Shown one piece after another: positions 1 to 64,000 of a stretch of 64,000 bases of DNA (position 1 is the first letter of the stretch; each line of letters begins with the position of its first letter). The stretch covers positions 3,796,001 to 3,860,000 of the forward strand of contig NZ_CP047029.1 of the NCBI RefSeq assembly GCF_009796805.1, in the 5' to 3' direction. A program made the position numbers and the translations under genes. The notes beneath the pieces were generated by a model. That model saw only the letters and a program-made list of their open reading frames with translations. It was not told the DNA's origin and searched no databases. The DNA comes from Algibacter sp. L1A34 (lineage in GTDB: Bacteria; Bacteroidota; Bacteroidia; Flavobacteriales; Flavobacteriaceae).

Positions 1-887
1 TCCGCAGTTAACACATCATTTAATTCCAATGTGTAAATAGAGATGGTTGCTGTTAAACCAGGTTTTAATTTTAAATCTTCATTATCAGCTTTAATAACAA
101 CGGTGTAAGTCACTACATTTGATGTCACTGTAGGGTCTAGACGTACTTGTGTTACAACACCTTTAAATGTTTCACCTATATAAGCATCTACTGTAAATTC
201 TACGCGTTGCCCATCTTTTACCTGACCTATATCGGCTTCATCTACATCTGCTTCTACTTGCATTTCTTTTAAATCTTGAGCAATTGTAAATAGCGTTGGT
301 GTACTGTAACTCGCGGCAACCGTTTGTCCTTCATCTATATCTCTAGATAGAATCACACCGTCTATTGGTGAGTAAATATTAGCATAACCTAAGTTGGTTT
401 TAGCCGATTGTAAATCCGATAAACGTTGTATAGCCGTACCTTTTGCTGTTTCGTAATTGTATTCCGCATCATCAAAATCCGATTTACTAATGACTTGATT
501 ATCATACAACGTTTTTTGTCTTTCATAAATAATTTTCATGTAATTTCTTTGGCTCACTGCATTATCATAAGCAGCTTGTGATTGCATGGTAGATGCTTTT
601 AAATTGGTTTTATCCAGTTCTGCAATAAGTTCACCTTCTTTCACCACACTGTTATAATCTACATATATTTTTTCTACCACTCCAGATACTTGTGTACCAA
701 CATCTACTTGTGTTATAGGTTCTATAGTTCCAGTTGCCGTTACCATTGTTGTTACATCTGCTTTTTTTGCTACAATGGTCTTCGTTTCAATAATAATGGC
801 ATCCTCGCCCTTTATAAAACTAAAAGCTGCAACTGCAAGTACAATGACCACTATACCTCCTATTATGAGTTTCTTTTTATTTTTCAT
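1..887 (-). CDS. Efflux RND/ABC-type periplasmic adaptor (HlyD/MacA family), partial
   Basis: The reading frame is open from an ATG at 887 leftwards to the window edge, so the C-terminus is missing. The protein starts with a lysine-rich MKNKKK stretch and one transmembrane anchor. It continues with a biotinyl-lipoyl-like half (TQVSGVVEKIYVD), a coiled-coil hairpin (around STMQSQAAYDNAVSQRN), the second lipoyl half (IYSPIDGVILSRDIDEGQ) and a beta-barrel part. This is the order seen in MacA/AcrA adaptors, which bridge an inner-membrane pump and a TolC channel. The TolC-like gene lies directly upstream on the same strand, about 100 bp away, which fits one transcription unit. The pump itself would lie beyond the left edge; MacA-like spacing suggests an ABC (MacB) partner, but this cannot be seen. 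Confidence 0.88.
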   Translation of the reverse strand, partial: MKNKKKLIIGGIVVIVLAVAAFSFIKGEDAIIIETKTIVAKKADVTTMVTATGTIEPITQVDVGTQVSGVVEKIYVDYNSVVKEGELIAELDKTNLKASTMQSQAAYDNAVSQRNYMKIIYERQKTLYDNQVISKSDFDDAEYNYETAKGTAIQRLSDLQSAKTNLGYANIYSPIDGVILSRDIDEGQTVAASYSTPTLFTIAQDLKEMQVEADVDEADIGQVKDGQRVEFTVDAYIGETFKGVVTQVRLDPTVTSNVVTYTVVIKADNEDLKLKPGLTATISIYTLELNDVLTA

Positions 888-987
888 GATGGTTATGTTT
901 ATTGTTTTTTAATTGAAACATGCTGTTCGCTATCACCTTTTCTTAGGTTGATTAACTTTTGGCTTGCTCGATATGATATAATGTTAA

Positions 988-2319
988 TTAAAGTTTAATA
1001 TCGTTTCCTTGATAAAATTGTAATAATTGGTGGTATAAAATATTTAAGTATTTGGCTTGTAAATAGTTTTGCTGTGCGTTGGTGAATGTGTTTTGACTAA
1101 TCACTAAATCTGTGGTACTTAAATCACCTAATTGATACTTTTTCAAGGCTAGTTTATAGCTTTGTTCAGAAGCATCCTTAGAGGCTTGCGCTGCTATAAT
1201 TTGCTCTTGTGCAGACATGGCGTTTTGGTAAGCTGTTTCTATTTTTTTATAAAGTAATTTTTCTGTAATTTGTTTTTGAATTTCAGCCTTTTCTATATTT
1301 AATGTTGCTGATTGTACTGCCGATTTTGTTTCATTTCTATTAAAAATAGGAATGCTTAACGATAAGCCTAACTTCTGATTAAAATTCACATCAAACTGAT
1401 CAGAAAAAGTACTATCATTTATACTTGTATAACCAGACCCCATACTTCCAGAAAGAGATAATGTTGGTAAATAACCACCCTTTGCAATGTCTAATTCCTT
1501 TTCGTTAGCAGCAACATTTAGCTTGCTTGCCTCTACTTCTGGTAAATAATTTAAAGCCTTATTATAAATGGATATTTTATCTAATTCAAGGTTTATTAAA
1601 TCCATGTTTTCATCAATAGTTTCAATTTCTAAAGTATCCATTGGCGTTAATTCCAACAACTGTTTTAAATCAATAATATATTGTTGGTAAGTATTTTTTG
1701 CTGTAATTACATTATATTGATTTGTAGCAGATTGACTTTGAGCTTCTGTATAATCACTTAAAGCTATGGTTCCGGCATCTAAACGTGCTTTTGCTCGTAA
1801 CACTTCCTTTTGCGAGGCAACTAAGTTATTCTCTGCAATAGCAATATCTTCCTTACTAAATAAGGTTTGTAAATAGTTTTCTAAAATGCTAATTACAATG
1901 CTATTCTTGGCTTCTTCTTGTAAAAAACTACTTTGTTCTAAAAGAATTTTACTTTGCTTGATTTGATTACTTATTTGATTACCTTGAAATAAAGTAAACG
2001 AACTGTTAATACCCACATTTGTACTATGTATTTGGTCTGTAACATAACTACTTGTAATAGGGTCTATCGTGTTTCCGTTAGAAAAACTTTGCGATGCACT
2101 ACCAAATAAGTTTGGTAATCGAGACGATTTAGTTTTACTGTAATTTACTTCGGCAAGATCCTTATCTAATGTTGCATCTTTTAAGGTAATATTGTTTTCT
2201 ATGGCATAACTAATACAATCTTGCAAAGACCACACTTTAGGTTTCTGTAAATCAAGTGTTTCTTGTCCTAACGAAATCTGTGCAAATAGAAAACTTGCGA
2301 GAATAATATATAATTTCAT
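988..2319 (-). CDS. TolC family outer-membrane efflux protein
   Basis: This 443-residue protein begins with a cleavable signal peptide (MKLYIILASFLFAQISLGQ). The two internally repeated TolC/OEP halves follow, rich in Asn, Gln and Ser, with the usual helical barrel segments such as LPNLFGSASQSFSNG and YLPTLSLSGSMGSG. Length and repeat structure match outer-membrane efflux proteins that form the exit duct of tripartite pumps. The next gene downstream on the same strand is the membrane-fusion protein, so the two likely form an export operon with a pump gene to the left. The substrate is not predictable from sequence. Confidence 0.9.
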   Translation of the reverse strand: MKLYIILASFLFAQISLGQETLDLQKPKVWSLQDCISYAIENNITLKDATLDKDLAEVNYSKTKSSRLPNLFGSASQSFSNGNTIDPITSSYVTDQIHSTNVGINSSFTLFQGNQISNQIKQSKILLEQSSFLQEEAKNSIVISILENYLQTLFSKEDIAIAENNLVASQKEVLRAKARLDAGTIALSDYTEAQSQSATNQYNVITAKNTYQQYIIDLKQLLELTPMDTLEIETIDENMDLINLELDKISIYNKALNYLPEVEASKLNVAANEKELDIAKGGYLPTLSLSGSMGSGYTSINDSTFSDQFDVNFNQKLGLSLSIPIFNRNETKSAVQSATLNIEKAEIQKQITEKLLYKKIETAYQNAMSAQEQIIAAQASKDASEQSYKLALKKYQLGDLSTTDLVISQNTFTNAQQNYLQAKYLNILYHQLLQFYQGNDIKL

Positions 2320-2691
2320 TTTAAGGTGTTTTTTGTTTTACACTACAAAAATGAAACTAAATACATCTACATAAAACAGTAATAGAAGTTTGGAGGAATT
2401 GACTATACGAAAAGCGTTGTTTTATCGATGAGAATTTTATTAATATTGAAAATAATTTAAATATTAATTCTACTTATTGAACTTTTAATAAATCTTCATT
2501 TCGTCCTGTTATTTAGCCTTTATTATGATAACGAACTAAGCGGTATTCATTAACTTTGTTTGCAGTTAATTTAACGAACAATTTATCGGTTTTATATTAA
2601 TTACTGAAACATTCTATATGTAACAAAGGTTACTGTTTTAAAGATTAAAATCGAATAATTTCGTCCGCAACAAATACAAATTATTGCTTTT
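2320..2691. other. Divergent intergenic region between the efflux operon and cydAB
   Basis: This 372-bp AT-rich region holds the promoters of two divergent units. Near the cydA side there is a perfect short palindrome at 2620-2633 and a near-consensus -7 element (TAATTTCG, 2656-2663), described separately. An imperfect inverted pair TTGTTTG/CGAACAA lies around 2558-2583. No open reading frame of note was seen. Confidence 0.5.
2620..2633. promoter_or_regulatory. Candidate operator GTAAC-N4-GTTAC upstream of cydA
   Basis: The sequence GTAACAAAGGTTAC is a perfect 5+5 bp inverted repeat with a 4-bp spacer, the layout of Crp/Fnr-type sites. It ends 22 bp before a candidate -7 element TAATTTCG (2656-2663; consensus TAnnTTTG) and 58 bp before the cydA start. 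Control of cytochrome bd by a redox or oxygen regulator is common; assignment to this site is inference. Confidence 0.4.
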
Positions 2692-4023
2692 ATGGAAGAC
2701 ATGCTTTTTTATGATAGAATGCAGTTCGCTTTTACCATTACATTTCACTATTTATTTCCGCAATTAACCATGGGATTATCTTTGTTGATAGTCTATTTTA
2801 AAGGAAAATTTCTATACTCTAAAGTTGAAAAATATAATGATGCCGCTAAATTTTGGATGAAAATTTTTGCTCTTAATTTTGCTATGGGTGTTGTTACCGG
2901 AATCCCGATGGAGTTTCAATTTGGAACCAATTGGGCTAAGTTTTCAGAACTCACAGGAGGTATTATAGGTCAAACTTTAGCAATGGAAGGTATGTTCTCT
3001 TTCTTTTTAGAATCCTCTTTTTTAGGGCTTTTTATCTTCGGTGAAAAACTTCTAGGACATAAACTCCATTTTGTCACCGGTTTTTTAGTATTCTTAGGTT
3101 CTTGGGCTAGTGGTTATTTAATTATTGCCACACATTCATGGATGCAACATCCTGTAGGCTACGAAATTCTAGAAAATGGACGGTTTGTACTTAATAATTT
3201 TGGAGCTTTATTTTCTAACCCTTGGCTATTACCGTCATATTTCCATAATCAATTAGCTTCCGTAATTACAGCATCCTTTGTTGTGGCAGCTATTGGCGCT
3301 TTTTATATTCTGAATAATAAGCATAGCGAATTCGGAAAGCTCTTTGTAAAAACGGGTGTAATGTTCGGTTTATTTTCTAGTATATTAGTAGCTTTTCCAA
3401 CAGGAGATTTAGTTGCTAAAAACGTTGTAAAACACCAACCAGTAACCTTTGCTGCTATGGAAGGTATTTTTGAAACTGAAGACGGTGGATCGGAAATTGT
3501 TCTTATAGGGCAACCTAATATGCTTGAACAAAAACTAGATAATAAAATTGCTGTACCCAACATTTTAAGTTTCCTAACCTATCAAGATTGGAACGCTCAA
3601 ATAAAGGGTTTAAACGAATTTGATAAAAGTATGCATCCAACAAATGTACCGGGCTTATACTACGCCTATCATATTATGGTTGGTTTAGGCACTATATTTA
3701 TTGGTTTAATGTTACTAGCAGCCGTTCAGCTTTTTAGAAAAAAATTATACACAACTAAATGGATTTTATGGTCGCTTTTATTCATGCTTCCTTTTCCATA
3801 CATTGCTAATACTACAGGTTGGTATACTGCCGAATTAGGCCGTCAGCCTTGGTTAGTTTACAACTTAATGCGCACTGCAGATGGCGCTTCACCAACAGTA
3901 TCTGCAGGTAACACTTTATTTACTTTACTCGGTTTTATTGGTTTGTATTTACTTTTAGGCTTGCTATTTTTAATGCTTGCGGGAAAAATAATTAATAAAG
4001 GACCACAACTTAACACACACTAA
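2692..4023 (+). CDS. cydA: Cytochrome bd ubiquinol/menaquinol oxidase subunit I
   Basis: Subunit I of the high-affinity terminal oxidase, which oxidises quinol and reduces oxygen in the cytoplasmic membrane. The 443-residue protein has the expected multi-helix profile. His19, in the segment FAFTITFHYLF, is the conserved heme b595 ligand position. The conserved glutamates of helix 3 are in GQTLAMEGMFSFFLESSFLG, and a further conserved His is at residue 185 (SYFHNQLAS). Length is on the short side of the family, consistent with a short Q-loop. cydB follows after 2 bp, so the two are co-transcribed. No cydX- or cydDC-type gene is adjacent. Confidence 0.96.
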   Translation: MEDMLFYDRMQFAFTITFHYLFPQLTMGLSLLIVYFKGKFLYSKVEKYNDAAKFWMKIFALNFAMGVVTGIPMEFQFGTNWAKFSELTGGIIGQTLAMEGMFSFFLESSFLGLFIFGEKLLGHKLHFVTGFLVFLGSWASGYLIIATHSWMQHPVGYEILENGRFVLNNFGALFSNPWLLPSYFHNQLASVITASFVVAAIGAFYILNNKHSEFGKLFVKTGVMFGLFSSILVAFPTGDLVAKNVVKHQPVTFAAMEGIFETEDGGSEIVLIGQPNMLEQKLDNKIAVPNILSFLTYQDWNAQIKGLNEFDKSMHPTNVPGLYYAYHIMVGLGTIFIGLMLLAAVQLFRKKLYTTKWILWSLLFMLPFPYIANTTGWYTAELGRQPWLVYNLMRTADGASPTVSAGNTLFTLLGFIGLYLLLGLLFLMLAGKIINKGPQLNTH

Positions 4024-4025
4024 TT

Positions 4026-5102
4026 ATGGAATTATTTTGGTATATCGTTTTAATGACCATGTTGGCTATTTATGTTATTTTAGATGGTTACGATTTTGGT
4101 GCAGGCATCATTCATTTGTTTTTTGCAAAAACTGAAAAAGATAAAAAAGCAATCACTAACGCTATCGGTCCATTTTGGGATGCTAACGAGGTTTGGCTTA
4201 TTGCTTCTGGAGGTGTTTTATTTTTTGCATTCCCTACCTTATATGCATCATCTTTTAGTGGGTTTTACTTACCGTTAATGATGATTTTGTGGCTTTTAAT
4301 TTTTAGAGCTATTGGTTTAGAATTACGCGGACAGGTACACAACCGCATGTGGGAAGCCATTTGGGATAAAGCCTTTGGTATTTCAAGTTTACTTTTGGCA
4401 CTTTTCTTTGGTGTTGCCTTAGGTAATGTAGTTCGTGGTGTAAACTTAGGAAATGTTGTAGATGGAGTTTCCACGCACGAAGCACATTTTTTCTTTTTAC
4501 CACTTTGGAATCCAACGCTTAGCCCACACGCCGAGGAATTAGGTATCATAGATTGGTTTACACTCTTGCTAGGTATTATTGGTGTCGTTTCTTTAGCTAT
4601 TCATGGTGCAAACTGGATTATTTTCAAAACCAATTCAGACTTAAATAAAAAATTGAGAAAAGTAATTTTCAATCTTAATATCGTCCTTCTAGTTTTAGTA
4701 ATAGTTTCTATTTCAATTTGGCATCTTATTGAACCTAAACCTTTTCATAATTTCTTTGAACATCCTTGGTTATGGATATTCCCAATAATAACCTTAACAG
4801 GTTTGTTCGGTTTATTCCGAATAAAATCATTCAAAAAAGATGGGTATGGGTTTATATTTTCATCGTTATTTTTATTCGGAGGGTTAACAACAACAGTATC
4901 TTCTATTTTCCCAAAAGTATTGCCTTCAACAAATAGTATAAATCCAGATTTAACACTTTACAATGTTGCTGCACATGAATATGGATTAACCGTTGGAGTA
5001 TACTGGTTTGCTATTGCTGCTGCCCTAGTTGCTGTTTATATGTTTATTCAATACAAAGTTTTTAACGGAAAAATGGATGATGTAGGTTACGGCGAACATT
5101 AA
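4026..5102 (+). CDS. cydB: Cytochrome bd oxidase subunit II
   Basis: The 358-residue, highly hydrophobic partner of CydA. The N-terminus has the family signature DGYDFGAGI, and the motif GPFWDANEVWLI lies near residues 47-60. The protein needs CydA to form the heterodimeric bd oxidase. It is translationally close to cydA (2-bp gap) on the plus strand. A small inverted repeat about 150 bp downstream (5254-5275) may end the transcript. Assignment is secure from family motifs and gene order. Confidence 0.96.
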   Translation: MELFWYIVLMTMLAIYVILDGYDFGAGIIHLFFAKTEKDKKAITNAIGPFWDANEVWLIASGGVLFFAFPTLYASSFSGFYLPLMMILWLLIFRAIGLELRGQVHNRMWEAIWDKAFGISSLLLALFFGVALGNVVRGVNLGNVVDGVSTHEAHFFFLPLWNPTLSPHAEELGIIDWFTLLLGIIGVVSLAIHGANWIIFKTNSDLNKKLRKVIFNLNIVLLVLVIVSISIWHLIEPKPFHNFFEHPWLWIFPIITLTGLFGLFRIKSFKKDGYGFIFSSLFLFGGLTTTVSSIFPKVLPSTNSINPDLTLYNVAAHEYGLTVGVYWFAIAAALVAVYMFIQYKVFNGKMDDVGYGEH

Positions 5103-5122
5103 AATTATATCCTTTTTTCAAA

Positions 5123-5241
5123 CATTTATTTCCTAAATACATCCATTAGCTTATTTTCGTGCGATGTGGATGTATTTAGGTCTTTTAGCCGTGTTTTTAT
5201 ATGTTTCTTTATTGGAAAAGGAAATGAAGTCCTGTTTTTAA
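5123..5241 (+). pseudogene. Decayed duplicate of the 5' end of the EamA transporter gene at 7580
   Basis: The sequence from CATTTATTTCCTAAA (5123) through ATGTGGATGTATTTAGG (5164) and on to the stop at 5241 matches the leader and first codons of the EamA gene (7539-7680). The leader, start codon and first nine residues (MWMYLGLLA) are almost identical. The match then continues with internal deletions to the AATGAAGTC block. The remaining frame is only 25 codons (5164-5241), so it is a remnant rather than a working gene. It lies 2,416 bp upstream of the intact copy in the same orientation. Confidence 0.8.
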
Positions 5242-5253
5242 AAAATTAACTCT

Positions 5254-5278
5254 AACAAAGTCACTTTGCTTTGTTTTA
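5254..5278 (+). terminator. Possible terminator hairpin
   Basis: AACAAAG and CTTTGTT form a 7-bp inverted repeat with an 8-nt loop, followed by TTAAT. It lies 150 bp after cydB and may end that transcript. The stem is short and AT-rich, so the call is weak. Confidence 0.35.
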
Positions 5279-5342
5279 ATACCATTAAAGCGTCTTTATT
5301 TACTTAGAAAATTTGCTTCTGTTTAGCAATATCATTTTGAAT

Positions 5343-5669
5343 TCAACGACCTAGAAGGCATTCTCCAAAATGAGGACAAATTTGAGGTAAGATTAGCCAA
5401 ACATGAATAAAAAATAGAATAATGAAAAAACCTCCTATCATTAGTGCATGACTTATATAAACTTCATCTCCTGAAGGTTTTATAATTGGCCACATTAATC
5501 CAAAAACTCCGGTTACAAAGAAAAAAAAAGGAACTCCAGAGAAAAAAACGAGAAATCGCATACTAAATTCACCTTGAAGTATGCCATAAAAAATGACACC
5601 AATAATTACTGATAATATTAATAAAATCCAATATATTATTTTACTTCTACTGTTTTTAATGCTAGACAT
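5343..5669 (-). CDS. Small hypothetical integral membrane protein
   Basis: A 108-residue protein with a basic N-terminus (MSSIKNSRSKIIYW) and three predicted membrane segments, at about residues 12-30, 38-62 and 72-92. It has a short C-terminal tail containing two cysteines (PQICPHFGEC). I do not recognise the family. It sits alone on the minus strand, between the remnant of the EamA gene and the alkaline phosphatase, within the segment bounded by the duplicated EamA 5' ends. Confidence 0.6.
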   Translation of the reverse strand: MSSIKNSRSKIIYWILLILSVIIGVIFYGILQGEFSMRFLVFFSGVPFFFFVTGVFGLMWPIIKPSGDEVYISHALMIGGFFIILFFIHVWLILPQICPHFGECLLGR

Positions 5670-5814
5670 AATATTTGCTTTTGAATTATCTAAAATTACA
5701 ACCTATATGTCTCATAACAAATGATATATATCATTACGGAAACAAGAAAAAGAGTAATTTAATTTAAGACAATTCTATAAGGATATAGAACAACAATAAA
5801 ATGTAAGCTATAGA

Positions 5815-7230
5815 TTAGTAGCTGTTTTCAATTTCAGCAGCTTCTAGCATTAAATAATGCAAGTCGGTGTTTTTTATAAATGGTTTTAATAAATCACTTC
5901 CAGGACCAAACATGGCAAGTTCAACATAATCAGCAGAATGATTCATACTAATCCATCCAACAGAGTTGTGTTGTTTTTGAATTTGAGCTAATTCATTAAA
6001 AGGTAAATGTTTGTAATTATATAGACCATCTACCGATTTAATAGAAGTATAGTAGCTCAAAAGTAATTTAGCCTCTTTATCTGTTACTGCAATATTATTG
6101 GCGTATTCAATACGCTCTTTAACTTGAGATGTACTGGACTCCTTTCCAAAACCATTTAAAATCCAATCATTAGTGTGTTTGTATTGCTGAATGCTGTCAA
6201 ATTGTTTATTGGCATCTTTACCATAAATAACGCCTGGGTTTGAATTTCCATGATCTGTAGTAATTATAACTAGTGTGTTTTCATCCTTTTCAGCAAAATC
6301 CATGGCTACTTTTACAGCTTCATCATGAGCTGTTTGATCGTATATTAAACCAGCAATATCATTACCATGAGCTGCCCAATCTACTTTACCTGCTTCTACT
6401 TGTAACACAAAACCTGCATCATTATTTTTCATGCGGTCGATTGCTTTTTGTGTCATTTCACCTAAAGTTGGAATTTTTTGAGTGAGTTCTTTACTATTAT
6501 TTCTATCCACAGTATAAGGTAACCCATCATTATTAAAAACTCCTAAAATAGGTTTCTCATTGTTTGTTGCTAGCATTTCATCTCTAGATTTAACCACTCG
6601 ATAGCCTTCTTCTTCAAATTTTTGGTACATATCTACCTTGTCTTTTCTATAATCGGCAGAAAAGTAATTATTTCCTCCACCCATCATCACATCAAATTTT
6701 AGCTGTAAGTATTTTTCAGCAATACCTTCTTGGTCATTTCTACTTTTACTATTTACACAAAAACCTGCAGGGGTTGCATGCGTTATTGGTACAGTAGTTA
6801 CACAACCTGCCATTTTACCAGCCTTTTTAAATTTTTGCCAAATAGGAAGATATGTTTCACCTTTGGTTCCAATATTTAAGCCGCCATTATTTATTCTAAA
6901 ACCACTTCCCCAAGAGGAACTTGCAGCAGCAGAATCTGTAACAATAGAACTTGCCGAAGCCATATCCATTAAGGCTCTACTTACCTTGTTATCTTTATAT
7001 AATTGAAGCCAATTACTTCCTTTGCCTGTTTTTCTGGAAAGGTATAAATCGGCCATGTTTAGAGTTCCGTTACTCATACCATCACTTACTAAAATAATGA
7101 TGTTTTTGGCTTTTTTATTTTTATTGATTATATCAAGGTCTAAGTTCGTTGCACTTAAATCAAAAGGATTTAATAATGATGCACCAAGTGCAAAAAGAGA
7201 TCCGTTTTTAAAAAATTTTCTTCTATTCAT
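5815..7230 (-). CDS. Alkaline phosphatase with Tat signal
   Basis: A 471-residue PhoA-superfamily alkaline phosphatase. The N-terminus MNRRKFFKNGSLFALGASLL is a twin-arginine signal, so it is exported folded. Metal and catalytic motifs are present: the N-terminal metal site VSDGMSNG, the nucleophile serine in the segment IVTDSAAASSSWG, and the late metal motif ITTDHGNSN followed by a conserved His. These enzymes release phosphate from monoesters using zinc and magnesium. It is a single-gene unit with no Pho-regulator gene nearby. Confidence 0.92.
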   Translation of the reverse strand: MNRRKFFKNGSLFALGASLLNPFDLSATNLDLDIINKNKKAKNIIILVSDGMSNGTLNMADLYLSRKTGKGSNWLQLYKDNKVSRALMDMASASSIVTDSAAASSSWGSGFRINNGGLNIGTKGETYLPIWQKFKKAGKMAGCVTTVPITHATPAGFCVNSKSRNDQEGIAEKYLQLKFDVMMGGGNNYFSADYRKDKVDMYQKFEEEGYRVVKSRDEMLATNNEKPILGVFNNDGLPYTVDRNNSKELTQKIPTLGEMTQKAIDRMKNNDAGFVLQVEAGKVDWAAHGNDIAGLIYDQTAHDEAVKVAMDFAEKDENTLVIITTDHGNSNPGVIYGKDANKQFDSIQQYKHTNDWILNGFGKESSTSQVKERIEYANNIAVTDKEAKLLLSYYTSIKSVDGLYNYKHLPFNELAQIQKQHNSVGWISMNHSADYVELAMFGPGSDLLKPFIKNTDLHYLMLEAAEIENSY

Positions 7231-7579
7231 AATTTATTATTTCACATAAAAAAACATACTCAAATATACCGTTTTTAGAATTATTTTATAAATTATAAAG
7301 GCATAATATTTCTACCAGGTATTGATGGGTGTTTTTTACAAATCCAACAGATAATAGACACAGTTAGTTTTGGGTTTAGAAGTATCCAACAGGGAATAAT
7401 TATTTATACTCGTAGTAGATAAACTTTATATAAAGAGATAGATAGAGGCTATACTACCACATATATTCGTCTATTAATTTAAAAACTTAGCATTAAGATC
7501 TCGTACAGCAAACATTAAATTTATATCATTTTTTTGTGCATTTATTTCCTAAAATGATGCATTAGCTTATTTTCGCGCG
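7231..7579. other. Intergenic region before the EamA transporter
   Basis: This 349-bp divergent AT-rich gap carries the leader of the EamA gene from 7539 onwards, the part that is duplicated at 5123. A possible -7 element TATTTTCG lies just before the start codon. No other structure could be supported. Confidence 0.4.
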
Positions 7580-8479
7580 ATGTGGATGTATTTAGGGCTT
7601 TTAGCCGCGTTATTTTTAGGGTTACATAACTTATGTAAAAAACATGCCGTACAAGGCAATGAAGTCTTTCCTGTGCTTTTAGGCACGGTAAGCTCTGGAT
7701 TTATATTTGTTTTACCTTTTTACTTAATTTCGGTATATAATCCAGAATATGCCAAGGAAATTGGTTTTCTTATCACGAAAATCTCATGGACTATTCATGG
7801 TTTTATTTTTATAAAATCGGCTATCATGGCATGTTCTTGGGTACTAGCTTATCAGGCCTTAAAGCATTTACCTATTACTATTGTAACACCAATTAGATCG
7901 GCAGGACCATTCTTTACTTTTATTGGCGCGATTCTTATTTATCAAGAACGCCCAAACGCTTTGCAATGGGTTGGTTTTTTTCTTATTATATTTTCAGTGT
8001 TATTATATTCAAAAATAGGAAAGAAAGAAGGTATTAACTTTAGAAGCAATAAATGGATTTTCGCTATAATCGCTGCCACATTTCTAGGCGCTTCTAGTGG
8101 CTTGTACGACAAATTCTTGATCCAGAGTTTACATCTAAATCCGCAAACCTTAATCTTTTGGTTTTGCTTTTATGTCATTCTTATTTTACTTGTTATTTTA
8201 TCTATTACATGGTTTCCTTATGCCGAAAAACGAAGAGCCTTTAAATTTCGTTGGTCTATTCCTGCAGTTGGAATTTTACTCCAAGCCGCAGATTATTTCT
8301 ACTTTAAAGCGCTTCAAGATCCCGATGCATTAATTATGTTACTTTCTGCTATAAAAAGAAGTCAGATTTTAATAGCTGTGGTTGTGGGCGGACTTATATT
8401 TAAGGAGCAAAACAAACGAAAAAAACTGGTTCCACTTGCTGGTATTCTATTAGGTGTGTTTTTTATTTTATACTCTTAA
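7580..8479 (+). CDS. EamA family (DMT superfamily) transporter
   Basis: A 299-residue membrane protein made of two EamA repeats, about ten predicted helices in total. It has the typical short-loop architecture and the helix-end motif PLAGILLGV at the C-terminus. Family members move metabolites such as amino acids or nucleotides out of or into the cell; the substrate here is unknown. The start at 7580 (MWMYLGLLAALFLG) is supported by conservation of leader and start in the decayed duplicate at 5123-5241. It is a single-gene unit on the plus strand. Confidence 0.88.
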   Translation: MWMYLGLLAALFLGLHNLCKKHAVQGNEVFPVLLGTVSSGFIFVLPFYLISVYNPEYAKEIGFLITKISWTIHGFIFIKSAIMACSWVLAYQALKHLPITIVTPIRSAGPFFTFIGAILIYQERPNALQWVGFFLIIFSVLLYSKIGKKEGINFRSNKWIFAIIAATFLGASSGLYDKFLIQSLHLNPQTLIFWFCFYVILILLVILSITWFPYAEKRRAFKFRWSIPAVGILLQAADYFYFKALQDPDALIMLLSAIKRSQILIAVVVGGLIFKEQNKRKKLVPLAGILLGVFFILYS

Positions 8480-8580
8480 ACCCTTGTTTTTTATTGAGTT
8501 CTCGTAGCTCTATTGTTAACATAACACCTTCTCTATTCCTTGATTGTTTAGTTGAATAATAAATATTTGTTAAAAAAAAG

Positions 8581-8594
8581 AATGAACGTTCATT
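8581..8594. promoter_or_regulatory. TetR-type operator, perfect 14-bp palindrome
   Basis: AATGAACGTTCATT is an exact palindrome, extended imperfectly on both sides by A and T runs. It lies 7 bp upstream of the candidate -7 element TATATTTG (8602-8609), so a bound repressor would cover the -33 region. The operon downstream encodes its own TetR regulator (8996-9580). Palindromes of this length and the core GAACGTTC are typical for TetR family sites; autoregulation is inferred. Confidence 0.75.
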
Positions 8595-8601
8595 TTTTAT
8601 A

Positions 8602-8609
8602 TATATTTG
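8602..8609 (+). promoter_or_regulatory. Candidate -7 promoter element of the TetR operon
   Basis: TATATTTG matches the Bacteroidota -7 consensus TAnnTTTG, 18 bp before the ATG at 8628. No good TTG was found at the usual -33 spacing. The transcript leader would be very short. Confidence 0.55.
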
Positions 8610-8627
8610 TACTCTCAAAACGAATAA

Positions 8628-8996
8628 ATGAAACATTTTTGGAATATTTTACGAATACTACTAGCCATATTTATGATATATGCAGGAGCTCAACATTTTA
8701 TAAAAGCAGATTTTTTTAATCCTTTTGTTCCCGACTTTATGGTATATAAAACCTTTATTATTTATGCATCAGGATTTGTAGAAGTTATTCTTGGTATGCT
8801 GTTACTTATACCAAAATATAAATATACAGCTGCCACCGGAATATTAGTTTTAATGGTATGCTTTCTGCCCATACATATATGGGATGTGTTTTCTAATACG
8901 CCAGCAATTGGAAGTCACAAAGCAGCATTAATACGATTACCAATACAGTTTATCTTAATAGCACTGGCATATAAATTTTCAAAAATTAAGAACTAA
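8628..8996 (+). CDS. DoxX-like small membrane protein
   Basis: A 122-residue protein with four membrane helices. It has DoxX-type features, such as the early motif IYAGAQHFIKADFF and GFVEVILGMLLLIPKY in the second helix pair. DoxX-like proteins are linked to oxidative-stress and thiol-related functions, but their exact role is not settled. It is the first gene of the TetR-controlled operon. Its stop codon overlaps the next ATG by one base (TAATG), indicating translational coupling. Confidence 0.75.
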   Translation: MKHFWNILRILLAIFMIYAGAQHFIKADFFNPFVPDFMVYKTFIIYASGFVEVILGMLLLIPKYKYTAATGILVLMVCFLPIHIWDVFSNTPAIGSHKAALIRLPIQFILIALAYKFSKIKN

Positions 8997-9580
8997 TGGC
9001 TAAACTTCAAAAAAGCATAGATAAGCGTAATGCACTTATAAAAGCTACAATAGAGCTTGTAAACAACGATGGTTTCCATGCTACACCTATGAGTAAAATA
9101 GCTAAAATGGCAAAGGTATCGCCTGCTACTATTTATCTATATTTTGAAAACAAGCAGGATTTAGTAAACCAAACCTATGTAGACGTTAAAGCAGAATATA
9201 CCAAATATGCATTTGAAACTTATGATGAAAGTATGCCTGTTGAAGCTGGTTTCGAATTAATATGGAAGCGCATAGCCGATTTTAAACTAAAAGAGTGCGA
9301 ACACGCAATGTTTTTAGCACAATGTGATAATACACCCATGATTGATGAAACAAGCAGACAGGAAGGTATTAAACACTTACAGCCTCTACTCGACCTTTGG
9401 GAACGCGGTAGAAAGGAAGGCGTTATAAAACCACTATCAGATTATCTTTTATATGCCTATGCTATAAATCCGTTATCATTTTTAATGATGACTCAAAAAC
9501 GTGGTGCATTTCAATTAAATAAAACACATTTAGAAGAGGCTTATCAATCGGCTTGGAACAGTATAAAATTTTGTAAATAG
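8996..9580 (+). CDS. TetR/AcrR family transcriptional regulator
   Basis: A 194-residue regulator. The N-terminal helix-turn-helix lies at about residues 8-53 and reads ALIKATIELVNNDGFHATPMSK... with the recognition part VSPATIYLYFENKQDL. The C-terminal ligand-binding half resembles no drug regulator that I can name. It is second in an operon of redox enzymes, with a perfect palindrome in the promoter at 8581-8594, so it most likely represses its own operon and is released by an electrophile or aldehyde. The start is set by overlap with the preceding stop. Confidence 0.9.
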   Translation: MAKLQKSIDKRNALIKATIELVNNDGFHATPMSKIAKMAKVSPATIYLYFENKQDLVNQTYVDVKAEYTKYAFETYDESMPVEAGFELIWKRIADFKLKECEHAMFLAQCDNTPMIDETSRQEGIKHLQPLLDLWERGRKEGVIKPLSDYLLYAYAINPLSFLMMTQKRGAFQLNKTHLEEAYQSAWNSIKFCK

Positions 9581-9581
9581 C

Positions 9582-10247
9582 ATGAAAAAAACAGCAATTA
9601 TATTAGGTGCAACCGGTTTAACCGGAAGTATAATTCTTCAAAAATTGATTGAAGATGATAGATATGATAGCATTAAACTGTTTTCTCGTTCTAAAATTGA
9701 AGGTTTACCAAGTATTGTAACACAATTTACTGGTAATCTTTTAAAATTGGATGAATTTAAAGGAGATTTTACAGCAAACGAGGTGTATTGTTGCATTGGC
9801 ACAACAGCAAAAAAAACACCAGATAAAACGCTTTATAAACAAATAGATTATGGTATTCCTGTAGCGGCCGCAACTCTTTCAAAACAAAATAACATACCCT
9901 CTTTTTTAGTAATTTCAGCAATGGGTGCTAATAAAAACAGTAAAGTATTTTACAACAAAACAAAAGGAGAAATGGAACACGATGTGTTGCAACAAAACAT
10001 AAAAAACACTTTTATTTTGAGACCATCTTTAATTGGTGGCGAAAGAAAAGAGCGCAGACTATTAGAAAAAATGGGGCTGGCTATTTTCCAAGTCATTGAA
10101 CCCTTATTTATAGGGAAATTAAAACAATACAAAGTTATAAATGCTGAAAGTATAGCGCAAGCAATGATAAATTTAGCGAACAGTACAAGTCATGCCGAAG
10201 TCATTATTACTTCAAACGATATAAAACAAATTTCAATAAATAACTAA
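9582..10247 (+). CDS. NAD(P)-binding atypical short-chain dehydrogenase (NmrA/HTATIP2-like)
   Basis: A 221-residue Rossmann-fold protein. The nucleotide-binding loop is at the N-terminus (ILGATGLTGSIIL). The conserved middle section contains VYCCIGTTAKKTPDK and the LVISAMGAN strand, and the segment YNKTKGEME supplies the Tyr-Lys pair of the family. This matches the HTATIP2/Yma-type oxidoreductase group, whose substrates are largely unknown. It starts 1 base after the TetR stop codon and is part of the same operon. Confidence 0.82.
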   Translation: MKKTAIILGATGLTGSIILQKLIEDDRYDSIKLFSRSKIEGLPSIVTQFTGNLLKLDEFKGDFTANEVYCCIGTTAKKTPDKTLYKQIDYGIPVAAATLSKQNNIPSFLVISAMGANKNSKVFYNKTKGEMEHDVLQQNIKNTFILRPSLIGGERKERRLLEKMGLAIFQVIEPLFIGKLKQYKVINAESIAQAMINLANSTSHAEVIITSNDIKQISINN

Positions 10248-10264
10248 AAGAAAAATTTAATCAC

Positions 10265-10897
10265 ATGGAATTATTAGACAAATTAAAATGGAGATATGCT
10301 GCAAAAGCAATGAATGGAAAAAAAGTTTCAGAAGACAAAATACAACGTATTCTAGAAGCTGCTCGTTTAGCTCCAACATCGAGTGGATTGCAACCATTTG
10401 AAATTTTTGTTATTAAAAATCAAGATATAAAGGAACAAATTAAACCTATAGCTTGGAATCAATCTGTAATTACAGACTGCTCTCACCTACTCGTTTTTGC
10501 TGCTTGGGATACATACACAGCAGATAGAATTAACCACATGTTCGATTTAACAAACAAAATTCGTGGTTTCGAAAACAAAGGTTGGGAAGATTATCGCCAA
10601 ATGTTATTAAATTCTTACCCTCAAAAAGATGCGGAAGAGAACTTTAATCACGCGGCAAAACAAGCTTATATAGCTTTTGCAGAGGCGCTAACTGCTGCAG
10701 CTTTCGAAGGTGTAGATGCTACGCCATTAGAAGGTTTTGATCCTGCTGCTGTAGATAAAATTTTAGGCTTACGCGAAAAAGGACTACGTAGTGCGGTTTT
10801 ATTGCCTCTTGGTTATAGAAAGGACGATGCAGATTGGTTAGTAAATCTTGTAAAGGTTAGAAAACCTATGGAAGAATTAGTAACAGTAATAGACTAA
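10265..10897 (+). CDS. Nitroreductase family NAD(P)H-dependent oxidoreductase
   Basis: A 210-residue FMN enzyme of the NfsB/Frm2-like nitroreductase family. Conserved features are the start ELLDKLKWRYAAKAMNG, the FMN-contact stretch ARLAPTSSGLQPF and the late glycine-rich GLREKGLRSAVLLPLGYR. Such enzymes reduce nitro compounds, quinones and other electrophiles with NAD(P)H. It lies 17 bp after the preceding gene and 10 bp before the next, within the TetR operon, which supports a role in electrophile removal. Confidence 0.9.
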   Translation: MELLDKLKWRYAAKAMNGKKVSEDKIQRILEAARLAPTSSGLQPFEIFVIKNQDIKEQIKPIAWNQSVITDCSHLLVFAAWDTYTADRINHMFDLTNKIRGFENKGWEDYRQMLLNSYPQKDAEENFNHAAKQAYIAFAEALTAAAFEGVDATPLEGFDPAAVDKILGLREKGLRSAVLLPLGYRKDDADWLVNLVKVRKPMEELVTVID

Positions 10898-10907
10898 AAA
10901 TAAAATT

Positions 10908-11906
10908 ATGGAAAAGACCATTTTATTAAAAAATAGACCGCAAGGGAAACCTTCAATTTCAGATTTTGAATTTGTAACAGAGGATTCTAATTTAAATATT
11001 AAGGACGGCGAATTGCTTTTAGAAACCACTTACGTTTCTGTAGATCCTTATTTAAGAGGTCGTATGAGCGATGCTAAATCTTACGTTCCTCCTTTTGAAT
11101 TAAATAAACCCATTCAGTCTGGTGTTGTTGCCAAAGTAATTGCATCTAAAAATAAGAATTTTGCGGAAGGCGATTTTGTTTCGGGCATGTTAAGCTGGAA
11201 AACAAAACAGATTTCCAACGGTGAAAATTTGCTTAAAGTAGATGGCTCTAAAGCTCCATTAAGCACATATTTAGGTGTTTTAGGAATGACAGGTTTAACG
11301 GCGTATTTAGGTTTAAACGAAATTGGAAAACCTAAAGCAGGAGAAACACTTGTAGTTTCTGGAGCTGCTGGAGCGGTTGGTTCTGTTGTTGGGCAAATAG
11401 GAAAAATTCTTGGCCTTAAAGTGATTGGAATTGCTGGTACAGATGAAAAAATAGAAATGCTAAAAACTAAGTTTGGTTTCGATGCTGGTATCAATTACAA
11501 CACAAGCAAAGACATTCAAGCTGATATTAAAAAAGCAGCGCCAAATGGTGTAGATATTTATTTTGACAATGTTGGCGGTCCAATATCCGATGCAGTGCTA
11601 TTCAACATTAACCGCTTTGCTAGAACAATTATTTGTGGTGCCATCTCTGTTTACAACAACACAGAAACACCAAGAAGTGTAAGCGTACAACCATTTTTGG
11701 TTAAAAACAGTGCCTTAATGCAAGGATTTATTGTTTCTAATTATGCTGAAAAATTTCCAGAAGCCATGAAACATTTATCAGGTTGGTTATCTGAAGAAAA
11801 ATTAACATATACAGAAACTATTGGTGAAGGTTTTGATAATATTCCAAATGCTTTTATCGATTTATTTGAAGGTAAAAACAAAGGAAAAATGATAGTGAAA
11901 ATATAA
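10908..11906 (+). CDS. NADP-dependent oxidoreductase of the MDR leukotriene-B4/CurA type
   Basis: A 332-residue zinc-independent medium-chain reductase. The substrate-domain motif VDPYLRGRMSD near residue 45 and the nucleotide-binding stretch SGAAGAVGSVVGQIGK near residue 150 place it in the CurA/prostaglandin-reductase branch. That branch saturates alpha,beta-unsaturated aldehydes and ketones with NADPH. No zinc ligands are present, as expected. It is the fifth gene of the TetR operon, beside a nitroreductase and an aldehyde-reducing alcohol dehydrogenase. Confidence 0.9.
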   Translation: MEKTILLKNRPQGKPSISDFEFVTEDSNLNIKDGELLLETTYVSVDPYLRGRMSDAKSYVPPFELNKPIQSGVVAKVIASKNKNFAEGDFVSGMLSWKTKQISNGENLLKVDGSKAPLSTYLGVLGMTGLTAYLGLNEIGKPKAGETLVVSGAAGAVGSVVGQIGKILGLKVIGIAGTDEKIEMLKTKFGFDAGINYNTSKDIQADIKKAAPNGVDIYFDNVGGPISDAVLFNINRFARTIICGAISVYNNTETPRSVSVQPFLVKNSALMQGFIVSNYAEKFPEAMKHLSGWLSEEKLTYTETIGEGFDNIPNAFIDLFEGKNKGKMIVKI

Positions 11907-11926
11907 TAAATTAAAAGAGAAAGAAG

Positions 11927-13087
11927 ATGAACAATTTTGAATTTAAAAACCCAACTAAAATTATATTTGGAAAAGGTTCTATTGAAAAATTAGAAAATGA
12001 AATTCCTAAAGACGCCAAAGTATTATTACTTTATGGCGGTGGAAGTATTAAGAAAAATGGTATTTACGACCAAGTTAAAAAAGCTTTGACAAAAGTAGAT
12101 GTTACTGAGTTTGGAGGTATTCCTGCCAACCCAGAATATGCCACTTTATTGGAAGCATTAAAAGTGATTAAAGAGAAAAAAATCACTTATTTATTAGCTG
12201 TAGGCGGTGGCTCTGTAATAGATGGTACCAAATTTTTATCTGCTGCTGCTTTATTTAAAGGTGATACGCCTTGGGATATTTTAACCGAAAAAATTAGAAC
12301 AGAAAAAGGTATGCCTTTTGGAACTGTTTTAACCTTACCAGCAACAGGATCGGAAATGAATTCTGGTGCCGTAATTACAAGAGCAGAAACCAAGGAAAAA
12401 TTAGGCATGGGTGGTCCAGGCTTATTCCCTGAGTTCTCTATTTTAGATCCTCAAGTGGTTGCTTCTATTCCAGAACGCCAATTGGCAAATGGATTAATGG
12501 ATTCTTTTACACATGTTTTAGAACAATACATGACGTACCCCGTTGGTGCATTATTACAAGATCGTTTTGCAGAAAGCATTTTACAAACCATAATTGAGGT
12601 GGCTCCAAAAGTGATAAAAGATCCTACAGATTACCAAGCAGCAGCTAACTTTATGTGGAGTTGTACGATGGCCTTAAACGGATTAATCCAAAAAGGCGTT
12701 CCTGGAGATTGGGCTGTGCACGCTATGGGACACGAGTTAACCGCTTTATTCGGTATCGATCATGCACGAACTTTAGCTGTAATTACACCAAGCCATTACA
12801 AGTATAATTTTGAAGCTAAAAAAGAAAAATTAGCACAGTATGGTGAACGCGTTTGGAATATTACAGAAGGTAGTGTAGACGATAAAGCGTATGCTGCTAT
12901 CGAGAAAACAGTCGGCTTTTTCCACAAATTGGGTATAGACACGAAATTATCTGATTACACAAAAGATTACGAAGGCACTGCCGAAAAAATCTCTAAACGT
13001 TTTACAGATCGTGGGTGGTTAGGTTTAGGAGAACACCAAAATTTATCGCCAGATAAGGTTGAGAAAATTGTTAAAATGGCTTACTAA
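11927..13087 (+). CDS. Iron-containing alcohol dehydrogenase (YqhD-like)
   Basis: A 386-residue group III alcohol dehydrogenase. The N-terminal dinucleotide domain has LAVGGGSVIDGTKF near residue 90. The C-terminal metal domain shows GLMDSFTHVLEQY and AMGHELTALFGIDHARTLAV, which hold the Asp and three His ligands of the divalent metal. The closest well-known relatives (YqhD, butanol dehydrogenases) reduce short aldehydes, including lipid-peroxidation products, with NADPH. Position in the TetR operon next to an enone reductase fits aldehyde detoxification. Confidence 0.92.
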   Translation: MNNFEFKNPTKIIFGKGSIEKLENEIPKDAKVLLLYGGGSIKKNGIYDQVKKALTKVDVTEFGGIPANPEYATLLEALKVIKEKKITYLLAVGGGSVIDGTKFLSAAALFKGDTPWDILTEKIRTEKGMPFGTVLTLPATGSEMNSGAVITRAETKEKLGMGGPGLFPEFSILDPQVVASIPERQLANGLMDSFTHVLEQYMTYPVGALLQDRFAESILQTIIEVAPKVIKDPTDYQAAANFMWSCTMALNGLIQKGVPGDWAVHAMGHELTALFGIDHARTLAVITPSHYKYNFEAKKEKLAQYGERVWNITEGSVDDKAYAAIEKTVGFFHKLGIDTKLSDYTKDYEGTAEKISKRFTDRGWLGLGEHQNLSPDKVEKIVKMAY

Positions 13088-13095
13088 TTTTTTAT

Positions 13096-13902
13096 ATGAA
13101 ATCAATTAAAACCTTAGCATTAGCGCTAACTATCATTACAGCATCTAGTTGTAATGAAACAAAAAAAGAAACAGTTTCTGAAAGCGTTTCAGAAGTAAAA
13201 ACAGAATTAAAAAAAGATAAAGACATGAAAATATTATTTGTATTAACATCTCACGATAAATTAGGAGATACAGGAAAAAAAACAGGATTTTGGGTAGAGG
13301 AATTTGCTAGCCCATATTATACTTTATTAGATAAAGGTGCAGAAATTATAATTGCAACACCAAAAGGTGGCGCTGCTCCTATAGATCCAAGTAGTGATTC
13401 TCCAGATGCAGCAACAGCATCTACAGATCGTTATAATAAAGATGCCGATGCTAAATCTAAAATTGCAAATACAAAGGTATTAGCAGATATGAATCCAGAC
13501 GATTTTGATGCTGTATTTTATCCAGGTGGTCATGGTCCATTATGGGATTTAACCAACGATAAAGTATCTGTAGCGTTAATAGAAAAATTCGATCGTCAAG
13601 AAAAACCAATTGCATTTGTATGTCACGCACCTGCCGTATTGAAAGATGTTAAAAATGCCGATGGAACGGCCCTAGTTAAAGGTAAAAAAATAACAGGATT
13701 CTCTAATAAAGAAGAAGCTGCTGTTGGGTTAACTGCTGTTGTGCCATTATTATTAGAAAATATGCTTATTGAAAGTGGTGCATTTTATTCTAATGGGGAT
13801 AACTGGGCTCCTTATGCTGTGCAAGATGGTAATTTAATTACGGGTCAAAACCCAGCATCATCTGAGTTAGTTGCTGAAAAATTATTAGAGAGTTTAAAAT
13901 AA
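13096..13902 (+). CDS. DJ-1/PfpI family protein (Hsp31-like) with lipoprotein signal
   Basis: A 268-residue type 1 glutamine amidotransferase-like protein. The nucleophile elbow FVCHAPAVL is present, with an upstream FYPGGHGPLWDL segment. It resembles the Hsp31/YhbO glyoxalase group that removes methylglyoxal. Unusually, the N-terminus MKSIKTLALALTIITASSC reads as a lipoprotein signal followed by a charged linker, and the domain itself begins at an internal MKILFVLTSHDK (13228). It is therefore either exported and lipid-anchored, or translated from the internal start as a cytosolic protein. It is the last gene of the TetR operon and is followed by a strong terminator. Confidence 0.87.
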   Translation: MKSIKTLALALTIITASSCNETKKETVSESVSEVKTELKKDKDMKILFVLTSHDKLGDTGKKTGFWVEEFASPYYTLLDKGAEIIIATPKGGAAPIDPSSDSPDAATASTDRYNKDADAKSKIANTKVLADMNPDDFDAVFYPGGHGPLWDLTNDKVSVALIEKFDRQEKPIAFVCHAPAVLKDVKNADGTALVKGKKITGFSNKEEAAVGLTAVVPLLLENMLIESGAFYSNGDNWAPYAVQDGNLITGQNPASSELVAEKLLESLK

Positions 13903-13923
13903 TTTAAGCATTTTATATTATTT

Positions 13924-13954
13924 AAAAGGTTGCCTATTTTGGGCAACCTTTTTT
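13924..13954 (+). terminator. Rho-independent terminator of the TetR operon
   Basis: AAGGTTGCC and GGCAACCTT form a perfect 9-bp stem with a 7-nt loop, followed by TTTT. It lies 22 bp after the last gene of the operon, in the plus direction. Confidence 0.88.
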
Positions 13955-14040
13955 CGTTTATAATTAGCCTGTTTTTGCACTTTATATTTCTGTTTTTATA
14001 GGAATAAAAAAATGGAGTTTTTAAATTATCTTTTTTTTTG

Positions 14041-14058
14041 ATTAAAATCGGTTTTAAT
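14041..14058. promoter_or_regulatory. Palindrome upstream of kinase copy 1
   Basis: ATTAAAA-TCGG-TTTTAAT is a 7-bp inverted repeat. The same outer core, ATTAAAA-N4-TTTTAAT, occurs at an equivalent place upstream of kinase copy 3 (18791-18824). The centre lies about 127 bp before the homologous start codon at 14177. It may be a shared operator; the binding protein is unknown. Confidence 0.5.
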
Positions 14059-14176
14059 GAATAGATTAGATAACAAAAATTAAATATATGCAAAACCATT
14101 CATATAAATCATTTCTCAAGTTATATTGAGATTGGCTTTTGTAAATTGTGCTAAAATTAGCTATTTATTATTGTTC

Positions 14177-16243
14177 ATGCCGCATATTTTTAAAACACAA
14201 TCCCCTAAAGTTCCCTATGCCTTTTTATCGATTATTTTTATTTTACTCTCCTATAACTTTACGGCATTCGCGCAAGAGGACATAAAGAAAGATTTACAAT
14301 CTAAAATTAAAATACTTCGGGAAACTCCCAATTTCAAAAAAGATACCACTTATATAAATTTATTGTTTGAGATGGGTAAACAATATCTCCAATATAATGT
14401 AGATAGTTTACTCATAGTTTCAAACGAATCCATTAAATTCAGTAAAGCTATTAAATACCCTAAAGGAGAAATACAAGGCTATTTAATTCAAGGTAATTAC
14501 TATTCTGATATAGGTGAAAAAGACCAAGCAATTGCATTTTTTTTAAAGGCACTTTCACAAGCAAAAGCCATTAATAATTTAGACCTATTACTACAATCTA
14601 AAGTTAAATTGGCAACAGAGTATAAATACAAAGAAGATTATGCCCATGCATTAAAAGAATATCTAGATGGTATTGAAATTGCTAAAAAAAATAACAAGAA
14701 CAAATGGTTATCCATTTGTTACATAAACATTTCTGTAATATATAATGTCCAAAAAGAAGAAAGCCAAGCAATCTTATTTTTAACGAAGGCCATGGAAATC
14801 AACAAAAAAGGTGATGATGATATATTAACAGCAAAAACCCTAGCTAATTTGGCTTCTTCCTATATTGAAATAGGAGATTTTAAAAGTGCTACTGATAATA
14901 TTAATGAAGCTATATCCATTTTTGAAGATGCTAAATTAGATTTATGGTTAACCTATATTTACGAATTAAAAGCAGCAATTTATCTAAAACAAGAGAAATT
15001 TAACGATGCCCTAATATGGTTAAAAAAAAGTGAAGTAATTCATAACGGTATTGATCAAACAAGATTCAAAATACCTTTATACACATTTTTAGCCAAAGCT
15101 TATTTGGGCCTTAAAAATTATGATGTAGCCGAAGCCTATGGTATAGCAGCTCTGGAAATATCAAAAAAACTAAGTGCCGTAGAAGAACGCGATATAACAT
15201 TAGAAGTTCTTTATAAAATCGAAAAAGATAATAAGCAACCTGAAAAAGCCCTTGCTTATTTAGAGGAATTAAAAGCGATTAGAGATACCATAAATAAAAA
15301 CAATAATATACAAGAACTAAGAATACTAAAATCTAACCTAGAATCGGTACAAGAAAAAGAACAATATATCTTAAAGAATGAGAAAAAGGACGCAAAACAA
15401 CTAAGCTATACTTATATTTCTGCGTTAATTATTTTGGCTTTTTCTATTATCATCATCATTCTTAAAAAGAACAATAAAACTCAAAATATTCTAAATAAAA
15501 AACTAATAGAAAATACCGAAGCATTAAAGAGAAATGAAGCTCGCTTAAATGATGCTAATAACACTAAAAACAAGCTTTTCTCTATTATTGCACACGATTT
15601 AAAAGGCCCTATTAATTCGTTTAAGAGTCTTTTCGATTTGTTTAATAAAAGTGAACTAACTACAACTGAGTTCATGGAATTTATGCCTCAAATAAGTGAA
15701 AATATAGATTCCATTGCTTTTACACTAAATAACTTATTAAGCTGGGGACAAACCCAAATGAATGGTTTAGTCACCAAACCGAATTATACAACCATTAAAA
15801 CTTTAGTAGACGAAAGTATTAAGCTGCTATCTAAACAAGCGGAAGCAAAATCTATAACAACAACAAATAATATAGATCTTAAGGTGATTACTTGGTGTGA
15901 TAAAAATCAAATCGATATTGTTATTCGTAATTTAATTAGCAATGCCGTTAAGTTTACCCGCAAACATGGAACGATAACCATTGATGCTTCAGAAAAATCT
16001 GGTTTTTGGGAAATAGTAGTTAAAGATAATGGTGTTGGCATGCGAGAAGACTATCAAATTAATCTTTTTAAAGAAGAAGAAACGGTTACATCTTATGGAA
16101 CTAATAATGAAAAAGGAACTGGTTTGGGAATTAGAGTTTGTAAAGAAATGGTAAAAATTAATGGAGGAACCATTTGGGTAGAAAGTGTATTAAACCAAGG
16201 CTCTTCTTTTTATTTTACTATTCCTAAAACTAAAAAACTTTAA
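14177..16243 (+). CDS. TPR-containing sensor histidine kinase, tandem copy 1
   Basis: A sensor kinase of 688 residues from the ATG at 14177. An in-frame ATG at 14126 would add 17 residues, but the paralogues align from MPHIFKTQSPK. Order of parts: an N-terminal signal/membrane segment (to ~35), a periplasmic region of tetratricopeptide repeats (~70-350), a coiled region, one membrane helix (~410-430), then the kinase. The H-box IIAHDLKGP carries the phosphoacceptor His473. The N-box RNLISNAVKFTR, G1 VKDNGVGM and G2 GTGLGIRV follow. No response regulator gene is adjacent. It is the first of four head-to-tail paralogues with indel-free alignment up to the C-terminus. Confidence 0.9.
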   Translation: MPHIFKTQSPKVPYAFLSIIFILLSYNFTAFAQEDIKKDLQSKIKILRETPNFKKDTTYINLLFEMGKQYLQYNVDSLLIVSNESIKFSKAIKYPKGEIQGYLIQGNYYSDIGEKDQAIAFFLKALSQAKAINNLDLLLQSKVKLATEYKYKEDYAHALKEYLDGIEIAKKNNKNKWLSICYINISVIYNVQKEESQAILFLTKAMEINKKGDDDILTAKTLANLASSYIEIGDFKSATDNINEAISIFEDAKLDLWLTYIYELKAAIYLKQEKFNDALIWLKKSEVIHNGIDQTRFKIPLYTFLAKAYLGLKNYDVAEAYGIAALEISKKLSAVEERDITLEVLYKIEKDNKQPEKALAYLEELKAIRDTINKNNNIQELRILKSNLESVQEKEQYILKNEKKDAKQLSYTYISALIILAFSIIIIILKKNNKTQNILNKKLIENTEALKRNEARLNDANNTKNKLFSIIAHDLKGPINSFKSLFDLFNKSELTTTEFMEFMPQISENIDSIAFTLNNLLSWGQTQMNGLVTKPNYTTIKTLVDESIKLLSKQAEAKSITTTNNIDLKVITWCDKNQIDIVIRNLISNAVKFTRKHGTITIDASEKSGFWEIVVKDNGVGMREDYQINLFKEEETVTSYGTNNEKGTGLGIRVCKEMVKINGGTIWVESVLNQGSSFYFTIPKTKKL

Positions 16244-16381
16244 TTTGAAATAAAAAGGTCCTTCATTTTAGACAGCCTTTTGTTTATTTAGAAATAGGCT
16301 ACTTTTTACCTTATATTCTCATTTTCTTCATCAATTCACATAAAATAAAAGCATTGTTTTTTTTTGCAAAAAATACACTTA

Positions 16382-16407
16382 ATCGATAAAAAATACACTT
16401 CATCGAT
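16382..16407. promoter_or_regulatory. Palindromic element upstream of kinase copy 2
   Basis: Two ATCGAT boxes (16382-16387 and 16402-16407) lie 14 bp apart. The 26-bp block aligns without gaps to the ATCGAT-N14-ATCGAT block before copy 3 (18795-18820), with most positions identical. The first box is part of a local 20-bp direct repeat (AAAAAATACACTT twice). The distance from the block to the -7 element is the same (49 bp) in both copies. Confidence 0.6.
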
Positions 16408-16455
16408 GTGATTGTTGAAAAAACACCCAATAACCGGTAAGAAATTGTGTGTAAA

Positions 16456-16463
16456 TAATTTTG
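16456..16463 (+). promoter_or_regulatory. -7 promoter element of kinase copy 2
   Basis: TAATTTTG matches TAnnTTTG. Its last base is 62 bp from the ATG at 16525, exactly the distance found for copy 3. Confidence 0.6.
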
Positions 16464-16524
16464 AATCCTATATTGCAGTAGGTATGTCTTAATTTATAAT
16501 ATAACAAACTATTTAGCATTTCTC

Positions 16525-18591
16525 ATGCAGTGTATTTTAAAAATACAACACCCCAAACTTTCCTATACTTTTATATGGATGGTTTTTATTTGCTTTTTCA
16601 ATATATTTTCTGCTTTTGGACAAGAAGATGTAAAGAAAGATTTGCAACGTAAAATTAAAACATATCAAGCTACTTCAAATTTTAAACAAAACCCTATCTA
16701 TATTAATTTATTGTATGATTTAGGCTTGCAATATGCCGAATACAATCTAGATAGTTTACTTATTGTTTCTAACGAATCTATAAAACTAAGTAAAACTATA
16801 AATTACTCTAAAGGAGAAATACAAGGGTATTTAATTGAAGGCCTATACTATTCTAATATAGGAAAGCAAGATCGCGCCATTTCATGTTTTTCAAAAGCAC
16901 TTTCCAAAGCAGAAGCCATATCACAAATAGATTTATTGCTAGAATCTAAAATTAAATTAGCGGTAGAGTATAAATACAAAGACAATTACGCAAAAGCGCT
17001 AAAACAATATTTAGATGCCATAGAAATAGCTAAAAGATACAATAAAGACCAATGCCTATCTAGATGTTATGTAAACATATCTGTAATATATCGGGTCCAA
17101 AAAGAGCATATTCAAACCATTTTATATTTAACTAAGGCCCTAGAAGTCTACAAGAAAGATGGAGATGATGTCGAAGTTGCAAAAATCCTAAATAATTTAG
17201 CGGCTTGCCATATCAAAACAGGAGATTTAAAAAGCGCCACCAATGCTATAGATAGTGCTATCCCTGTTTTCGAAAAGGCAAAACTAGATTCCTGGCTCTC
17301 CTATGCTTACGAATTAAAAGGAACTGTTTATATAAAAAAGGAGAAATTCAATCAAGCTTTAAAATGGTTAAATAAAAGCGAGGAAATTCATACTAACATA
17401 GATAAACGCCGCTACAAAATCCCTTTATACCTACACTTAGCCAATACATATTTAGGCCTTAAACGTTCAGATATAGCGGAAGGTTATGCATTAAAAGCGC
17501 TGGAAATATCCAAAGCATTAAATATTTTAGATGGACGTGATGAGATATTAAAAATTCTCTATAAAATTAAAAAGGCAAATAACAGCTATGAAGAATCCCT
17601 TACTTATTTAGAAGAGTTAAAAGACATTTCGGACACCATTAATAAAAAGAATAATATAAAAGAACTAAGGATACTAAAATCTAATCTTGAGTCTGAACAA
17701 GAAAAGGAACAATATATATTAGAGAGTGAACAAAAACAAGTAATACAGCGCGGTTATATTTATATTTCAGTATTAATTATTTTGGCTTTTTTAATCATTA
17801 TCATCATTCTTAAAAAGAACAATAAAACTCAAAATGTTTTAAACAAAAAACTGATAGAAAACACTCTAGCTTTAAAGAAAAACGAAGCCCATTTAAACGG
17901 TGCTAACAATACTAAAAACAAACTATTCTCCATTATTGCTCACGACTTAAAAGGCCCTATTAATTCGTTTAAGAGTCTTTTTGATTTGTTTAATAAAAGT
18001 CAACTAACTACAGCAGAGTTCATGGAGTTTATGCCCCAAATAGGCCAAAATATTAACAGCATTGCTTTTACGCTAAACAACTTATTAACTTGGGGGCAAA
18101 CCCAAATGAATGGTTTAGTCACCAAACCTAATTATACAACTATTAAAACTTTGGTAGACGAAAGTATCAAGTTGCTATCTAAACAAGCAGAAGCAAAATC
18201 GATAACAACAATTAATAATATTGATATTAAGGTGGTTACATGGAGTGATAAAGATCAAATCGATATTGTTATTCGAAATTTAATAAGTAATGCCGTTAAG
18301 TTTACACGCCAACAAGGAACGATAACTATCGATGCTTCGGAAAAGTCGGATTTTTGGGAAATAGTAGTTAAAGATAATGGTGTTGGGATGAACCAAGAAG
18401 ATCAAATAAACATTTTTAAAGAGGAAGAAACAGTTACATCTTATGGAACCAGTAACGAAAAAGGAACAGGCTTAGGCCTTAGAGTATGTAAAGAAATGGT
18501 AGAAAATAATGGTGGAACTATCTGGGTAGAAAGCTTATTAAATCAAGGTTCTTCTTTCTATTTTACGATTCTTAAAACTAAAACATATTAA
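16525..18591 (+). CDS. TPR-containing sensor histidine kinase, tandem copy 2
   Basis: A 688-residue paralogue of copy 1 with the same order: N-terminal membrane/signal segment (MQCILKIQHPKLSYTFIW), periplasmic TPR region, membrane helix near residues 410-430, coiled linker, and HisKA plus HATPase domains. His473 lies in IIAHDLKGP; the ATPase motifs are RNLISNAVKFTR, VKDNGVGM and GTGLGLRV. The kinase half is nearly identical to the other copies, while the TPR half differs at many positions. It has its own conserved leader, -7 element and palindrome, so it is probably transcribed separately. No partner regulator is adjacent. Confidence 0.9.
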   Translation: MQCILKIQHPKLSYTFIWMVFICFFNIFSAFGQEDVKKDLQRKIKTYQATSNFKQNPIYINLLYDLGLQYAEYNLDSLLIVSNESIKLSKTINYSKGEIQGYLIEGLYYSNIGKQDRAISCFSKALSKAEAISQIDLLLESKIKLAVEYKYKDNYAKALKQYLDAIEIAKRYNKDQCLSRCYVNISVIYRVQKEHIQTILYLTKALEVYKKDGDDVEVAKILNNLAACHIKTGDLKSATNAIDSAIPVFEKAKLDSWLSYAYELKGTVYIKKEKFNQALKWLNKSEEIHTNIDKRRYKIPLYLHLANTYLGLKRSDIAEGYALKALEISKALNILDGRDEILKILYKIKKANNSYEESLTYLEELKDISDTINKKNNIKELRILKSNLESEQEKEQYILESEQKQVIQRGYIYISVLIILAFLIIIIILKKNNKTQNVLNKKLIENTLALKKNEAHLNGANNTKNKLFSIIAHDLKGPINSFKSLFDLFNKSQLTTAEFMEFMPQIGQNINSIAFTLNNLLTWGQTQMNGLVTKPNYTTIKTLVDESIKLLSKQAEAKSITTINNIDIKVVTWSDKDQIDIVIRNLISNAVKFTRQQGTITIDASEKSDFWEIVVKDNGVGMNQEDQINIFKEEETVTSYGTSNEKGTGLGLRVCKEMVENNGGTIWVESLLNQGSSFYFTILKTKTY

Positions 18592-18790
18592 GTGAATTTT
18601 ATAAGAGAAACTCTACAATATCAGATTAAGTTCTAGATAAATTTATTAATACTTCATAATAATTTTAGCTTTTATATCCAAAAATAGGCTATCCCTTTGA
18701 ATAACTTTTTATTACAGCTACCCTATTTAGATACTTTACATCTACTATTTATCAGAAAAAAACGATCCTTTAATTTTCTTACAAACATCT

Positions 18791-18824
18791 TTTTATCGAT
18801 TAAAAATGCTTTTAATCGATAAAA
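18791..18824. promoter_or_regulatory. Perfect long palindrome upstream of kinase copy 3
   Basis: TTTTATCGATTAAAA and its exact reverse complement TTTTAATCGATAAAA are separated by 4 bp (ATGC). The centre lies about 130 bp before the start at 18938 and 49 bp separate the second ATCGAT box from the -7 element, as in copy 2. A terminator is unlikely because the right arm is not followed by a T-run. The position fits an activator site. Confidence 0.65.
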
Positions 18825-18868
18825 CATATTGAAAAGTAGCTAAAACCATGTAAAAATTTATTGAGATA

Positions 18869-18876
18869 TATTTTTG
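18869..18876 (+). promoter_or_regulatory. -7 promoter element of kinase copy 3
   Basis: TATTTTTG fits TAnnTTTG and ends 62 bp before the ATG at 18938. The spacing is identical to copy 2. Confidence 0.6.
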
Positions 18877-18937
18877 TGGCTTATATTGCGATGGGGATTT
18901 CGTAAATTATAATACAACAAGCTATATCGTATTGCTT

Positions 18938-21010
18938 ATGCAACATATTTTAAAAAACAAACATCCCAAACTTTCTCATACATTTATATGGGTAATTTTT
19001 ATTTGGTTTTCCAATAGCTTCTCGGCCTTTGCACATAATGGTATAATAAAGGATATACAACGTGACATTAAAATACTTGAAAAAACTTCCAATTTTGAAA
19101 AAGATACCACTTATATCAATTTATTAAATAAACTAGGCGAAGAATATCACAACTACAATTTAGATAGTTTACTCATTATTGCTAACAAAACCATTAAACT
19201 AAGTAAAGCTATAAAATATACAAAAGGTGAAGCAAATGGGTATATCATTAAAGGTGGTTACTATTCGGATATTGGTGAACAAGACCAAGCCATCTCTTGT
19301 TTTTCAATAGCCTATTCCAAAGCAAAACAGGATAATGATATAAAAATCATTCTGCAATCCAAAAACCAATTGGCTACAGAGTATATGTATAAGGAAGAGT
19401 ATGCTAAATCATTAAAAGAGTATTTAAAAGGTATTGAAATAGCTAAGGAAAACAAAAAAGATTCTTGGTTGTCAACATACTACATTAATATTTCTGTTTT
19501 ATACAGTCTTCAAAAAGAATATGAACAGACCATATTGTTTTTAAAGAAGGCTATGGAAGTCAATAAAAGAAATGGTGATAAAAAATTGCTAGCTATAACA
19601 CTTTCTAATTTAGCTTTTACTTATATTGAAGTTGGAGATTTAGCAAGTGCCGATTCTGATATAAACGAAGCTATTATTGCATTTGAAAAGCTTAAACTAG
19701 ATGATTGGCTAACTTATGCTTATGAAATAAAAGCAACTGTACATCTCAAAAAAAATCAATTAAATATAGCTCTAATATGGGCGAAAAAAAGTAATGAAAT
19801 TCATAAAAATATCGACCAAAAGAGATATAAAATAACTTTATACCTTCTTTTGGCTAAAATACATTTTGGACTTAAAGATTATGAGTTAGCCGAAACATAT
19901 GGAGTAAAGTCATTAGAAATATCCAAAGAACTTAATAATTTAGAAAACCGCGATGAAATTTTAGAAATTCTCTATAAAATCAAAAAAACAGACAAGTGTT
20001 ATAAAGAATCCTTAACTTATTTAGAAGAATTAAAATCAATTTCGGACACAATAAATAAAAAAAATAATATAAGAGAATTAAGAATACTAAAGTCTAATCT
20101 TGAGTCCGAACAAGAAAAAGAGCAATATATAAGAGAGAATGAACAAAAGCAACTTATACAACGTAGCTATATTTATATATCCGTACTAGTTATTCTAGCT
20201 TGTGCCATTATCATCATCATTCTTAAAAAGAATAATAAAACTCAAAATCGTTTAAACAAAAAACTAATAGAAAACACACTAGCACTTAAGAAAAATGAAG
20301 CCCATTTAAACAACGCTAATAGTACTAAAAACAAGTTATTCTCCATTATTGCACACGATTTAAAAGGTCCAATTAATTCGTTTAAGAGTCTTTTCGACCT
20401 ATTTAATAAAAGTGAATTAACAACAGAAGAATTCATGCAGTTTATGCCTCAAATAGGCGAAAACATTGATAGTATTGCTTTTACCTTGAACAACCTATTA
20501 ACCTGGGGACAAACCCAAATGCATGGCTTAGTCACCAAACCTAATTATACAACCATTAAAAACTTGGTTGATGAAAGCCTTAAATTACTAGCCAAACAAG
20601 CAGAAGTAAAATCGATTACAGCAACCAATAACATAGATCAAAAGGTGGTTACATGGAGTGATAAAGATCAAATTGATATTGTAATTCGCAATTTAATTAG
20701 TAATGCCATGAAGTTTACTCGCGAACACGGAGAGATAACTATTGATGCTTCGGAAAAATCTGATTTTTGGGAAATAGCAGTTAGAGATAATGGTGTTGGG
20801 ATAAGTCAAGAAGATCAAATAAACATTTTTAAAGATGAAGAAACGTTTACCTCTTATGGAACCAGCAACGAAAAAGGAACAGGCTTAGGGCTTAGAGTAT
20901 GTAAAGAAATGGTGCAAAACAATGGCGGAACTATTTGGGTAGAAAGCACTTTAAATCATGGATCCTCTTTTTATTTTACGGTTCCAAAAACAAAAAAACT
21001 TTTATTATAA
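18938..21010 (+). CDS. TPR-containing sensor histidine kinase, tandem copy 3
   Basis: A 690-residue paralogue; the two extra residues are at the C-terminus (KKLLL). The ATG at 18938 is chosen over an upstream in-frame TTG (18932) because it aligns with the starts of the other copies and puts the phosphoacceptor at His473. The same architecture follows: signal/membrane segment, TPR repeats, membrane helix near 410-430, HisKA with IIAHDLKGP, N-box RNLISNAMKFTR, G1 VRDNGVGI and G2 GTGLGLRV. It has its own promoter and palindrome. No response regulator is nearby. Confidence 0.9.
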   Translation: MQHILKNKHPKLSHTFIWVIFIWFSNSFSAFAHNGIIKDIQRDIKILEKTSNFEKDTTYINLLNKLGEEYHNYNLDSLLIIANKTIKLSKAIKYTKGEANGYIIKGGYYSDIGEQDQAISCFSIAYSKAKQDNDIKIILQSKNQLATEYMYKEEYAKSLKEYLKGIEIAKENKKDSWLSTYYINISVLYSLQKEYEQTILFLKKAMEVNKRNGDKKLLAITLSNLAFTYIEVGDLASADSDINEAIIAFEKLKLDDWLTYAYEIKATVHLKKNQLNIALIWAKKSNEIHKNIDQKRYKITLYLLLAKIHFGLKDYELAETYGVKSLEISKELNNLENRDEILEILYKIKKTDKCYKESLTYLEELKSISDTINKKNNIRELRILKSNLESEQEKEQYIRENEQKQLIQRSYIYISVLVILACAIIIIILKKNNKTQNRLNKKLIENTLALKKNEAHLNNANSTKNKLFSIIAHDLKGPINSFKSLFDLFNKSELTTEEFMQFMPQIGENIDSIAFTLNNLLTWGQTQMHGLVTKPNYTTIKNLVDESLKLLAKQAEVKSITATNNIDQKVVTWSDKDQIDIVIRNLISNAMKFTREHGEITIDASEKSDFWEIAVRDNGVGISQEDQINIFKDEETFTSYGTSNEKGTGLGLRVCKEMVQNNGGTIWVESTLNHGSSFYFTVPKTKKLLL

Positions 21011-21282
21011 ATTAGAGTTTCATTTTAGAATAATAATTATTAACGTATTCTAACAATTTGAGGTTTACAAATAAAGATCTAATTTAGTGTCATTTTTTGT
21101 TCACGGACACAATGTTATAATTCTTTCTTAACACCTTTTTGGCCTGTAAAAAAGGTTTAACCGAGTAGTTTATCCGAAGATTAATTTATTATAAGTAAAA
21201 TCGTGTATTTATCTCTTTTTGCTACTTATATTTTAACAAGGATTTTGTAAATTGTACTATAACTCAGCCTATAGTATTGCTT

Positions 21283-23349
21283 ATGCACCTTAACTTAAAA
21301 ATACAGTATCCCCAACTTTTCTATGTATTTATATGGATACTTTTTCTTTCATTTTCTAATAGTTTTTCGGCATTTTCGCAAGAAGACATAAAGAAAGATA
21401 TACAGCATAAAATCAAAAAACTTAAGGAAACGCCTAATTTTAAAAAAGATACTACTTATATTAATTTATTACACGACTTAAACTGGGAATATATTCACTA
21501 TAATTTAGATAGTTTGCTTTTTACTTCCAAGGAGATTATTACCCTAAGTAAAGCCATTAAATATACTAAAGGTGACGCTAAAGGTCATTTTTTTCTAGGT
21601 ATATACTATTCTGATAAAGGAGACCAAGATCAGGCTATCTCCTATTTTTCAAAAGCACTTTCAAAAGGCGAAGAAATTAATGACACATTAATTATTATAC
21701 AATCCAAAATTGAATTGGCCAGAGAGTATGAGTATAAAGAGGAAAATGCTAAATCTTTAAGAGAATATTTAAGCGCTATTGAAATTGCTGAAAAAAGTAA
21801 AAACGATTCCTGGCTAAGTAATTTATATCTAAACGTTTCTGCCCTTTATGGTAACCAAAAAGACCATGAACAGTCCATATTATTTTTAAAGAAGGCTAAG
21901 GAACTAAATAAAAAAACTGGAGAAGAAGAAAGAACAGGAATAATTCTTTCCAATCTAGCAATTGCTTATACCTCAATGGGAGATTTAACAAGTGCCAATT
22001 TAAATATAAATGAAGCTATTTCTATTTTCGAAAAACTTAAAACAGATGATTGGCTTGCTTACATTTATCAAATAAAAGCCAATATTTATCTCGAAAAAAA
22101 TCAATTTAACGAGGCACTTATATGGTTAAAAAAGAGCGAAGTAATTCATGAAAACATCGATTCCATTAGAGAAAAAAAACAATTAAACCTCCTTCTATCA
22201 AAAGTTTATTTTGAACTTAAAGATTATGAAGTTTCCGAAGCCTATGCTTTAAAAGCACTAGAAATATCAAAAGAGCTCAATGTTTTAACAAACCGCGATA
22301 AAATTTTTGAAATTCTATATAAAATCAAAAAAACAAATAATGATCCGGTTGCCGCACTCACCTATTTAGAAGAATTTAAAGCCATTTCTGATACAATAAA
22401 TAAAAACGATAATATAAAAGAATTAAGAATATTAAAGTCCACTCTGGTCGCTGAACATGAAAAGGACCAATATATTTTAGCGAATGAGAAGAAGGATGCT
22501 AAACAACTTAGCTATACATATATTTCTGCGTTAGTTATTTTTGCCTTTTTAATAATTATCATTATCCTTAAAAAGAATAACAGAACTCAAAATATTTTAA
22601 ATCAAAAACTGATAGAAAATACGTTGGCTTTAAAGAAAAACGAAGCTCATTTAAACGATGCAAACAACACTAAAAACAAACTATTCTCTATTATTGCACA
22701 CGATTTAAAAGGCCCTATTAATTCATTTAAATCATTATTCGACTTGTTTAATAAAAGTGAACTAACTACAACCGAGTTCATGGAGTTTATGCCTCAAATA
22801 GGAGAAAACATCGATAGTATTGCTTTTACTTTAAATAATTTATTAACCTGGGGACAAACCCAAATGAATGGATTAGTTACCAAACCTAATTATACAACCA
22901 TTAAAACTTTGGTAGACGAAAGCATTAAATTACTATCTAAACAAACGGAGGCAAAATCGATTACAATTGCAAACAACATCAATCAAAAGGTAATTACATG
23001 GAGCGATAAAGATCAAATTGATATTGTAATTCGTAATCTAATTAGCAATGCTGTGAAGTTTACTCGCGAACATGGAGCGATAACTATCGATGCTTCGGAA
23101 AAATCTAATTTTTGGGAAATAGTGGTTAGAGATAATGGCGTTGGCATGAGCGAAGACGTTCTAAATAATATTTTTAACGACGAAGAAACTTCTACCACTT
23201 ACGGAACCCAAAACGAAAAAGGAACTGGCTTAGGATTAAGGGTTTGTAAAGAAATGGTGCAAAACAACGGCGGAACTATTTGCGTAGAAAGCACTTTAAA
23301 TCATGGATCTTCTTTTTATTTTACGGTACCAAAAACAAAAAAGCTTTAA
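21283..23349 (+). CDS. TPR-containing sensor histidine kinase, tandem copy 4
   Basis: A 688-residue paralogue starting at the ATG 21283; an in-frame TTG at 21277 would add two residues. His473 sits in IIAHDLKGP and the ATPase motifs RNLISNAVKFTR, VRDNGVGM and GTGLGLRV are intact. The conserved GTIWVES of the other copies reads GTICVES here. The leader resembles those of the other copies, but the -7 position holds TCTTTTTG (21214-21221) and the ATCGAT palindrome is absent. A different inverted pair, CCTTTTT/AAAAAGG (21134-21155), lies near the equivalent place. This copy may be expressed differently. Confidence 0.9.
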   Translation: MHLNLKIQYPQLFYVFIWILFLSFSNSFSAFSQEDIKKDIQHKIKKLKETPNFKKDTTYINLLHDLNWEYIHYNLDSLLFTSKEIITLSKAIKYTKGDAKGHFFLGIYYSDKGDQDQAISYFSKALSKGEEINDTLIIIQSKIELAREYEYKEENAKSLREYLSAIEIAEKSKNDSWLSNLYLNVSALYGNQKDHEQSILFLKKAKELNKKTGEEERTGIILSNLAIAYTSMGDLTSANLNINEAISIFEKLKTDDWLAYIYQIKANIYLEKNQFNEALIWLKKSEVIHENIDSIREKKQLNLLLSKVYFELKDYEVSEAYALKALEISKELNVLTNRDKIFEILYKIKKTNNDPVAALTYLEEFKAISDTINKNDNIKELRILKSTLVAEHEKDQYILANEKKDAKQLSYTYISALVIFAFLIIIIILKKNNRTQNILNQKLIENTLALKKNEAHLNDANNTKNKLFSIIAHDLKGPINSFKSLFDLFNKSELTTTEFMEFMPQIGENIDSIAFTLNNLLTWGQTQMNGLVTKPNYTTIKTLVDESIKLLSKQTEAKSITIANNINQKVITWSDKDQIDIVIRNLISNAVKFTREHGAITIDASEKSNFWEIVVRDNGVGMSEDVLNNIFNDEETSTTYGTQNEKGTGLGLRVCKEMVQNNGGTICVESTLNHGSSFYFTVPKTKKL

Positions 23350-23442
23350 CTCCATTTTCAAAAAATACATTTCTTAAATGTTTTAAATCTTTCCTTCATC
23401 ATTTAAAGGCTAATTTACAAGGAGGTTCCAAGCTTTGATTTG

Positions 23443-23470
23443 TATTTATATTTATATTTATATTTATATT
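23443..23470. repeat. Hexanucleotide microsatellite (TATTTA)n
   Basis: About 4.7 copies of TATTTA stand in tandem in the gap after the kinase array. Such runs can change length by slippage. It lies between convergent genes, so a regulatory effect is not evident. Confidence 0.8.
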
Positions 23471-23609
23471 AAAACTATAAAACCTGTAGTAATAATTAAA
23501 AAGGTTAAAATAATTATACTTCTATTCTATGATGATTAAAAAAAACGTAACAGAAAGAATTTATAACATATAATACTCGATAACAAATACTTAATATAAT
23601 TTGTTTTAA

Positions 23610-25550
23610 TTATTTGTCTGTAATTGGTATAAAATGCAAAGCACGTAATTCCATAAGATCTCCTTCAGGGATACTGTCAGCGTGTATTTTAAATATCATA
23701 TTTCCTGATGAAAGATTTACACTTCCAAGATCTTGCTTAATGTAATCTTTATCTCTTAATCTTCTTTTGTCCGATAATGTTGTGCCTGATAGAGCCGTAT
23801 TACCAACCTCAACAGTAAACTTATTTGATTGCTTGAAAGTTTTATATTCTGCAACAACCCTAAATTTACCCGCTTCGGTAAGATATACTGGCCATGTCAT
23901 AGATTGGTTCTTATCCTTCCAGCCAGAAACACCGTTATTGGTTATTTTACCATTTCCATATTTAAATTCACCGCCAACAGCTATTCCATCGAAAGCGCGA
24001 AGCATATTATTTTGGGTTGTTGAAATCATGCGATGTAAATCAACATTCTCTGCATCATCTACCTCAACAACCAGTACACTACTCGCTGCATCAGGAGTTT
24101 TGGCTGGAACTTCAAATTCTATAGTCTTATTATCTGTACGTTTATAAGCTATTGCCGTTTGCGTTTTATCAGACAATAGATACGCTTTATTCACCTTCCC
24201 TAAAAATCCGCCTAATTTTAGAATTCCGTCAGTTGGCCAATCGAAGACCTGTAAATAAAATGTATTTTTCTTTCTTGTAGACTCACCCCATGCTTGTACT
24301 GGTAGTGTTGTTCGAACGGCACCATGGATACTTGCTTCATTAACGTCCATCCACCGGCCTATGCCTTCAAGTATATTAATATCAGTAGCATCAATTATAC
24401 CGTCACCTTTAGGACCGATATTAAGCAGCATATTTCCGCCTCTTGCAACTGCTTTAACCAAAACCCGAACAAGAAATTCAGGTGTTTTATGACTACGATC
24501 TGACTCATTATAACCATACGATTCGTTGGTGGTTGGGATGGCTTCCCAATCCCCTTCTTTTGCTGGAAAATCAACAGCACGATCGCCAGTGCTCGCATAA
24601 TCACCAAAATGTTCTGGACCACCATCATAACCAGATACAACACGACTATTAATCACGATGCTAGGTTTGGCGGAACGAGCAGCTTTTAAAATACGTAAGT
24701 TCTCTTCGGGTGGAAGCTTATGTGGAGTATCAAACCACAAGAAATCAGGATCGTACTTAGAGATTAGTTCTTTAACTTGAGGGATTGATTTCTCGTCAAC
24801 GTATTTACGAATTCGAGGAGCAATCTCCGGGTGTTCATCAAACCACTTCGTGTTTTTTGATGCAAATAAATGTTTGTCTCCTCCTGGATTTTCATAATCC
24901 CAATCATTACCAGGCCCATTAGGTTCTCCCCAGTCGAACGCATGTGAATAATAAAACCCAAATTTTAATCCATTTTTATCACAAGCAGCCTTAAGTTCTG
25001 CCATCGGGTCACGACCAAAAGGCGTAGCGTCTACAATATTATAATCGCTAGCATCCGAATCGAACATAGTAAAACCATCATGATGTTTAGCTGTAATTAT
25101 TACATATCGCATACCTGCTGCCTTAATAGTTTTTACCCACTCATCTGCATTAAACTTTGTAGGATTAAATATTCCAACAACATCTCGTCGGTATTCCTCA
25201 CAAGAGATTTTTGCCATACGTTGTATGTGCTCTCCATAACCACTATATGCTTTTCCTTTCCAACTACTTCCAAGTATCGCAGATGCCCCCCAATGAATAA
25301 AACAACCAAATCGCGCATCGCGCCAATCCTCTAAACGTTCTTCTCGGTTTGTTTTAGCATCGCGCCACCATTGCAAATCTGGGCTACCCGTCGCTATATC
25401 CATCTGCAATCGAGGTAAAGGAGGCATAATTGGCGTATGGCTAGTTTGTTTACTTATGTCTGCGGTATTTTTACATTGAACAAATAACAATACTATAACA
25501 ATGCAAAACACAGGCATTATGGTTGTTTTTAAATTGTTTTTCATTTGCAT
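23610..25550 (-). CDS. GH29 alpha-L-fucosidase, lipoprotein
   Basis: A 646-residue glycoside hydrolase family 29 enzyme with an N-terminal lipoprotein signal (VIVLLFVQC). Family motifs are RDARFGCFIHWG near residue 80, KHHDGFTMFDS near residue 155 and FLWFDTPHK near residue 270; the Asp of LWFD is the expected nucleophile. A C-terminal beta domain of about 200 residues follows. Such enzymes release fucose from glycans, often algal or mucin-type polymers in marine Bacteroidota. No SusCD pair or sulfatase is adjacent, so it is not in an obvious polysaccharide locus. An alternative ATG is two codons downstream (25544). Confidence 0.9.
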   Translation of the reverse strand: MQMKNNLKTTIMPVFCIVIVLLFVQCKNTADISKQTSHTPIMPPLPRLQMDIATGSPDLQWWRDAKTNREERLEDWRDARFGCFIHWGASAILGSSWKGKAYSGYGEHIQRMAKISCEEYRRDVVGIFNPTKFNADEWVKTIKAAGMRYVIITAKHHDGFTMFDSDASDYNIVDATPFGRDPMAELKAACDKNGLKFGFYYSHAFDWGEPNGPGNDWDYENPGGDKHLFASKNTKWFDEHPEIAPRIRKYVDEKSIPQVKELISKYDPDFLWFDTPHKLPPEENLRILKAARSAKPSIVINSRVVSGYDGGPEHFGDYASTGDRAVDFPAKEGDWEAIPTTNESYGYNESDRSHKTPEFLVRVLVKAVARGGNMLLNIGPKGDGIIDATDINILEGIGRWMDVNEASIHGAVRTTLPVQAWGESTRKKNTFYLQVFDWPTDGILKLGGFLGKVNKAYLLSDKTQTAIAYKRTDNKTIEFEVPAKTPDAASSVLVVEVDDAENVDLHRMISTTQNNMLRAFDGIAVGGEFKYGNGKITNNGVSGWKDKNQSMTWPVYLTEAGKFRVVAEYKTFKQSNKFTVEVGNTALSGTTLSDKRRLRDKDYIKQDLGSVNLSSGNMIFKIHADSIPEGDLMELRALHFIPITDK

Positions 25551-25569
25551 AAATTTTTACTTTATTATA

Positions 25570-25696
25570 GTATTATTTAATTATTGCTAATGTTTAGCAA
25601 TGAGGATTTTCCGAAGGAAAATCAGAAGCTAGCAAACAAAGCAACTAACTTTGGTTTAGCTAAAAATAGCAATTTTTCATATACTATGTTAAGCAC
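25570..25696. repeat. attC-like repeat A, degenerate at one end
   Basis: It shares the core of the family: inner hairpin GATTTTCC-GAA-GGAAAATC (25604-25622), then GCTAGCAAACAAAGCAAC, and a right end ATACTATGTTAAGCAC. The left arm is not complementary to the right end as in the other copies; a different small hairpin, ATTGCTAA-TGT-TTAGCAAT (25583-25601), is there instead. It lies at the downstream end of the array, next to the fucosidase start, and may be a worn boundary site. Confidence 0.7.
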
Positions 25697-25703
25697 TGGC
25701 TTT

Positions 25704-25979
25704 TTATAGTTTTTTTTGTCTCAAATTATATAGATCAATAAATTTGTGTAATTCATCTTCCATGTCGGCAGTAGGAAAGTATTTTCCCATTTCAGTATCG
25801 AATTCTACCCATTTTTCTAAACCAGCATCCTTGGCGAAGGAAAATATTTTTTGTTCGAAATTTTCAGACTTTTTTGAAATATTATCATCTATTGTTTTAT
25901 GGCTGTTTAGTATCCAATCTCCACAATAGCCTATAATAAGTAGCGTTTTATATTCCTCTTTTGTTAATTCTATTTTCAT
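25704..25979 (-). CDS. Hypothetical protein, second gene of a two-gene cassette
   Basis: A 91-residue acidic soluble protein from the ATG at 25979 (MKIELTKEEYKTLLII). A TTG four codons upstream would overlap the preceding gene. It contains the segment YCGDWILNSHK and many acidic residues toward the C-terminus. I do not recognise the family. It follows the gene at 25984-26238 by 4 bp, so the two are likely translated together, and both lie between attC-like repeats A and B. Confidence 0.6.
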   Translation of the reverse strand: MKIELTKEEYKTLLIIGYCGDWILNSHKTIDDNISKKSENFEQKIFSFAKDAGLEKWVEFDTEMGKYFPTADMEDELHKFIDLYNLRQKKL

Positions 25980-25983
25980 AATT

Positions 25984-26238
25984 TTATTCAAATGGCTCTT
26001 TTGGGAGATTTTTTAAATTTTTTATATATCTGTCATTATCAAATGGTTTACTCATTTTAATAATCTCAAACAATTCTACAGCTACACACTGTCCTATCAT
26101 TTGTCGCGTTTGAAAGTCATTATATCCAGTATTTGTCAATTGGTTATATATGATTTTTGTTTCCGGAGGATCATTATTTTCCAGTTGATTTTTTACTATT
26201 TCTGATATCTGCTCTCTTAATATTTCATTTTCTTTCAT
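25984..26238 (-). CDS. Hypothetical protein, first gene of a two-gene cassette
   Basis: An 84-residue protein from the ATG at 26238 (MKENEILREQ). It is predicted to be helical and soluble, with the stretch NNDPPETKIIYNQL and a C-terminal FDNDRYIKNLKNLPKEP. The pattern is reminiscent of small conserved bacterial proteins without known function, but I cannot name a family. It starts about 25 bp after the boundary of repeat B, as expected for the first gene in a cassette. Confidence 0.6.
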   Translation of the reverse strand: MKENEILREQISEIVKNQLENNDPPETKIIYNQLTNTGYNDFQTRQMIGQCVAVELFEIIKMSKPFDNDRYIKNLKNLPKEPFE

Positions 26239-26263
26239 GTTCAAACGGTTTTCTTGCTTGTGC

Positions 26264-26396
26264 CTAACGTTTATGTATAAAAATATTGCCGGTTTGTATG
26301 CGAGGATTTCCCGAAAGAAAATCAGAAGCTAGCAAACAAAGCAACTAACATTGGTTAAGCTAAAAATAGCAATTTTTTATATACTGTGTTGTAAAA
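26264..26396. repeat. attC-like repeat B
   Basis: An imperfect palindrome of about 130 bp running from TAACGTTTATGTATAAAAATATTGC to GCAATTTTTTATATACTGTGTTGT. The outer arms are complementary, and the inner hairpin GATTTCCCGAAAGAAAATC is near 26303-26322. It separates the two-gene cassette (25704-26238) from the gene at 26416-26922. Confidence 0.75.
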
Positions 26397-26415
26397 CGTT
26401 TTTAATCCAAAGCAA

Positions 26416-26922
26416 TTATTCCTGATATCTTTCATTTTTTGGTAAAGTCCATATGTTGAGAACTCTGCTTTTAAGTCCATTTGCACTATCTGGCTCAACA
26501 ATTTCTATCTCCGTAATACAAATTAATGCTATGTTATATTTTTCGCTTTCTAATAAATAGCCATCAATATAGATTTTTCCTTTTTTTTTCAATCCGAAAA
26601 ATTGATTCAATTCTGATTGATTTTTGCTTTCTGGAATTTTTTTTAAATCCACAAATAATATTCCTTGTTCGGTGAGATTATAATAGTCAATCAGTTCTTT
26701 ATTCGGAACCTCTTTTAATATTGACATTTCATTGATTTTAGATTTTATCTCATCCTCTGAAGTTCCCAAACTTTTTATTAAATATTCATTTCCAATAATA
26801 TTTTGATTGAAAATGAAAGATGGTTTTTGAGTTTTTGCTTGTGGTAGTTTTATATAATCTTCCTGAGAAAAAATGTTTATTGAAACTAATAGCATCAAAA
26901 TTAATATCAGTATTTTTCGCAT
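26416..26922 (-). CDS. Hypothetical exported protein, cassette gene
   Basis: A 168-residue protein with a clear signal peptide (MRKILILILMLLVSINIFSQ) and a mature part of mixed strand character without recognisable motifs. It occupies one repeat-bounded unit whose ends are the inverted pair GTTGTAAAA (26388-26396) and TTTTACAAC (26933-26941). The start codon is 15 bp from repeat C, so there is little space for a private promoter. Confidence 0.65.
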   Translation of the reverse strand: MRKILILILMLLVSINIFSQEDYIKLPQAKTQKPSFIFNQNIIGNEYLIKSLGTSEDEIKSKINEMSILKEVPNKELIDYYNLTEQGILFVDLKKIPESKNQSELNQFFGLKKKGKIYIDGYLLESEKYNIALICITEIEIVEPDSANGLKSRVLNIWTLPKNERYQE

Positions 26923-26936
26923 TTCTTAAATATTTT

Positions 26937-27125
26937 ACAACGTCTAGGCTATGGTTAGTACGGGAATTAAAAGTATTGAACTTTCAATTAAGCACTTAGC
27001 CAAATTTTTTTATTTTTTTTATCTTTTTTGTACTAAAGCCAAATCAAAAGATTTGGCGGACTTTACTGATAAGTCGGGTTTATACCTTAAAGACTAAAAC
27101 CCGTATTAATTATAGCCATTGTTGT
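26937..27125. repeat. attC-like repeat C, different body, same ends
   Basis: It has the terminal pair ACAAC...GTTGT of the other sites, but its internal sequence is unrelated. The outer arms ACAACGTCTAGGCTATGG... and ...TATAGCCATTGTTGT are complementary over about 25 bp with bulges, ending inside at GTACGGG/CCCGTA. An inner perfect hairpin GCCAAATC-AAAA-GATTTGGC is at 27038-27057. Same architecture with different sequence is how integron attC sites vary. Confidence 0.7.
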
Positions 27126-27133
27126 ACATAGTT

Positions 27134-28363
27134 TTATTCGAATATGTGTTTCCAAATCTTCCCTCTATGTCCTGTAATAAACCCAGTATTATTGTAAAAA
27201 TCGATATTTGTACTATACTCGAAATCTCTAAAACTTAATTTGTTTATCCAAGTAGTTCCTCCGTCATAAGTTTCAAAAACAACATCGTTATTTTGCCATA
27301 TACTTATAGTTTCTGTTATTCCAATTCCTTTACTTTTATTAATAAAATGAAAATCACCTATAAACTGATTACCACTTTTTTCTTCCCAATTACCACTTGT
27401 TATATTGTTTTTAAAATAAACATTTCCTTGATATGACATATACGCTTGTGATTCTTCAATTAGCTGTACATTCGAAATTCCAGCATTACTAGCAGTATCG
27501 GTTTCAAGAATGGTATAGCTGAATATATTATTTATTCCTTGTAAAAGAACAGATTCTCCGCTAGAGTTTACACCAGAGGCAATTAAATTGTTATTATATA
27601 CACTAAAACTGTTAAAATAAAAATCATCCCCAGCTGGACCAGTTGAAAAATTATAAATTAAATCAAAATTACTATTATCATTTGTGTGGTATATTTCTCC
27701 TGATTTACTCACTAAATAGCCATTCGTTGGAGTGCTAAAATGCATGCCAAGTATTTCTGATTCAGAATAACCCCTGTCGAATATTTGATTAAAACTAGTA
27801 CCTCCATCATTTGTGTGATAAAGAATAAAATGGAAATTATCCTTAATTCCAATCCAACCTTCATTTTCATCAATAAAAAAAATGTTTTTCCCTACAAAAG
27901 AACCAAAATCTTTTAGTGCGTGCCAATTATATCCACCATCAGTTGTTTTGTACAATTGCGAACCTACGATTATATAAACGATTTTCTCATTAATCATTTT
28001 TATCCCCCAAATAGTCTCATAGGGGAAATTATAATTTAATGGGAAAGTCCCAATAAGTTTCATAGGAGTTGAATCTATTATCTGATAATCTCCATAAGTT
28101 ATTAAATTGAAATCCTCATTGTAAAGTATAGGCACAATAACTTTCATTTCTTCCGGACTTATAAAAAAAGGCTCTGCTTTTGTACCGCTGAATGAAAAAT
28201 GTGAAATTATGTCTAAATTTTTACCTTTTACAGTTATTGTATCTCCAATTCTTACTTTATTTTGATTGATTTCTATTTCTGTCTTATCAATTGTCAGTTC
28301 ATGTTTTGAACATGAAAAGAAAATAAAAGTAAAAGCAAAGATATATTTAAAAGTGAATTTCAT
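27134..28363 (-). CDS. Lipoprotein with IPT/TIG and Ycf48/BNR-like beta-propeller repeats
   Basis: A protein of about 409 residues from ATG 28363; an upstream ATG at 28372 would add three residues. A lipoprotein signal (FAFTFIFFSC) is followed by an IPT/TIG-like beta domain (~25-100, VRIGDTITVKGKNLD). Repeated propeller blades follow with the motif TTDGGYNW, HTNDGGTSF and TYDGGTTW, typical of Ycf48/BNR-like sensors or binding proteins. It is probably surface- or periplasm-facing. It is a cassette gene between repeats C and D. An IS30-type element is inserted about 18 bp upstream of its start and may affect its expression. Confidence 0.75.
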   Translation of the reverse strand: MKFTFKYIFAFTFIFFSCSKHELTIDKTEIEINQNKVRIGDTITVKGKNLDIISHFSFSGTKAEPFFISPEEMKVIVPILYNEDFNLITYGDYQIIDSTPMKLIGTFPLNYNFPYETIWGIKMINEKIVYIIVGSQLYKTTDGGYNWHALKDFGSFVGKNIFFIDENEGWIGIKDNFHFILYHTNDGGTSFNQIFDRGYSESEILGMHFSTPTNGYLVSKSGEIYHTNDNSNFDLIYNFSTGPAGDDFYFNSFSVYNNNLIASGVNSSGESVLLQGINNIFSYTILETDTASNAGISNVQLIEESQAYMSYQGNVYFKNNITSGNWEEKSGNQFIGDFHFINKSKGIGITETISIWQNNDVVFETYDGGTTWINKLSFRDFEYSTNIDFYNNTGFITGHRGKIWKHIFE

Positions 28364-28381
28364 AGGCTGCATTCAAGGTTC

Positions 28382-29454
28382 TAACGCAACAAACGTTGCT
28401 TTTTTTTAGTGAGTCTAAGCTACAAATTTCAGTTCATTTAGCATAATTTCTTTAGGGGTTTTAAAACCAATAATTTTACGTGGTCTATTGTTTAGTTTTT
28501 CTTGAATTTCTGCTAACCTTTTTTTATCAATTAGGTTAAAGTCTGTTCCTTTTGGAAGGTATCTTCTAATGAGTCCATTTGTGTTTTCATTAGTACCTCT
28601 TTCCCAAGAAGAGTATGGGTGTGCAAAGTAGATTTTCATGCCTGTTTTTTTAGTTATTTGTTGATGTTTAGCCATTTCAATTCCGTTGTCATAAGTCATT
28701 GTTTTCTTGAATATCGGGTTAAGTTTATTTAAATATTTTGAGAACATTTTAGCTACTTCTTTTGAGTTTCTAGCTTTTAATTTAATAATTAAAGTATATC
28801 TAGATTTACGTTCAACAATAGTTCCAATAGCAGATTTATGATCTTTCCCAATCATTAAATCACCTTCCCAATGTCCAATTTCTTGTCTTAGCTCAATATG
28901 CTTAGGCCTATTGTCAATACTGACTTGATTGATTATTTTACTTCCTGTACCTCGTCTTTTTTTAGAAGGCCTACGTCTTGTTTTTTTATGAACCAGTAGT
29001 TTGATGAGTTTTTTGTTTAAGGAAGCCTGAGGGCGTGTGTAAATATACCTGTAAATGGATTCGTGAGAAATAGACATAATAGTATCGTTAGGATATTCTT
29101 CTTTTAATCTTCCAGAAATTTGCTCAGGAGTCCATTCGGATAAAAGGCCTTTATAGACATAGAATCGAAGCCTATTATGAATAGATATTTTATCTGTATT
29201 TCTCTTGTTTAAATAATCATCTTTAGCGTACCAATGAGCAAGTTCAGCAGCGTATTTATCTCTATCAGATTCACCCATTTATTAATTTCTCTAGTGATTG
29301 TAGAACGCGCTCTTTTTAACGTTTTTGAGATATAAGCTTTGGACTTATTTTCGTTTAAAAGAGTCTCAATTTGAATTCTTTCTTTAAGGGTAAGGCGACC
29401 ATTTTTTTTACGTACCATAATAACAAATCTATTAATTTAGATTTGTTGCGTTAA
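28382..29454 (-). mobile_element. IS30 family insertion sequence
   Basis: An element of about 1,073 bp. The terminal inverted repeats are TAACGCAACAAA (28382-28393) and TTTGTTGCGTTA (29442-29453). It is flanked by a candidate 4-bp target duplication GTTC (28378-28381 and 29455-29458); IS30 members usually make 2-4 bp duplications. The single transposase gene is split by a frameshift. It sits inside a cassette of the repeat array, between the cassette's 5' boundary and the lipoprotein gene. Confidence 0.85.
28415..29418 (-). pseudogene. IS30 family transposase, frameshifted
   Basis: The reading frame starts at ATG 29418 (MVRKKNGRLTLKERIQIE), which encodes the N-terminal helix-turn-helix that binds the terminal repeats. 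It leaves frame near REINKW, around 29278. The rest continues in another frame from MGESDRDKYAAELAHWY to the stop at 28415. The DDE core is intact: HWEGDLMIG, MTYDNGIE and ERGTNENTNGLIRRYLP. Adding one A to the AAA run at the junction would restore an unbroken protein of about 335 residues. A one-base loss is therefore the simplest explanation, and the copy is probably not self-mobile. Confidence 0.85.
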
Positions 29455-29489
29455 GTTCTTGAGTACAGCTAGGTTTGTTTAAATTATGT

Positions 29490-29620
29490 ACAACGTTTAT
29501 GTGTAAGGAACGTTGCGTGTTTGAGTGCGAGGATTTTCCGAAGGAAAATCAGATGCTAGCAAACAAAGCAACGACCAAACGGCTTAACTAAAATAAGCAA
29601 TGTTTTTTACACGGTGTTGT
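29490..29620. repeat. attC-like repeat D
   Basis: A 131-bp imperfect palindrome from ACAACGTTTATGTGTAAGGAACGTTGC to GCAATGTTTTTTACACGGTGTTGT. The inner perfect hairpin GATTTTCC-GAA-GGAAAATC is at 29532-29550. It separates the cassette carrying the insertion sequence from the one at 29632-29982. Confidence 0.75.
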
Positions 29621-29631
29621 ACTGCGTTTTT

Positions 29632-29982
29632 TTATTCCGTTTTCAATTCATTCTTTTTTATTTCTAATCTTTCGGGATATTCACCGTCAAAGTAGGAAAC
29701 AAACTTGTCAGTCAAAATTGCTTTATTTCCCATTTTAGGAATTGAGTCCGAATATTTAAAATATAACGTGTCATTTTTTAATTCCACAGTTCCAGCATAT
29801 ATATCTCCTTTGCGTTCCAATCCGCGAGATTCAAATTCAAACGTTTTGTTTGGATATATTCTTAAATAATTCCAACCTAAAGGAGCTTCTCGGTCAGCCA
29901 AAAGAAGCGTTGCTTTTTTTTCAGTCCGATTGCATGAAGTCAGAGTTAAAATCAGAGTTAATATTATAATTGTGTGTTTCAT
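29632..29982 (-). CDS. Small hypothetical lipoprotein, cassette gene
   Basis: A 116-residue protein from ATG 29982 (MKHTIIILTLILTLTSC), with a textbook lipobox LTSC. The mature part is about 95 residues and predicted to be mostly beta strand; no family is recognised. The unit is bounded by GTTGTACTGC (29616-29625) and its exact complement GCAGTACAAC (29991-30000). A TTG at 29988 is a possible but less likely start. Confidence 0.65.
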   Translation of the reverse strand: MKHTIIILTLILTLTSCNRTEKKATLLLADREAPLGWNYLRIYPNKTFEFESRGLERKGDIYAGTVELKNDTLYFKYSDSIPKMGNKAILTDKFVSYFDGEYPERLEIKKNELKTE

Positions 29983-29995
29983 TCTCAAATGCAGT

Positions 29996-30123
29996 ACAAC
30001 GTTTATTTATAAGAATAGTTGCGGTTTTGTGTGTTAGGATTTTCCGAAGGAAAATCAGACGTAACAAAAGGGCAACGACCTTTGATTAAGCCTAAAATAG
30101 CAATTATTTTTATACTGTGTTGG
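29996..30123. repeat. attC-like repeat E
   Basis: A 128-bp imperfect palindrome from ACAACGTTTATTTATAAGAATAGTTGC to GCAATTATTTTTATACTGTGTTGG. The inner perfect hairpin GATTTTCC-GAA-GGAAAATC is near 30038-30056. The central part differs slightly from B and D (GTAACAAAAGGGCAACGACC). Confidence 0.75.
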
Positions 30124-30133
30124 CAATAGTATT

Positions 30134-30679
30134 TTATTCCATAATGTTTATTTTTCCAGAGTTCAAATACTTTTTTCCAAAAACACCTTTCTGAAAATCT
30201 ATCTTTATTGTGTCTCCTTCTTTTATTTTATTCAGGTCAGATTCCGCAAACTTTTTTTCAGTTCTTTCAAAATATTGGTCTTCTAATGACCTAATTCCGA
30301 CTTCTCCATTTTTCATAACGTAAGTGATTTCAAAACGTTCGGTCACGGTATCAGTACTACTCATTCGGTTTATAAATAATCCAGAAGCAATTATGATGCT
30401 TTGAATCCAGATAAAATATACAACTCCCATAAATACAGAAAAAGCGAAAGTCTTCATTATTCTAAGCGTTATGTCATTTTCGATTGATAAAAACTTGTAA
30501 AAAACGAAAACAGAAATTAGAAATACAATTCCGATAACGATTAGCGTATCAGTCTGCTCAAAGTCAATCAAATCTCTTTCTAAATAGAAATTATATTGGT
30601 AAGGAACAAGAATTTTATAGATGAGAAGGAAAATTCCAATCCCAACTAGCCATTTCCAATTTCGCTTGAGTCTTTCCAT
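30134..30679 (-). CDS. Hypothetical membrane protein, cassette gene
   Basis: A 181-residue protein with three hydrophobic helices in its first 110 residues (for example LVGIGIFLLIYKILV). A soluble C-terminal part of small beta-domain character follows (EGDTIKIDFQKGVFGKKYL). No family is recognised. It is the first unit in the array by direction of transcription and is bounded by GTTGGCAATA (30119-30128) and its exact complement TATTGCCAAC (30682-30691). Confidence 0.65.
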   Translation of the reverse strand: MERLKRNWKWLVGIGIFLLIYKILVPYQYNFYLERDLIDFEQTDTLIVIGIVFLISVFVFYKFLSIENDITLRIMKTFAFSVFMGVVYFIWIQSIIIASGLFINRMSSTDTVTERFEITYVMKNGEVGIRSLEDQYFERTEKKFAESDLNKIKEGDTIKIDFQKGVFGKKYLNSGKINIME

Positions 30680-30993
30680 ATTATTGCCAACAATTATATA
30701 TAGTTATATGTTAACTATATACTTATTATGTCTACTAATGTATAACTTTTACTTCAAAATTTTTATTACTTCTATGTTATTCTTTTCTAGATGATAATAG
30801 TTAATAATTCTTTTTAATTTAAAGCCATCGTTATTAAGCCAACTAATTCTGCTATAAACTTACAGAAGTATAAACTCAATACTTTACGGTTTTCCGTATT
30901 CAGCTAAAAAAAGTATAAAATTTTAAAATAAAACAAAAAAAAGACCAAGCTTCTCAGCTTGATCTTCTTTAATAATCTTTCAAATAATTGAAA
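30680..30993. other. Upstream boundary of the cassette array
   Basis: This 314-bp region includes the outer half-site TATTGCCAAC (30682-30691). I see no complete attC-like repeat, integrase gene or attI-like site here. The terminator of the neighbouring helicase lies at its right end. The rest is AT-rich and unassigned. Confidence 0.4.
30931..30964 (-). terminator. Rho-independent terminator after the DEFD helicase
   Basis: GACCAAGCT and AGCTTGATC make a 9-bp stem (one G-T pair) with a TCTC loop, followed on the minus strand by a run of Ts. It lies 30 bp after the helicase stop. Confidence 0.85.
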
Positions 30994-32304
30994 CTAAATA
31001 ATATAAGTCCGCACTTTTCTTTTCTTCAGTCTTAAGTTATTTGTTTGGGCAATAATACTTTTAATTTTATCTGTAGGTATGGCCACAAAGGCACAATCTT
31101 GTTTAAGTTCTATAACGCCAATTTCAGTTTTATCTAAATGGCATTGTTTAAAAAGTAGTCCAGCAATGTCACCTTTAGAGATTTTATCTTTTCGTCCGCC
31201 AGAAATAAATAACGTACTCCATGGCGTTCCTATTTTTATCGTTTTACCAATAGGCACTACAGTCTCGGTAGTTTCTATAAACTCGGGCGAGGTTTCTTTT
31301 TCCCATTGTAAAACATAAGCCGTTCCTGCAGCATTCATTCGAGCTGTTCTACCATTTCTATGTGTGAACTCTTCGGCTTTTAAGGGTAATTGATAATGAA
31401 TAATATAGTTAAGTTCTGGAATATCTAAACCACGAGCCGCCAAATCTGTGGCTATAATAATTTGATGTGTTCCGTTCCTAAATTTTATTAAAGCACGTTC
31501 TCTATCCATTTGTTCCATGCCTCCATGGAAACAGCCGTGAGCCATTTTATTATCGGTTAAAAAATCGCTTACAAACTGAATGGTATCTTTAAAATTACAG
31601 AAAATAATACCGGGATTGTTACCAATATCGTGTAATAAATCGACTAACGTTTGCAGCTTATTTTTATCTGGAGATACTACTTTTTTAATTTCTAATTTAG
31701 ACACTTTGGTATCTAAATAATCTATAACGAGTTCGTTTTCTAAACCAACAAACTTTGGGATTTCAATATCTTGGGTTGCCGAAGTTAAAATTCGTTTTTT
31801 AATATAAGGCAGACTGGTAATAATCTCGCTCATTTCCTTCTCGAACCCCACTTCTAGAGATTTATCAAATTCATCTAAAACCAATGTTTTAATATCTTCG
31901 ACTATAAAGGTTTCGCGACGTAAATGATCGGCAATACGGCCCGGTGTGCCCACTAAAATGGCTGGTGTATGCGCTAAGTCTATTCTATCTTTAGAGAAGT
32001 TACGACCGCCATAAACGGCATTGGCTTTAAAACCAGAGCCCATAGTGCGGATTACTTGTTCTATTTGTATGGCCAACTCTCGCGAAGGCACTAAAATAAG
32101 TAACTGTACGTTTTCGCAATCTTTATCTAATGCGGTAATAGTTGGTAATAAAAAGGCCAGTGTTTTACCGGTTCCCGTAGGCGATAAAAGCACAGTGTTT
32201 TCAACGTTTGTAATAGACAACAAGGCTTCTTCCTGCATGGAATTTAGCGCTTTAATATTCAGTTTATCTAAAATATGTTGTTGTGTTCTTCTAAATTTAT
32301 CCAT
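30994..32304 (-). CDS. DEAD-box family RNA helicase, DEFD variant with C-terminal RNA-binding domain
   Basis: A 436-residue superfamily 2 helicase. The motifs are all present: SPTGTGKT (I), PSRELAIQ (Ia), TPGRIADHL (Ib), LVLDEFDKSL (II, DEFD instead of DEAD), TSATQD (III), ATDLAARGLD (V) and HRNGRTARM (VI). The last ~70 residues (from DKISKGDIAGLLFKQ) look like the DbpA-type RNA-recognition domain that targets 23S rRNA in ribosome assembly. Its ATG lies just after the upstream helicase's stop (3-bp gap), so the two helicases are co-transcribed. The unit ends at a strong terminator. Confidence 0.92.
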   Translation of the reverse strand: MDKFRRTQQHILDKLNIKALNSMQEEALLSITNVENTVLLSPTGTGKTLAFLLPTITALDKDCENVQLLILVPSRELAIQIEQVIRTMGSGFKANAVYGGRNFSKDRIDLAHTPAILVGTPGRIADHLRRETFIVEDIKTLVLDEFDKSLEVGFEKEMSEIITSLPYIKKRILTSATQDIEIPKFVGLENELVIDYLDTKVSKLEIKKVVSPDKNKLQTLVDLLHDIGNNPGIIFCNFKDTIQFVSDFLTDNKMAHGCFHGGMEQMDRERALIKFRNGTHQIIIATDLAARGLDIPELNYIIHYQLPLKAEEFTHRNGRTARMNAAGTAYVLQWEKETSPEFIETTETVVPIGKTIKIGTPWSTLFISGGRKDKISKGDIAGLLFKQCHLDKTEIGVIELKQDCAFVAIPTDKIKSIIAQTNNLRLKKRKVRTYII

Positions 32305-32307
32305 TGC

Positions 32308-33648
32308 CTAATGTTTCTTTTTCTTCTTTAGAGTCGCTGGTTTTTCAACTATAGTATTGTTTTCTGCAATGTAATTGGATAAAATTTTATCTACCAATTC
32401 TTCTTTTGTTAAATGATGAAAAATAGTTTTCACCTTGGCTTTAAATTCTTCTGGAATATCGCGGTTTGGTTTGGTTTTAAATATTTTCCTAGCCCAAATT
32501 AATCCGTTATTTTCTTCGATACTTTTAGCATCTGCTTTTTGGTATGCTTTAAATTTAATTCCTAGTTCTGCTTCGAAATCTGGAATATCCTGAACTTCAT
32601 CTTGTTGAATAACACTTAAAGATAAACCAGTAGCTCCTGCCCTAGCCGTACGCCCGCTACGGTGTACATAAGCATCGTAAGTATCTGGTAAATGATAGTT
32701 TACCACAAAGGCTAAATCTTTAACATCGATACCACGTGCTGCCAAATCTGTGGCTACTAAAATATTGATGTGTCCTTCTCTAAATTGCCCCATAATACGA
32801 TCCCGAATTCCTTGAGATAAGCTACCGTGTATAGCACCAGATGAGAATTTGTTTATGGCTAAGTTTTTAGCGAGTTTGTTTACAGCTGCTTTAGTTTTAC
32901 AGAATATAATACCGCGTTGCCCATCGTTAGAATTTAAAAAATGCATAAGTACATTTAGTTTTTCTATAGGTTCTACCACCACATATTGATGATCGATACC
33001 TTGATGACCAGTAGTTTCCATATCGGCCTCGATAGTTACCACATGTTTAGATAAACAATTTTGTACTAATTGCTTAATGGTTCCTGGCATGGTTGCGGTA
33101 AACAATAACGTACGGCGTGTTTTTGGTAAGGCTTTTATAATAGCATCTACACCTTCTTTGTGTGCGCTAACCATTTCATCGGCTTCATCTAAAACAAAAT
33201 ATGTAATTTCTTTTACGTTTATCGCGTTTCTTTCTATTAAATCGGCTAAACGTCCAGGCGTTGCCACAACAATATGTGTGGTCTCCTTTAATTTTTCTAT
33301 TTGTGGTTTTATCGGGATGCCTCCAAATACACCTGCAATAGAAACCTGTAAATCTTCTGCATTAAAATCTTCTAAGTTTTTAAAAATCTGTTGACCCAAC
33401 TCTCGTGTTGGAGCTAAAATTACAGCTTGTATATTGGTTTTACTGCTATCTATTAATTGAAGTAATGGTAAACCAAAAGCCGCTGTTTTTCCCGTTCCCG
33501 TTTTTGCAATGGCAACAACATCGTCGGTTTTGGTTAAAATTACTGGTATTGCTTTTTCTTGAATATCTGTTGGTATCGTTATATTTAACGTTGCTAAACT
33601 ACTTTGTAATACAGCATTAATACCTAAACTAGAAAATGATTGTGACAT
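32308..33648 (-). CDS. DEAD/DEAH box RNA helicase (RhlE-like)
   Basis: A 446-residue ATP-dependent RNA helicase with classical motifs: a Q-motif region (PTDIQEKAIPVIL), AKTGTGKT, PTRELGQQ, TPGRLADL, VLDEADEM, FTATMPG, ATDLAARGID and HRSGRTARAG. The C-terminal tail is rich in lysine (ATLKKKKKH), as in RhlE/CsdA-like proteins that unwind rRNA or mRNA in the cold. It is the first gene of a two-helicase unit. The cold-shock gene lies about 130 bp upstream on the same strand, behind its own terminator. Confidence 0.94.
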   Translation of the reverse strand: MSQSFSSLGINAVLQSSLATLNITIPTDIQEKAIPVILTKTDDVVAIAKTGTGKTAAFGLPLLQLIDSSKTNIQAVILAPTRELGQQIFKNLEDFNAEDLQVSIAGVFGGIPIKPQIEKLKETTHIVVATPGRLADLIERNAINVKEITYFVLDEADEMVSAHKEGVDAIIKALPKTRRTLLFTATMPGTIKQLVQNCLSKHVVTIEADMETTGHQGIDHQYVVVEPIEKLNVLMHFLNSNDGQRGIIFCKTKAAVNKLAKNLAINKFSSGAIHGSLSQGIRDRIMGQFREGHINILVATDLAARGIDVKDLAFVVNYHLPDTYDAYVHRSGRTARAGATGLSLSVIQQDEVQDIPDFEAELGIKFKAYQKADAKSIEENNGLIWARKIFKTKPNRDIPEEFKAKVKTIFHHLTKEELVDKILSNYIAENNTIVEKPATLKKKKKH

Positions 33649-33717
33649 AAATTATATTTTGTGCAAAGATAGTAGAGTTTTGCTGGTTTTATAGATTTAT
33701 AATTGAAGTATTATGGC

Positions 33718-33755
33718 ATAAAAAAAAGCCTATCCAAATAATGGATAGGCTTTTA
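33718..33755 (-). terminator. Rho-independent terminator after the cold-shock gene
   Basis: AAGCCTATCC and GGATAGGCTT form a perfect 10-bp stem with a 7-nt loop; A- and T-runs on both sides make it possibly bidirectional. It lies about 20 bp after the csp stop codon. Confidence 0.88.
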
Positions 33756-33773
33756 AAATAAAGAGGGTATATG

Positions 33774-33965
33774 TTATAAAACTTTTACGTTTACTGCATT
33801 TAATCCTTTTTTACCTTCTTCTAAATCGAATTCAACTTCATCGTTTTCACGAATTTCGTCTACTAATCCAGAAATGTGAACAAAATGTTCTTTGTTTGAA
33901 CCTTCTTCAGTTATGAATCCAAAACCTTTAGCGTCATTGAAGAATTTTACTGTTCCTTTACTCAT
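33774..33965 (-). CDS. Cold-shock domain protein
   Basis: A 63-residue single OB-fold protein with both RNA-binding motifs: RNP1 KGFGFITEEG and RNP2 EHFVHISGL. CspA-family proteins bind single-stranded nucleic acids and act as RNA chaperones. The placement just upstream of two RNA helicases on the same strand fits a cold or RNA-remodelling role. A candidate -7 element TATCTTTA (minus strand, plus 33996-34003) lies about 30 bp upstream of the ATG. Confidence 0.95.
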   Translation of the reverse strand: MSKGTVKFFNDAKGFGFITEEGSNKEHFVHISGLVDEIRENDEVEFDLEEGKKGLNAVNVKVL

Positions 33966-34145
33966 GATATTATATTTTATATTTTAATAATGGTATAAAG
34001 ATAGTCTTAAATGTATCACAAAGTTCTTAATTTTTAAAAAATCGTATTTAATTTTTTGGTTTCGAATAATCTAGATACACCAACCGTAACAAATAGTATG
34101 CTATTTAGTATCAATTGGTTATAATTAATCTCTTTCTACAAACAA

Positions 34146-34181
34146 AAACAGCATCTAAAATTGATTTTAGATGCTGTTTTA
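34146..34181 (-). terminator. Rho-independent terminator after the alcohol dehydrogenase operon
   Basis: AAAACAGCATCTAAAA and TTTTAGATGCTGTTTT are perfectly complementary (16-bp stem, 4-nt loop). It lies 28 bp after the stop of the dehydrogenase at 34209. Confidence 0.88.
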
Positions 34182-34208
34182 AAAATTATAAAATTATGAA
34201 TGGCTTAA

Positions 34209-35267
34209 TTAATTTTTAAGCGATTTCATATCTATTACAAAACGGTATTTAACATCGTTACTAGTAACACGCTCGTAAGCACTGTTTATATCTTGCATGT
34301 CTATAAGTTCGATATCGCTAGTAATATTGTGCTTTCCACAAAAATCTAACATCTCTTGAGTTTCTTTAATACCACCAATTAATGAACCTGCAATACGTTT
34401 ACGGCCCATAATAAGATTTCCACCATGAAATGGCTTTAAAGCATCTATCGCTCCTACTAAAACCATGGTAGCATCTATTTTAAGCAAACCTAAATAAGGA
34501 TCCATTTCGTGACCTACAGGAATGGTGTTCAAAATAAAATCGAAACTGCCTTGGTGTTTCTTCATGTCGTCTGCATCTTTAGATACCAAAACTTCATGTG
34601 CACCAAGCGCTTTTGCATCTTTACCTTTTTCTGGAGATGTAGTAATCATAACCACATGTGCGCCTAATGCATGTGCAAATTTAACGCCCATGTGCCCTAG
34701 CCCACCTAAACCAATAATACCAACTTTGTCTCCTTTTTTCACATTCCAGTGACTTAGTGGCGACCAAGTTGTAATTCCTGCACATAATAATGGTGCAGTT
34801 CCTGCCTCGTCTAAATTTTCTGGAATACGTAAAACAAATTCTTTATCGACAACCATAGATGTTGAATAACCACCGTAAGTTTGTTTGCCTTCTATATTTT
34901 TATCTGGACTATTATATGTCCAAGTTGCTCCTTTTTCACAAAATTGTTCTAAATCTTGCTCACAAGATGGGCATGTGTGGCAAGAATCTACCAAACATCC
35001 TACACCTACTAAATCGCCTACTTTATAATTACTTACACTATTACCAACTTCTGTAACACGACCAATAATTTCGTGACCAGGAACTACAGGATATGTAGAG
35101 CCTTTCCAATCGTTTCTAATGGTGTGAATATCACTATGGCATACACCGCAAAAGGAAATATCTATTTTTACATCGTCTGCTCCTACTGCTCGCCTTTGTA
35201 TATCTAAAGGTTTTAAATCTTCTGTTGATGCCGTTGCACCATATGCTTTTACTGTTGTCATTGCCAT
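34209..35267 (-). CDS. Zinc-dependent NAD(P) alcohol dehydrogenase (YahK/Adh6-like)
   Basis: A 352-residue medium-chain dehydrogenase. The catalytic zinc motif is FCGVCHSDIHT with PVVPGHEIIG, and the structural zinc cysteines are in SCHTCPSCEQDLEQFC. The Rossmann motif GLGGLGHMGVKFAHALG is present. The YahK/cinnamyl-alcohol branch reduces a wide range of aldehydes with NADPH. It is the last gene of an operon with an OsmC-like protein (2-bp gap) and an old yellow enzyme. An ATG two codons later (35261) is an equally good start. Confidence 0.93.
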   Translation of the reverse strand: MAMTTVKAYGATASTEDLKPLDIQRRAVGADDVKIDISFCGVCHSDIHTIRNDWKGSTYPVVPGHEIIGRVTEVGNSVSNYKVGDLVGVGCLVDSCHTCPSCEQDLEQFCEKGATWTYNSPDKNIEGKQTYGGYSTSMVVDKEFVLRIPENLDEAGTAPLLCAGITTWSPLSHWNVKKGDKVGIIGLGGLGHMGVKFAHALGAHVVMITTSPEKGKDAKALGAHEVLVSKDADDMKKHQGSFDFILNTIPVGHEMDPYLGLLKIDATMVLVGAIDALKPFHGGNLIMGRKRIAGSLIGGIKETQEMLDFCGKHNITSDIELIDMQDINSAYERVTSNDVKYRFVIDMKSLKN

Positions 35268-35269
35268 TG

Positions 35270-35695
35270 TTATGCGTTTTTAAGAGTTACTTTTAACTCG
35301 ATATCTGTATTTAATAATTTTGAAATAGGACAAACCTCTTTCGCTTTGTGTGCTAATTGCTGAAACTGTTCTGCATCTATTTCTGGAACATCGCCTTCTA
35401 GATTTAAAGTGATTTTTGTGATAGAACCATCCTCGAAAGTAACGGTTGCATCAACATCTAAAGTGGTTGCTGTAAAATTAGCTTCATTTAATAAAAAGCT
35501 TAATTGCATAGCAAAACAGCCTGCATGTGCGGCGCCTATTAACTCTTCGGGATTGGTTCCTTTTTCTCCATCTTCAAATCTAGTGTGAAATGAATATTGT
35601 GTTTTATCTAAAACTTTACTTCCGGTGGAAATACTACCTTGTCCGTCTTTCCCACTGCCTTTCCATTCTGCGTTTGCTTTTCTTGTAAATTTCAT
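35270..35695 (-). CDS. OsmC/Ohr family peroxiredoxin
   Basis: A 141-residue protein of the OsmC subfamily. The two redox-active cysteines are in AAHAGCFAMQLSF and KEVCPISKLL, and the N-terminal stretch KANAEWKGSGKDGQGSIST is typical for OsmC rather than Ohr. These enzymes reduce organic hydroperoxides with thiols. It sits between an old yellow enzyme and an alcohol dehydrogenase, in an operon suited to oxidised lipid and electrophile removal. Confidence 0.93.
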   Translation of the reverse strand: MKFTRKANAEWKGSGKDGQGSISTGSKVLDKTQYSFHTRFEDGEKGTNPEELIGAAHAGCFAMQLSFLLNEANFTATTLDVDATVTFEDGSITKITLNLEGDVPEIDAEQFQQLAHKAKEVCPISKLLNTDIELKVTLKNA

Positions 35696-35712
35696 AATGT
35701 AAATTTTTTAAA

Positions 35713-36816
35713 TTAAACGGCTTTTTTTGAAGCTTTTGGATAATCTGTATACCCTTCAACTCCTGTTGTGTAGAACGTATCTTGATTCCATGCTGTTAAT
35801 TCCAAATTGTTTTCAAAACGTTCTACTAAATCTGGATTAGATATAAATGGTTTGCCGTAAGCCACTAAATCGGCATCGCCATCTTCAATAACTTTGTTTC
35901 CTTTTGCTTGATCGAAATTGGTGTTTATCATTAATGTTCCGTTGTATAATGGTCTAAAATGTTTTGCGATTTCTGTTACTGCAAAAGGCACTTCAGATAC
36001 ATCTGTAAAAGGTTCTGATAAATGTACGTATGCTAAATTATAATCGTTTAATTTTTTGATAATGTATTCAAATGTTGGAATAGTTTGTTTATCTACAGTA
36101 ATTCCGAACATCCCATTTAATGATGGATTGAAACGTACACCAATTTTTTCCTGAGGAATCACTGCTTTCATAGCATCTAGAACTTCAAAAAAGAAACGGG
36201 TTTTGTTTTCAATAGTTCCGCCATATTCATCTGTTCTTGTATTAGAGCATCCTGTGAAAAATTGATGAAACAAATAACCGTTAGACGAATGAATTTCTAC
36301 ACCATCAAAGCCTGCTTTTATAGCATTTACTGCTGCATTTTGAAAATCTTTAACCGTAGTTTTAATATCTTCAATTGTCATTTCCTTTGGTGTCACAGTG
36401 TCTTTAAAGCCTTCTGGCGTAAAAGATTGTGCGTTTGGATTTATAGCTGAAGCTGAAAGTGGCAATTCGCCATTATGGAAATTTGGATGAGATATTCTGC
36501 CCACATGCCATAATTGGATAAAGATTTTTCCGCCTTTATCATGGACACGTTTCGTTACTTTTTTCCAGCCTTCTACTTGTTCCTCAGAATAAATACCTGG
36601 TGTATGAATATAACCCACAGCTTTCTCTGAAACCTGAGAGCCTTCGGTAATAATTAATCCTGCCGATGCGCGCTGCTCGTAATACAAACCTTGTAACTCA
36701 TCTGTCGCTACGTGGGCTTTATTATCTGCTCGACTTCGCGTCATGGGAGCCATTACAACTCTATTCTTTAAACTTATATTTTTGCTATATGGTGTTAATA
36801 ATGCTTGCTTGCTCAT
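35713..36816 (-). CDS. Alkene reductase, old yellow enzyme family (NemA-like)
   Basis: A 367-residue FMN-dependent TIM-barrel enzyme. Signature features are the start LLTPYSKNISLKNRVVMAPMTRSRA, the stretch QLWHVGRISHP and the substrate-binding His/Asn pair in the segment EIHSSNGYLFHQF. C-terminal phosphate-binding glycine motifs (VAYGKPFISNPDL) follow. Such enzymes reduce activated double bonds, N-ethylmaleimide and nitrate esters with NADPH. It is the first gene of its operon, with an FNR-like palindrome and a good -7 element upstream and a Crp/Fnr regulator gene next to it. Confidence 0.94.
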   Translation of the reverse strand: MSKQALLTPYSKNISLKNRVVMAPMTRSRADNKAHVATDELQGLYYEQRASAGLIITEGSQVSEKAVGYIHTPGIYSEEQVEGWKKVTKRVHDKGGKIFIQLWHVGRISHPNFHNGELPLSASAINPNAQSFTPEGFKDTVTPKEMTIEDIKTTVKDFQNAAVNAIKAGFDGVEIHSSNGYLFHQFFTGCSNTRTDEYGGTIENKTRFFFEVLDAMKAVIPQEKIGVRFNPSLNGMFGITVDKQTIPTFEYIIKKLNDYNLAYVHLSEPFTDVSEVPFAVTEIAKHFRPLYNGTLMINTNFDQAKGNKVIEDGDADLVAYGKPFISNPDLVERFENNLELTAWNQDTFYTTGVEGYTDYPKASKKAV

Positions 36817-36846
36817 GTGATATTTACTTTTGAATTGTTAATGAAA

Positions 36847-36854
36847 CAAAGTTA
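36847..36854 (-). promoter_or_regulatory. -7 promoter element of the old yellow enzyme operon
   Basis: On the minus strand TAACTTTG fits TAnnTTTG exactly, 30 bp upstream of the ATG at 36816. Confidence 0.6.
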
Positions 36855-36875
36855 CACGACTTGAACACCAATATT

Positions 36876-36891
36876 ATTGACCTATATCAAT
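36876..36891. promoter_or_regulatory. FNR-like palindrome upstream of the old yellow enzyme operon
   Basis: ATTGACCTATATCAAT is an inverted repeat with arms ATTGA/TCAAT, close to the FNR consensus TTGAT-N4-ATCAA. It lies 22 bp upstream of the -7 element, in the -33 region, and just past the stop of the Crp/Fnr gene. The adjacent regulator is the obvious candidate ligand, but this is inferred. Confidence 0.6.
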
Positions 36892-36901
36892 TAAGAAAAA
36901 T

Positions 36902-37477
36902 TTAACCTTTTATCTGTTTTCTAACCCGACTTAAATTTTCGGGCGATACGCCAAGGTAATTTGCGATATCGTAATTAGGAACACGGTTTTCTATATTGGA
37001 GTAAGATGTGCAAAATTCGATATAACGTTCTTGGGTGTTTTTTTCTAGTGTAGATAAAATTCGTTTGCGTTGAGCAATGAATGCTTGGGTTGTTAAAATT
37101 CTGAAATAACGTTCGAAAATAGGCGCTTCATCATAAATTTTTTGAAGATTATTATAGCTAATAGATAGTAAGTTAGAGTCTTCAATTGCTTCAATATAGA
37201 GTATTGAAGGTATTTGATTGTGAAAAGCATCGAAGTCTCCAACCCACCAATTTTCAACTGCAAACTGAATGATATGTTTATTGCCTTTATCATCTATATA
37301 ATAAGCCTTTAAACAACCTTTTATAACAAAATATTCGTGTTTAACATGGGTGCCTGGTTTTAGTAAAAACTGTCCTTTTTCAACAGATATTTCATTTAAA
37401 ACATTATTGAACAACTGGATATCAAGAGCTGTTGGAGTAATATGATTATTGATATGGTTTGTTATAGACTGATACAT
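36902..37477 (-). CDS. Crp/Fnr family transcriptional regulator
   Basis: A 191-residue regulator. The N-terminal cyclic-nucleotide-binding-like barrel (~15-115) contains KGQFLLKPGTHVKHEYFVIKG. The C-terminal helix-turn-helix is short and reads NYDIANYLGVSPENLSRVRKQ. No iron-sulfur cysteines of FNR type are seen, so a different signal is likely. It lies directly upstream of the OYE-OsmC-ADH operon on the same strand, with a palindromic site between. Many flavobacterial Crp/Fnr genes of this type sit beside redox enzymes. Confidence 0.9.
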   Translation of the reverse strand: MYQSITNHINNHITPTALDIQLFNNVLNEISVEKGQFLLKPGTHVKHEYFVIKGCLKAYYIDDKGNKHIIQFAVENWWVGDFDAFHNQIPSILYIEAIEDSNLLSISYNNLQKIYDEAPIFERYFRILTTQAFIAQRKRILSTLEKNTQERYIEFCTSYSNIENRVPNYDIANYLGVSPENLSRVRKQIKG

Positions 37478-37669
37478 GTTGCAAAGATGCTAAAAGGTTG
37501 GACGATTTAAAATGAATTTAACGGATTTTATTCAGCAATAAAACCGTATTACGTTAAGAATATACTATATCATTTTATAAAGTAATATCGTGCAAAAACT
37601 AAATAATGAATTGTTGAAAAAAATCATTTAAAAACATGCTATAATTTATGCTGTTTTTTGCATTATGAG

Positions 37670-37677
37670 TATCTTTG
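37670..37677 (+). promoter_or_regulatory. -7 promoter element of meaB
   Basis: TATCTTTG fits TAnnTTTG and lies 48 bp before the ATG at 37726. A clear -33 TTG at the right spacing was not found. Confidence 0.5.
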
Positions 37678-37725
37678 TTAGACGCGATTATCACTATGAA
37701 ATAACCCTAGATTTATATCACGAAA

Positions 37726-38730
37726 ATGAAAACTTACAAACGTAAAAACAGATTAACTCCGCAAGCTTACATTGATGGTGTATTAGATGGAGATAGAGTT
37801 ATTCTATCTCGAGCTATTACTATTATTGAAAGTAATTTAGAAAGTGATAAAATATTAGCTAAAGAAATAGTTCAGGAAATATTACCGAGTTCAGGTAAAT
37901 CTATTCGTATTGGTATTACTGGAGTTCCGGGTGTTGGTAAAAGTACATTTATAGAAGTCTTTGGTATGTATTTAGTAAAACAAGGACATCGCGTTGCCAT
38001 ATTATCCATAGATCCAAGCAGTCAGCGTTCTAGAGGAAGTATTTTAGGTGATAAAACGAGAATGGAAGATTTGGCGAACTTGCAAGAAGCTTATATTAGA
38101 CCTTCTGCTTCTGGAGATACTTTAGGTGGGGTTTCTAACAAAACTGGTGAAACTATGTTGCTTTGTGAAGCCGCTGGTTACGATGTTATTTTAATTGAAA
38201 CCGTTGGTGTTGGGCAGTCTGAAACTGCTGTACATGGTATGACAGATTTCTTTTTGTTACTCATGTTATCTGGTGCTGGTGATGAGTTGCAAGGTATAAA
38301 GAAAGGTATTATGGAAATGGCCGATATGGTGGTTATTAATAAAGCGGATGGTGATAATGTTATGATGAGTAATATCGCTAAAAGGCAATACCAAAACGCG
38401 CTCCATATTTTCCCTGCATCGGAGTCTGGTTGGAGTCCCGTGGTAAGCACAGCTTCTGCAATAAAAAATATTGGGATTTCTAAAGTTTGGGACGAAATTT
38501 TAAAATTCAAAACACTAGTTGATTCCAATGGTTACTTCTTAAAAAACAGAAACCATCAACAAATAAAATGGATGTATAATAATATTAATGAAGAATTAAA
38601 ACAATTGTTTTATGGTTCGAAAAATATTAAAAGCGAACTTTCTGCATTAGAAAAAGATATTGTTACCACTAAAATTTCGCCTGTTAAAGCAGCGCAACAA
38701 ATTATAGAGCAATTCAAAAAATCTTTTTAA
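37726..38730 (+). CDS. meaB: Methylmalonyl-CoA mutase-associated GTPase MeaB
   Basis: A 334-residue G3E-class P-loop GTPase that protects and reactivates the B12-dependent mutase. The Walker A motif GVPGVGKSTFIE, switch regions around SIDPSSQRSRGSILGDKTRM, Walker B VILIETVGVGQSE and the base-recognition NKAD are all present. The mutase subunits lie convergently 1 kb away on the opposite strand. The partnership is known from the family. The gene starts in a divergent region shared with the Crp/Fnr gene. Confidence 0.95.
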   Translation: MKTYKRKNRLTPQAYIDGVLDGDRVILSRAITIIESNLESDKILAKEIVQEILPSSGKSIRIGITGVPGVGKSTFIEVFGMYLVKQGHRVAILSIDPSSQRSRGSILGDKTRMEDLANLQEAYIRPSASGDTLGGVSNKTGETMLLCEAAGYDVILIETVGVGQSETAVHGMTDFFLLLMLSGAGDELQGIKKGIMEMADMVVINKADGDNVMMSNIAKRQYQNALHIFPASESGWSPVVSTASAIKNIGISKVWDEILKFKTLVDSNGYFLKNRNHQQIKWMYNNINEELKQLFYGSKNIKSELSALEKDIVTTKISPVKAAQQIIEQFKKSF

Positions 38731-38767
38731 AACATAAATTATTAAACCCCCTGAAAAGTATACAAAA

Positions 38768-39520
38768 ATGACGTTCGATAATTATTTCGATGCGCAATTC
38801 GAATTAAGATATTTTGAAATGAATAAATTGGGCCTAGCAACCCCTACAATTATTTTAGGTTTATTAGAAGAAACTGCGGCAGACCATTCCTATTCTATAG
38901 GCCATAGTTTATTCGATCTTGTAAATAAAAACGCAGGTTGGGTTTTAGTTTCTGGTGTTTTACAAATGGACCGTTACCCCAACTATAAAGAAAAAATTAC
39001 GATTAGAACATGGTTGTCCAGCTATTCCTCCATTAGAGGTTATAGAGAAAATATTATTTATGATGAAAACAAAAAAATCATTGGTCGCGCCAAGGGTTTA
39101 TGGGTGTTTTTTGATATAGAAAGAAGAAGACCAATACCTATTTTTAATGAAATTAGAGAAAGATGGTCTTGTTTCGATAAGGAGTCTATTTCTGGAGATA
39201 TTAAGAAAAAAATAAGTGCCGTAGATTTACCCGATTATACACATCAATTTAGAGTGAATCGGTATGATACAGATACTAATAGACACGTGAATAATATTAG
39301 ATATTTACAATGGGTTATTGAATCTATTCCTGAAGATATCTCTGAGAATTATTTTTTACATAAAATAGATGGACGTTTTATACATGAAGCACAATATGGA
39401 GATACTGTATTATCTTTAACTAGTGAACTAGACGCAAAACACGCTTTTGCACATACCATAAAAATTGAAGGCAGTGATAAAGTTTGTGCTACCGCTAAAA
39501 CTTTATGGAAAAAATATTGA
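38768..39520 (+). CDS. Acyl-ACP thioesterase (FatA/FatB-like)
   Basis: A 250-residue double hot-dog protein. The first domain carries GWVLVSGVLQMDRYPNYKE... with an ARG-like GRAKGLWVFFDIE. The second domain has the catalytic Asn/His region NRYDTDTNRHVNNIRYLQWV, as in plant and bacterial acyl-ACP thioesterases. It hydrolyses acyl-ACP to free fatty acids. It starts 37 bp after meaB on the same strand, so both may be co-transcribed; the functional link is unclear. A long hairpin lies between it and the convergent mutase operon. Confidence 0.9.
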   Translation: MTFDNYFDAQFELRYFEMNKLGLATPTIILGLLEETAADHSYSIGHSLFDLVNKNAGWVLVSGVLQMDRYPNYKEKITIRTWLSSYSSIRGYRENIIYDENKKIIGRAKGLWVFFDIERRRPIPIFNEIRERWSCFDKESISGDIKKKISAVDLPDYTHQFRVNRYDTDTNRHVNNIRYLQWVIESIPEDISENYFLHKIDGRFIHEAQYGDTVLSLTSELDAKHAFAHTIKIEGSDKVCATAKTLWKKY

Positions 39521-39633
39521 TTATAATTGATTGCCTCCTTAAATTATCCCAACATTCAATATTTTACATTATCATTTCCAATAGATTAAATAGATATCCA
39601 TAAATCTTTTAACTCTGATTCAAAAAAACAAAT

Positions 39634-39670
39634 AAAAAAAGCCCAAACAATTTAATGTTCGGGCTTTTTC
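39634..39670 (-). terminator. Terminator of the methylmalonyl-CoA mutase operon
   Basis: AAAAAGCCC and GGGCTTTTT form a stem extended by imperfect pairing (AAACA/TGTTC), with T/A runs on both sides. It lies 22 bp after the mutB stop, between two convergent units, and may serve both. Confidence 0.85.
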
Positions 39671-39691
39671 TAGTTATAAATTTTAAAGGTT

Positions 39692-41836
39692 TTAATTTTG
39701 AACCTCTTCTTGTTCTAAATATTTTTCCATAATAGTAATGGCTGATTCTGAAATTACAGTACCAGGACCAAAAATGGCTGCTACTTTTCTTTCTAATAAA
39801 TAATCATAATCTTGCGCTGGAATAACACCACCTGCAAAAACCATAATATCTGGTCTTCCTAATTTTTCTAATTCACCAATTAATTGAGGAATTAAAGTTT
39901 TGTGACCAGCAGCTAAACTAGATGCCCCTACAAAATGAACATCATTTTCTACCGCTTGTTTTGCAACTTCTTCTGGAGTTTGGAATAAACCTCCCATATC
40001 TACATCGAAGCCTAAATCTGCAAAACTAGAAGCAACTACTTTTGCACCTCTATCGTGACCATCCTGACCCATTTTTGCTATCATAACTCTAGGACGACGA
40101 CCTTCGATTTCTGCAAATTTATCAGTCATTTTTTGCGCTTTTGCAAATGTATCATCAGCTTTCACTTCTTTTCCGTACACACCACTAATTAATTTAGTAA
40201 CTGCTTTATGTCTTCCAAAATGAACCTCTAAAGCATCTGATATTTCACCTAAAGTAGCAAAGTTTTCAGCCGCTTCAACCGCTAAAGCTAATAAATTACC
40301 TTTACCGCTTCCAGCACAATCCTCTAATGCTTTTAAATTAGCAGCAACAACTTCTGAGTTACGTTCCGCTTTCATTTTATTTAAACGTGCAATCTGAGAA
40401 TCTCTTACAACCGTATTATCAACTTCTAAAATTTTGATGTTTGATTTCTCAGTCGTTTTAAACTTGTTTACCCCAACTAAAATATCTTGACCAGAATCTA
40501 AACGCGCTTGTTTACGTGCAGATGCTTCCTCGATACGTAATTTAGGAACTCCTGTTTCAATAGCTTTTGCCATTCCACCAAGTTCTTCAACTTCTTCAAT
40601 CAGTTTCCAAGCTTTTTTCGCTATTTCTTGCGTTAAATATTCTACATAATAAGAACCAGCCCAAGGATCGACCGATTTGGTCATTTGAGTTTCATCTTGA
40701 ATAAATATTTGTGTATTACGCGCAATTCTTGCAGAAAAATCTGTTGGTAAAGCAATAGCTTCATCCAATGCATTGGTGTGTAAAGATTGTGTTCCTCCTA
40801 ATGTTGCAGCCATAGCTTCAACACAAGTACGAGCAACATTATTAAAAGGATCTTGCTCACTTAAACTCCATCCAGAGGTTTGACTATGCGTACGCAATGC
40901 CATTGATTTTGGATTTGTTGGGTTGAACGTTTTTATAATTTTTGCCCAAAGCATACGTGCAGCACGCATTTTTGCAATTTCCATAAAGTGATTCATTCCT
41001 ACCGCCCAGAAGAATGATAAACGTGGCGCAAATTCATCAATTTTTAAACCAGATTTTAATCCAGTTCTAATATATTCCATACCATCTGCCAAGGTATACG
41101 CCAATTCAATATCTGCAGTTGCACCAGCTTCTTGCATGTGGTAACCACTAATAGAAATGGAGTTAAACTTAGGCATGTTTTTAGTAGTGTAATCAAAAAT
41201 ATCACCAATAATTTTCATTGAAGGTGCAGGTGGATAAATGTAAGTGTTACGCACCATGAATTCCTTTAAAATATCATTCTGAATGGTTCCAGAAAGTTGA
41301 TCTAAAGCAACGCCTTGTTTTCTTGCCGCAGCAATATAGAAAGCCATAATTGGTAATACAGCACCATTCATAGTCATAGAAACAGACATTTTGTCTAATG
41401 GAATTTGATCGAACAAAATTTCCATATCTAAAATAGAATCGATGGCAACACCAGCTTTACCAACATCACCAGTTACTCGTGGGTGATCGGAATCATATCC
41501 ACGGTGTGTTGCTAAATCGAAAGCAACTGAAAGTCCTTTTTGACCTGCGGCTAAATTTCTTCTGTAAAATGCGTTAGACTCTTCTGCTGTAGAAAAACCT
41601 GCATATTGTCTAATAGTCCAAGGGCGCATCGCGTACATGGCACTATAAGGTCCTCTTAAAAAAGGAGGCACACCAGCTGCATACGCTAAATGTTCTGCTT
41701 CTGCAATATCTTCTTTTGTAAAATGTTTTTTTACAGGGATTCCTTCAGGAGTATTCCACACGTGATGATTCTCTGAAGCTGCAACTGTTTGCTTAACAGC
41801 TGAATTTATTTTGATATCTGAAAAATCTGGTTTCAT
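39692..41836 (-). CDS. mutB: Methylmalonyl-CoA mutase large (catalytic) subunit
   Basis: A 714-residue B12-dependent mutase that interconverts succinyl-CoA and (R)-methylmalonyl-CoA. The TIM barrel (~50-400) holds the substrate-contact stretch [27 protein letters not shown]. The C-terminal cobalamin domain (~580-714) has the base-off motif [14 protein letters not shown] (DxHxxG, His as cobalt ligand) with the following [10 protein letters not shown]. It overlaps the small-subunit gene by 4 bp (ATGA). The chaperone gene meaB is close by on the other strand. Confidence 0.97.
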
Positions 41837-43632
41837 ACTTCTAAGGATTTTAAGGTTTTTTGAACTTTTTTCTGAATAGCTGCGAGCGTTACAAGAACAT
41901 CCGATCTCATGTTAACAACACCATCTAAACCTGCTTCAGTTAATTCGTCCATATTTTTTGGAGCACCTGCCAATAGTAATACTTTATCAGTATTAATAGC
42001 TCTAAATGCTTTTATAAAGTTGACCGCTGTTTCATCGTAGTCCTGATCTGAACTACAAATAACAACAACATTAGAGTTCGATTTAGCACTTTCGGTAGCC
42101 GCTATCTCTGCGCTAGCAAAACTTTCTTCTTGATGAACATCAAAACCACTTACACCAATAAAATCATAAGCAAAAGCAGCTCTAGCTTTACGCATATTTA
42201 AATTCCCGTAACTCGCTAATTGTACAATTGGACGCACATTAGTATCTGCAACCAATTGCTCTGTAACTCTACGCATGGCTTCAATTTCTAACGATGCTCT
42301 TCTTGGAGTTAGTACTTTTGAATTATCTGCACCTCCTTTAGAAAGAAGATCTATATCAACAGTTTCCATTAAGTTAGGGTATTTATTAATACCTACCATT
42401 GGAGTTCTACGTTGACTAATTAATTTTAATTTTTGTAAACGAATATCGGCAATTTGTTGTTGAATAGTTTCGTTTTCAAAAGCGGTATAAAAACCACCTT
42501 CAGTTTCAATAGCTTTAAATAACTCTAAAGCTTTATCTGCAATTTTAGAACTTACTTCTTCTATATAATAAGATCCATCAACTGGATTTGAAACTTTCCC
42601 AAAATAAGATTCTTCTCTTAGAACAGTAGTTATATTACCTGCTATTCTACTTGAGAAATCTGAAGGGTTTTTAAATTCTTTATCATAAGCATCGATTAAA
42701 ACGCCATCTACATTTCCTAATATTGCAGACATCGCTTCTGTTGTGCAACGTAACAAATTAGTTTCTGCATCTGTAATAGACTTGCTCCAAATGGATGTTT
42801 TAGCAGTAATAGTATTAGAATATTCTGCAACTCCATATTTAGCAGCAACTTCAGCCAATAAATTATTAAAAGCTCTAAACTTACTAATTTCAACAAAATA
42901 CTCTAAGCCTATGGCTAGTTGAAAGTTTAAATTATTGAAAACATCTTGAACTGCTACTCCTTTTTCTTTTAATTTTTCAACTAAAAAAACTAGAGAATTT
43001 AATGTGTAAGCAATTTCTTGAACTTGATTAGCACCAGAATCTAAATATTCTGTTCCCGATACTGTGATTGCTTTAAAGTTTGGATAATTAGCAGTTAATT
43101 TCACTAATTCTACAGCTACTTCAACTTGATTTTCATCAAAAGAACCTGTTGTAACATAGTTAGAAATAATTCCTGTATTAATGTATCCTTTTAAATTACT
43201 CTTTTTTGCATAGCTAACTAAATCTTTAGTAAAAGCAACAGCGCCTTCTGCGATTTCAAAAGAAACTGTAGTTATTTCTAAATCTATTCCGCCTAAAAGA
43301 GCTTCGACAGATACATTTCCATTTAAATGAAAAATGATTCCGTTTATGCCTTCCTCAACGGCCTTAATAGCTAATTTATTACCAGCTTCTGCAGTTTGAA
43401 CTGCAACACTACGATAATTCACTAATGATTGTGAGTTTTCGCCAGTATTTTTAAGCTGTGTAATTTTATTTTCAATATTATAACAAGGCTGAAAATTGAT
43501 ACCAGTAAGGTTTTTCCAAACTAGTTTTTTATCAAAATCAGCACCTTTTAAATCTGCTGTTACTCTTTCCATCCACTGCTCGGTAGAAACCGGAGGAAAA
43601 TCTGAAAAAAGCTTTTTGTTTTTATCACTCAT
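41833..43632 (-). CDS. mutA: Methylmalonyl-CoA mutase small subunit
   Basis: A 599-residue structural partner of the mutase. The fold parallels the large subunit: a barrel segment with [11 protein letters not shown] and [34 protein letters not shown], and a C-terminal Rossmann-like domain without the DxHxxG cobalamin motif ([21 protein letters not shown]). This loss is normal for the non-catalytic subunit. It shares the operon with the catalytic subunit, and the CoA-transferase gene precedes it. Confidence 0.95.
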
Positions 43633-43707
43633 TATGTTTGAATTTAATATGAAATTAAAATATTGAGTCCTAAAATTACAAAAATTAAAGACTCAATATT
43701 TAATAAA

Positions 43708-44997
43708 TTATTTTATCATTAAACTACTTCCAAATCTTTCAAAAATAGCTTTATCTAATTCTTCTCTATGATCAGGGTGTGCAATATCTCTAAGCGCTTG
43801 TGCACGTTGTTTTAAGTTTCTACCAAATAGTTCTGCGATACCATATTCTGTAGCTACAAACCTTGCGTGTGCACGAGTTGTTACTACACCAGCACCAAGT
43901 TTTAAAGTTGGTGTAATTTTAGAAACACCTCTACCTGTAGTAGAAGTAATTGCGCAAATTGGCTTTCCACCTTCTGATAATGCAGCACCACGCATAAAAT
44001 CCATTTGCCCACCAACACCAGAGAACATTCTTGTTCCTATAGAATCGGCACAAATTTGTCCTGTTAAATCTACCTCTATAGCAGAGTTAATAGCGGTTAC
44101 TTTTGGGTTTTTACGAATTACAGATGTATCATTAACATAAGCTATATCCAACATTTCAATTTCAGGATTATCATCCATAAAATCATATAAACGTCTAGTT
44201 CCCATCGCAAAACCAGATACTATTTTATAAGGGTTTACTTTTTTCTGCGAACCGTTTACAATTCCTTTTTCAACTAAATCTACAATACCTTCAGAAAACA
44301 TTTCAGTATGTACACCTAAGTTTTTGTGGTTATGTAAAAATGTTAAAACGGCATTTGGTATACCTCCAATACCCATTTGAAGCGTTGCTCCATCATCGAT
44401 AATTCCAGCAATATTTTTTCCAATCGCTTTTTCAATATCAGATGGTTCTACAAATTTCATTTCATATATTTCCTCTGAAATTTCAACACAAGCATCAAAA
44501 TGTTTTATATGAACTTGTGCATCACCAAAAGTACGAGGCATTTGCGGATTAATTTGAGCAATTACCTTTTTTCCTTGCTCAATTCCAGAAATAACAATAT
44601 CTACTGAAACTCCTAAAGAACAAAAACCGTGTTTATCTGGAGGTGATACGTTTACCATTACTACATCTAAGTCCATATAACCTTCACGGAATAAACTTGG
44701 AATATCACTTAAAAAAATTGGAATATAATCTGCTGTGTCTCCAATCATTTTACGAATGTTTCCACCAATAAAAAATGCATTGGTATGAAAACTTTCTCTT
44801 AATTCTGGAGCAGTATATCCACAAGCCCCTTCAGTATGTAAATGAACAAGTTCAACATTTCTTAATTCTGGAGCTCGCGCTACCATGGCATTTATTAATG
44901 CTTGTGGTGTTGCAGAACCTCCTTGTATTAAAACTCTATCTCCTGATTTTATTAATTTAACAGCTTCCTGCGCTGTCATTTTATTTGGTATTTTCAT
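43708..44997 (-). CDS. Acetyl-CoA hydrolase/succinate (propionate) CoA-transferase family protein
   Basis: A 429-residue family I-type CoA-transferase. It carries the glycine-rich LIQGGSATPQALINAM near residue 25, the GIGGIPNAVL loop and the catalytic-site region around FSEGIVDLVEKG. Members transfer CoA between acetate, propionate, succinate or 4-hydroxybutyrate. Upstream of mutAB and downstream of the decarboxylase genes, it most simply exchanges succinate and propionyl/acetyl-CoA in the propionate pathway. The exact acid pair cannot be read from sequence. Confidence 0.9.
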   Translation of the reverse strand: MKIPNKMTAQEAVKLIKSGDRVLIQGGSATPQALINAMVARAPELRNVELVHLHTEGACGYTAPELRESFHTNAFFIGGNIRKMIGDTADYIPIFLSDIPSLFREGYMDLDVVMVNVSPPDKHGFCSLGVSVDIVISGIEQGKKVIAQINPQMPRTFGDAQVHIKHFDACVEISEEIYEMKFVEPSDIEKAIGKNIAGIIDDGATLQMGIGGIPNAVLTFLHNHKNLGVHTEMFSEGIVDLVEKGIVNGSQKKVNPYKIVSGFAMGTRRLYDFMDDNPEIEMLDIAYVNDTSVIRKNPKVTAINSAIEVDLTGQICADSIGTRMFSGVGGQMDFMRGAALSEGGKPICAITSTTGRGVSKITPTLKLGAGVVTTRAHARFVATEYGIAELFGRNLKQRAQALRDIAHPDHREELDKAIFERFGSSLMIK

Positions 44998-45054
44998 TTT
45001 ATCAAAATTTAAAAATTGTTGTTTTGTTCATTTAAATAATTAAAGGAACTTCTT

Positions 45055-46377
45055 TTATCCCAAGAAACTTAATATGATACCTGCAGCAATTGCAGAACCA
45101 ATAACTCCAGAAACATTTGGCGCCATGGCGTGCATTAATAAGTAGTTACTTGGATCTGATTTTAAGCCTTCTGTATGAACAACTCGCGCACTATCTGGAA
45201 CAGCTGAAACTCCTGCCGCACCAATTAATGGGTTTATTTTGTTTTCCTCTTTTAGGAATAGATTCATAAACTTAGCAAATAATAGCCCTCCACAAGTTGC
45301 AATTACAAATGATATAGCTCCTAGTCCGAAAATTAACATAGAATCTTTAGTAATGAATATATCTGCTTGTGTTGATGCCCCTACGGTAACACCTAATAAA
45401 ATAGTTACAATATCGATTAATTTTGTTCTCGCTGTATCTGCTAATCGTTCTGTTCTACCCGATTCTTTTAATAAGTTTCCGAAGAATAACATCCCTAATA
45501 ATGGTAATGCACTAGGAGAAATAAACGTTGTTAAAATTAATGCTACCACAGGGAAAATCATTTTTTCCTTTTGAGTTACTGCTCTTGGTGGTTTCATTCT
45601 AATTTTTCTATCTTTCTTAGAAATCAACATACGCATTAATGGTGGTTGAATTACAGGAACTAATGCCATATAAGAGTAGGCAGCAATTGCTATTGGTCCA
45701 ATTAAGTTTTTAACGGTTGTACCATCAGCCATGATGTTAATCCCGTTGGCTAGTTTGGATGATAGAAATATTGCAGTTGGTCCATCGGCACCACCAATAA
45801 TTCCAATCGCACCAGCTTCAGGAAGATTAAATCCTAAATAAAGGGCTCCTAAAAAGGTTGCAAATACACCAATTTGTGCTGCACCTCCTAAAAGCATTAA
45901 TTTTGGATTTGCAATTAAGGATGAAAAATCCGTCATGGCTCCAATACCTAAGAAAATAAGCGGCGGATAAACCCCTTTTACAACACCAAAATATAGATAA
46001 TTTAAAACAGATCCTGTTTCATATATACCTGTCTGGTTGCCGGCTACAAAAGGAATATTTCCTAATATAACTCCTGTTCCTATCGGGATTAATAATAAGG
46101 GTTCGTAATCGAATTTAATTCCTAAATAAATGAAAACGATCCCTATTATAATCATGATTACATTTCCAGATGTTGAATTTGCAAATCCTGTATAACCGTA
46201 AAACGTTTTTATTCCATTAAAAGCACCTTCAAAAACACTTTCTTCTTCTAAATTATCAACTTGAACAGTTGATACAGAAGTGGTTTCTGTAGAGCCTGTA
46301 TTTGTACCTAATCCAAATACTGGTCTAATAAAAATCAGTAATGATATGGCACTAAATATTATTATTAGTTTCTTCAT
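45055..46377 (-). CDS. Sodium-translocating decarboxylase beta subunit (OadB/GcdB/MmdB)
   Basis: A 440-residue integral membrane protein of the Na+-pump decarboxylase family. After an N-terminal hydrophobic and acidic extension, the family core carries GAMTDFSSLIANPKL, GIIGGADGPTAIFLSSKLA and the late conserved segment GAAGVSAVPDSARV. This subunit couples decarboxylation of the carboxybiotin carrier to Na+ export. Carrier, gamma and carboxyltransferase genes lie directly upstream on the same strand in the standard order. Confidence 0.94.
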   Translation of the reverse strand: MKKLIIIFSAISLLIFIRPVFGLGTNTGSTETTSVSTVQVDNLEEESVFEGAFNGIKTFYGYTGFANSTSGNVIMIIIGIVFIYLGIKFDYEPLLLIPIGTGVILGNIPFVAGNQTGIYETGSVLNYLYFGVVKGVYPPLIFLGIGAMTDFSSLIANPKLMLLGGAAQIGVFATFLGALYLGFNLPEAGAIGIIGGADGPTAIFLSSKLANGINIMADGTTVKNLIGPIAIAAYSYMALVPVIQPPLMRMLISKKDRKIRMKPPRAVTQKEKMIFPVVALILTTFISPSALPLLGMLFFGNLLKESGRTERLADTARTKLIDIVTILLGVTVGASTQADIFITKDSMLIFGLGAISFVIATCGGLLFAKFMNLFLKEENKINPLIGAAGVSAVPDSARVVHTEGLKSDPSNYLLMHAMAPNVSGVIGSAIAAGIILSFLG

Positions 46378-46437
46378 TTTTTTATCTTTTAGATAATAAT
46401 TAGTTTTCTTTAGTGAATAAGATGAATATCAAAACTT

Positions 46438-46857
46438 CTATTCTAGCTCAATCATTAAAGCATCTTGTAAAACCTGTTGTCCAACTTCAACGTGTATAGC
46501 CGTAACAACTCCAGATTTTTCTGATACTATATTATTTTCCATTTTCATAGCTTCAAGAACTAATAATAAATCGTTCTCTTTAATAGTATCTCCAACTTTT
46601 ATATTGAGCGATAATATAACACCTGGAATTGGTGCTACAATTTTACTTGTTGCAGATGTAGGATTTACTTTTAACGGTACTACTGGCTGTTTTGATGCCG
46701 AACGAACTAAAGTAGGCGTTTTACTTTTCTTAATGTCTGCCTCCATTATCACTTCAAATGAAGTACCATTTACTTCTAAAGTAATAATATCATCTTCGTG
46801 TGATTTTATATTTACCGTATAGCCGTTTTCGTTGACTTTGAATTTATAATTTTTCAT
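46438..46857 (-). CDS. Biotin carboxyl carrier protein of the decarboxylase (gamma/carrier subunit)
   Basis: A 139-residue biotinyl protein. The biotin attachment motif LEAMKMENN is at residues ~104-112, following the VAPIPGVILSLNIKVGD strand; the N-terminal half is a Pro/Ser-rich linker with a small beta unit. It carries CO2 from the carboxyltransferase to the membrane subunit. It sits 4 bp after the small OadG-like gene. Confidence 0.94.
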   Translation of the reverse strand: MKNYKFKVNENGYTVNIKSHEDDIITLEVNGTSFEVIMEADIKKSKTPTLVRSASKQPVVPLKVNPTSATSKIVAPIPGVILSLNIKVGDTIKENDLLLVLEAMKMENNIVSEKSGVVTAIHVEVGQQVLQDALMIELE

Positions 46858-46860
46858 ATT

Positions 46861-47220
46861 TTATAATCGATTTTGAGTTCCGTATATTTTTGAACTCCAA
46901 GGTGAATATGGTTTTTTAATCTGTTTTATTGTCAGAATTGCGCTTTCATAATCATGTTGATCACTCATGTGCATGTGAATGGCAGCTCCGATTACTGCAG
47001 AAATTTCGCCAGTAAAATTTTTATCGCCTTTTACTTTAATTTCACTAACTTTCTTATCTTTCCCTTTAGTAATTATCTTATAAACGTAAAGCATTAAGGG
47101 TAATCCATAATTAAAGAAAAGCGCTAGTGTTATTAATGCACAAAAGACAATTAACAAACCGGTAATTAGTATCACGTAACCTTCACTTATTGCATCTGTA
47201 GTTAATAGTATGTGTATCAT
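46861..47220 (-). CDS. OadG family small membrane subunit
   Basis: A 119-residue protein with one N-terminal membrane helix (YVILITGLLIVFCALITLALFF) and a basic soluble tail. Despite weak sequence conservation in OadG proteins, the size, topology and position between the carboxyltransferase and biotin carrier genes fit the family. It overlaps the previous gene's stop by 1 bp. Confidence 0.8.
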   Translation of the reverse strand: MIHILLTTDAISEGYVILITGLLIVFCALITLALFFNYGLPLMLYVYKIITKGKDKKVSEIKVKGDKNFTGEISAVIGAAIHMHMSDQHDYESAILTIKQIKKPYSPWSSKIYGTQNRL

Positions 47221-48779
47221 TATAGTGGAATGTTTGAATGTTTTTTAGGTGGATTTACATCTTTTTTATTTTGAAGCAATTCTAAAGCTCTAACAATTCT
47301 GAAACGTGTATTTCTTGGTTCGATAACATCATCAATAAAGCCATATTTTGCCGCTTGATAAGGGTTTGCAAATCGTTGAGTATACTCATCTTCTTTTTTC
47401 TGGATATAATCTTGTTTTTCGGTAGCATCTTCTATTTTTCTAATATTAGATCCTTCTAAAACTTCAACAGCACCCTTCGCTCCCATTACAGCAATTTCTG
47501 CAGTTGGCCATGCATAATTTAAATCTCCTCTTAATTGTTTACAACTCATTACATCGTGAGCTCCACCATAAGATTTACGTAAAGTAATTGTTACTTTAGG
47601 TACTGTAGCTTCACCATAAGCAAATAATAATTTAGCACCATGCAAAATAATTCCGCCATATTCTTGACCAGTTCCAGGTAAGAAACCAGGTACATCTACT
47701 AATGTTACTATTGGAATGTTGAATGCATCACAAAAACGAACAAACCGTGCCGCTTTTCTTGAAGCATCAATATCTAAAACACCTGCGTAATATTTTGGTT
47801 GATTGGCAACAATACCTACTGGATGACCATTAAATCTAGCAAAACCTACACAAATGTTTCGTGCATAATTTCTGTGTACTTCAGTAAACTCACCATTATC
47901 GGTAAGAATTGAAATCACATCAACAATATCATAAGGTTGATTTGGGTTTTCTGGAATAATATCATTTAAAGCATCCTCTAATCTATCAATAGGATCATTA
48001 CATGCAATAACTGGCGCTTCTTCTAAATTATTTGAAGGCATGTAGCTTAATATCTTACGAACTAACATTAAATTTTCCTCGTCACTGTCTGCTAAGAAAT
48101 GAGAAACACCTGATCTCGTTGAATGAATTTTAGCGCCTCCTAATTGCTCTGCTGTTACAATCTCACCTGTTACAGATTTTACTACTTTAGGACCAGTAAC
48201 AAACATATAACTCGTTTGATCCGTCATAATGGTAAAGTCTGTCAATGCTGGAGAATAAACGGCTCCACCTGCACAAGGTCCTAATATTGAAGAAATTTGA
48301 GGAATAACACCCGAAGCCATTATATTTCTCTGAAAAATCTCAGCATAACCAGCTAAAGATCTCACACCTTCTTGAATACGAGCACCACCAGAATCATTTA
48401 ATCCTATTAAAGGAACTCCAATCTTCATAGCCATATCCATTACCTTACAAATTTTTAAGGCATAGGTTTCAGATAAAGACCCACCGAAAACGGTAAAATC
48501 TTGAGCAAAAAGATACACTATTCTTCCATCGATTGTTCCATGTCCGGTAACAACACCATCTGAAAGGTAGACTTGTTTATCTAAGCCAAAAGATTTTGTT
48601 CTGTGTGTAACAAACATGTCGAATTCTTCAAAACTATCGTCGTCTAAAAGAATATCTATACGTTCACGAGCTGTTAATTTACCTTTAGCATGCTGAGAAT
48701 CAATACGTTTTTCTCCGCCTCCCAACTTTGCTTCGGCTCTTTTTTCTATAAGCTCGTTAATTTTATCTTGATTTGCCAT
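47220..48779 (-). CDS. Acyl-CoA carboxyltransferase (methylmalonyl-CoA decarboxylase alpha subunit)
   Basis: A 519-residue carboxyltransferase of the PccB/MmdA family. It has the two crotonase-like halves, with [18 protein letters not shown] at the N-terminus, [17 protein letters not shown] for the acyl-CoA oxyanion hole and [18 protein letters not shown] for the second. Because no biotin carboxylase is adjacent, while a Na+-pump beta subunit and a carrier are, the complex is best read as a methylmalonyl-CoA decarboxylase rather than propionyl-CoA carboxylase. The epimerase gene starts the operon just upstream. Confidence 0.94.
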
Positions 48780-48818
48780 AAATTTATTTTTTTGCTTATC
48801 TATTTTTATTAATTCAAG

Positions 48819-49226
48819 TTATTTTTGTTTTGAACACAATTCTGTAAGAACACCTAATGTTGATTTTGGATGTAAAAAACCGATATCTAAACCTTCTGCT
48901 CCTTTTCTAGAAACTTTATCAATAAGTCTTACACCGCGTTCTTCAGCTGTTTTTAATGCTTCTGTTGCATCTGGAACTGCAAAAGCAATATGATGAATAC
49001 CAGGTCCTTTTTTCTCTATAAATTTACCAATAGGTCCATCTGGAGAAGTACTTTCTAATAATTCAATTTTTGTGCTACCTACCAAAAAAAAGGCTGTCTT
49101 CACTTTCTGATCGACAACCTCTTCTATAGAATAACATTTCAACCCTAAAACGTTCTCATAATATTTTATTGATTCTTCAAGATTTTCAACTGCAATACCT
49201 AAGTGCTCTATATGCGAAATATTCAT
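48819..49226 (-). CDS. mce: Methylmalonyl-CoA epimerase
   Basis: A 135-residue glyoxalase-fold enzyme from ATG 49226 (MNISHIEHLGIAVENLEES). A longer start at 49250 would overlap a fitting -7 element (minus strand TAAATTTG, plus 49248-49255), so the shorter start is preferred. Metal-binding His and Glu positions occur in IEHLGIAV, KTAFFLVGSTKIELLE, GIHHIAFAV and LTELC. It interconverts the R and S forms of methylmalonyl-CoA, linking the mutase and the decarboxylase. It is the first gene of the operon. Confidence 0.93.
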   Translation of the reverse strand: MNISHIEHLGIAVENLEESIKYYENVLGLKCYSIEEVVDQKVKTAFFLVGSTKIELLESTSPDGPIGKFIEKKGPGIHHIAFAVPDATEALKTAEERGVRLIDKVSRKGAEGLDIGFLHPKSTLGVLTELCSKQK

Positions 49227-49247
49227 AATTATGATTTTTAATTTGAA

Positions 49248-49255
49248 CAAATTTA
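49248..49255 (-). promoter_or_regulatory. -7 promoter element of the methylmalonyl-CoA operon
   Basis: On the minus strand TAAATTTG matches TAnnTTTG, 22 bp upstream of the epimerase ATG at 49226. The match supports the short start. Confidence 0.55.
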
Positions 49256-49622
49256 ACTTACAACAAGTTTTTAAAATATGACAGATATCACAAAATGAAA
49301 ATTTAGGCAGTTTTCATGAATTATTCATAAATTTATTTGTGTAAAATCTTACTATTTATAATTATGATTTCTGCTTTTTTGTGCTTGAAATAGAGAAAAG
49401 ACTTAGGGTTTTACAATGACAACATTCTATTCGTTTAGAAATTAACATTATAAGGTTAAAACAAAAAAAAAGGAGGATAGTTTTTAAACTATTCTCCTTT
49501 TTTTTGTTTTTAGTGTGTTTTTATAAAAAAAAGCACCCTCTGTTTTAAATATTTCTATACTAGAATTCATCAATTTTTAAAATCTAAAACAACATATGGC
49601 ATGTCCTCTTTTTATAATAAGT
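49256..49622. other. Intergenic region between epimerase and Kef genes
   Basis: This gap carries the epimerase promoter on one side and the terminator hairpin of the Kef operon (49465-49505) on the other. The part between is AT-rich, without recognisable elements. Confidence 0.4.
49465..49505 (-). terminator. Terminator hairpin downstream of the Kef operon
   Basis: AAAGGAGGATAGTTT and AAACTATTCTCCTTT form a 15-bp stem with one mismatch and a 2-nt loop, followed by T-runs in both directions. It lies about 120 bp after the stop of the antiporter gene at 49623. Confidence 0.75.
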
Positions 49623-51512
49623 TTATTTCTTATTAGATTTATTTAAGGCTTTCCTTATATGTTCACTATCCCAGTGATTATCATATTCAACAATACCACG
49701 TTTAAAATCTTCATTTAAGAATTTCTCTTGCTGCTCTAACTCTTTTTTTGCTTTAAATATATAATTATCCTCCTCTTTAGGTTCTGATGCTAAACGCCTT
49801 AAACTATCTTCATCATATTTTATAAAGTTTTGAACCTGACAATTTAAAGTGTATTTCCGAAAACCCATTTTGCTCAATACATCTTTAGCTAATGTTAGCG
49901 AAGTTTCTAGAGATTCACGATAAATATTTTCATTTCCGAGGTTAAGTAACTCATAAGCATCATATCTATTTTTAGTACGAATCATGAGTTCTACATGTGG
50001 GTACTTTTCTTTTATTATTTTACTAATAGCCTTAGAAACAGATATTTTATTAGTTGCACAAATAACGATTTTAGCTTCTGCAATACCAGCAGACTCTAAT
50101 AAATCTAAACGTGTAGCATCTCCATAATAAACTTCGAAACCCATTTTCCGAAGAAAATCTACGCGATTAGAATCATGATCCAAAATAGTTGCTTCTACGC
50201 CATGCGAACGTAAAAAGCGACCAATAGTACTTCCAAAATGCCCAAAACCAACTAATATAATTTTTTGAGTTTTCGCAATATGGTCCATAGGCCGTTTAAC
50301 CGATTCTTTAGTTCCTATTCTAGGTAATATAAAACGTTCGTTAATTATACCTATAATTGGTGTAAGCGACATACTAAGAGCTGTTATTACAAGCATCATA
50401 TCCATTTGGTCTTGCGTTAAGATATTAAGCCCGAATGCAAATGATAATAATACAAAAGCAAACTCCCCTATTTGAGCTAAACTAAATGTGAGTAATAATT
50501 TTTGATCTAACTTTAAATTGAAAATACGACCAGTAATAAATAATATGAAAGCTTTTATAACAATAATGGCAATTAAAATTCCTCCCACTTCTAAAGGACT
50601 ATTAGCAATAACAATAAAGTTAATCGATGCGCCAACAGCCATAAAAAACAAACCTAACATTAGGTTTTTAAAAGGTTCTAGCGTGCTTTCTAGTTCGTGT
50701 TTAAACTCACTGTTAGATAATACTACGCCTCCTAAAAAGGCTCCTAAGGCAGGACTTAACCCTACATATTCCATTAAAAATGAAATTCCAAAAACAATTA
50801 AAAAAGCTGCAGCAATTAATAATTCCCGAACGCCTGTTTTTGCAACTTTGCGCAACATGGGAACAATTAAATACTTGCCTACAACTATAATTATTACAAC
50901 CGATAAAATAATAGCCAAAGTTTGGAAACCTAGCGGAAGGTTATCTAGTAAATTAGTATTATCACTATGGTTTTCCGCGGAAGCGCTACCCTCTGTATTT
51001 GATAACAACGGAATAAAACCTAACATGAAAATAACAATAATATCCTGAAACAGTAAAATGGAAAATGACGACGTTCCAAACGTAGTATCCATTAAGCCTT
51101 TCTCCTTTATAGTTTGCATAGCAATTGCTGTGGATGATAATGCGACTGCCATAGAGATTACTAGAGCTACTTTCCATTCAAAACCTAACAACGTAAACAA
51201 AATACACGAAAGTAACATGGTACCTCCTACTTGTATACCTCCCATACCAAGAATGGTTTTCCGCATGTTCCAGAAGTTTTTTGGTTCAATTTCTAGGCCA
51301 ATTAAAAATAGCATGACTACAACTCCAAATTCTGCAAAATGCAAGATATCCTCACCTTCATTTCCTATAAAACCTAATACATAAGGACCAATTAAAACAC
51401 CTGCTAAGAGATATCCTATTACAGAACTTAGACCTAATTTTTTTGCTATAGACACGCAAATAATGGCTCCTGCTAAAAAAACAATGGCTTGAAAAAGTAT
51501 GCTTCCTGTCAT
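49623..51512 (-). CDS. Monovalent cation:proton antiporter-2, KefB/KefC type
   Basis: A 629-residue protein with an N-terminal CPA2 membrane domain of about twelve helices (~1-390) containing the LSSTAIAMQTIKEKG segment. A cytoplasmic RCK/TrkA-N Rossmann domain follows (~405-520), with ILVGFGHFGSTIGRFL and DATRLDLLESAG. KefB/C systems release K+ and acidify the cytoplasm upon attack by electrophiles, gated by glutathione adducts. The flavodoxin-like partner gene starts 3 bp upstream. Whether this Bacteroidota homologue uses glutathione is unknown. Confidence 0.92.
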   Translation of the reverse strand: MTGSILFQAIVFLAGAIICVSIAKKLGLSSVIGYLLAGVLIGPYVLGFIGNEGEDILHFAEFGVVVMLFLIGLEIEPKNFWNMRKTILGMGGIQVGGTMLLSCILFTLLGFEWKVALVISMAVALSSTAIAMQTIKEKGLMDTTFGTSSFSILLFQDIIVIFMLGFIPLLSNTEGSASAENHSDNTNLLDNLPLGFQTLAIILSVVIIIVVGKYLIVPMLRKVAKTGVRELLIAAAFLIVFGISFLMEYVGLSPALGAFLGGVVLSNSEFKHELESTLEPFKNLMLGLFFMAVGASINFIVIANSPLEVGGILIAIIVIKAFILFITGRIFNLKLDQKLLLTFSLAQIGEFAFVLLSFAFGLNILTQDQMDMMLVITALSMSLTPIIGIINERFILPRIGTKESVKRPMDHIAKTQKIILVGFGHFGSTIGRFLRSHGVEATILDHDSNRVDFLRKMGFEVYYGDATRLDLLESAGIAEAKIVICATNKISVSKAISKIIKEKYPHVELMIRTKNRYDAYELLNLGNENIYRESLETSLTLAKDVLSKMGFRKYTLNCQVQNFIKYDEDSLRRLASEPKEEDNYIFKAKKELEQQEKFLNEDFKRGIVEYDNHWDSEHIRKALNKSNKK

Positions 51513-51515
51513 ATC

Positions 51516-52112
51516 TTAAGAGAGTTTTAATTCCGGTATATCATTCAAAAAAGTACAACTATTAAAATCTCCTAATGTAAAACCTTGCTGTAATAAATCT
51601 ATTAACTTACTGTATTTGTTAGCATGATCTGTTAATTCTTTATCACTTAAATTATAAGTTCCCATAACCGCAAATGGTGGAAAATACGTCATACCACACA
51701 AGTTTGCTGTTTGCTCAAAAGGTCTTAAAAATTGAGAAATAGTAAAGCTATTAGTCCCTTGAGAGCAGTATAAATCTTTAGAACCTCCAGTGGTAATAAC
51801 GTTTAAACAAGTTTTGGATTCTAATGCGTTTGCATTTGGACCATAAGCCCAACCAAACTCAAGAACCATATCAATCCACTGTTTCATTAAAGGAGGACAA
51901 CTATACCAATAAAAAGGATGATGCCAAATTATAACGTCGTGTTCACTTAGTAACTTCTTTTCTTTATCGACATCGATATGAAAATCTGGATAAAGCTCGT
52001 ATAAATCATGAAACGTAACGTTTTCTTTATCCTTTATTCTATTGACAAGCATACTATTAGCTCTCGATTTTTCGAATTTAGGATGTGAAAACAGAATTAA
52101 TATTTTTTTCAT
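51516..52112 (-). CDS. NAD(P)H oxidoreductase, KefF/KefG-like
   Basis: A 198-residue flavodoxin-fold quinone reductase. The nucleotide-binding start is ILILFSHPKFEKSRAN, the middle motif IIWHHPFYWYSCPPLMKQWIDMVLEFGWAYG is typical of KefF/MdaB-like proteins, and VITTGG follows. KefF activates the Kef antiporter and reduces quinones. Immediate proximity (3 bp) to a CPA2 antiporter of Kef type supports the ancillary role. Confidence 0.93.
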   Translation of the reverse strand: MKKILILFSHPKFEKSRANSMLVNRIKDKENVTFHDLYELYPDFHIDVDKEKKLLSEHDVIIWHHPFYWYSCPPLMKQWIDMVLEFGWAYGPNANALESKTCLNVITTGGSKDLYCSQGTNSFTISQFLRPFEQTANLCGMTYFPPFAVMGTYNLSDKELTDHANKYSKLIDLLQQGFTLGDFNSCTFLNDIPELKLS

Positions 52113-52164
52113 TTTACACTTTGTATTAAAATAAATTCTGTTAAAAGAAGGATGCTAACAGTAA

Positions 52165-52785
52165 TTAAGAAAGTAAGTTAAAGCTAATTTTAATACCAGT
52201 TATAACCATACCCGTCCCAATAATAGCAATAATTAACCCCATTATTTTTCCAATTACCGAAATCACGTTATTACCAACTAATTTTACAATATGATCACTC
52301 AATTTAAATGTATAAAAGGTGATTAAACTCATTGACCCAAAGATAGCAATTACTAAAAATATGTGGATAGTTTGGACATTGGCAACAAAATTCATTGCAG
52401 TAACAATGGTTCCTGGACCTGCTAAAATAGGAATGGCCAATGGTGAAACAGCAATATTTTCATCTACATTAATATGTTTAAGGCTTTTTACATTAGATTG
52501 TTTTGATTGTAGCATTTCAAAACCAATAAAAAATATTAAGATTCCACCCGTAATTTTAAATGCAGGAATACTAATATTAAACAGTTCAAAAATATATTTA
52601 CCTAAGAGCACAAAAACGGTTACAATTATAAATGCAATAATATTTGCTCTTTTATTTATATCAGCTTTAGTTTTTTTATCTGAACCTTGGGTTAAAGACA
52701 CAAAAACCGTCATGTTTGATATAGGGTTGGTTATAGCAAAAAAGCCTGTAAATACGGTGATTGAGAATGTAATTAAGTTATCCAT
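52165..52785 (-). CDS. MarC family integral membrane protein
   Basis: A 206-residue protein with six predicted helices. It has the family features AITNPISNMTVFVSLTQG at the N-terminus and SPLAIPILAGPGTIVTAM in the middle. MarC proteins (formerly linked to multiple antibiotic resistance) have no agreed function. It is upstream of the Kef genes on the same strand with a 52-bp gap. Confidence 0.92.
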   Translation of the reverse strand: MDNLITFSITVFTGFFAITNPISNMTVFVSLTQGSDKKTKADINKRANIIAFIIVTVFVLLGKYIFELFNISIPAFKITGGILIFFIGFEMLQSKQSNVKSLKHINVDENIAVSPLAIPILAGPGTIVTAMNFVANVQTIHIFLVIAIFGSMSLITFYTFKLSDHIVKLVGNNVISVIGKIMGLIIAIIGTGMVITGIKISFNLLS

Positions 52786-53085
52786 TATTTATAATAATAT
52801 TAATCTGCAAAAAAATCGAATTACTTCTGTATTACCTAAGTAATTTTGTGTTTTTTTTAAATCTTTTTATTGATTAAAAGTCGGCTCAAATTGATAAAGA
52901 TTATAATATAAGAAATGCTGAGACTAATAAGGATTAATCTCAGCATTTAAATAAAATAAATTACCCTATTGAAAAGCTTTTACCAAAGCGAAAGATATTT
53001 AACCTCTTTTTAAAACAAATAATTAAATAATGATTATTTACTACAGAAACCAGAGAAAAATTTCTATTTGAAGAAAAATAAAAAA
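52786..53085. other. Intergenic region between MarC and the ABM-like lipoprotein
   Basis: A 300-bp AT-rich gap whose only clear structure is the hairpin at 52913-52948. Confidence 0.4.
52913..52948 (-). terminator. Hairpin, possible terminator
   Basis: AAATGCTGAGA...TAAT and ATTA...TCTCAGCATTT pair over about 15 bp with a single bulge. The T-run after the stem is weak, so termination is likely but not certain for the gene at 53086-53499. Confidence 0.5.
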
Positions 53086-53499
53086 CTATTTATTAATAAC
53101 ATAACGAGTCACCTTCATAGAGTTTAGATCTATCATATTAACAAATTTACTTATGGATTTATCGCTCAAAAACTTCCTCATAGAAGCTTCTGCATCTGCC
53201 GCAGTATTCCATCTTAAAACTATTAAAACCTCATTTTTCTCTTCATTAAATCCACTTTCTCTACTAATAAATCCAGGTTGTTTGAGACTATAATTGCTTA
53301 CTACCTTAGCATCTTCTTTCCAGAAATCTGAAGCATTAATAGTCCGTTTATACTTAAAACTTAATATTTCAACTATATATGTTCTATTTGAATCTTTATT
53401 TGTGTTACAACTTAAAATGGTTGAACACACTAGAAAAATTAAAATGTATTTTATTTTAAATTGTTTAAATAAACTAAACTTTGCATTCCCTGTTTTCAT
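53086..53499 (-). CDS. Hypothetical lipoprotein with a dimeric alpha/beta barrel (ABM-like) domain
   Basis: A 137-residue protein. The lipoprotein signal ends at STILSC. The mature part (VEILSFKYKR..., NYSLKQPGFISRESGF, VLIVLRWNTAADAEAS) resembles the antibiotic-biosynthesis-monooxygenase-like dimeric barrel fold. The exact enzyme or ligand is unknown. It is a single-gene unit. Confidence 0.7.
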   Translation of the reverse strand: MKTGNAKFSLFKQFKIKYILIFLVCSTILSCNTNKDSNRTYIVEILSFKYKRTINASDFWKEDAKVVSNYSLKQPGFISRESGFNEEKNEVLIVLRWNTAADAEASMRKFLSDKSISKFVNMIDLNSMKVTRYVINK

Positions 53500-53616
53500 G
53501 TAAGCAAATTCTATCTCTATGCTGGTTTATAATTCTTACACAAAGATACGGTAATATAATTACTATTTAATGATACATCCTATCTGTTGTATGGTGAATT
53601 ATATCCAAACAGAAAA

Positions 53617-53865
53617 TTATACTTTAAGCTTAGGTTTAACAAAAAAACCACCTTTTCTTTTTGCTTTATATATCGTTAAAGTAGCCATTACACTCCAAAT
53701 TAAATTGGAAACAAAAGAAGGCAATGCATTGTAATAATAACAATTAATTGCTATTAATAGTGCCCCAAAAAGGTTTAAGTACTTAGAGTAGTTAATGTAC
53801 TTATTATTTTCTACGAGTGTTAGTCCATAAGCCAGAACTAAAAAGCCAGAACCTGACCATCCCAA
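53617..53865 (-). CDS. Small membrane protein, CBU_0592-like
   Basis: A protein of about 82 residues with three helices, starting WSGSGFLVLAYGL and containing YLNLFGALLIAINCYYY and NLIWSVMATLTIYKAKR. The arrangement fits the CBU_0592-like family of small membrane proteins. No in-frame ATG lies upstream; the frame (IDVLGWSGSGF) runs back to the terminator of the previous gene, so translation probably starts at the TTG at 53865 or at a rarer codon upstream such as the ATT at about 53892. Start position is uncertain. Confidence 0.6.
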   Translation of the reverse strand: MGWSGSGFLVLAYGLTLVENNKYINYSKYLNLFGALLIAINCYYYNALPSFVSNLIWSVMATLTIYKAKRKGGFFVKPKLKV

Positions 53866-53902
53866 TACATCAATTCGAGGTATTTCTAAAACGGACCTAA
53901 TA

Positions 53903-53944
53903 AAACAAAAAAAACGGTAAGAGTTTCCCCTTACCGTAGTTTTC
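53903..53944 (-). terminator. Rho-independent terminator after dps
   Basis: ACGGTAAG and CTTACCGT form a perfect 8-bp stem with an 8-nt loop, followed on the minus strand by a run of eight Ts. It lies about 25 bp after the Dps stop. Confidence 0.88.
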
Positions 53945-53966
53945 TTTTTCTAGCAATTTTTATTTT

Positions 53967-54458
53967 TTATTTAAACGTTTTTAATGATGAACGTAACATC
54001 CAAGCCATTTGTTCATGCATTTGCATAATACCGGTAATAAAATCGGCCGTACCTTCATCGTTATGTGCTTCGGCGTTATCACCAATACTTTTTCTTATAA
54101 ATTTAATCACGGTTTCATGATCTTCTAATAAAACCCTCATAAAACTAGTACTATCGTTAGTGTCTGGTCCGTTTTCTTTCAATTCAGAAAGTTCTATAAA
54201 CTGTTGCATACTACCTGGAGAATAAAAGCCTAACATACGGATACGTTCTGCAACTTCATCAATAGTATTTTCTAATTTACCATATTCTTCTTCAAAGAAA
54301 ACATGCTTACTATGGAAATCGATACCCTCGACATTCCAGTGTGCATTTCTATATTTAGTATACATAACATATTCATCGGCCAGTAGTTGTTTTAACATTT
54401 CTACTACCGCTTTTCTATTATCTTTTTCAATGCCTATGGCTGCTGTTATTGTTTCCAT
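53967..54458 (-). CDS. dps: Dps family DNA-protecting ferritin-like protein
   Basis: A 163-residue four-helix bundle protein. The dinuclear ferroxidase residues lie in HWNVEGIDFHSKHVFFEEEYGKLENTIDEVAERI (His, Asp and Glu positions). The N-terminal stretch lacks a strongly basic tail, so DNA binding may be weak. Dps oxidises ferrous iron with peroxide and stores it as a dodecamer, giving protection from oxidative damage. It has its own terminator. Confidence 0.95.
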   Translation of the reverse strand: METITAAIGIEKDNRKAVVEMLKQLLADEYVMYTKYRNAHWNVEGIDFHSKHVFFEEEYGKLENTIDEVAERIRMLGFYSPGSMQQFIELSELKENGPDTNDSTSFMRVLLEDHETVIKFIRKSIGDNAEAHNDEGTADFITGIMQMHEQMAWMLRSSLKTFK

Positions 54459-54592
54459 TTTCTTTTTATTTTTTTGTTATTATAGTATAAAGATACTAGT
54501 AATCAAGCGTTACAATTAACCCAAAACATTTAATAATTAACTCTAAAAAATTATGGCTTAAAAACTCCATATGTTACGCTTTAAACATAAAT

Positions 54593-56068
54593 TTATTTTT
54601 TACCATTCCCAATTACGGTATTCTTCAATCCATCTTTTGTGTTGAGCCATAAATAATTAAAAAACGATTTCGTTTTGTCGCGCTCTACTTCAATATCACC
54701 ATATCTGTAACCGTTTACATCCGTTTTAGAGCCATCATTTGTAAAAACGTTAACTAGTGCAGTCAAAGTTTTATTTATGCCTAACCGATCTTCATTTAAA
54801 ATAGAAAATTTAAAATCCTCATATTTCATTTTCATATCTCCTGTAGATTTAAAATCATTTCCATAAATAGTGAAATACATATCGTGAATCTCCCCAAGAA
54901 CTCTAACATTAGCCTGAGATTCTAAAAAAGGATTAATTGTAACAGCTTTCAAATCTTTTAAATTAGCCGAAGCCTTAAAAGAATCGGCAGTATCTAATGA
55001 GTTAAATTCCCATTTAAATTCCAAAGGAGCTTCTCCCATAAGCTTTGTGGTGACTTTAATTTTCGTTTTCTGCTTATTTATATTAGATAGATTATCGATT
55101 TGAGCATCTAAATTTTCGAAAGAAATAGACACAGGATCGATACCTTTATCTACTCTTTCAGAATAAAATACATTAGAATTTTCTATAGAAAAAGTTTCAA
55201 TATCTAATTGAATTGGTAGGTTTCGAAGTTTTGTTCCATAGAGTAATTTTTTCGTAGTATCATCCGCTAATAGTTTATCTCTAAAAAGATGTAATTCTGA
55301 ATTATTCAAGCTTAAATTATGAGCAGAAACTAGAAAACTATCATTTACTGTTTTTAATCTAAATTCTGTTGAAGCCCCATCTGTAACTTTAAAATCAACA
55401 TAATCGTGTTCCTTTACTAATTTTTCAGAAAGTTCCTGTTGTTTATATTTTGAAGTTATAGATAAATCTTCGAATTTTAGGTTGTTATTTTTATATGAAA
55501 GCGTTGCTACTTTCAGCATTTCAAAACGACCCAAATCTAAATACAAATTGGTTAACAATAAGTTTGAAGTGTAATAATCAAAAGGTATTTTATTCTGAAG
55601 AAGTAATGAATCTGTTTTAAATTTAGACAATTCAAAAGAAACATTTTCTACAGAACATTTAATACTATCTGAATCTTTTTTGAAAACTATAACATCAGCA
55701 TTTCCCACATTTACAGCATCAGTATTAAATTGCTTTTTATTCAAAAGTAACCAATAGGCAACATCCTTTATTTTAAGTGTTTCTATAGTTATTTCTGCTT
55801 CTGTTTTTTTAGTTTTTAAACTAAAAAACTTTAATTTCATGCTATTAAACTCCATATTACCGAACAGAATATCTAAGTCTAAATCCTCATAGGTTAACTC
55901 TAGATTATCTGGTAATTGTTTGGAAACAAGATTAGAAATTAAATGTTTTCCGTAAAGCTGTACTCCCAATATACCTATCAATAAAATACCAACAACCCCA
56001 AGAATAACTAGGGGCAGTCGGTTTTTTAATACACTATATTTTTTATTAGATTTAGGATTTACCTTCAT
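54593..56068 (-). CDS. AsmA-like/DUF748-type membrane-anchored protein
   Basis: A 491-residue protein with a single N-terminal membrane helix (LPLVILGVVGILLIGILGVQL) and a long periplasmic region rich in beta strands. Segments such as LPDNLELTYEDLDLDILFGNMEF and TALVNVFTNDG resemble the AsmA/DUF748 group, which is linked to outer-membrane lipid transport. It overlaps the ArsC-like gene upstream by 17 bp. Function is unknown. Confidence 0.7.
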   Translation of the reverse strand: MKVNPKSNKKYSVLKNRLPLVILGVVGILLIGILGVQLYGKHLISNLVSKQLPDNLELTYEDLDLDILFGNMEFNSMKLKFFSLKTKKTEAEITIETLKIKDVAYWLLLNKKQFNTDAVNVGNADVIVFKKDSDSIKCSVENVSFELSKFKTDSLLLQNKIPFDYYTSNLLLTNLYLDLGRFEMLKVATLSYKNNNLKFEDLSITSKYKQQELSEKLVKEHDYVDFKVTDGASTEFRLKTVNDSFLVSAHNLSLNNSELHLFRDKLLADDTTKKLLYGTKLRNLPIQLDIETFSIENSNVFYSERVDKGIDPVSISFENLDAQIDNLSNINKQKTKIKVTTKLMGEAPLEFKWEFNSLDTADSFKASANLKDLKAVTINPFLESQANVRVLGEIHDMYFTIYGNDFKSTGDMKMKYEDFKFSILNEDRLGINKTLTALVNVFTNDGSKTDVNGYRYGDIEVERDKTKSFFNYLWLNTKDGLKNTVIGNGKK

Positions 56069-56492
56069 CTGTAAATTGTTTAATTAATGGCTCTTTTTCT
56101 AATCCCACACTATCAGGTTCTATGTACTTTTTAAATTCGGCAACACTTTTAATTTGCAAATAATTTTTACCATCTAGCACAACTGGATATTTAAGCAATT
56201 GGGGTTCATTCACTAGAATTTTTATCCAATCGTGCGCTTCCAAAACGGGTTTGTTTTTTCCATGTTTTTGAATAAAACTAGGGGCATCCGTATTTATCAA
56301 ATCCATAATTCCTATACCCAACCCGTTAGCCAATTCTGCCCATTGCGTTCCTGTTACCTTGGTCCTGGAAATATCTACTCCTAGCAACTTTTTATCCGAT
56401 GCATTTGTATAAGCATATACTTGCTTGCCTATAGAATTATCTGAATGATAATAAATTGTAATTTTTCGTTTGTTTTGTGAAATCACGCTCAT
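56052..56492 (-). CDS. ArsC/Spx-fold protein lacking the catalytic cysteine
   Basis: A 146-residue thioredoxin-like protein of the ArsC family. The N-terminal strand ITIYYHSDNSIGKQ takes the place of the usual CxxC or single-Cys active loop, with Asn where the catalytic Cys would stand. Middle and C-terminal elements (RTKVTGTQWAELANGLG and LKYPVVLDGKNYLQI) match the family. It cannot be an arsenate reductase by the usual mechanism. A regulatory role (Spx-like) or a divergent function is possible. It is translationally linked to the AsmA-like gene. Confidence 0.75.
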   Translation of the reverse strand: MSVISQNKRKITIYYHSDNSIGKQVYAYTNASDKKLLGVDISRTKVTGTQWAELANGLGIGIMDLINTDAPSFIQKHGKNKPVLEAHDWIKILVNEPQLLKYPVVLDGKNYLQIKSVAEFKKYIEPDSVGLEKEPLIKQFTDEGKS

Positions 56493-56629
56493 AATTTTTT
56501 AGTTTAGCTAAAGATACCTCGAACCTACTTTTTTGATTAGCTTTATCACATTCTTTTGTAACTCAAAAGAACACCTTAGCTTATTATTGTTAGTCTATTA
56601 ACTATATTGTCAATGCTAAATAAAATACA

Positions 56630-58054
56630 ATGATTAATACATTCTTATGGATTTTATATGGGGTAATCACCCTCTGGAGCATCATTAGTATTATACTGCA
56701 TGGTAGCCGGCCAACAAAATCATTAAGTTGGTTTTTGGCCATTTTGGCATTGCCTTTTGCAGGACCTATGCTATACTATTTGTTTGGTGTAAACCGGAGA
56801 AAATTTAAGTTCTTTCGTTTAAAGCAAACCCAAAAACGAAAGCTATTTGACGAAAAATACAAAGATATAAAAGAGCTAGAAAATCAAGTAGAATTTAATT
56901 CTTCTAAAAACAAAAAACTATCTCACCTTATCGAAAATAGCACATTTCTAGCTCCATATAGTGGTAATGATGCAACTATTCTAAGTGGAGGAAAAGAAAC
57001 ATTCGATAGTATTTTTGAAGCCATAGAAAAAGCTGAAAAATTTATTCATTTACAATATTATATTTTTTCAGTAGGTGAATTAACAGAACGTTTTTATGAA
57101 CTATTTAAAACGAAGATTGCACAAGGCGTTGAAGTTCGCTTAATTTATGATTCTTTTGGAAGTTCTGCTTTTCGAGGTAATACTATCAAACGTTTCCGAG
57201 ATATTGGTGTAAAAGCATATTCTATGATGCCTATTCGGTTTGGAAATCTACTTTTCACATTGAATTATAGAAATCATAGAAAAATTATTATTATCGATGG
57301 AACCGTTGGTTTTACTGGCGGTGTAAACGTATCGGACAAATATATAAAACCCATATCAGACCTTGGAATTTGGAACGATTTACATATTAAAGTAGAAGGT
57401 CCTGTGGTGAATAGTTTACACAGAGTTTTTATTAAGGATTACTATTTTGCGAGTCAAGAAGAGCTTCTTCTAAAGGAAAAATATCTTCCAAAAACTGAAC
57501 GCAAAGGACATCATATCATACAAATTGTTGCAGCAGGTCCCGACTCCAAACAACCAGCTATTATGCAACAATATATTAGTATGATAACGTTGGCCGAAAA
57601 ATGTATTTGCATTGCCAATCCTTATTTTATTCCAAGTACAGCTGTACTGCAAGCTTTAAAAATTGCAGCACTTAGCGGTATTGAAGTTAAAATATTAGTT
57701 CCCAAAGTATCCGATTCTAAAATGGCCAAGTTAAGTATGTTTTCAAGGTTTGAAGAGCTTTTAGAGGTTGGGATTAAAATATACTTGAGATCCGATTTTT
57801 CGCATAGTAAAATGATTCTTATTGACGGGGAAATTGCCTCAATTGGATCGGGAAATTTTGACTATCGAAGTTTTGAACATAATTTTGAAACCAATGCCTT
57901 GATCTATGATGATGGTTTAACACAACAAGTTGAAAAAGAATTCGATAGTATCTGTGACAAAAATATCCCTCTAGATTATGAAAGCTACAAAAACAGACCA
58001 ATATGGACACGACTACTAGAGGGGTTAGCCAAATTTTTTAGTCCATTATTGTAA
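56630..58054 (+). CDS. cls: Cardiolipin synthase
   Basis: A 474-residue phospholipase D-family enzyme. Two N-terminal membrane helices (~1-60) are followed by two HKD motifs: NHRKIIIIDGTVGFTGGVN near residue 215 and HSKMILIDGEIASIGSGN near residue 390. It joins two phosphatidylglycerol molecules to form cardiolipin. The order, size and both motifs fit the bacterial ClsA type. A small peptidase-like gene follows 10 bp downstream on the same strand. Confidence 0.94.
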   Translation: MINTFLWILYGVITLWSIISIILHGSRPTKSLSWFLAILALPFAGPMLYYLFGVNRRKFKFFRLKQTQKRKLFDEKYKDIKELENQVEFNSSKNKKLSHLIENSTFLAPYSGNDATILSGGKETFDSIFEAIEKAEKFIHLQYYIFSVGELTERFYELFKTKIAQGVEVRLIYDSFGSSAFRGNTIKRFRDIGVKAYSMMPIRFGNLLFTLNYRNHRKIIIIDGTVGFTGGVNVSDKYIKPISDLGIWNDLHIKVEGPVVNSLHRVFIKDYYFASQEELLLKEKYLPKTERKGHHIIQIVAAGPDSKQPAIMQQYISMITLAEKCICIANPYFIPSTAVLQALKIAALSGIEVKILVPKVSDSKMAKLSMFSRFEELLEVGIKIYLRSDFSHSKMILIDGEIASIGSGNFDYRSFEHNFETNALIYDDGLTQQVEKEFDSICDKNIPLDYESYKNRPIWTRLLEGLAKFFSPLL

Positions 58055-58064
58055 ATCTAAATAA

Positions 58065-58667
58065 ATGAAATTCTTAATTTATATACTATTATTTATGAGT
58101 GTACAAAACACGAAAGCACAACATATTATACCTGAAGTTATTAAGAAAGAAGCCACTATTGCACTTGCTTATTATCCCAATTTGAAAAATACAGAAGTAG
58201 AGTTTCGTTTTAAAAACGATATTAAAAAATCGACTATGCTTGCTCAACCCGTTTTTTGGAGTCTTCTTAAAACACGAAAAAAAAGAAAGTATTTAGTTTT
58301 AGTAAGTCGGAAATTTAAAATTTCAGGCAAAGAATTTAAAACTGTAGATGTAGAAAGCGACATTTTAATTGGGTGGTTAGGTCATGAATTAGGCCACATA
58401 TGCGACTATCAAAATAGAAATAGTTTAAACCTTATTTGGTTTGGAATTAAGTATGCATTTTCCGATAATTATATTAAAGAAGCAGAGCGCACGGCCGATT
58501 CTTATGCAGTATCATCTGGTATGGCTGAATATATTTTGAAAACAAAACATTTTATATTAAATAATGCTGAAATTGAAGAAGCCTACAAAGCGCGTATCAA
58601 AAAATATTATTTATCTCCAGATGAAATTATGATTTTAGTAAAAGAGCGCGAAGCTAAAGAACAGTAA
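58065..58667 (+). CDS. Exported putative zinc peptidase (HExxH)
   Basis: A 200-residue protein with a signal peptide (MKFLIYILLFMSVQNTKAQ). The sequence WLGHELGHICDYQNR places a zinc-binding HELGH motif at residues 107-111, and a later Glu in KEAERTADSYAV (ExxAD) could be the third ligand, as in M48-like gluzincins. Family membership beyond this is uncertain. It is probably co-transcribed with the cardiolipin synthase. Confidence 0.72.
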   Translation: MKFLIYILLFMSVQNTKAQHIIPEVIKKEATIALAYYPNLKNTEVEFRFKNDIKKSTMLAQPVFWSLLKTRKKRKYLVLVSRKFKISGKEFKTVDVESDILIGWLGHELGHICDYQNRNSLNLIWFGIKYAFSDNYIKEAERTADSYAVSSGMAEYILKTKHFILNNAEIEEAYKARIKKYYLSPDEIMILVKEREAKEQ

Positions 58668-58673
58668 ACTATT

Positions 58674-60227
58674 TTATAACTTGGATTCTACAAAGGTTTC
58701 CCATTCCGCAAATCGTTCTGGCCCCATAACACGTTCCATTTTTACTTGCCCTCCTTTCTTTTTGTGACTTCCGCTCCAATCATGAAAAACAGATGGCAAA
58801 ACCGTTTTCACTTTTACACCTTCCAAAGCTTTAGAGCGCGCTATTTTATAATTCTTATTAGCATCTTTTAGGAAATTATCTAAGGAATTCACCAATTTAG
58901 TGTTATCGACTTCAGATTCGGTTCCTAAATACCAACAATGGTAAAAATCATCATCAATTCTATTCGCACAAAGCGTATACTCAGGAATTTCAATATCAAA
59001 TTCCTTTTCAAGATATTGCACGGCATCATCAAGTTTATTCACCGATAATTGAGAACCAACAGTATTTAAAAAGAATTTTGTTCTACCTGTAATTTTTATT
59101 TCAGCACGTTTAATATCTGTAAACTCAATAGTATCGCCAATAAGATAGCGCCACGCTCCTGCAACGGTACTAATTACCAAAACGTAATCTTGATTCAGCT
59201 CCACCTCTGAAATTGATAGGGAAGGCGCATTTTGAACTAATGAACCATCGGTTTGAATATATTCTGGTTTAAAAGGAACAAATTCAAAATAGATACCATT
59301 ATCGGTTACCAATTTCATAGCATCGGTCTCTGGTCGTTCTTGAAAAGCGATAAAACCTTCGGAAGCTAAATAGGTATCGATAACCGTTATGGGCTTACCT
59401 AGAAGTGCGTTAAAACTCTTTTCGTAAGGTCCGAAGGCAACACCTCCAGAGGTATAAACCTGTAAGTTAGGCCAAATTTCATGTATGTTTTTTAAACCAT
59501 GATAGTCTATAACCTTTTTCAACATGAGTTCTATCCAAGATGGAATTCCACTTAAAGCACCAATATCCCAATCGGCAGCTTTTTCGGCTATTCGTTGCAC
59601 ACGTTGGTCCCAATCGTCAATTTGAGCAATTTCTTTACCTGGTTTATAATAGTTTTGAAACCAAAACGGAATATTGCTAGCACTAATACCGCTAATTTCA
59701 CCTTCTAAAGCATTGTTGTGTTCTTCAAGATGTGTAGAACTCCCGAGCATCATTATTTCTTTTTCAAAAAAATCTGCTGGCAAATCAAAATTTCTTAGAG
59801 CAAGAACTTGTTGAATTCCAGCATTACGAATAGATTTAACCATAGCATTTGTTACAGGAATACGTTTACTGGTTTTGCCAGTAGTACCAGAGCTTAGCGC
59901 GAAATAATCGGGATTACCTGGCCAAGTAATATCCTTTTTTCCTTCCTGCACATCTTTCCACCAATTTTTGGTTATTTGGTTATAATCATTAAAAGGAACA
60001 TTATCTCGAAACGTATTTTCGGGATTATCAGATTTTAGAATATCTTTAAAACTATAACGTTCTCCAAACTTGGTATCTTTTGCCGTTTCTAACAAATCTT
60101 TTAGAACTTCTCGTTGCTCTTCTGCTGCATCAAATTCCGAAGAAATGATTTCTGTAGCATGAATAATTCCTTTAATTATATTTCCTATTATAGCCATTTT
60201 TACTGGTGTTATATATTGATATTTCAT
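58674..60227 (-). CDS. GH3 auxin-responsive promoter family protein (acyl-adenylate/amide synthetase-like)
   Basis: A 517-residue protein of the GH3 family. It is related to acyl-adenylating enzymes; the ATP-binding segment is FALSSGTTGKTSKRIPVTNAM, with LIGDTIEFTD and ITGRTKFFLNTVGSQLS later. Plant members conjugate amino acids to acyl acids; the substrates of bacterial members are unknown. An alternative ATG at 60197 (MAIIGNIIKGII) matches typical family starts better, so the first ten residues are uncertain. It is a single gene. Confidence 0.88.
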   Translation of the reverse strand: MKYQYITPVKMAIIGNIIKGIIHATEIISSEFDAAEEQREVLKDLLETAKDTKFGERYSFKDILKSDNPENTFRDNVPFNDYNQITKNWWKDVQEGKKDITWPGNPDYFALSSGTTGKTSKRIPVTNAMVKSIRNAGIQQVLALRNFDLPADFFEKEIMMLGSSTHLEEHNNALEGEISGISASNIPFWFQNYYKPGKEIAQIDDWDQRVQRIAEKAADWDIGALSGIPSWIELMLKKVIDYHGLKNIHEIWPNLQVYTSGGVAFGPYEKSFNALLGKPITVIDTYLASEGFIAFQERPETDAMKLVTDNGIYFEFVPFKPEYIQTDGSLVQNAPSLSISEVELNQDYVLVISTVAGAWRYLIGDTIEFTDIKRAEIKITGRTKFFLNTVGSQLSVNKLDDAVQYLEKEFDIEIPEYTLCANRIDDDFYHCWYLGTESEVDNTKLVNSLDNFLKDANKNYKIARSKALEGVKVKTVLPSVFHDWSGSHKKKGGQVKMERVMGPERFAEWETFVESKL

Positions 60228-60400
60228 CTAACCTGCTCACCCATATCAATTAAATCTTAAATTTAATAAAAATTAAACATGCTTCAATACATTAATTGAA
60301 CAGTTTGCGGATTATTACCTCAAAAATCAATTAAAAACAAAGAATACTTTAGCTGTATCAAAATAATTTTTAATGCAAAAAATATTAAATAACAATCAAC

Positions 60401-60436
60401 AAAAAACCGATGAAACAAAATTGCCCCAACGGTTTT
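60401..60436 (-). terminator. Terminator hairpin after the DJ-1/PfpI gene
   Basis: AAAACCG and CGGTTTT pair with extension over GATG/CAAC, and the minus strand has a T-run after the stem. It lies 30 bp after the stop at 60466. Confidence 0.6.
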
Positions 60437-60465
60437 AAACACTAACCAAAATTGTAAATAATTAA

Positions 60466-61029
60466 TTATGCATTAACTACTTGTTCTTTATGTTTCCCCT
60501 CTCGGGTTTCTTCTATAATTTTATCAATAAATACTGGTAAATCATTAGGGTTTCTACTGGTAATTAAACCTTGATCTACAACAACTTCTTGATCTACCCA
60601 ATGCGCTCCTGCATTAATAATATCATCTTTAATACTGTGATATGATGTTACTTTTCTATTTTCGACAACTTTAGCACTTACCAGCAACCACGGTGCATGA
60701 CAAATGGCAGCAACAGGTTTGTTGCTTTTAAAAAATGCTCTTATAAACTCTAAAACATTATCGTGTGTTCTTAATAAATCGGGATTTGCTACTCCTCCTG
60801 GAAGTACTAAAGAATTGTAATCTGCTACATTAGCATCATCTACCAATTTATCTACTATTATAGATTCTCCCCAATTATTATTGTCCCAACTTTTTATTTC
60901 CCCTTCTTTTACAGAAATGATATCGACTGTAGCTCCTTCATTTTTCAATGCTCTTAACGGTTCAAAAAGTTCCGATTTTTCAAATCCGTCTGTTGCCAAA
61001 ATAGCTATCCTTTTATTTTCCAATTTCAT
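60466..61029 (-). CDS. DJ-1/PfpI family cysteine hydrolase (YhbO/PfpI-like)
   Basis: A 187-residue protein. The nucleophile elbow VAAICHAPWLLVSA contains the reactive Cys, preceded by the strand LVLPGGVANPDLLR and followed by HW and TSRNPNDLP. It is shorter than the lipoprotein homologue at 13096 and cytosolic. Family members act on glyoxal adducts or as chaperones. It is a single gene next to a divergent PAS kinase. Confidence 0.93.
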   Translation of the reverse strand: MKLENKRIAILATDGFEKSELFEPLRALKNEGATVDIISVKEGEIKSWDNNNWGESIIVDKLVDDANVADYNSLVLPGGVANPDLLRTHDNVLEFIRAFFKSNKPVAAICHAPWLLVSAKVVENRKVTSYHSIKDDIINAGAHWVDQEVVVDQGLITSRNPNDLPVFIDKIIEETREGKHKEQVVNA

Positions 61030-61374
61030 TGTATAAATGCTTTTTAATTAATAATAAGTTCACAATCGATATGTAAATAACCGATTACTTCAAAATTAAG
61101 CTTAAGCTATAAAAATGGTGTGCTCTATCGATAAAATTTTAAACTCATATCATTTTTACAGCATCCAAAAAGATTAGTTAACGTTCCTTAATTACAATTT
61201 ATTGACGTTAAAGAACTTAAATAGGGTTACCAACTCTATTAATTCAGTTTAAACCCTTTAATTAATAAGTTTCAAAAAAAAAACTTTTTTAATTGATAAT
61301 GTAATGAACAAATTTTATTTTTGTTGAATATCAATTAATTGCGAAACGCCTTAGCTTTTAATTCCTAACAACCA
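61030..61374. other. Divergent intergenic region between DJ-1/PfpI and PAS kinase
   Basis: A 345-bp region. It contains a 7-bp inverted pair TTAACGT/ACGTTAA separated by 20 bp (61178-61211) and the promoter of the PAS kinase (61293-61323). No further structure was found. Confidence 0.45.
61293..61323 (+). promoter_or_regulatory. Full Bacteroidota promoter of the PAS kinase gene
   Basis: TTG (61293-61295), a 20-bp spacer and TATTTTTG (61316-61323) match the Bacteroidota -33/-7 pattern. The ATG of the kinase is 52 bp downstream. Confidence 0.65.
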
Positions 61375-62433
61375 ATGGATCCACATTTAGACCCTTTCTT
61401 TGAGTTATCGATGGATTGCCTATGCATTGCTAATTACGAAGGGTATTTTCTTAAAATTAATCCTGCTTTTGTAGAGTTATTGGGGTATTCTGAAGCTGAA
61501 TTAAACTCAAAATTAATTTCAGATTTTATTTATGAAGAAGATAAAGAACGTACAGCTTCAAATAGAAATAATTTAAAAAACAATAAACCTTTAATTAATT
61601 TTGAAAATAGATATGTATCCAAATCTGGTAAGATTATATGGCTGCATTGGACAGCCATTCCTGTTGAAAAAGATAAATTAGTATACGCCATAGCTAAAGA
61701 TATTACTCATAAAAAAGAACTTGAAAATGAGCGCATATCTCATTTAAGCAAACTTAGTGAAGCCAACGATAAACTCAAACAACTTAATTACACAACCTCT
61801 CACGATTTAAGATCCCCTGTTAATAATTTAATATCCTTGGTAGATTTATTGGATTTAAGCAAAATAGAAGACCAAGAGACTCTAAAAATACTTAGTTATA
61901 TAAAAATTTCTGCGGAAGGCCTAAATACCTCATTAAACGCTTACGTTGAAGCCTTTAAACAAAAAAATATTTTAGACGAAAAATTAGAGCTCATTCATTT
62001 TAATACCATCTTCCTTAAAGTGCAAAATTCTATAAGCGCTTTGATACAAAAGTCTGGTGCCGAATTTCAATTAGATTTTTCTAACTTAGAAAGGGTCCAT
62101 TTTAACACCGCTTATATGGAGAGTGTTTTTCTGAATTTTATTACAAACTCCATTAAATATTCCCGTCCTGATGTTCCGCTAGTTATTTCGATAATTTCCG
62201 ACAAAAAAAACGGAAAAAGTATTTTTAAATATTCCGATAATGGTCTTGGTTTTAACATGGAAAAAGTAGGTCATCTTATTTTTAAATTAAACCAGAGATT
62301 TCATGGCAATGAAGATAGTAAAGGTGTTGGTTTATATTTAGTTTATAACCATGTAACCAACCTTGGCGGTAGTATTAACGTGAATAGCGCAGTTAACCAA
62401 GGAACTACTTTTACTATTAGTTTTAATGCATAA
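61375..62433 (+). CDS. PAS-domain sensor histidine kinase
   Basis: A 352-residue soluble kinase. The PAS domain (~1-120) opens with ELSMDCLCIANYEGYFLKIN and includes the PAC part IWLHWTAIPVE. The dimerisation domain has the H-box YTTSHDLRSPVNNL. The ATPase domain has NFITNSIKYSR (N), KYSDNGLGFN (G1) and GVGLYLVYNHV (G2). There is no membrane segment or receiver domain. Its partner regulator is not in the window. The gene stands alone. Confidence 0.9.
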   Translation: MDPHLDPFFELSMDCLCIANYEGYFLKINPAFVELLGYSEAELNSKLISDFIYEEDKERTASNRNNLKNNKPLINFENRYVSKSGKIIWLHWTAIPVEKDKLVYAIAKDITHKKELENERISHLSKLSEANDKLKQLNYTTSHDLRSPVNNLISLVDLLDLSKIEDQETLKILSYIKISAEGLNTSLNAYVEAFKQKNILDEKLELIHFNTIFLKVQNSISALIQKSGAEFQLDFSNLERVHFNTAYMESVFLNFITNSIKYSRPDVPLVISIISDKKNGKSIFKYSDNGLGFNMEKVGHLIFKLNQRFHGNEDSKGVGLYLVYNHVTNLGGSINVNSAVNQGTTFTISFNA

Positions 62434-62674
62434 ATTCCATTATTAAAAGTTGGTTTAATCTCTCTCAGTACGTATTTCTATAATTTGTTAAGCTACTTGC
62501 TTTATTTACAAAACAACCGTCCTTTTAAATAAAAAATACACCATAAAAATGTATCTATAGTGCATGTTTTAAAATATTTTGTTTAACAATAATCACAAAT
62601 CATTAAACATTTTGTATATTTATACCATAATTTTAAGAAGCTTATTTCGAGAAATTACAAATTAAACAGAAAAT

Positions 62675-62839
62675 ATGTTCGGACTATTCAAAAAAAAATC
62701 GGAAAAAGAAAAATTACAACTTCAGTATGAAAAGCTTTTAAAAGAGGCTCATACCCTATCTACAACAAATAGAAAAATGAGTGATCAAAAAGTATTTGAA
62801 GCTGAAGAAGTAATGAAAATATTGGAAAATTTGAGCTAA
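62675..62839 (+). CDS. Lacal_2735 family small protein
   Basis: A 54-residue, highly charged helical protein (MFGLFKKKSEKEKLQ...KLLKEAHTLSTTNRKMSDQK). The start, the TLSTTNRKMSDQK block and the C-terminal acidic part match the Lacal_2735 family of small flavobacterial proteins of unknown function. It is followed after 9 bp by a DUF2452 gene on the same strand. Confidence 0.85.
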   Translation: MFGLFKKKSEKEKLQLQYEKLLKEAHTLSTTNRKMSDQKVFEAEEVMKILENLS

Positions 62840-62848
62840 TATCCTTTG

Positions 62849-63256
62849 ATGAAAATGGCAAAAGATAAAAAACCAGATAATGTAGTTTTTAATACAGAAA
62901 CCCAAAAGTATGATGCATCAATTAAACCCTATGCTACTTCTGTTGGTGCTCCAGTAATTACGACAACAGATACAATTGCTTGGAAAAATAGAAGTATTAC
63001 TAAAATAAACCACAAGGTTGAAGCAAAATATTTAGAACTAAAAGCTGAGTACGACAAAATGATGCAAGAGTTTGAATATAACAAGCTCATTTTTGATGCT
63101 AAATTCACTTTCGAACCTATTATTGGTGAAGTCTACCACCTTTACAAAAGAGAAAATGGAGACTCTTTTCTTTCTATTATAGCTCCTGAACAATGCAAAT
63201 TTAATCCATTGGGTAGTTTTTATTTAAATGCAGACCAAACTTGGGAAAAAATATAA
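62849..63256 (+). CDS. DUF2452 domain-containing protein
   Basis: A 135-residue protein from the ATG 62849 (an ATG two codons later, 62855, is also possible). It contains the family block KPDNVVFNTETQKYDASIKPYATSVGAPVI and the C-terminal FEPIIGEVYHLY... and FNPLGSFYLN. DUF2452 is conserved from bacteria to animals (C1orf50 in humans) but has no established function. It sits between the Lacal_2735 and TIGR03643 genes. Confidence 0.88.
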   Translation: MKMAKDKKPDNVVFNTETQKYDASIKPYATSVGAPVITTTDTIAWKNRSITKINHKVEAKYLELKAEYDKMMQEFEYNKLIFDAKFTFEPIIGEVYHLYKRENGDSFLSIIAPEQCKFNPLGSFYLNADQTWEKI

Positions 63257-63263
63257 TTTCACG

Positions 63264-63551
63264 ATGACAGAAACAAAACCATTAACAGAAAGAGAGTTAG
63301 ACCGCATTATTGAAATGGCTTGGGAAGATCGCACGCCTTTTGAAGCTATTCTATTTCAATTTGGATTACCTGAAAAAGAGGTTATTAAAGTGATGCGTGG
63401 CAATCTAAAAGAGTCTAGCTTTAAACGCTGGCGTAAACGTGTAAATAGCGGAGTGAGCAAGAAGCATTTAAAAAAACGAAATCCAGATATTACACGTTTT
63501 AAATGCTCTAGACAAAAAGCTATTTCTGGCAACAAAATAAGTAAACGCTAG
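63264..63551 (+). CDS. TIGR03643 family protein
   Basis: A 95-residue basic protein from ATG 63264 (MTETKPLTERELDRIIEMAWEDRTPFEA). The C-terminus is rich in Lys and Arg. It matches the TIGR03643 family of uncharacterised proteins, often found beside photolyase or cryptochrome genes; here a photolyase gene follows. A start at 63228 would overlap the previous gene and is less likely. Confidence 0.87.
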   Translation: MTETKPLTERELDRIIEMAWEDRTPFEAILFQFGLPEKEVIKVMRGNLKESSFKRWRKRVNSGVSKKHLKKRNPDITRFKCSRQKAISGNKISKR

Positions 63552-63630
63552 TAAAAACAGCTCACCACGAATAGCAAAAAATTAAAAATGTTTATTCAAT
63601 TATATTATCCCTAAAAAAATAAATAACTTT

Positions 63631-64000
63631 TTGAAAAGGCAAGCTATAAATATTGTTTGGTTAAAGCGAGATATTCGCTCGCAAGATCATGAGCCTTTAC
63701 AAAAAGCGGAACAAGCAGGTATTCCATACCTTATTATTTATCTATTTGAACCTTCTATAATAGAATATCCAGATACAAGTCCGAGACATTTAAAATTCAT
63801 TTACCACTCTATTTCGACGTTAAACAAAACATTAGAAACTTATAAAAGACGTGTTGAAGTCTTTTACGGAGAAGCTATTACAGTTTTTCAATATTTGAAT
63901 AACGTATTCGATATCAAATCTGTTTTTAGTTATCAAGAAAGCGGAATTCAACTAACTTGGCAACGCGATAAACAGATAACAAAATTCTGTAAAGAGCATA
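63631..64000 (+). CDS. Cryptochrome/deoxyribodipyrimidine photolyase family protein, partial
   Basis: The frame opens with a TTG at 63631 (KRQAINIVWLKRDIRSQDHEPL) and runs off the right edge. INIVWLKRD is the hallmark start of the photolyase alpha/beta domain, and LIIYLFEPSIIEYPDTSPRHLKFIYHS follows the family. No in-frame ATG exists upstream, so the TTG is the probable start. Photolyases repair UV-induced DNA dimers with FAD; cryptochromes sense light. The FAD domain lies outside the window, so the subgroup is undetermined. Confidence 0.88.
   Translation, partial: MKRQAINIVWLKRDIRSQDHEPLQKAEQAGIPYLIIYLFEPSIIEYPDTSPRHLKFIYHSISTLNKTLETYKRRVEVFYGEAITVFQYLNNVFDIKSVFSYQESGIQLTWQRDKQITKFCKEH

Follow-up and report, generated by a model that had tools for sequence, protein, structure and literature searches.

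The window, a stretch of 64,000 nucleotides from the genome of Algibacter sp. L1A34 (NZ_CP047029.1, positions 3,796,001 to 3,860,000), carries an array of co-oriented cassettes on its minus strand, headed by an attI-like site and ending in a truncated attC site. Each unit is an integron-type gene cassette that carries its own attC, and its paired ends mark it as a mobile cassette. An Rfam search of the window returned nothing at gathering scores. From head to end, the array consists of the following parts.

30689..30719, minus strand: attI-like site at the array head, with palindromic arms followed by TAATT and, after it, GTT; no integrase gene adjoins it
30119..30691, minus strand: body of cassette 1, GTTGGCAATA...TATTGCCAAC; ORF 30134-30679
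29998..30121, minus strand: attC 1, AAC...GTT
29616..30000, minus strand: body of cassette 2, GTTGTACTGC...GCAGTACAAC; ORF 29632-29988, with a TTG start
29492..29618, minus strand: attC 2
27121..29494, minus strand: body of cassette 3, GTTGTACATA...TATGTACAAC; ORF 27134-28372 (TIG, PSII_BNR-like)
28382..29453, minus strand: insertion element within cassette 3, which we take to be IS30-like, with ends TAACGCAACAAA/TTTGTTGCGTTA; rve-type transposase 28415-29278
26939..27123, minus strand: attC 3, of the longer type (185 bp); seed T4 of the site families
26388..26941, minus strand: body of cassette 4, GTTGTAAAA...TTTTACAAC; ORF 26416-26922
26266..26390, minus strand: attC 4 (125 bp); seed T1a of the site families
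25688..26268, minus strand: body of cassette 5, GTTAGGCAC...GTGCTTAAC, with one G-T; short ORFs 25704-25991 and 25984-26244
25600..25690, minus strand: attC 5, truncated, at the array end; its match to a one-sequence attC model covers just positions 2-91

Pairing of the cassette ends and the attC fold

A preliminary description of this DNA had proposed that each unit is bounded by its own inverted termini, and all ten terminal 9-10-mers that it listed lie at the positions given for them. Read on the minus strand with GTT included, the head and own tail of the window units pair contiguously over 10, 10, 10, 9 and 4 nt, and the 20 combinations of foreign heads and tails pair over 3-7 nt. The fifth pair had been called only nearly exact, and one G-T does break its pairing. 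The claim that the ends are unique to each unit needs narrowing, as units 2 and 3 share GTTGTAC and unit 4 shares six letters with them. Each unit contains one gene or a gene pair, the latter being the two short ORFs of 25688-26268, with the qualification that 27121-29494 comprises one gene plus the inserted element with its rve-type transposase.

The expectation that own ends pair better than shuffled ones was met in a larger set of 190 units (69 from the same genome and 121 from other genomes), in which the paired run beyond GTT averages 5.28, compared with 1.05 for permuted tails (maximum 1.35 of 1000 permutations). When tails were permuted within a locus, the mean was 1.82 and the maximum 2.36 of 1000. 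A run of at least 4 beyond GTT occurs in 146 of the 190 units, and a run of at most 2 bases in 41, which are perhaps composite or decayed. Another 96 units, from named genomes, gave a mean run of 5.67 versus 0.94 for permuted tails (maximum 1.35 of 1000). That the pairs bracket the unit and not the repeat was likewise confirmed, the two flanks of one repeat being without pairing (1.19, 251 sites); the same control on the units from named genomes agreed. Homologous cassettes with altered termini keep their pairing. Both sets take in all units found, whereas the base-pair tables, position-8 counts, head letters, strand energies and ORF counts rest only on units whose run reaches 5 or more (220 units; 217, of which 126 remained after removal of near-copies). 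The attC site families were built from four chosen seeds, and sites were found in 45 of 52 sources.

The outer arms are GTT-N7-A-NNN at the start of the unit and NNN-C-N7'-AAC at its end, each ~14 nt long. Own-end pairing halts at the eighth base after GTT and is followed by three further paired bases, a feature absent from the preliminary description. This base of the head is A in all 220 units with a run of at least 5 and is unpaired in 219. AAC/GTT ends and complementary R''/R' arms are present within each cassette, the cassettes are co-oriented with their sites all on a single strand, and 192 of these 220 units have their longest ATG ORF on the strand of the array. Pairing, covariation, boundaries and strandedness of the units are matters of observation. 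On pairing, the unit's own two arms, in an excised circle or a folded single strand, would form an attC hairpin with a paired R arm, an unpaired spacer (3 and 6-8 nt), an L stem and a variable tip; the bottom strand gives the more stable fold at 124 of 126 closed sites.

Units of 749, 606 and 460 bp occur with 100% identity in arrays ~1.5-1.8 Mb apart with different flanks, suggesting, as far as comparison of sequences can, that whole cassettes move between sites as units. A homologue of window cassette 1 in another genome (G195) is 83% identical over 594 bp, in an alignment that begins exactly at GTT and ends shortly past AAC. Its attC body differs from that in the window; the gene and its attC are therefore not always carried as one piece. 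The earlier reading that the cassettes are circular, with the two ends coming together to form one complementary site, is supported, since circular cassettes would account for the pairing within units, its absence across the repeat, the one-strand arrays and the identical distant units. The circle itself is inferred, without junction data.

The linked integrase and the attI-like site

A gene for a 375-aa tyrosine recombinase, the single close homologue of this integrase family in the genome, is located 1.35 Mb from the window array. The attI-like pattern has two matches in the 4.64 Mb genome, namely the head of the window array and a site directly 3' of this integrase gene, with no third match in the genome and 0 matches in a reversed-pattern control; the pattern was composed to fit both sites after they had been seen. 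For an integrase remnant upstream of the window array there is at most a weak hint, from a 68-bp match at 76% around the stop codon and attI and a weaker, AT-rich match of 142 bp at 63%. In 34 of 42 site-bearing integrase loci, a head matching the first tail occurs no more than 400 bp past the integrase stop (22 exact, 10 with one mismatch and 2 with two). An attI at the array head beside the integrase is present by sequence alone, and recombination there is inferred.

At the named loci, 141 attC-like sites were counted in 278 kb 3' of the integrase and 1 in 585 kb 5' of it, all 142 on the integrase strand. At least one site occurs in 37 of the 45 named loci having at least 2 kb of 3' sequence, and none was found at the other 8. 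These counts are not fully independent, as some of the named genomes seem to be identical with genomes that served to train the site models (e.g., L140 and G072).

The integrase family lacks the ~41-aa insertion of IntI: the spacing from box I to HxLRH is 91-92 residues in 41 of 42 rows, the remaining row being truncated, versus 133 residues in 32 of 32 IntI rows. Two family integrases score 207 and 175 bits with TIGR02249, below its cut-off of 265. The nearest family is XerA_Arch (NF040815), with L019 above and L020 below the cut-off, and the nearest solved chains are XerA and IntI4. In a tree, 30 IntI rows form one clade (100/100) with the insert-less integrases outside; the root and long branches are uncertain, and only three Xer-like rows were included.

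Strand exchange and candidate catalysts

Recombination would join cassettes at the GTT triplet, either at the attI behind the integrase gene or at another attC. Exchange most likely proceeds via one folded strand, because N7 differs among cassettes and the partners have little in common past GTT. Judged from linkage, the most likely catalyst is the Xer-like tyrosine recombinase without the IntI insertion, perhaps together with a zinc-finger-like partner. The window array, if still active, would be served in trans, most likely by the integrase 1.35 Mb away. It is highly probable overall that these are integron-type cassettes joined at GTT via a folded strand, with the linked insert-less integrase as the likeliest catalyst; excision, strand use and the role of the integrase are inferred.

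The alternative that survives best, unlikely as it is, holds that the sites are recombined as double strands in an Xer-like two-strand exchange, the hairpin arms serving synapsis, transcription termination or a similar purpose. It fits an integrase that is XerA-like and without I2, and the attI-like site is palindromic (read by eye), as a double-stranded site predicts. However, the letters common to attI-like and attC sites barely exceed GTT, too short for the overlap, which in the tyrosine recombinase family is usually 6-8 bp, and the arms vary freely yet stay paired, for which a site acting only as a double strand would have no use.

It is improbable that the array is an ordinary integron remnant (CALIN) left by a standard IntI, complete with the IntI-specific domain, that formed and shifted the cassettes and is now lost or acts from elsewhere. 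The window array does resemble a CALIN in having attC sites without an adjoining integrase, and attC architecture and own-end pairing are common to IntI integrons, R''/R' pairing of 9-11 nt having been published for integron cassettes (PMC2727003, in the part available). Own-end pairing was also found in IntI integrons of the same phylum: across 20 IntI loci, a canonical attC search yielded 2 sites without any unit, and relaxing the rule brought 30 units in 5 of these loci, with the remaining 15 (no or one site) left out. Yet the attI-like site retained by the window array is similar to the one beside the insert-less integrase, and attC clusters as such imply no site of this kind. This integrase also heads arrays with its own attI-like site. 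Moreover, IntI exceeds the cut-off in 0 of 299 Flavobacteriaceae genomes (at most 7 candidates per genome among the matches listed), whereas 105 of 395 genomes of the phylum have a match over it with the same model. An IntI elsewhere in the genome was rejected on this empty result, which does not prove absence.

A role of host XerC/XerD or some other recombinase in moving the cassettes, with the linked integrase just a passenger, is very improbable. Window cassettes and attC sites are matched in 122 of the 299 family genomes, nearly always in attC stretches among the matches listed, and 41 of these 122 have no integrase match at E 1e-60, as a passenger would allow. Against this, integrase, attI-like site and array are linked in position and strand, and co-occurrence is enriched, 81 family genomes having both matches and 59 the integrase without a cassette/attC match (Fisher p 2e-8, relatedness uncorrected; both searches are presumed to have sampled the identical 299 genomes). 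Nothing was seen in favour of chance or of generic repeat palindromes unrelated to genes, which are ruled out almost entirely by the permutation, within-locus and same-repeat controls and by whole-unit identity across distant arrays.

Relation to known integrons

The pairing itself is a known signature of integron cassettes; what is new is the platform, an insert-less integrase heading arrays. As in chromosomal integrons, the cassettes are mostly single-gene and co-oriented, with AAC...GTT attC sites, R/L arms, an unpaired spacer (3 and 6-8 nt here, ~2 and 6 in the IntI locus L135 by eye), an attI at the head and a more stable bottom-strand hairpin. The differences are a position 8 that is paired in 0.63 of 30 IntI units but is the unpaired A here, and an integrase that lacks the IntI insertion, has an extra N-terminal domain and is accompanied by a zinc-finger-like partner. 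Among the XerA, XerC and XerD recombinases, XerA is nearest in sequence to this integrase, whose gene here stands at the head of an array of cassettes that has an attI-like site. CTXphi integration by XerCD on folded single-stranded DNA is put forward here as an analogy, being the work of an I2-less recombinase on a folded strand (available portions of PMC4792948 and PMC7790495). CTXphi is a phage borrowing the host Xer, whereas the arrays here have their own linked integrase and hold many gene cassettes.

According to the same portions of these sources, IntI needs the I2 helix region on folded attC, and PMC7790495 presents this helix as a requirement for cassette capture and as the step by which integrons arose. 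As the linked integrase is without I2, either recognition differs or another enzyme acts. A second natural kind of integron can be put forward only tentatively, in which an integrase that has lost I2, or never possessed it, recombines the attC hairpins; these would be read by the N-terminal domain and/or the zinc-finger-like partner, for which the fixed A-C mismatch would serve as a landmark. If true, this second kind would be an intermediate or a parallel solution for the 'chicken-egg' question (PMC4792948, as far as available). Arrays linked to I2-less integrases would show either that cassettes can be handled without I2 or that a different mode of recognition has evolved, and through them the origin of single-strand recombination would become testable in living systems. 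By inference, a large mobile gene pool should escape searches that rely on the IntI domain.

Integrons as such have been reported in Bacteroidota (PMC8618304, partial text). For Bacteroidetes proper, the accessible part of the IntegronFinder 2.0 report (PMC9024848) names one complete integron, in Salinibacter ruber, and cites an earlier study with only In0 elements. Among the literature matches listed, themselves available in part and with preprints and most subscription papers outside coverage, no description of integrons or cassette arrays in Flavobacteriia was recognised.

Only relatives of less than 60% identity occur in phage and plasmid records (49 and 258). The extra N-terminal domain of the insert-less integrases (~100 aa) has no sequence support in Pfam or PDB for a HARP/XPB likeness; Foldseek gave a weak likeness to XPB damage-recognition and SMARCAL1 HARP domains (E 0.2-0.4). 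The divergent zinc-finger-like gene is found next to the integrase in 77 of 80 named loci. A conserved triple hexamer motif lies between the two genes, as read by eye from an alignment.

Complementarity of unit ends

The preliminary description held that every unit of the array spanning 25.7–30.7 kb of the window is bounded by its own inverted termini, and it interpreted the units as circular cassettes; all ten of its coordinates proved exact. In the cassette sense (minus strand), the unit starts (heads, GTT-N7-A-NNN) pair with the ends of their own units (tails, NNN-C-N7'-AAC) over 10, 10, 10, 9, and 4 nt, GTT included, with one G-T interrupting the fifth pair, versus 3–7 nt with foreign tails. 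The last attC of the array (25600–25690 of the window) is truncated. An insertion element with an rve-type transposase (28382–29453) lies within cassette 3, the ends of which are still paired.

The repeat core between units occurs 43 times in this genome at ≤3 mismatches, and the own-genome stretches taken for analysis contain 84 sites. A search with four seeds and a repeated profile search of 52 sources (12 from this genome and 40 around related integrases) revealed 251 sites in 45 sources, on a single strand per source without exception. Among the 190 units, defined as stretches between consecutive sites, own ends showed a mean run of 5.28 pairs beyond GTT (≥4 in 146 units, ≤2 in 41), versus 1.05 with permuted tails (maximum 1.35 of 1000), 1.82 with tails permuted within a locus (maximum 2.36 of 1000), and only 1.19 for the two flanks of one repeat. 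In 96 units from 80 loci of named genomes (the best 80 of 122), the values were 5.67 and 0.94 (maximum 1.35 of 1000). As own ends lie far above the permuted and same-repeat controls, the claim withstood the comparison with ends of different units that could have refuted it.

This own-end pairing is the known signature of integron cassettes. The site architecture is that of integron attC: AAC/GTT boundaries, outer arms, spacers of 3 and 6–8 nt, a variable tip, and an L stem in which base changes compensate each other. R''/R' self-pairing of 9–11 nt "for most gene cassettes" has already been published (PMC2727003). As a control, 20 IntI gene neighborhoods from this phylum were analyzed; five of them supplied 30 units, which likewise gave a mean own-end run of 6.47 versus 1.8 after permutation. 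A detail absent from the preliminary description is the break at the eighth base: in both sets, seven bases pair after GTT, the eighth is paired in 0.00 and 0.01 of units, and three more pair thereafter, whereas position 8 is paired in 0.63 of the IntI-integron units (n = 30). In the 220 units with a run of ≥5, to which the base counts were limited, every head has an A at position 8, facing C (194 units), G (22), A (3), or T (1); bases nine to eleven show mixed pair types (T-A, G-C, C-G, and A-T).

The linked integrase locus

Two arrays of this genome (sequence loci L019 and L020) start with a tyrosine recombinase gene accompanied by a divergent gene:

L019:8844-9971, minus strand, tyrosine recombinase, 375 aa
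L019:10063-10443, plus strand, small zinc-finger-like partner gene
L020:5027-6133, plus strand, distant relative of the 375-aa recombinase, 368 aa
L020:4521-4871, minus strand, small zinc-finger-like partner gene

The 375-aa integrase is the single close copy in this genome (next best, 43% identical over 254 residues), and its nearest named relative is from Algibacter lectus (94%). The best 80 of 122 named loci come from genera including Algibacter, Winogradskyella, Lacinutrix, Aquimarina, and Arenibacter, and also from Crocinitomicaceae and Cytophagales. Of their 142 sites, all on the integrase strand, 141 lie on the 3' side of the integrase (278 kb of sequence) and one on the 5' side (585 kb). 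Where the sequence extends ≥2 kb on the 3' side (45 loci), sites are present in 37 loci (two or more in 26) and absent from eight. Across 299 genomes, 81 have both integrase and cassette/attC match, 41 the match only, 59 the integrase only, and 118 neither (Fisher p 2e-8, uncorrected for relatedness). From this position, strand, and co-occurrence, the integrase is inferred to be the catalyst.

The partner gene is present in 77 of the 80 loci (median 126 aa, CxxC...CxxxC), 83–215 bp upstream of the integrase among the 70 cases listed; two partner proteins queried matched no Pfam family at its cut-off. The stretch between the two genes carries a conserved set of three hexamers that resemble one another and are spaced by about 11 bp (30-locus alignment, by eye).

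By eye, a palindromic stretch follows the integrase stop codon, then the first GTT. A head matching the first tail lies ≤400 bp from the stop codon in 34 of 42 site-bearing named loci (22 exact, 10 with one mismatch, two with two). An attI-like pattern, composed to fit both sites (reversed control, 0 matches), matches exactly twice in 4.64 Mb: 3' of the 375-aa integrase and at the array head (30689–30719 of the window). No integrase gene is present at the latter site; a decayed remnant is possible, though not shown.

Relationship to IntI and proposed mechanism

The linked integrase falls outside IntI as usually defined. Box I and HxLRH are 91–92 residues apart in 41 of 42 aligned rows (the remaining row is truncated), compared with 133 in 32 of 32 IntI rows and 91–98 in three Xer-like recombinases of this genome; by motif alone, the distance was measurable in 38 of 42 linked-integrase rows and nine of 32 IntI rows. 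The solved IntI4 chain aligns in two pieces flanking a gap. The TIGR02249 scores, 207 (L019) and 175 bits (L020), are below the cut-off of 265, and the XerA_Arch cut-off is passed by the L019 integrase and missed by that of L020. In a tree with uncertain rooting and long branches, 30 IntI rows form one clade with the linked integrases outside, and array-bearing integrases are not a single group. The predicted structure (mean pLDDT 81.6, pTM 0.49) is closest to IntI 2a3v and XerA (TM-scores 0.4–0.6). IntI over the cut-off was found in 0 of 299 Flavobacteriaceae genomes and in 105 of 395 genomes of the phylum sample. The IntI insertion is taken as defining or necessary (PMC9668308, PMC7790495), or as essential yet incompletely conserved within the integron-like subgroup (PMC8138268).

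Because N7 differs between cassettes, an attC in an array would have mismatched outer arms and be complete only in the circle. In closed sites, an inferred joining of the two ends of one unit as in an excised circle, the bottom strand is predicted to be more stable than the top in 124 of 126, and closed sites are predicted to be more stable than linear sites (mean -30.3 versus -24.2 kcal/mol, bottom strand). The attI-like and attC sites have little in common past GTT, which would favor exchange of one strand, as in integrons. An extra N-terminal domain (residues 1–104, L138:8001-8312) has no convincing Pfam family match; the nearest structural neighbors of its model include XPB and SMARCAL1 HARP domains, at E 0.2–0.4 only and without sequence support. 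That this domain may read the site without I2 is only a lead from modeling.

Inferred mobility and duplication of cassettes

Units of 749, 606, and 460 bp are 100% identical end to end in arrays about 1.5–1.8 Mb apart in this genome, between different flanks, and other genomes hold repeated copies inside one array. In genome G195, a relative of cassette 1 (83% identical) aligns from GTT to shortly past AAC and has an attC body of another kind. Three homologous pairs, chosen for runs of ≥5 (L077/L095, L019/L018, and L065/L156), differ in termini and keep own-end pairing in both members. Gene and termini are kept with a different attC body in L219/L230 (G195:C23:69313-69906) and L077/L095. Judged from sequence, it is as if attC bodies may be exchangeable between homologous cassettes. 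In locus L078, a single array holds a 727-bp cassette in four identical copies (3867, 4594, 10817, and 12196, cassette sense), and in L020 (8299-9323) two identical copies of a 512-bp cassette lie side by side, with a third located in L021, which suggests recent duplication.
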